This document shows, piece by piece, positions 1-11,272 of a stretch of 11,272 nt of DNA; position 1 is the first letter of the stretch; the number at the start of each line of letters is the position of its first letter. Under the pieces are notes generated by a model. The model had not been told where the DNA came from and did not search any database. It saw only the letters and a program-made list of their open reading frames with translations. Source of the DNA: Candidatus Desantisbacteria bacterium CG1_02_49_89 (lineage in GTDB: Bacteria; Desantisbacteria; UBA1551); the NCBI GenBank assembly GCA_001871075.1, contig MNUP01000001.1, forward strand, positions 1-11,272, written 5' to 3'. The translations under genes and the position numbers were made by a program.

Positions 1-106
1 TTTTCTGCTCATCCTTTAAAACAATAATCTTTCTGTTGGGGATAAGACATACGGTTACTTCCTGCTCTGGAAATCGTCCTACTTTCCAGGTTCTGCCTTC
101 GAGAGT
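1..106 (-). pseudogene. possible transposase C-terminal remnant, running off the left edge
   Basis: A minus-strand frame stays open from about position 178 to the window edge. Its last third reads like a small beta-rich domain (EGRTWKVGRFPEQEVTV, then CLIPNRKIIVLKDEQK). This loosely resembles the beta-barrel end of DDE/Mu-type transposases, where a G+.+.VGR segment precedes a V.V..... pattern. There is no start codon in a sensible place, and the upstream part of the frame is made of the C/G-rich palindrome at 110-163, so no intact gene is present here. It could equally be a chance frame or the end of an unrelated gene continuing beyond the edge. The assignment rests on impression only. Confidence 0.2.
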
Positions 107-109
107 ACC

Positions 110-163
110 CACCCCCCTCACCCTACCCCTCTCCCTCGAGGGGAGAGGATAAAGGAGAGGGTG
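110..163. repeat. C/G-rich palindromic intergenic repeat
   Basis: A CCCTCACCCTACCCCTCTCCC tract faces a GGGAGAGG..AAAGGAGAGGG tract. The inner stem is CCTCTCCC (128-135) with GGGAGAGG (141-148) around a 5-base loop, and the outer arms continue with mismatches. Repeats of this 'CCCTCACCC...GAGAGGGTGA' type are scattered through intergenic spaces of many bacterial genomes. It lies about 100 bases beyond the terminator of the SBP operon and shows no sign of a gene. Confidence 0.7.
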
Positions 164-214
164 ATTATTACCTGATTTTTAAACCAGCCAGCCTAAATAA
201 TTTTCCCCCGGCTA

Positions 215-252
215 TGTGACACTTTGATTGTTCCCAATGTGACCTTTTGATT
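215..252 (+). repeat. two 15-bp direct repeats, possible IS-end remnant
   Basis: TGTGACACTTTGATT (215-229) and TGTGACCTTTTGATT (238-252) differ at two positions and start 23 bases apart, separated by GTTCCCAA. Short direct repeats of this kind near a TGT... terminus resemble the repeated transposase-binding sites at ends of IS21-type elements. No IS genes lie to the right, so this could be a solo end or a regulatory repeat. The family assignment is an inference. The rest of 1-344 holds only the palindrome at 110-163, the terminator and no further recognisable feature. Confidence 0.4.
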
Positions 253-265
253 ATTTCCGCACAGG

Positions 266-298
266 AAAAATAAAAAACCGCCATAAAAGCAGGCGGGA
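266..298 (-). terminator. intrinsic terminator of the tonB-HEAT-SBP unit
   Basis: Read on the minus strand, CCGCC (296-292) pairs with GGCGG (282-278) around a 9-base loop and is followed by TTTTTTATTTTT. It sits 47 bases after the stop codon of the binding-protein gene. Stem, loop and T-tract are all visible and in the right order for Rho-independent termination. Confidence 0.8.
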
Positions 299-344
299 TT
301 TTCAAGGATAAAACCCACGTTTAATCTCAGTGACGAAGAAAAAA

Positions 345-1184
345 CTAGCGCAAGGACCTATCGGAACCGAACCACTTGTTAAAGATCTCGATGTATCTTT
401 TCGAGAGCTTCAGCTCGGAAATAAGCGCGTTGAACCACGGTATGCAATGCCATTCCTCGCTTTTCTTGGTCTCATCAGAACCCTTGGGGAACATCACGCA
501 GTAGAAATCCTGGCTTAGCCTGCCCGGGACCACCCTGTAACCCGTATGCTCCAGGCATATATTTTCGGCAAGAAGGCCGTCGCACACGAAAGCGTCCGCC
601 TTCTCCCTTAAAAGCATCGAGAACGCTTCAGCCTCGTCCTTTACTATGCTTATGCCCGCGTTCTTGAACTTCCTGTTCGCGACCTGCTTCCCGCGTGTCC
701 CTTCAACCACCGCTATCCGCACGCCCTGTTTGTCCAGAGCGTCGCAGCTTTTCACATCCGGTCCCTTTTCGGTGACGATAACTGCCTGGCCCGACTGGAA
801 ATACGGCTCGCTGAACCTGTAAAAGACTGCCAGGTCAATGGTTCTCGGCGCGCCTGAAAGCACGATATCGCACTCCGGATTCTCAAGAAGGCCTTCGGGC
901 TTGATCTCAATAAGGCTGAGTTTCACACCCAGCATGTCCGCCAGCTCCGCGGCGATGTCAGCGTTGAACCCTGTAATGTTTCCCTGTTCGTCCGCAAACG
1001 CAAACGGAGGGCAGCCTGTGACCACGCCCACTTTTATCTCTCCGTTGGCGATAACGTCTGAGATCAGGTCCTGGGCATCTGCGACTGCCAAAGGAAAACA
1101 TAATACCGCTGCCGCAGCGGCGATCATCAAAAATTCCGCTGGGGAAAATTTTCGGGCCAAAATAGTTCTGTTGTTCTTTTTCAA
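345..1184 (-). CDS. periplasmic amino-acid-type ABC transporter substrate-binding protein (SBP_bac_3 family)
   Basis: The 279-residue product begins with a positively charged stretch and a hydrophobic core (about residues 17-34), with likely signal cleavage after VADA (residue 37). The mature part follows family 3 binding proteins: GEIKVGVVTGCPPFAF, then G.ITGFNADIAAELADMLGVKL, then a D-I-V-L-SG segment, a FSEPY motif and a late GTRGKQVA hinge region. Such proteins capture polar amino acids or similar solutes for an ABC importer; no permease or ATPase is in the window, so the ligand and partners are unknown. The start is TTG (1184-1182), one base after the stop of the HEAT gene, with GGGAG six bases upstream. 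An alternative ATG 19 codons later would shorten the signal peptide. The mature chain has seven cysteines, unusual for this fold. It is the last gene before the terminator at 266-298. Confidence 0.88.
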   Translation of the reverse strand: MKKNNRTILARKFSPAEFLMIAAAAAVLCFPLAVADAQDLISDVIANGEIKVGVVTGCPPFAFADEQGNITGFNADIAAELADMLGVKLSLIEIKPEGLLENPECDIVLSGAPRTIDLAVFYRFSEPYFQSGQAVIVTEKGPDVKSCDALDKQGVRIAVVEGTRGKQVANRKFKNAGISIVKDEAEAFSMLLREKADAFVCDGLLAENICLEHTGYRVVPGRLSQDFYCVMFPKGSDETKKSEEWHCIPWFNALISELKLSKRYIEIFNKWFGSDRSLR

Positions 1185-1185
1185 A

Positions 1186-2580
1186 TCAGTCTCCCGGCTC
1201 GATCTCGGGCATCCCTATGGTTATCTTCCCAGGAGGGAAGTATACGTATTTATAATAAAGCCTTGTAATCCGGCCTTTACCCGCGCACGTAGGGCAAATA
1301 CCCGAACCGCCGCACCACCCGCAGGTAAAAGGCATGAGCATCGCGCTGACCGTTTTCCCGCTGCCCCCGCACCCCGGGCAGGCCTTTGCGCCGCCGCACA
1401 CGGGGCATGTTATTTCTCTGCTTGAACTTTCCTTTTTTACTTTCCCGCCGTAATACTGCTCAAGCGCCTGCGCTGCCCTGGGGCGGTACGCATCATAATT
1501 CAGCAGTTTTGTCAGGAACTGCAGGGTTTTTTCCTCCCCGAACTTCGCAAGGAAGAACGCGTTTTTCAGGCGCGCGTCAAAACTTCCCTCTCTTTCAACC
1601 ATCTTTCTTCCTGCCTGCTCTATCGCTGATTTACCCATTCTGCTCAGAGATCCTGCCGCGTAATTCCTGATCTCCCCGCTGGCGTCATCCATGGCTTCAA
1701 GCAGCGCGGGAACCGCGGAAGTATCCCCGATAGTACCCAGCGCTTCGGCAGAATATTTCCTTTCCTCTTCGTTTTTGCTCCGGTCGCCCAGGTTATCCGC
1801 CAGCGCAATGACCGCGGGTTTACCGAGTTTTGCCAGCGATATGACTATGTATTTTCTGATGTCTATGCTCCTGTCATCAAGCGCTTTTATAAGGGCCGGG
1901 ATAACCGCGGTATCTTTGGTTTTTTCAAGCGCTTTGCCCAGGGCTATCGCGGCGTACATCTTCGTGCTTCTCGCAGACAGCGCCTTCAATAACGCGGGAA
2001 CCGCGGCCTCGCCCATATTTCCGAGCACGTAGGCAGCGCTTACGCGCAGCGCTACTTCCCTGTCTTTCCTGAGCACACCGCTAAGCACCGTTATCGCGGC
2101 CGTGTCTCCGATCTTACCCAGGGAGGTTATGGCGCGCTCCCTATTCGCGGCAACCTTGTCCTTCAGGGCTTCTGCCAGGGCAGGAACCGCGGCAGGGCCG
2201 CCTATCTCGCCCAGGATCTCGGCGGTGAGCCCCCTTATTTCTTTATCAGGGTCCTTCAGCATCTTTGCCAGGACCGGGGTTATGGAACTGTCGCTGAGCC
2301 TGGCAAGGGCCTCAACGGCGGATCTTCTTACAGCCGCGGAACCGTCTTTAAGCGCGTCAACCAGCGCGGTGATCGCGGACGCGTCTCCGTTTTCGCCAAG
2401 GATTTCCGCCGCGCGTTCCCTCACCTTGCTATTTTCATTTTTCAGCAGGTCAAGCAAAACAGGCAGGGGAACGGTATTGCCGATCTCCTCGGGATTTACA
2501 ATTCCCGCGCTGCGGGACGAAGCCGGCGCATAGACGCAGAAAAGCAACAAAAATATTATAATACCCGCGATCCTTTTCAT
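1186..2580 (-). CDS. exported HEAT-repeat protein with two DnaJ-like zinc clusters
   Basis: The 464-residue product starts with a Sec signal (MKRIAGIIIFLLLFCVYA). Residues about 30-380 are nine or ten HEAT/PBS-lyase-type helical repeats with the pattern 'A+PAL..AL.D....+R..AA..LG..G', a scaffold for protein binding. The C-terminal 76 residues change character: C392-x2-C395-x5-C401-x2-C404 and C420-x2-C423-x5-C429-x2-C432, each within CxxCxGxG-like sequence as in the DnaJ cysteine-rich domain. The clusters should bind two metal ions or act in thiol chemistry. ATG 2580-2578 is preceded by AGAGGAAGAGA, a good ribosome site, and lies 33 bases after tonB; the TGA is one base from the next start. 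A zinc-finger module on a protein predicted to leave the cytoplasm is odd. Its specific function is unknown; a periplasmic assembly or chaperone-like scaffold is an inference. Confidence 0.85.
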   Translation of the reverse strand: MKRIAGIIIFLLLFCVYAPASSRSAGIVNPEEIGNTVPLPVLLDLLKNENSKVRERAAEILGENGDASAITALVDALKDGSAAVRRSAVEALARLSDSSITPVLAKMLKDPDKEIRGLTAEILGEIGGPAAVPALAEALKDKVAANRERAITSLGKIGDTAAITVLSGVLRKDREVALRVSAAYVLGNMGEAAVPALLKALSARSTKMYAAIALGKALEKTKDTAVIPALIKALDDRSIDIRKYIVISLAKLGKPAVIALADNLGDRSKNEEERKYSAEALGTIGDTSAVPALLEAMDDASGEIRNYAAGSLSRMGKSAIEQAGRKMVEREGSFDARLKNAFFLAKFGEEKTLQFLTKLLNYDAYRPRAAQALEQYYGGKVKKESSSREITCPVCGGAKACPGCGGSGKTVSAMLMPFTCGWCGGSGICPTCAGKGRITRLYYKYVYFPPGKITIGMPEIEPGD

Positions 2581-2613
2581 TCTCTTCCTCTTTTACTCAT
2601 CCGGAATGGAAAT

Positions 2614-3210
2614 CTAGCGGTTTATATTATACAATACAGGGATCTTGATCGAAAGGGCGTATCTCATTGGCGACGGGGGAAAAGGCGCGGCGCTTTTCAC
2701 GAGCTGCACCGCATCATCATCCAGAGATTTAGACCCGGAAGACTTTGCCACATCAATGCCCGCAACGCTTCCGTCACGCAGGATCTTGACCTTCAGGATA
2801 ACTTCGCCTTCTTCCTCTCTGTCATAAGCTTCCTTAGGGTATTTCCTCCTGGATTTAACGTCGTTCAGCTTCTGCAAGATCAGGCCCAGGTAGGGATTCA
2901 TTATCTCGCTTGTCAGATCGCTGGAAATCTCGGGTTGGGCCGGCTCTTCAGGCTGGGAGACTGCCTGCTCAGGTTGCGGCTCGTGCGTGAAATTATCGGA
3001 TATCTCTTCCCTTGCAGGCTCTTTTGGGACCTCTATCTTTTTTTGTTCTTCCGGAGGTTTATCGGGAGGCGGCCTGCGCAGGCTCATAAGGTCCACCTCG
3101 ATAAACTGCGCCGCGGTATTCGGTATTGTCAGGTTTATCGCGCTTGTGAGCATCAGCAGGTGAACGCCCGCTGAAATTCCCAGGAAAATGTAAAACCTTC
3201 TATTAAGCAA
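2614..3210 (-). CDS. TonB-family energy-transducing protein
   Basis: The 198-residue product has the three parts of TonB. First, an N-terminal membrane helix (residues about 6-27) contains S13-x3-H17 (ISAGVH), equivalent to the Ser/His pair in TonB needed for proton-motive-force coupling through ExbB-ExbD. Second, a Pro/Glu/Lys-rich periplasmic spacer spans about 45-98. Third, a C-terminal TonB domain (about 105-198) has the YP motif (KYPKEAYD), GEVILKVKILRDGSV, SSGSKSLDDDA and PFPPSP. It should carry energy from the inner membrane to an outer-membrane receptor or machine. No exbB, exbD or TonB-dependent receptor is in the window. The start is TTG (3210-3208), preceded by AAAGGGG at good spacing; the first ATG lies inside the membrane helix and is implausible. 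It is the first gene after the promoter at 3243-3270. Confidence 0.9.
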   Translation of the reverse strand: MLNRRFYIFLGISAGVHLLMLTSAINLTIPNTAAQFIEVDLMSLRRPPPDKPPEEQKKIEVPKEPAREEISDNFTHEPQPEQAVSQPEEPAQPEISSDLTSEIMNPYLGLILQKLNDVKSRRKYPKEAYDREEEGEVILKVKILRDGSVAGIDVAKSSGSKSLDDDAVQLVKSAAPFPPSPMRYALSIKIPVLYNINR

Positions 3211-3242
3211 TTATTTCCCCTTTCTTTTAATAGAGGTAGTCT

Positions 3243-3270
3243 ATTATATACTATTACATGGAAATGTCAA
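3243..3270 (-). promoter_or_regulatory. consensus sigma-70 promoter for tonB-HEAT-SBP
   Basis: On the minus strand, TTGACA (3270-3265) is followed by 16 bases and then TATAAT (3248-3243). Both hexamers match the consensus exactly. Transcription should start near 3236, leaving a 5' leader of about 26 bases that contains the ribosome site of tonB. Such a strong match suggests high, largely constitutive expression; no obvious operator palindrome overlaps it. Confidence 0.8.
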
Positions 3271-3286
3271 GTTGAGGCGTAGCCGA

Positions 3287-3347
3287 AATCCCCCCGTTTT
3301 GATTTGCCCGAAGAGCCATCAGCTCGCAGGGAGCAAATCCGGGGGGA
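3287..3347. repeat. imperfect inverted repeat upstream of the tonB promoter
   Basis: CCCCCC (3290-3295) faces GGGGGG (3341-3346), and ATTTGC (3302-3307) faces GCAAAT (3333-3338), leaving a loop of about 25 bases. The element lies just upstream of the -35 box and resembles other C-run/G-run intergenic hairpins. No regulatory role can be read from the sequence. Confidence 0.55.
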
Positions 3348-3379
3348 GAGAAAATCCCACATTCAAACCCAGAGACGAA

Positions 3380-3418
3380 GACCCCGGCAGCTTAATTTCG
3401 CAGAAATTAGCAGGGGTC
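3380..3418. repeat. 39-base interrupted palindrome
   Basis: GACCCC (3380-3385) pairs with GGGGTC (3413-3418), and inside it TAATTTC pairs with GAAATTA around GCA, so RNA from either strand would form a long hairpin. On the minus strand it lies about 115 bases after the stop of the PorV-like gene but is not followed by a T-run, so terminator function is uncertain. Confidence 0.6.
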
Positions 3419-3473
3419 AAGAAAACAATCGGGCGTGATCCTCCAAACTGACTGGCGGACAGGCACCGCTACA

Positions 3474-3530
3474 AAATCCCCCTTAATCCCCCTTTGTCAA
3501 AGGGGGAAAACGGTTCGTTCGGGGAACGAT
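3474..3530. repeat. paired intergenic hairpins abutting the PorV-like stop codon
   Basis: CCCCCTTT (3488-3495) pairs perfectly with AAAGGGGG (3499-3506) around GTC. TCGTTC (3515-3520) pairs with GAACGA (3524-3529) around GGG. Both are of types commonly dispersed in bacterial intergenic DNA ('AATCCCCCTT...AAAGGGGG' and 'GTTCG..CGAAC'). They begin within a few bases of the stop codon of the PorV-like gene and may stall polymerase or protect the mRNA end, although no T-tract follows. The remainder of 3211-3532 contains only the tonB promoter and the two palindromes listed separately. Confidence 0.6.
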
Positions 3531-3532
3531 CC

Positions 3533-5479
3533 CTACTTAATAAGGATTATTACAACACGGCGGTTCTTTGCCCTGCCCTCGTTCGTGTTGTTGGAAGCAA
3601 CCGGCTCGTCTTCGCCGTAACCCATTGTGACCATACGGTCCCCGCCGACCCCTCTGCCGGAGAAGAACGCCCCTGCCGCGTCTGCCCTTTTCTCCGAAAG
3701 CTCGAGATTGGTTCTCTGGTCGCCTGCCGCATCGTTATGGCACTCTATTATTATCTTGTTCTTCGGATACGCTTTCAGGACATCTGTTATCCTGCCCAGG
3801 ATATCTTCAGCGGCAGCCGAAAGGCTCGCGCTTCCGGCTTCAAAAAGCGCGTCCCCCTGAACGGTCATGCTTATCTCATCCCCGGTTTCCTTTATAACCG
3901 CTCCCGCGGCCTTTGCCTCCGCCTTCGCTCTCTCCGGGTCTTTCACAGCGGATTTTACGGGCCTGGGCTCATCCTTCAATTCCATTATCTGTATCACCTC
4001 GTCCACGAATATCTGCTGTGTGTCGATCTGCAGGCCTGCGTGGTATAAGGTGATAATGGGCGCCCCTGATCTTATGTCCTTGAAGTAAAAACTCCCCACT
4101 CCGGACGTAACCGCCACAGACCTTACGTCGGACCAGGGCGCTTCCGCTTCCGAGAATTTCGCGGACCTTGACGTTGTGTAAAGCACTACTGTGTCGTTGA
4201 AATTCTTGTCCGGTTTTCCCTGCGCGTCCTGCGCGATAATGATGATCCTGGACGATATCCCGCCCAGGGTCATCCTTGTCGAAGGAGTGATAAATTTGAG
4301 AGCTGCCGCGCCTGTCTTTAGCGGAGGTGAGAATATAATGGAAAGTCCCATTCGGTGGCTCCCGAACGCGCTGTCGATCCCGGAAAAAGGATATATAAAA
4401 GCGTAATCAAGCTGGTAGCTGGACTGGTTATCCCACGGCGTGAAAACATAACTTGCGCCTGCCGTTATCTGGCGGTAACTCCTGCTCCCAAACCCGAATC
4501 CTCCGCGCACGGCAACTGGTATGCCGGAGATCCTCCATTCTATCCCGGAATTCACAAAGTAATCATATCTGCGCGAGGTAAGGTCGGCTGATACGCTGTA
4601 TTCACCCGCCCTGTAACTCACCCCGATCTTTGAGGAGCTGGAAACATAGTTGTTAACCGCGTATTCCGGATCGGGGCTCTGCAGGTTCATGTCCGGCTGG
4701 TTAAAATCCTTAAGGCAAATCCCGACCGACCAGTTCCGGCTGATAGCGACGAAGAATCCTATGTCGAAGCTTATTCCCAGAACAGACGTTCCCTTGCTGA
4801 AAAGAGGATCCTGCATGCCCTCGATCCAGTTATAATACGGGTCATACCCCCACTGGCTCTCGGCGTAATGCAGCTCTAATATTTTGAAATTAACACCGAG
4901 CGACACTCTTTCGGTCAGTTTCCGCCCATAGGAAAAAATATAGGAATTCTCGGTATAGAGAGTGGAAGCATGACGGTTTATCCAGGACACCCCCATTGCT
5001 CCGACCTTCTCGTCAAAAGGCCTGACATAGCAAAGGAACCCGTCGCCTATATCGTTTCTTTCAGCGGGATAATCAAGCCCGGGGAACAGAAGAGCGTAAG
5101 ACAACCCCATCTGGCTGTTCGTTATCTGGGCAAGGCCGGCAGGATTGTAATATGACGCCATAAAATCATCCGCAAGGCCTGTAAACGCTCCTCCCATGCC
5201 CAGGGCCCTGGGACCCATGCCGATGTCCAGGAAGGACGCGTGGCAGACAGCTGGAAGCTGGATGCTGAAAGCTGAAAGTAAAAGGAATAACAGAATTTTT
5301 AGTGCCCTTCCCTTAAATTTTACATTTTGTCGCCACTTCGGCGACCCGCCGCAGGGGCGGGACTTTTGCACTTTGTCCGCCCAGATCAAACCTGGGGCGA
5401 GATCTCGCCCTGCCTTTACGCAGGGCGGAATCCTTGAGCCATGAACCATGAGCCATGAGCTATGAGCTATTTTAATCAT
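3533..5479 (-). CDS. PorV/PorQ-like outer-membrane barrel fused to an Ig-like domain and an OmpA domain
   Basis: The product is 648 residues from ATG 5479-5477. Residues 1-53 are encoded by intergenic-type repeats. A signal peptide follows (FKGRALKILLFLLL..., cleavage probably after A81). Residues 82-393 match the PorV/PorQ (UPF0164) barrel family, with GPRALGMGGAFTGLADD and YYNPAGLAQ at the start and alternating beta strands after. Residues 394-491 form an Ig-like domain (LKFITP..., FYFKDIRSG). A charged Ala-rich linker leads to an OmpA-like domain (536-648) with HND, NLELSEKRAD and GRAKNRRV, which keeps the Asp and Arg used to bind peptidoglycan. It should span the outer membrane and grip the cell wall. 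In type IX secretion PorV receives cargo with C-terminal sorting domains; a candidate cargo is the gene just upstream. The ribosome site GAGGTG overlaps that gene's TGA, implying coupled translation. Confidence 0.82.
   Translation of the reverse strand: MIKIAHSSWLMVHGSRIPPCVKAGRDLAPGLIWADKVQKSRPCGGSPKWRQNVKFKGRALKILLFLLLSAFSIQLPAVCHASFLDIGMGPRALGMGGAFTGLADDFMASYYNPAGLAQITNSQMGLSYALLFPGLDYPAERNDIGDGFLCYVRPFDEKVGAMGVSWINRHASTLYTENSYIFSYGRKLTERVSLGVNFKILELHYAESQWGYDPYYNWIEGMQDPLFSKGTSVLGISFDIGFFVAISRNWSVGICLKDFNQPDMNLQSPDPEYAVNNYVSSSSKIGVSYRAGEYSVSADLTSRRYDYFVNSGIEWRISGIPVAVRGGFGFGSRSYRQITAGASYVFTPWDNQSSYQLDYAFIYPFSGIDSAFGSHRMGLSIIFSPPLKTGAAALKFITPSTRMTLGGISSRIIIIAQDAQGKPDKNFNDTVVLYTTSRSAKFSEAEAPWSDVRSVAVTSGVGSFYFKDIRSGAPIITLYHAGLQIDTQQIFVDEVIQIMELKDEPRPVKSAVKDPERAKAEAKAAGAVIKETGDEISMTVQGDALFEAGSASLSAAAEDILGRITDVLKAYPKNKIIIECHNDAAGDQRTNLELSEKRADAAGAFFSGRGVGGDRMVTMGYGEDEPVASNNTNEGRAKNRRVVIILIK
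5329..5476 (-). repeat. cluster of palindromes and word repeats inside the 5' end of the PorV-like gene
   Basis: Reading the minus strand, an array of about 8-base words (GCTCATGG variants, 5476-5430) is followed by five hairpins in 99 bases: CGCCCTGC/GCAGGGCG (5427-5406), the perfect palindrome GGGCGAGATCTCGCCC (5410-5395), CCCAG/CTGGG (5396-5380), CCCGCC/GGCGGG (5361-5345) and GTCGCC/GGCGAC (5345-5329). This is typical intergenic repeat material, yet it lies between a well-placed start codon and the signal peptide and keeps the frame open. Confidence 0.75.
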
Positions 5480-5483
5480 AATG

Positions 5484-5489
5484 CACCTC
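5484..5489 (-). promoter_or_regulatory. ribosome binding site that sets the PorV-like start
   Basis: GAGGTG ends four bases before ATG 5479-5477 and overlaps the TGA (5490-5488) of the upstream gene. No comparable site precedes a usable in-frame start near the signal peptide: the ATG at about 5325 is out of frame and followed at once by TAA. Confidence 0.65.
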
Positions 5490-6750
5490 ACTTTGCCAGT
5501 ATTATTATTCCTTTCCATGTATCATAGCCTACCTTGGCCTGCCATATATAGATGCCCGCGTCCGCGGGATCGCTCCTGCCGGCACCCTCAAAATTGTAGT
5601 TCCCATCCCATGAGATCCATGACATTCCCTGAAGTATTTCCTTCCTATAGACCTTTGCTCCGTTAAGGTCGTATATTTCAAACACCCCTGCTTCCTGGGC
5701 AGCGGGGAACTTGAAGTAAGCAGCGTCGCTGTATCCGTCACCGTTCGGCGTGAACGGATTGGGGAAAGCGCCGTAATTGGGGAACCCGGGCTCCTGCTGC
5801 ATGCTGAGGTCCGCAACCGCCCAGTAAGACAGGTTGTAGGTCTGCGAGGTTACCGTCTGCGCGGCCATGTCTATGACGCTATGTATCCTCATCCACTTAT
5901 CGCCAAGCCATTTGAAATTAGAAAGCCTGCGCGGTATGTCGTCCACCTTGACGGAAGTCCCCTTGACCTTGCCCCTGTAAATATCATACGCGAACCTGAG
6001 TTCCAGCGGGGCCGAGAACTCGGTGATGTACGTCGAGGTGCCGAAGACCTTGCAATAAACCTCACAGAAATTCGCCAGGCCCTTCTTAGCCCACGCCGGT
6101 ATCGGCAGCTCGTCAAGCGAAAGGAGCTTGATGTTCAGCACCACCATGCCGGTCGAAGCCCCGAAAGCGGAATCCGGCCTGGGTATCCTGAGCAGGACCC
6201 TTGAATCTCCCTGCGCCACAACCTCTATGGTCACTGAATCCGGGGTTGACGCGCTGAATATACCGCCTTCAGTGCTTATGCCGGTCGGGACCGGATCGGA
6301 AAGATCTCCGGCCTCATAATCCGTCCTTAAAGCGAAAACCGAATAGCTGTAGATCGTGTCCCCGGCGACCTGGGAATCCAGGTACGTGTCGCCGTACACT
6401 AAGAACGACACCGTGCTCCCGTCCGGATTGGTCCTTATTATGCAGTAGGTTTCCACCGCCATATCAGACGAGAACATGAGCAGTATCCCGGTATCGCCGG
6501 CTGTGAGCCTGGCCTGGACAGTGGAGATGCCGGAGACCGGTTTCCCGGCAAGAAGCACACCGGCCGCAGTGTCAGAACCGGACAGCACCGGAGCGTTGCC
6601 GCCAATCCAGTAAACGCCGGTGCAGGTGTTGGTTATAAGCACTGCCGCCCCTGCCTCTTCGGCGGGCGGTCCAAACAGGCCCAAAATGGGTATGCCTGCC
6701 CCAAGCGCTGTTAGAACCAGGCCCAGGATAAGCGTCTTTCTGAAACTCAA
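5488..6750 (-). CDS. secreted FN3-like protein with a FlgD/T9SS-type C-terminal sorting-like domain
   Basis: The 420-residue product starts at TTG 6750-6748, six bases after AAGGAG; a frame-open extension to 6801 lacks a ribosome site. A hydrophobic signal (residues about 4-28) is followed by ITNTCTGVY (39-47) and LSGSDTAAG, almost the same as the mature N-termini of the two small DUF11 proteins encoded upstream. Residues about 95-155 look like a fibronectin III domain (Y.IIRT...SFLVYGDTYLDS....TIYSYSVFA). A beta-rich middle region runs to NLSYWAVADLS. Residues 327-420 are a FlgD-like/gliding-motility C-terminal domain: FPNPFTPNGDGYSD, FEIYDLNGAKVYR, WDGNYNFEG, AGIYIWQAKV and the end KGIIILAK. 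In Bacteroidota such domains target proteins through PorV to the type IX translocon. Whether this one is cleaved or anchored is unknown. The stop overlaps the ribosome site of the PorV-like gene. A GGTGGTCT/AGACCGCC hairpin lies just before the ribosome site. Confidence 0.82.
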   Translation of the reverse strand: MSFRKTLILGLVLTALGAGIPILGLFGPPAEEAGAAVLITNTCTGVYWIGGNAPVLSGSDTAAGVLLAGKPVSGISTVQARLTAGDTGILLMFSSDMAVETYCIIRTNPDGSTVSFLVYGDTYLDSQVAGDTIYSYSVFALRTDYEAGDLSDPVPTGISTEGGIFSASTPDSVTIEVVAQGDSRVLLRIPRPDSAFGASTGMVVLNIKLLSLDELPIPAWAKKGLANFCEVYCKVFGTSTYITEFSAPLELRFAYDIYRGKVKGTSVKVDDIPRRLSNFKWLGDKWMRIHSVIDMAAQTVTSQTYNLSYWAVADLSMQQEPGFPNYGAFPNPFTPNGDGYSDAAYFKFPAAQEAGVFEIYDLNGAKVYRKEILQGMSWISWDGNYNFEGAGRSDPADAGIYIWQAKVGYDTWKGIIILAK

Positions 6751-6756
6751 ATCCCT

Positions 6757-6762
6757 CTCCTT
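6757..6762 (-). promoter_or_regulatory. ribosome binding site supporting a TTG start
   Basis: AAGGAG six bases upstream of TTG 6750-6748 decides the start of the FN3/FlgD-type gene; the following codons give a basic n-region and hydrophobic core as expected of a signal peptide. Confidence 0.65.
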
Positions 6763-6873
6763 AAGGCGGTCTTTGGGCAGACCACCCCTGTTTCCCGTCA
6801 ATCTCGCTATGAACTTAGTATAAGTGCGGAACCAGATTGCCTTTTTCTGTTAAAGGATCAACGGTTTAGTGAC

Positions 6874-7006
6874 TGTCATTGCGAACGGCAGTGAAGCAAT
6901 CCGACGAAGTCGTTGCGAGCGATAGCGAAGTCCCGAAGGTCCCAACGGGATCCCTTTGGGACAATCTCATGTCTGGATTGCCACGGGCTTCGCCCTCGCA
7001 ATGACA
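6874..7006. mobile_element. MITE-like inverted-repeat element, copy 1 (133 bp)
   Basis: The ends are TGTCATTGCGA (from 6874) and TCGCAATGACA (to 7006), with matching inner blocks GAAGCAATCC and GGATTGCC. The interior carries a second palindrome, GTCCCAACGGGATCCCTTTGGGAC-like, at 6939-6962, centred on GGATCC. Elements of the 'GTCATTGCGAG...GAAGCAATC' type are dispersed as non-coding palindromes in many bacterial genomes. No coding content is visible. A second copy occurs at 7827-7921. Confidence 0.7.
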
Positions 7007-7028
7007 AACAATACTTCAAACTTCTCCG

Positions 7029-7093
7029 TTCCTTAAGTCATTTTTAAACAGTCTTATGTTAAAAGGTCCTTGGGACCTTTAATCTTCTTAAGG
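7029..7093. repeat. 65-bp palindromic element, copy 1
   Basis: It is bounded by CCTTAAG and CTTAAGG and contains AAAGGTCC/GGACCTTT around a short loop. By hand alignment it matches 57 of 65 positions of copy 2 (7984-8048) without gaps. On the minus strand it lies 89 bases after the stop of the 7183-7680 gene. No T-tract follows on that strand, so terminator function is doubtful. Confidence 0.8.
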
Positions 7094-7105
7094 CTCTAAG
7101 AATCG

Positions 7106-7180
7106 GCTGAATGCTGGATGCTGAATGCTAAATGCCGAATGTTATTAAACATCCAGCTTCCAGCATATAACATCTAGCTG
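7106..7180. repeat. word-repeat hairpin after the second small DUF11 gene
   Basis: The left arm (7106-7141) repeats GCTGAAT/GCTGGAT words about every 8 bases, and the right arm (7150-7180) carries the reverse complement words (CATCCAGC, TTCCAGC), so the two arms form an imperfect stem. It begins two bases after the stop codon, matching the position of the hairpin after the other small gene, but uses different words. Confidence 0.7.
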
Positions 7181-7182
7181 AG

Positions 7183-7680
7183 CTAGTCGACGGTTGCCCT
7201 GAAGCTGAACACTCCGTTCCCTGCAGGTCCGGGGTCAGATCCCGCAACACCGGTAGCCGTATACTGAACTGTGGCACCACCGGTATATGAAACCTTTACC
7301 CCGTTCGCGATCGTGTCACCTGACATACTGCTGTAAGTGAATCCCGCGGGCACATAGTCAGTCAGCGCCATTGTGTCAGAAGCCGCCTCTCCGCTGTTAG
7401 ACCAGACAACCGTGAACTCCACGGTGTCTCCCGAAAGGATGTTCACGCTTCCCCCGCTTGTCTGCCCGGTGCGCAGGTTCGTGATCGACTTCGCGATCGT
7501 CAGGGCAGGAAGACCCTGAAGACGCCCTATCGCGTTATCTGAACCCGACAGCGCTGCCTCCCTTCCCACAACCTCATACTGCCCGGTGCAGGTGTTCGTT
7601 ATGTCCGTCGCTGCCATTACCGGACCCGCAACCAACGCCAATCCGACTGCTACCGCCAAAACCATAAACACTTTACACAT
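7183..7680 (-). CDS. small exported DUF11-domain protein (paralogue 2)
   Basis: The 165-residue product starts at ATG 7680-7678, where AAAGGAGG lies four bases upstream; a longer frame to 7737 runs back through word repeats and has no ribosome site. A signal peptide (MCKVFMVLAVAVGLALVAG) is cleaved probably after VMA, giving a mature start ATDITNTCTGQY. Residues about 57-165 form a DUF11/TIGR01451-type beta domain: ALTIAKSITNLR, ILSGDTVEFTVVWSNSGEAASDT, LTDYVPAGF and the end GVFSFRATVD. The usual last DUF11 strand ('tNtatv.y') is missing at the C-terminus but appears at the N-terminus. The single cysteine of the mature chain is in NTCTG. It is a clear paralogue of the 8174-8683 product. Likely a surface structural subunit; a fibre role is inferred from the strand arrangement. 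Confidence 0.85.
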   Translation of the reverse strand: MCKVFMVLAVAVGLALVAGPVMAATDITNTCTGQYEVVGREAALSGSDNAIGRLQGLPALTIAKSITNLRTGQTSGGSVNILSGDTVEFTVVWSNSGEAASDTMALTDYVPAGFTYSSMSGDTIANGVKVSYTGGATVQYTATGVAGSDPGPAGNGVFSFRATVD

Positions 7681-7700
7681 CCTACCTCCTTTAAATTTTT

Positions 7701-7800
7701 GGAACTTGTTACTTGAACCTTGGAACTTGAACCCCACAAACCACTGACTGTTACTTGAAACTGTTATTTACTGATTATTGGAAGAATTGTTACTAACTAC
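7701..7800. repeat. word-repeat tract upstream of paralogue 2
   Basis: GGAACTTG, TTACTTG and related 7-9 base words recur from 7701, followed by CCACTGACTGTTACTTG and diffuse variants to about 7800. The same words begin 22 bases upstream of the other small gene (8705). No consensus promoter can be picked out within it. Confidence 0.6.
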
Positions 7801-7826
7801 TGAATTTCGCAAAATAGATTTACAGC

Positions 7827-7921
7827 TGTCTTTGCGAGTCCCGACAAGCCGGGACGAAGCAATCTCGTTTTTAACGACGGGATTGCCACCCCGCCACGAA
7901 TATTGGCGGGTCGCAATGACA
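7827..7921. mobile_element. MITE-like inverted-repeat element, copy 2 (95 bp)
   Basis: It runs from TGTCTTTGCGA to TCGCAATGACA, with inner GAAGCAATCTC and GGGATTGCC blocks that match copy 1 at 6874-7006, and additional hairpins (GTCCCG/CGGGAC and CCCGCC/GGCGGG). It is shorter and has a different interior from copy 1. It lies at the same place relative to the duplicated gene as copy 1 does, so it may have been duplicated with the gene rather than inserted independently. Confidence 0.7.
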
Positions 7922-7983
7922 TCAAAAAGCATCAACCAATTAAGGGAAAACCAGTAAAGTGAGTTTTTCTCTCGATTTTTGCA

Positions 7984-8048
7984 TTCCTTAAGCCGTATGT
8001 GAATAGTCTTATGCTAAAAGGTCCTTGTGACCTTTAATCTTCTTAAGG
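7984..8048. repeat. 65-bp palindromic element, copy 2
   Basis: It has the same length, CCTTAAG/CTTAAGG borders and AAAGGTCC/GGACCTTT core as copy 1 at 7029-7093. It sits 125 bases after the stop of the 8174-8683 gene. The outermost 9 and the last 20 bases are identical between copies; differences cluster between the border and the core. Confidence 0.8.
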
Positions 8049-8066
8049 TTTAATTTTCCCAACTTT

Positions 8067-8170
8067 AATTATGAGTTATGAATTATGAGTTATGAATCAA
8101 CAACAAGGAGTTTTTTTAAATATAAATTCCATGCCTTTAATTCATAATTCAGCATTCATAATTCATAATT
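8067..8170. repeat. word-repeat hairpin after the first small DUF11 gene
   Basis: The left arm (8067-8097) repeats ATTATGA/GTTATGA words of 7-8 bases. The right arm (8139-8170) repeats ATTCATA, the reverse complement, separated by a 41-base A/T-rich loop. On the minus strand it begins three bases after the TAA of the gene and could form a long imperfect mRNA hairpin at the 3' end. Confidence 0.7.
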
Positions 8171-8173
8171 GCG

Positions 8174-8683
8174 TTAGTTGACGTTCACCCTAAAGCTGAA
8201 CGCGCCCTGAGCCTTCGCACCCGGGTCTGTTCCAGCCGCTGCAGTGCAGGAGAAAGTGATCATCCCGCCTGATTCGGATATCGCCGGGTTCGTGCAATTC
8301 TGCGCGCTGGTGAAAGTCTCGGTGCCTGTGATGAACGTCATGCCCGAAGGCACATAGTCAGAAAACACGACCGTATCCGCAGATGCCTCCCCGTCGTTTG
8401 ACCAGGTGATGTCGAACTGAAGCGTGTCACCTGAAAGCATATTGACGCTGTTCGGATCAGACTGACCTGAACGCAGGTTGTTGATAGACTTCGCTATCAC
8501 AAGCGCCGGGCTTACCTGAAGCCTTCCCACAGCCGTGTCCAGGCCTGACAGAGCCGTTGAGAGCCCTGTCACCGTGTACTGCCCGGTGCAGGTGTTTGTG
8601 ATGTCCGTCGCTGCCATCGCCGAACCCGCAACCAGGCCAACCAACAAACCAACTACCAAACCAACCACCATTCTGTTAAACAT
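8174..8683 (-). CDS. small exported DUF11-domain protein (paralogue 1)
   Basis: The 169-residue product starts at ATG 8683-8681, preceded by AAAGGAGG. The signal peptide (MFNRMVVGLVVGLLVGLVAG) ends at SAMA, so the mature protein begins ATDITNTCTGQY, as does its paralogue. The rest (about 58-169) is a DUF11/TIGR01451-type beta domain: ALVIAKSINNLRSGQ, MLSGDTLQFDITWSNDGEASADT, FSDYVPSGM, FITGTETFTS and the final GAFSFRVNVN. The domain stops where canonical DUF11 domains would continue into a 'tNtatv' strand; that strand is instead at the mature N-terminus. Three cysteines occur in the mature chain (NTC, QNC, FSC). Only about 200 bases of word repeats separate it from the large gene upstream. 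It is probably a surface subunit; no enzymatic motif is present. Confidence 0.85.
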   Translation of the reverse strand: MFNRMVVGLVVGLLVGLVAGSAMAATDITNTCTGQYTVTGLSTALSGLDTAVGRLQVSPALVIAKSINNLRSGQSDPNSVNMLSGDTLQFDITWSNDGEASADTVVFSDYVPSGMTFITGTETFTSAQNCTNPAISESGGMITFSCTAAAGTDPGAKAQGAFSFRVNVN

Positions 8684-8704
8684 ACTGCCTCCTTTTGTAT
8701 TTGT

Positions 8705-8880
8705 GGAACTTGTTACTTGGAACTTGTTACTTGTTACTGGAAACTACTGACTGTTCAACTCAACAAATTGTTCAATTCAATGATCGTTCAGATCAAATAG
8801 TGGTTCAAATCAACTGAATGTTCAAGGATTTCTTGAAGTCAACTTTTAACTTTTTTTTAACCTTTAACTTTTAACCTGTT
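8705..8880. repeat. three successive word-repeat tracts between the large and small DUF11 genes
   Basis: GGAACTTGTTACTTG words occupy 8705-8740. A looser tract of GTTCAA/TTCAATTCAA words follows to about 8830, and AACTTTTAAC/CCTTTAAC words reach 8880, ending at the stop codon of the large gene. Each tract drifts from word to word rather than repeating exactly. No CRISPR-like fixed repeat and unique spacer pattern is present. Confidence 0.65.
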
Positions 8881-11272
8881 TTAATCGATCGTTACCCTGA
8901 ACCTGAACGTGCCTGTTTCGCCCGCTGAAACGCTGTTCGCGTTGAATATAATCCCGCCCGCGTTTTCATTGACGCTGCCCTTGCCGGAAGTCACTGTTTC
9001 GCTTCCTGTCACAAAAGCGGTGCCCGGGGAAAGAGAATCAGTAAGAGTAATGGTTTCGGCCGGCCCGCCCTCGCCTGGCTGAGCCCAGTCGATCCTGAAT
9101 TCTATGGTATCCCCGGTGAGCATGCTGACCATTGTGTCGGATTCAGTGCCCGACCTGATATTCATTATGTATTTCTTGATCGAGATCAGATGGGCAGTAT
9201 AGGTCGCGTTTACCGTATTACTGGAAGGCCCGGCCTTCGTGTCTTCTCCCGAAAGGTTATTAAATATCTTGACGACCGCGCGATCCTCAACTGCCGGCAT
9301 ACCGGAAGAGCATGCCATCCTCACGCGCAGATTTACCTCCTTTGTCTGCAAGATCCCCAGGGCACTGAGCTTCCAGCGCACTCCTTTCACATCTACCGCA
9401 TCCTGGGCCGGGACGCTTCCCCAGGATTCCCAGTTAACGCAGTTCGGATCAATCGTATATGACCACGAATCCGCCGCGGGAGACGTATCCATTCCGGCAA
9501 AAACCAGCGGATGGTTTACGGAAGTATCAAACGCCGCGGTATCATACACTACCACGGCGGTCGCGGTTTCAGTGCCCGAGTTGTAAATTGAGACTGAATA
9601 CTCTATGGTGTCCGGGGAAAGCGCGTATATCGGGGAGGTTGTGGAATCTCCGTGGGAAGGATTTGTCCTGATATTTCGCTGGTGTTTGTAGACAGAAAGG
9701 ACAGGGCCTGTTATCGTCTCGGACTGGCTGTCTGAAAGGTCCTGGGCAACAATTGTTAACGTGGAGGTTCCGCTCCTGGCATCCCTGTAGTAAAAGGTGC
9801 TTACTCCTGACGCGAAGGTTACGACCGTTGTGTCTGACCATGGGGCAGCGGACGCCGAGAACCTGCCTTCGGGCGAGCCTGATGAAAGCGCTGCCGTGCC
9901 GTTGAAAGTGGTGTCTGTCTCCCCGTAATACTGCTCCGCGATGACAGTGATCATCGGAGAGGTCTCATTGCTCCTGATGGTGAACGCGTAGGAAGTAATG
10001 CTGACTGACGCGGAAGAAACTATCAGAACATGGGTCGCTTCCTCAACGTCTGACTCCTCCCTGGACGCGGAAATAACGGGAAATCCGGTCTTATAGTCTT
10101 TGTAATAAAAATTCCCCTGGCCGCTCACAAAAGTAATATAAGTGTCCGCGCCTGCAGGCGTCCAGGAAATGCCGTCGGTGGAAAAACTTCTGCTGTCAGA
10201 ACTGCCGGTTAGCGCGACAGTCTCGTTGAACTGAACGTCTGTGTCTCCATCCGGGTTGTACGCGACAAGATTTATTACAGAAGACGTGGCGCCTGATTTG
10301 ATAGTCTGTTCCGGAGTGATGAATTTCAGGGTGTCGCCTTTCATCCTGAACACTTCCGAGCACTGCGTGGAACCCCCCGTATTTGTCACTGTAACGGTCC
10401 AGAACCCATACGTATCTGTCCCAACGCCGTTGTATAAATCCAGGAATATCCCCTGGACATCGGTCTTTATCGTGGTGTTCTTTCTCACCGCGCCTGCGGG
10501 GTCCTTCCAGATGGACCTGTAATCCGTATTGGGCGTCAGTCCCCAGGCTTTTGAATATATCTTCTGCCCTATGGCAAAGTCAACCTGCTCTATCGTGCGG
10601 TCAGCATCCCGGTAAGTCCTGACGTCAACGACCGAAGATTCAATCGTTGTGGTCTCTGACTGAAGGGGCCAGGAAGGATATACTGAACTTACTATGGTGT
10701 TCCCTGAATTCGCGTCCTTCGCGTCGAGCGAAACTGTGTCTTTTATCAGGGTCTTGAAGGTTTTTCCTTTCGGAGCTGTCGGGGAGAAACTCAGGAACAC
10801 GTCAATTATAAGGGTTTCTGCCTGGTTTATTGTCTTCGGGTCTCCCGAGAAATTGATCGCGGCATTCGTTCCCTCGGGCATGGATATGGTCTGCAGTATG
10901 ACGCCTGCGCCGTTTTTCACGACCATTGAATCCAGAACGTCCGTTATAGAGGTATCATTGTTGTTCTTGTCCCTGAAAGAGAGGACGAAAGAATAAACCT
11001 TTACGGCTGCCCCGCCTGCGGGGGAGGTATTGGCAAAGAAGAATCTCTGCGATCTTACGTTGTACTGCCCCTGTCCGACCGTGTCAGGCATATAGTTCTG
11101 TGCAGTGCTTCTCAGGGAAGGGGTGCTCTGGATTGTTACCGCACTGCTTGCGAGCGGCCAGGAGGGAGAAACATAACTCAGAACAGTGTCCCCGGAAACT
11201 GCATCCCTCGCGTCTATTGCCGCCGCGGTTTCAACCATTGTCTTAAGCGTCAGCCCGGCTGCTGCGGTGTCG
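8881..11272 (-). CDS. large multidomain exported surface protein, 5' end beyond the window
   Basis: The frame is open through the right edge, and the residues before the first ATG (11238) belong to a repeated domain, so the true start lies outside. In the 796 visible residues: 1-50 and about 162-211 are the same end-of-domain segment (KT......DA.DA.SG.T......PSWPL), part of a repeat of roughly 160 residues; 212-310 is a beta domain opening VVDVRTYRDADRT; 314-404 and 423-512 are two Ig-like domains (FYYKDYKTG and FYYRDARSG) closely related to the one in the PorV-like protein; 524-690 is a complete DUF11-like domain; 694-796 is a second DUF11 domain (KKYIMNIRSG, MLTGDTIEFRIDW) ending TFRFRVTID at the stop. 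No transmembrane helix or sorting domain is seen at the C-terminus. It is probably an extracellular adhesin or fibre component; the substrate is unknown. Confidence 0.85.
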   Translation of the reverse strand, partial: DTAAAGLTLKTMVETAAAIDARDAVSGDTVLSYVSPSWPLASSAVTIQSTPSLRSTAQNYMPDTVGQGQYNVRSQRFFFANTSPAGGAAVKVYSFVLSFRDKNNNDTSITDVLDSMVVKNGAGVILQTISMPEGTNAAINFSGDPKTINQAETLIIDVFLSFSPTAPKGKTFKTLIKDTVSLDAKDANSGNTIVSSVYPSWPLQSETTTIESSVVDVRTYRDADRTIEQVDFAIGQKIYSKAWGLTPNTDYRSIWKDPAGAVRKNTTIKTDVQGIFLDLYNGVGTDTYGFWTVTVTNTGGSTQCSEVFRMKGDTLKFITPEQTIKSGATSSVINLVAYNPDGDTDVQFNETVALTGSSDSRSFSTDGISWTPAGADTYITFVSGQGNFYYKDYKTGFPVISASREESDVEEATHVLIVSSASVSITSYAFTIRSNETSPMITVIAEQYYGETDTTFNGTAALSSGSPEGRFSASAAPWSDTTVVTFASGVSTFYYRDARSGTSTLTIVAQDLSDSQSETITGPVLSVYKHQRNIRTNPSHGDSTTSPIYALSPDTIEYSVSIYNSGTETATAVVVYDTAAFDTSVNHPLVFAGMDTSPAADSWSYTIDPNCVNWESWGSVPAQDAVDVKGVRWKLSALGILQTKEVNLRVRMACSSGMPAVEDRAVVKIFNNLSGEDTKAGPSSNTVNATYTAHLISIKKYIMNIRSGTESDTMVSMLTGDTIEFRIDWAQPGEGGPAETITLTDSLSPGTAFVTGSETVTSGKGSVNENAGGIIFNANSVSAGETGTFRFRVTID

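What the first reader, a model, noticed from the sequence alone, without database searches (positions are those of the whole stretch)
5488..11272. Four consecutive surface proteins partition one DUF11 strand in a donor/acceptor pattern, suggesting a donor-strand-exchange fibre
Seen: the large protein ends TFRFRVTID*, and the small proteins end FSFRVNVN* and FSFRATVD*; the mature small proteins begin ATDITNTCTGQY, and the FN3/FlgD-type protein has ITNTCTGVY near its mature N-terminus. Known: DUF11 (PF01345/TIGR01451) normally continues after the 'tftv.v' strand into a final 'g.itNtatv.y' strand. Here the final strand is missing from the C-termini and present at the N-termini of the following genes. 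That makes the large protein acceptor-only (tip-like), the two small proteins donor plus acceptor (shaft-like), and the FN3/FlgD protein donor-only (base-like). Gene order matches tip-shaft-base, with a PorV-like/OmpA envelope protein next. Inference: a pilus or surface fibre assembled by intermolecular beta-strand complementation, not relying on chaperone-usher genes.
Basis: partly seen in the sequence, partly recalled or inferred. Interest (0 to 1): 0.85.

Follow-up and report, generated by a model that had tools for sequence, protein, structure and literature searches.

The report
Split adhesin domain links surface proteins
Neighbouring genes in this uncultured bacterium each make a surface protein that lacks the last strand of one Ig-like domain while the next protein starts with exactly that strand, so the proteins probably snap together into a chain, perhaps locked by spontaneous chemical cross-links; the same split gene cassette turns up in at least eight other genomes and seems not to have been described.

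Summary
In the window, three proteins end at the penultimate strand of a DUF11 (CLIPPER) domain, and three begin with its missing last-strand segment. The N-termini of the FlgD-type protein and small protein 2 are 59% identical over 32 residues. A second cluster in the same genome repeats the order. Unrelated genomes (G384, G386, G262, G282, G309, G305, G105, G244) carry the same cassette: acceptor-only, donor+acceptor, then usually donor-only with a barrel-like C-terminus. In the CLIPPER crystal structure 9IFR, a first-strand Lys bonds a late-strand Asn, with a nearby Asp presumed catalytic (PMC12617251). Here the acceptors keep Lys and Asp, and the donors carry the Asn. AlphaFold2 leaves the N-terminal strand of the small proteins unpaired, against self-completion; it docked no donor in trans either. 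Best reading: chaperone-usher-independent head-to-tail strand complementation, possibly sealed by intermolecular Lys-Asn isopeptide bonds, a natural tag/catcher. The partition is shown; trans docking, bond formation and fibre length are inferred. Caveats: several acceptor-only proteins here have no donor gene beside them, and single donor motifs are weak when scored alone.

The parts
8881..11271 (-). large surface protein (open at the window edge), acceptor-only; its last DUF11 domain stops after the F strand
8884..9189 (-). terminal DUF11 acceptor domain of the large protein, without last strand (Lys about 9172-9174, Asp 9037-9039)
9256..9291 (-). in-cis last strand VEDRAVVKIFNN of the penultimate DUF11 domain, for contrast with the terminal domain
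   Evidence: sequence; alignment; inference
8174..8683 (-). small protein 1, donor plus acceptor
8513..8611 (-). donor segment of small1 (ATDITNTCTGQYTV...SGLDTAVGRLQV); Asn at 8594-8596
8177..8512 (-). acceptor domain of small1; Lys 8489-8491, Asp 8357-8359
7183..7680 (-). small protein 2, donor plus acceptor (start at the ATG after AAAGGAGGT)
7513..7611 (-). donor segment of small2; Asn at 7594-7596
7186..7512 (-). acceptor domain of small2; Lys 7489-7491, Asp 7357-7359
5488..6801 (-). FN3/FlgD-type protein with CHU_C-like C-terminus, donor-only (proposed base)
6550..6648 (-). orphan donor segment of the FlgD-type protein (AAVLITNTCTGVYWIGGNAPVLSGSDTAAGVLL); Asn at 6628-6630
3533..5518 (-). 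PorV-like barrel plus OmpA peptidoglycan-binding domain, next gene (possible envelope partner)

Best explanation
One DUF11 (CLIPPER) domain is cut between consecutive genes. Each acceptor protein supplies strands A to F, including the Lys of the first strand and the Asp presumed to catalyse the bond, with an open edge where the last strand(s) belong. Each donor protein carries, just behind its signal peptide, the missing strand(s) with the bonding Asn. After secretion the N-terminal segment of one protein fills the groove of the next and completes the fold in trans; the Lys, Asp and Asn then come together and probably form a spontaneous Lys-Asn isopeptide bond, so the joint becomes covalent, as in an engineered tag/catcher pair. 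The large protein (acceptor-only) caps the chain, small1 and small2 (donor and acceptor) are repeatable links, and the FlgD-type protein (donor-only, with a type IX-like C-terminal domain, beside a PorV-like gene) ties the chain to the envelope. Shown: the partition, retention of Lys/Asp and Asn on opposite partners, recurrence in other genomes, monomer models that are not self-completed. Inferred: trans docking, bond formation, export route, chain length.
For: Partition in the window. Second cluster in the same genome: C80 196-aa and 179-aa proteins, a further copy cut by the contig end, then on C28 a small protein, a FlgD-type protein with donor AAIIINTCTSTY, and a PorV-like gene. Other genomes: G384 (606 acceptor, 181, 600 donor+acceptor, 2012 donor-only), G386 (same order, first 290 residues of gene 4 49% identical, donor Asn kept), G262, G282, G309, G305, G105, G244; by inspection about 17 of 20 donor genes there follow a gene ending in a DUF11 without its last strand. 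In 9IFR the bond is Lys715-Asn806 with Asp748 as putative catalyst (PMC12617251): the Asn belongs to the end of the same domain. Acceptors keep Asp in 14 of 14 in this genome and Lys in 13 of 14 by inspection; in other genomes all 14 acceptor proteins whose Lys column was covered have both. Donor Asn in 10 of 10 here. AF2: small1 and small2 domains fold, N-terminal segments do not pair with them; the models match 9IFR (Foldseek E 7.9e-4; VIA Z 8.1-8.2). No usher.
Against: No complex was modelled with confidence; the read-through pair docked neither donor. Proteins in this genome that end in a G-less DUF11 on C21, C71, C72, C87, C150 have no donor gene beside them. One acceptor (C71) lacks the Lys; one donor (G282 2451 aa) has Ser for Asn; the ~180-aa acceptor family beside the other cassettes often lacks the Asp (by eye). 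Individual donor strands score poorly against a DUF11 last-strand matrix.
Confidence: 0.6

Rival explanations
1. Self-completion: each small protein is a circularly permuted DUF11 whose N-terminal strand folds back into its own groove, giving soluble monomers and no chain.
For: Donor and acceptor are in one chain with a ~25-residue linker, long enough to span the domain; TasA monomers self-complement with a different strand before exchange (PMC9674648).
Against: AF2 leaves residues 1-33 of small1 and 1-30 of small2 unpaired at pLDDT near 45-50. It cannot explain acceptor-only proteins (large; G384 606 aa) or donor-only ones (FlgD-type; 2000-aa proteins) in the same cassettes.
Confidence: 0.12
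2. Sorting signal plus unrelated N-terminal motif: the G-less C-terminal DUF11 is a secretion or attachment signal recognised by export machinery, and the N-terminal NTCTG-type segment does something else.
For: At least seven other proteins of this genome end the same way (F.VRVK*) and most lack a neighbouring donor; a SprA-like type IX translocon is present.
Against: Lys and Asp of the bonding site are retained although Asn is absent in cis; the N-terminal motif resembles the missing strand; donors follow acceptors directly in many genomes.
Confidence: 0.13
3. Trans strand complementation without covalent bond: donor strands fill the groove, but the Lys/Asp/Asn set does not react in trans.
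For: TasA fibres and archaeal bundling pili work without such bonds (PMC9674648; PMC9715654); some partners here lack one of the three residues.
Against: The three residues are kept on opposite partners in most pairs.
Confidence: 0.25

Closest known systems
CLIPPER / DUF11 (PF01345) isopeptide domain, PDB 9IFR
   Same: Same domain family by profile and fold; same Lys and Asp, and an Asn in the donor.
   Different: In 9IFR and typical tandem DUF11 all strands and the Asn are in one chain; here the last strand(s) with Asn lie in another protein.
TasA/TapA fibres of Bacillus (donor-strand exchange without usher)
   Same: N-terminal donor strand into the neighbour; a second protein (TapA) shares the donor sequence and probably starts the chain, as the FlgD-type protein would here (PMC9674648).
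   Different: Different protein family (jelly-roll), no isopeptide site, Gram-positive host.
Archaeal thread (Saci_0406)
   Same: Usher-free donor-strand complementation plus a proposed intermolecular isopeptide bond; a putative cap with a donor tail but no acceptor site (Saci_0405) (PMC9715654).
   Different: Bond is between Asn57 and the alpha-amino group of Asp24 two subunits away, no Lys; Saci_0406 has no Pfam domain.
Chaperone-usher pili (type 1, P)
   Same: Ig domains lacking the last strand, N-terminal donor extension, acceptor-only tip (general knowledge).
   Different: No usher found in this genome; different Ig family.
SpyTag/SpyCatcher and DogTag/DogCatcher
   Same: Isopeptide domain split into strand and catcher that react spontaneously (engineered systems, e.g. 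PMC5487036, PMC8878318, seen as search results).
   Different: Those are man-made splits; here the split appears to be natural and repeated along a gene cluster.

Membership tests
CLIPPER / DUF11 (PF01345) | profile match over the curated cut-off | tested here: met
   small1 30.8 and small2 24.8 bits against 24.6; large protein 18.4, below. TIGR01451 over its cut-off in all three
CLIPPER / DUF11 (PF01345) | CnaA-like beta-sandwich fold as in 9IFR | tested here: met
   Foldseek E 7.9e-4, VIA Z 8.1-8.2, 2.4 A over 91-97 residues; other Ig pilin domains score as high
CLIPPER / DUF11 (PF01345) | Lys, Asp and Asn of the isopeptide site within one domain (a feature of the bonded members; some DUF11 lack it) | tested here: not met
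   Lys and Asp present, Asn-bearing strand absent in cis and present at the N-terminus of the partner
Chaperone-usher pilus | usher gene (PF00577) | tested here: not met
   no match in a 93.5% complete genome; E. coli control rang
Chaperone-usher pilus | Ig pilin without last strand plus N-terminal donor | tested here: met
   sequence and AF2 monomer; donor docking itself not shown
Donor-strand-exchange fibre (TasA, thread type) | donor strand seated in the neighbouring subunit | tested here: inconclusive
   pair model with non-native linker docked neither donor
Donor-strand-exchange fibre (TasA, thread type) | sequence homology to TasA or Saci_0406 | tested here: inconclusive
   no PDB sequence match for small1, only 9IFR weakly for the alignment
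Type IX secretion cargo (FlgD-type protein) | C-terminal type IX domain on the protein | tested here: met
   CHU_C 29.6 bits over 27; TIGR04131 only 21.5 against 35
Type IX secretion cargo (FlgD-type protein) | SprA and PorV in the genome | tested here: inconclusive
   SprA-like 1660-aa ORF matches TIGR04189 in five pieces, below the curated cut-off; PorV family 63.6 bits against 90
Type V pilus (FimA/Mfa1) | lipoprotein precursor, protease-released groove | not tested
   not searched

The most novel reading that the evidence does not exclude
A widespread natural tag/catcher system: bacteria of several lineages assemble covalent surface chains by splitting CLIPPER domains across genes, with an acceptor-only cap, donor-acceptor links and a donor-only anchor, without usher, sortase or dedicated ligase; the Lys-Asn bond forms spontaneously between subunits.
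Probability: 0.42. Interest if true: 0.92.

Novelty: new variant of a known kind. Interest (0 to 1): 0.8.

Why it matters
Usher-free donor-strand fibres are known from only a few families, and split isopeptide domains mainly from protein engineering. A natural split repeated along an operon, and in several unrelated lineages, would be an unrecognised way to build covalent surface chains, put a role on many 'DUF11' and 'conserved repeat domain' proteins, and supply new tag/catcher pairs. It is directly testable with two or three small recombinant proteins.

Tried and rejected
(1) Chance reading of C-termini: rejected on recurrence in a second cluster and in other genomes. (2) 'The Pfam boundary is shifted, so the N-terminal strand is simply strand 1 of its own domain': rejected because 9IFR places the bonding Asn near the end of the domain that starts with the Lys, and AF2 leaves the N-terminus unpaired. 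(3) Last-strand matrices for single donors: weak, not used as main evidence. (4) G052 looked like a split case but is a frameshifted tandem protein by inspection. (5) Small-protein homologues in close relatives: only one other genome of the order is held and it has none; the GTDB contig scan found DUF11 mostly in Bacteroidota and Verrucomicrobia. (6) C83 854-aa ORF as a fusion of acceptor and donor: no donor motif, only FN3/FlgD similarity. (7) Pair modelling through the stop codons (P0001): acceptor domain fine, both donors disordered, inconclusive. (8) Peptidase_C25 as a sign of PorU: control did not ring, no conclusion. (9) Literature: no paper found that joins DUF11 with donor-strand assembly; only open-licence papers were searchable. 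(10) TTHA1873, a Thermus protein of solved structure similar to the small1 model: no paper held. (11) The organism could not be named.
Full report
WHAT IS THERE. The window is contig C140 of a 2.48 Mb, 150-contig genome with only one other held genome of its order. On the minus strand, in transcription order: large surface protein (11271-8881), small1 (8683-8174), small2 (about 7680-7183), FN3/FlgD-type protein (6801-5488), PorV-like/OmpA protein (5518-3533), then a TonB-C protein, a HEAT-repeat protein and a family 3 solute-binding protein. small1, small2 and the end of the large protein match DUF11, but the matches stop well before the end of the 114-position model. The three proteins end at FRFRVTID, FSFRVNVN and FSFRATVD. 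small1, small2 and the FlgD-type protein begin, behind a signal peptide (by eye), with ATDITNTCTGQY or AAVLITNTCTGVY.

IS IT MORE THAN CHANCE. The N-termini of the FlgD-type protein and small2 are 59% identical over 32 residues (E 5e-11) and no shuffle or surface-protein window does as well, although the rest of the two proteins is unrelated. Canonical DUF11 from other genomes continues after the F strand with a short loop and a strand with consensus LTNQAEIS, Asn in 76 of 81. All ten donor N-termini found in this genome carry [ILV].N.[AC], against 1.0% of control 13-mers; the pattern was written with the donors in view and several are paralogues. Taken singly the donors score poorly against DUF11 last-strand matrices, so the case is built on recurrence and synteny.

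SECOND CLUSTER. Contigs C80 and C28 of the same genome hold a 196-aa donor+acceptor protein, a 179-aa one starting four bases later, a third copy cut by the contig end, then a small protein, a FlgD-type protein with donor AAIIINTCTSTY and a PorV-like gene. That the two contigs adjoin is an inference. C10 holds two acceptor-only proteins followed by a 187-aa donor+acceptor. C112 holds a third donor-only FlgD-type protein.

OTHER LINEAGES. A search for DUF11 in 386 genomes led to G384, where a 606-aa acceptor-only, a 181-aa acceptor, a 600-aa donor+acceptor and a 2012-aa donor-only protein lie in a row. The last ends ...GYSFDDFDSDLAGDSYWGKGPYISIKFKFD, which looks like the end of an outer-membrane barrel (by eye; no profile supports it). 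G386 has the same four genes, the last 49% identical over its first 290 residues, with the donor Asn kept. A profile of five such donor N-termini (A6) found 14 of 386 genomes; their neighbourhoods show the same cassette in G262, G282 and G309 and variants in G305, G105, G244 and G263. Single donor+acceptor proteins occur in G016 and G163.

THE ISOPEPTIDE LINK. A 2025 survey (PMC12617251) renamed DUF11 as CLIPPER and solved 9IFR: beta-sandwich of nine strands, isopeptide bond Lys715-Asn806, Asp748 presumed catalyst. So the Asn strand belongs to the end of the domain that starts with the Lys. In the split system the acceptors keep Asp in 14 of 14 proteins of this genome and Lys in 13 of 14 (by eye), and both in all 14 acceptor proteins of other genomes where the alignment covered the Lys; the donors carry the Asn. 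If the C-terminal domains were merely decayed, the Lys-Asp pair would have no evident reason to stay. This suggests that the bond forms between proteins. It is an inference; no bond was observed.

STRUCTURE MODELS. small1 alone (27-row alignment): residues 34-146 fold (ten-residue means 64-96), residues 1-33 below 50, no strand of three or more there. small2 read through its stop into the FlgD-type protein (stops as Ser): acceptor domain 39-144 folds, own donor and FlgD donor both disordered. The models match 9IFR at Z 8.1-8.2 and Foldseek E 7.9e-4, along with many Ig pilin domains. This speaks against self-completion and leaves trans docking open: the pair construct had a ~180-residue non-native linker including a signal peptide, and the alignments carried almost no information on the donors.

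EXPORT AND ANCHOR. No usher. A SprA-like type IX translocon may exist (five pieces on one 1660-aa ORF, below the curated cut-off). The FlgD-type protein has a CHU_C domain over the cut-off and lies next to a PorV-like gene, so it may be exported by that route and serve as base. How the small and large proteins cross the outer membrane is unknown.

WHAT DOES NOT FIT. Acceptor-only proteins on C21, C71, C72, C87 and C150 have no donor beside them. They may take donors from elsewhere, or the G-less end may also have another role. C71 lacks the Lys; a G282 donor has Ser for Asn; the ~180-aa acceptor family often lacks the Asp. So covalent bonding is unlikely to be universal.

COMPARISON. What it works like: donor-strand assembly without usher, as in TasA (PMC9674648) and archaeal threads, which also have a proposed intermolecular bond of a different chemistry (PMC9715654). 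What it belongs to: the DUF11/CLIPPER family by profile and fold, failing only the in-cis Asn. I found no paper that proposes DUF11 strand exchange, within open-licence literature.

VERDICT. Partition of one domain between genes: nearly certain. Trans complementation: about 0.75. Covalent isopeptide joint in most pairs: about 0.5. Long fibre rather than a short chain: about 0.4.

Noticed in passing
window 7022-7093 and 7977-8048: A 72-nt intergenic element, 85% identical, lies after each small gene; nested inverted repeats CCTTAAG...AAAGGTCC..GGACCTTT...CTTAAGG. No Rfam family fits; could be a terminator or mobile element.
   Followed up: partly
window 5435-5467, 7106-7141, 8067-8097, 8138-8170, 8704-8733, 8746-8825: Short 7-, 14- and 17-bp tandem repeats in or beside the intergenic stretches between the surface genes.
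   Followed up: no
window 7462-7494 and 7579-7611; 8462-8494 and 8579-8611: Within each small gene the DNA coding the donor strand (ATDITNTCTGQ) resembles that coding the first acceptor strand (AKSITNLRTGQ), 73% identical in small2; possible internal duplication.
   Followed up: no
L184, L185, L186, L187, L153, L160: A ~175-210-aa DUF11-like protein, often with a YTHI.W motif and a G-less end, precedes the donor genes in most cassettes; it often lacks the Asp. Role unknown.
   Followed up: partly
L109, L110, L046, L047, L112 (contigs C21, C71, C72, C150, C87): Large surface proteins of this genome (up to 4275 aa) share a C-terminal domain ending GLRW.I..L...E.R.VRF.VR.K* with no donor gene beside them.
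   Followed up: partly
donor segments of the small and FlgD-type proteins of the window and of C80/C28 in G000: Two residues after the bonding Asn these donors have Cys where canonical DUF11 has Ala; in mature small2 it is the only Cys.
   Followed up: no
window 5488-5518: The FlgD-type and PorV/OmpA genes overlap by 31 nt if the ATG at 5518 is the start of the latter; a start further downstream is likely.
   Followed up: no
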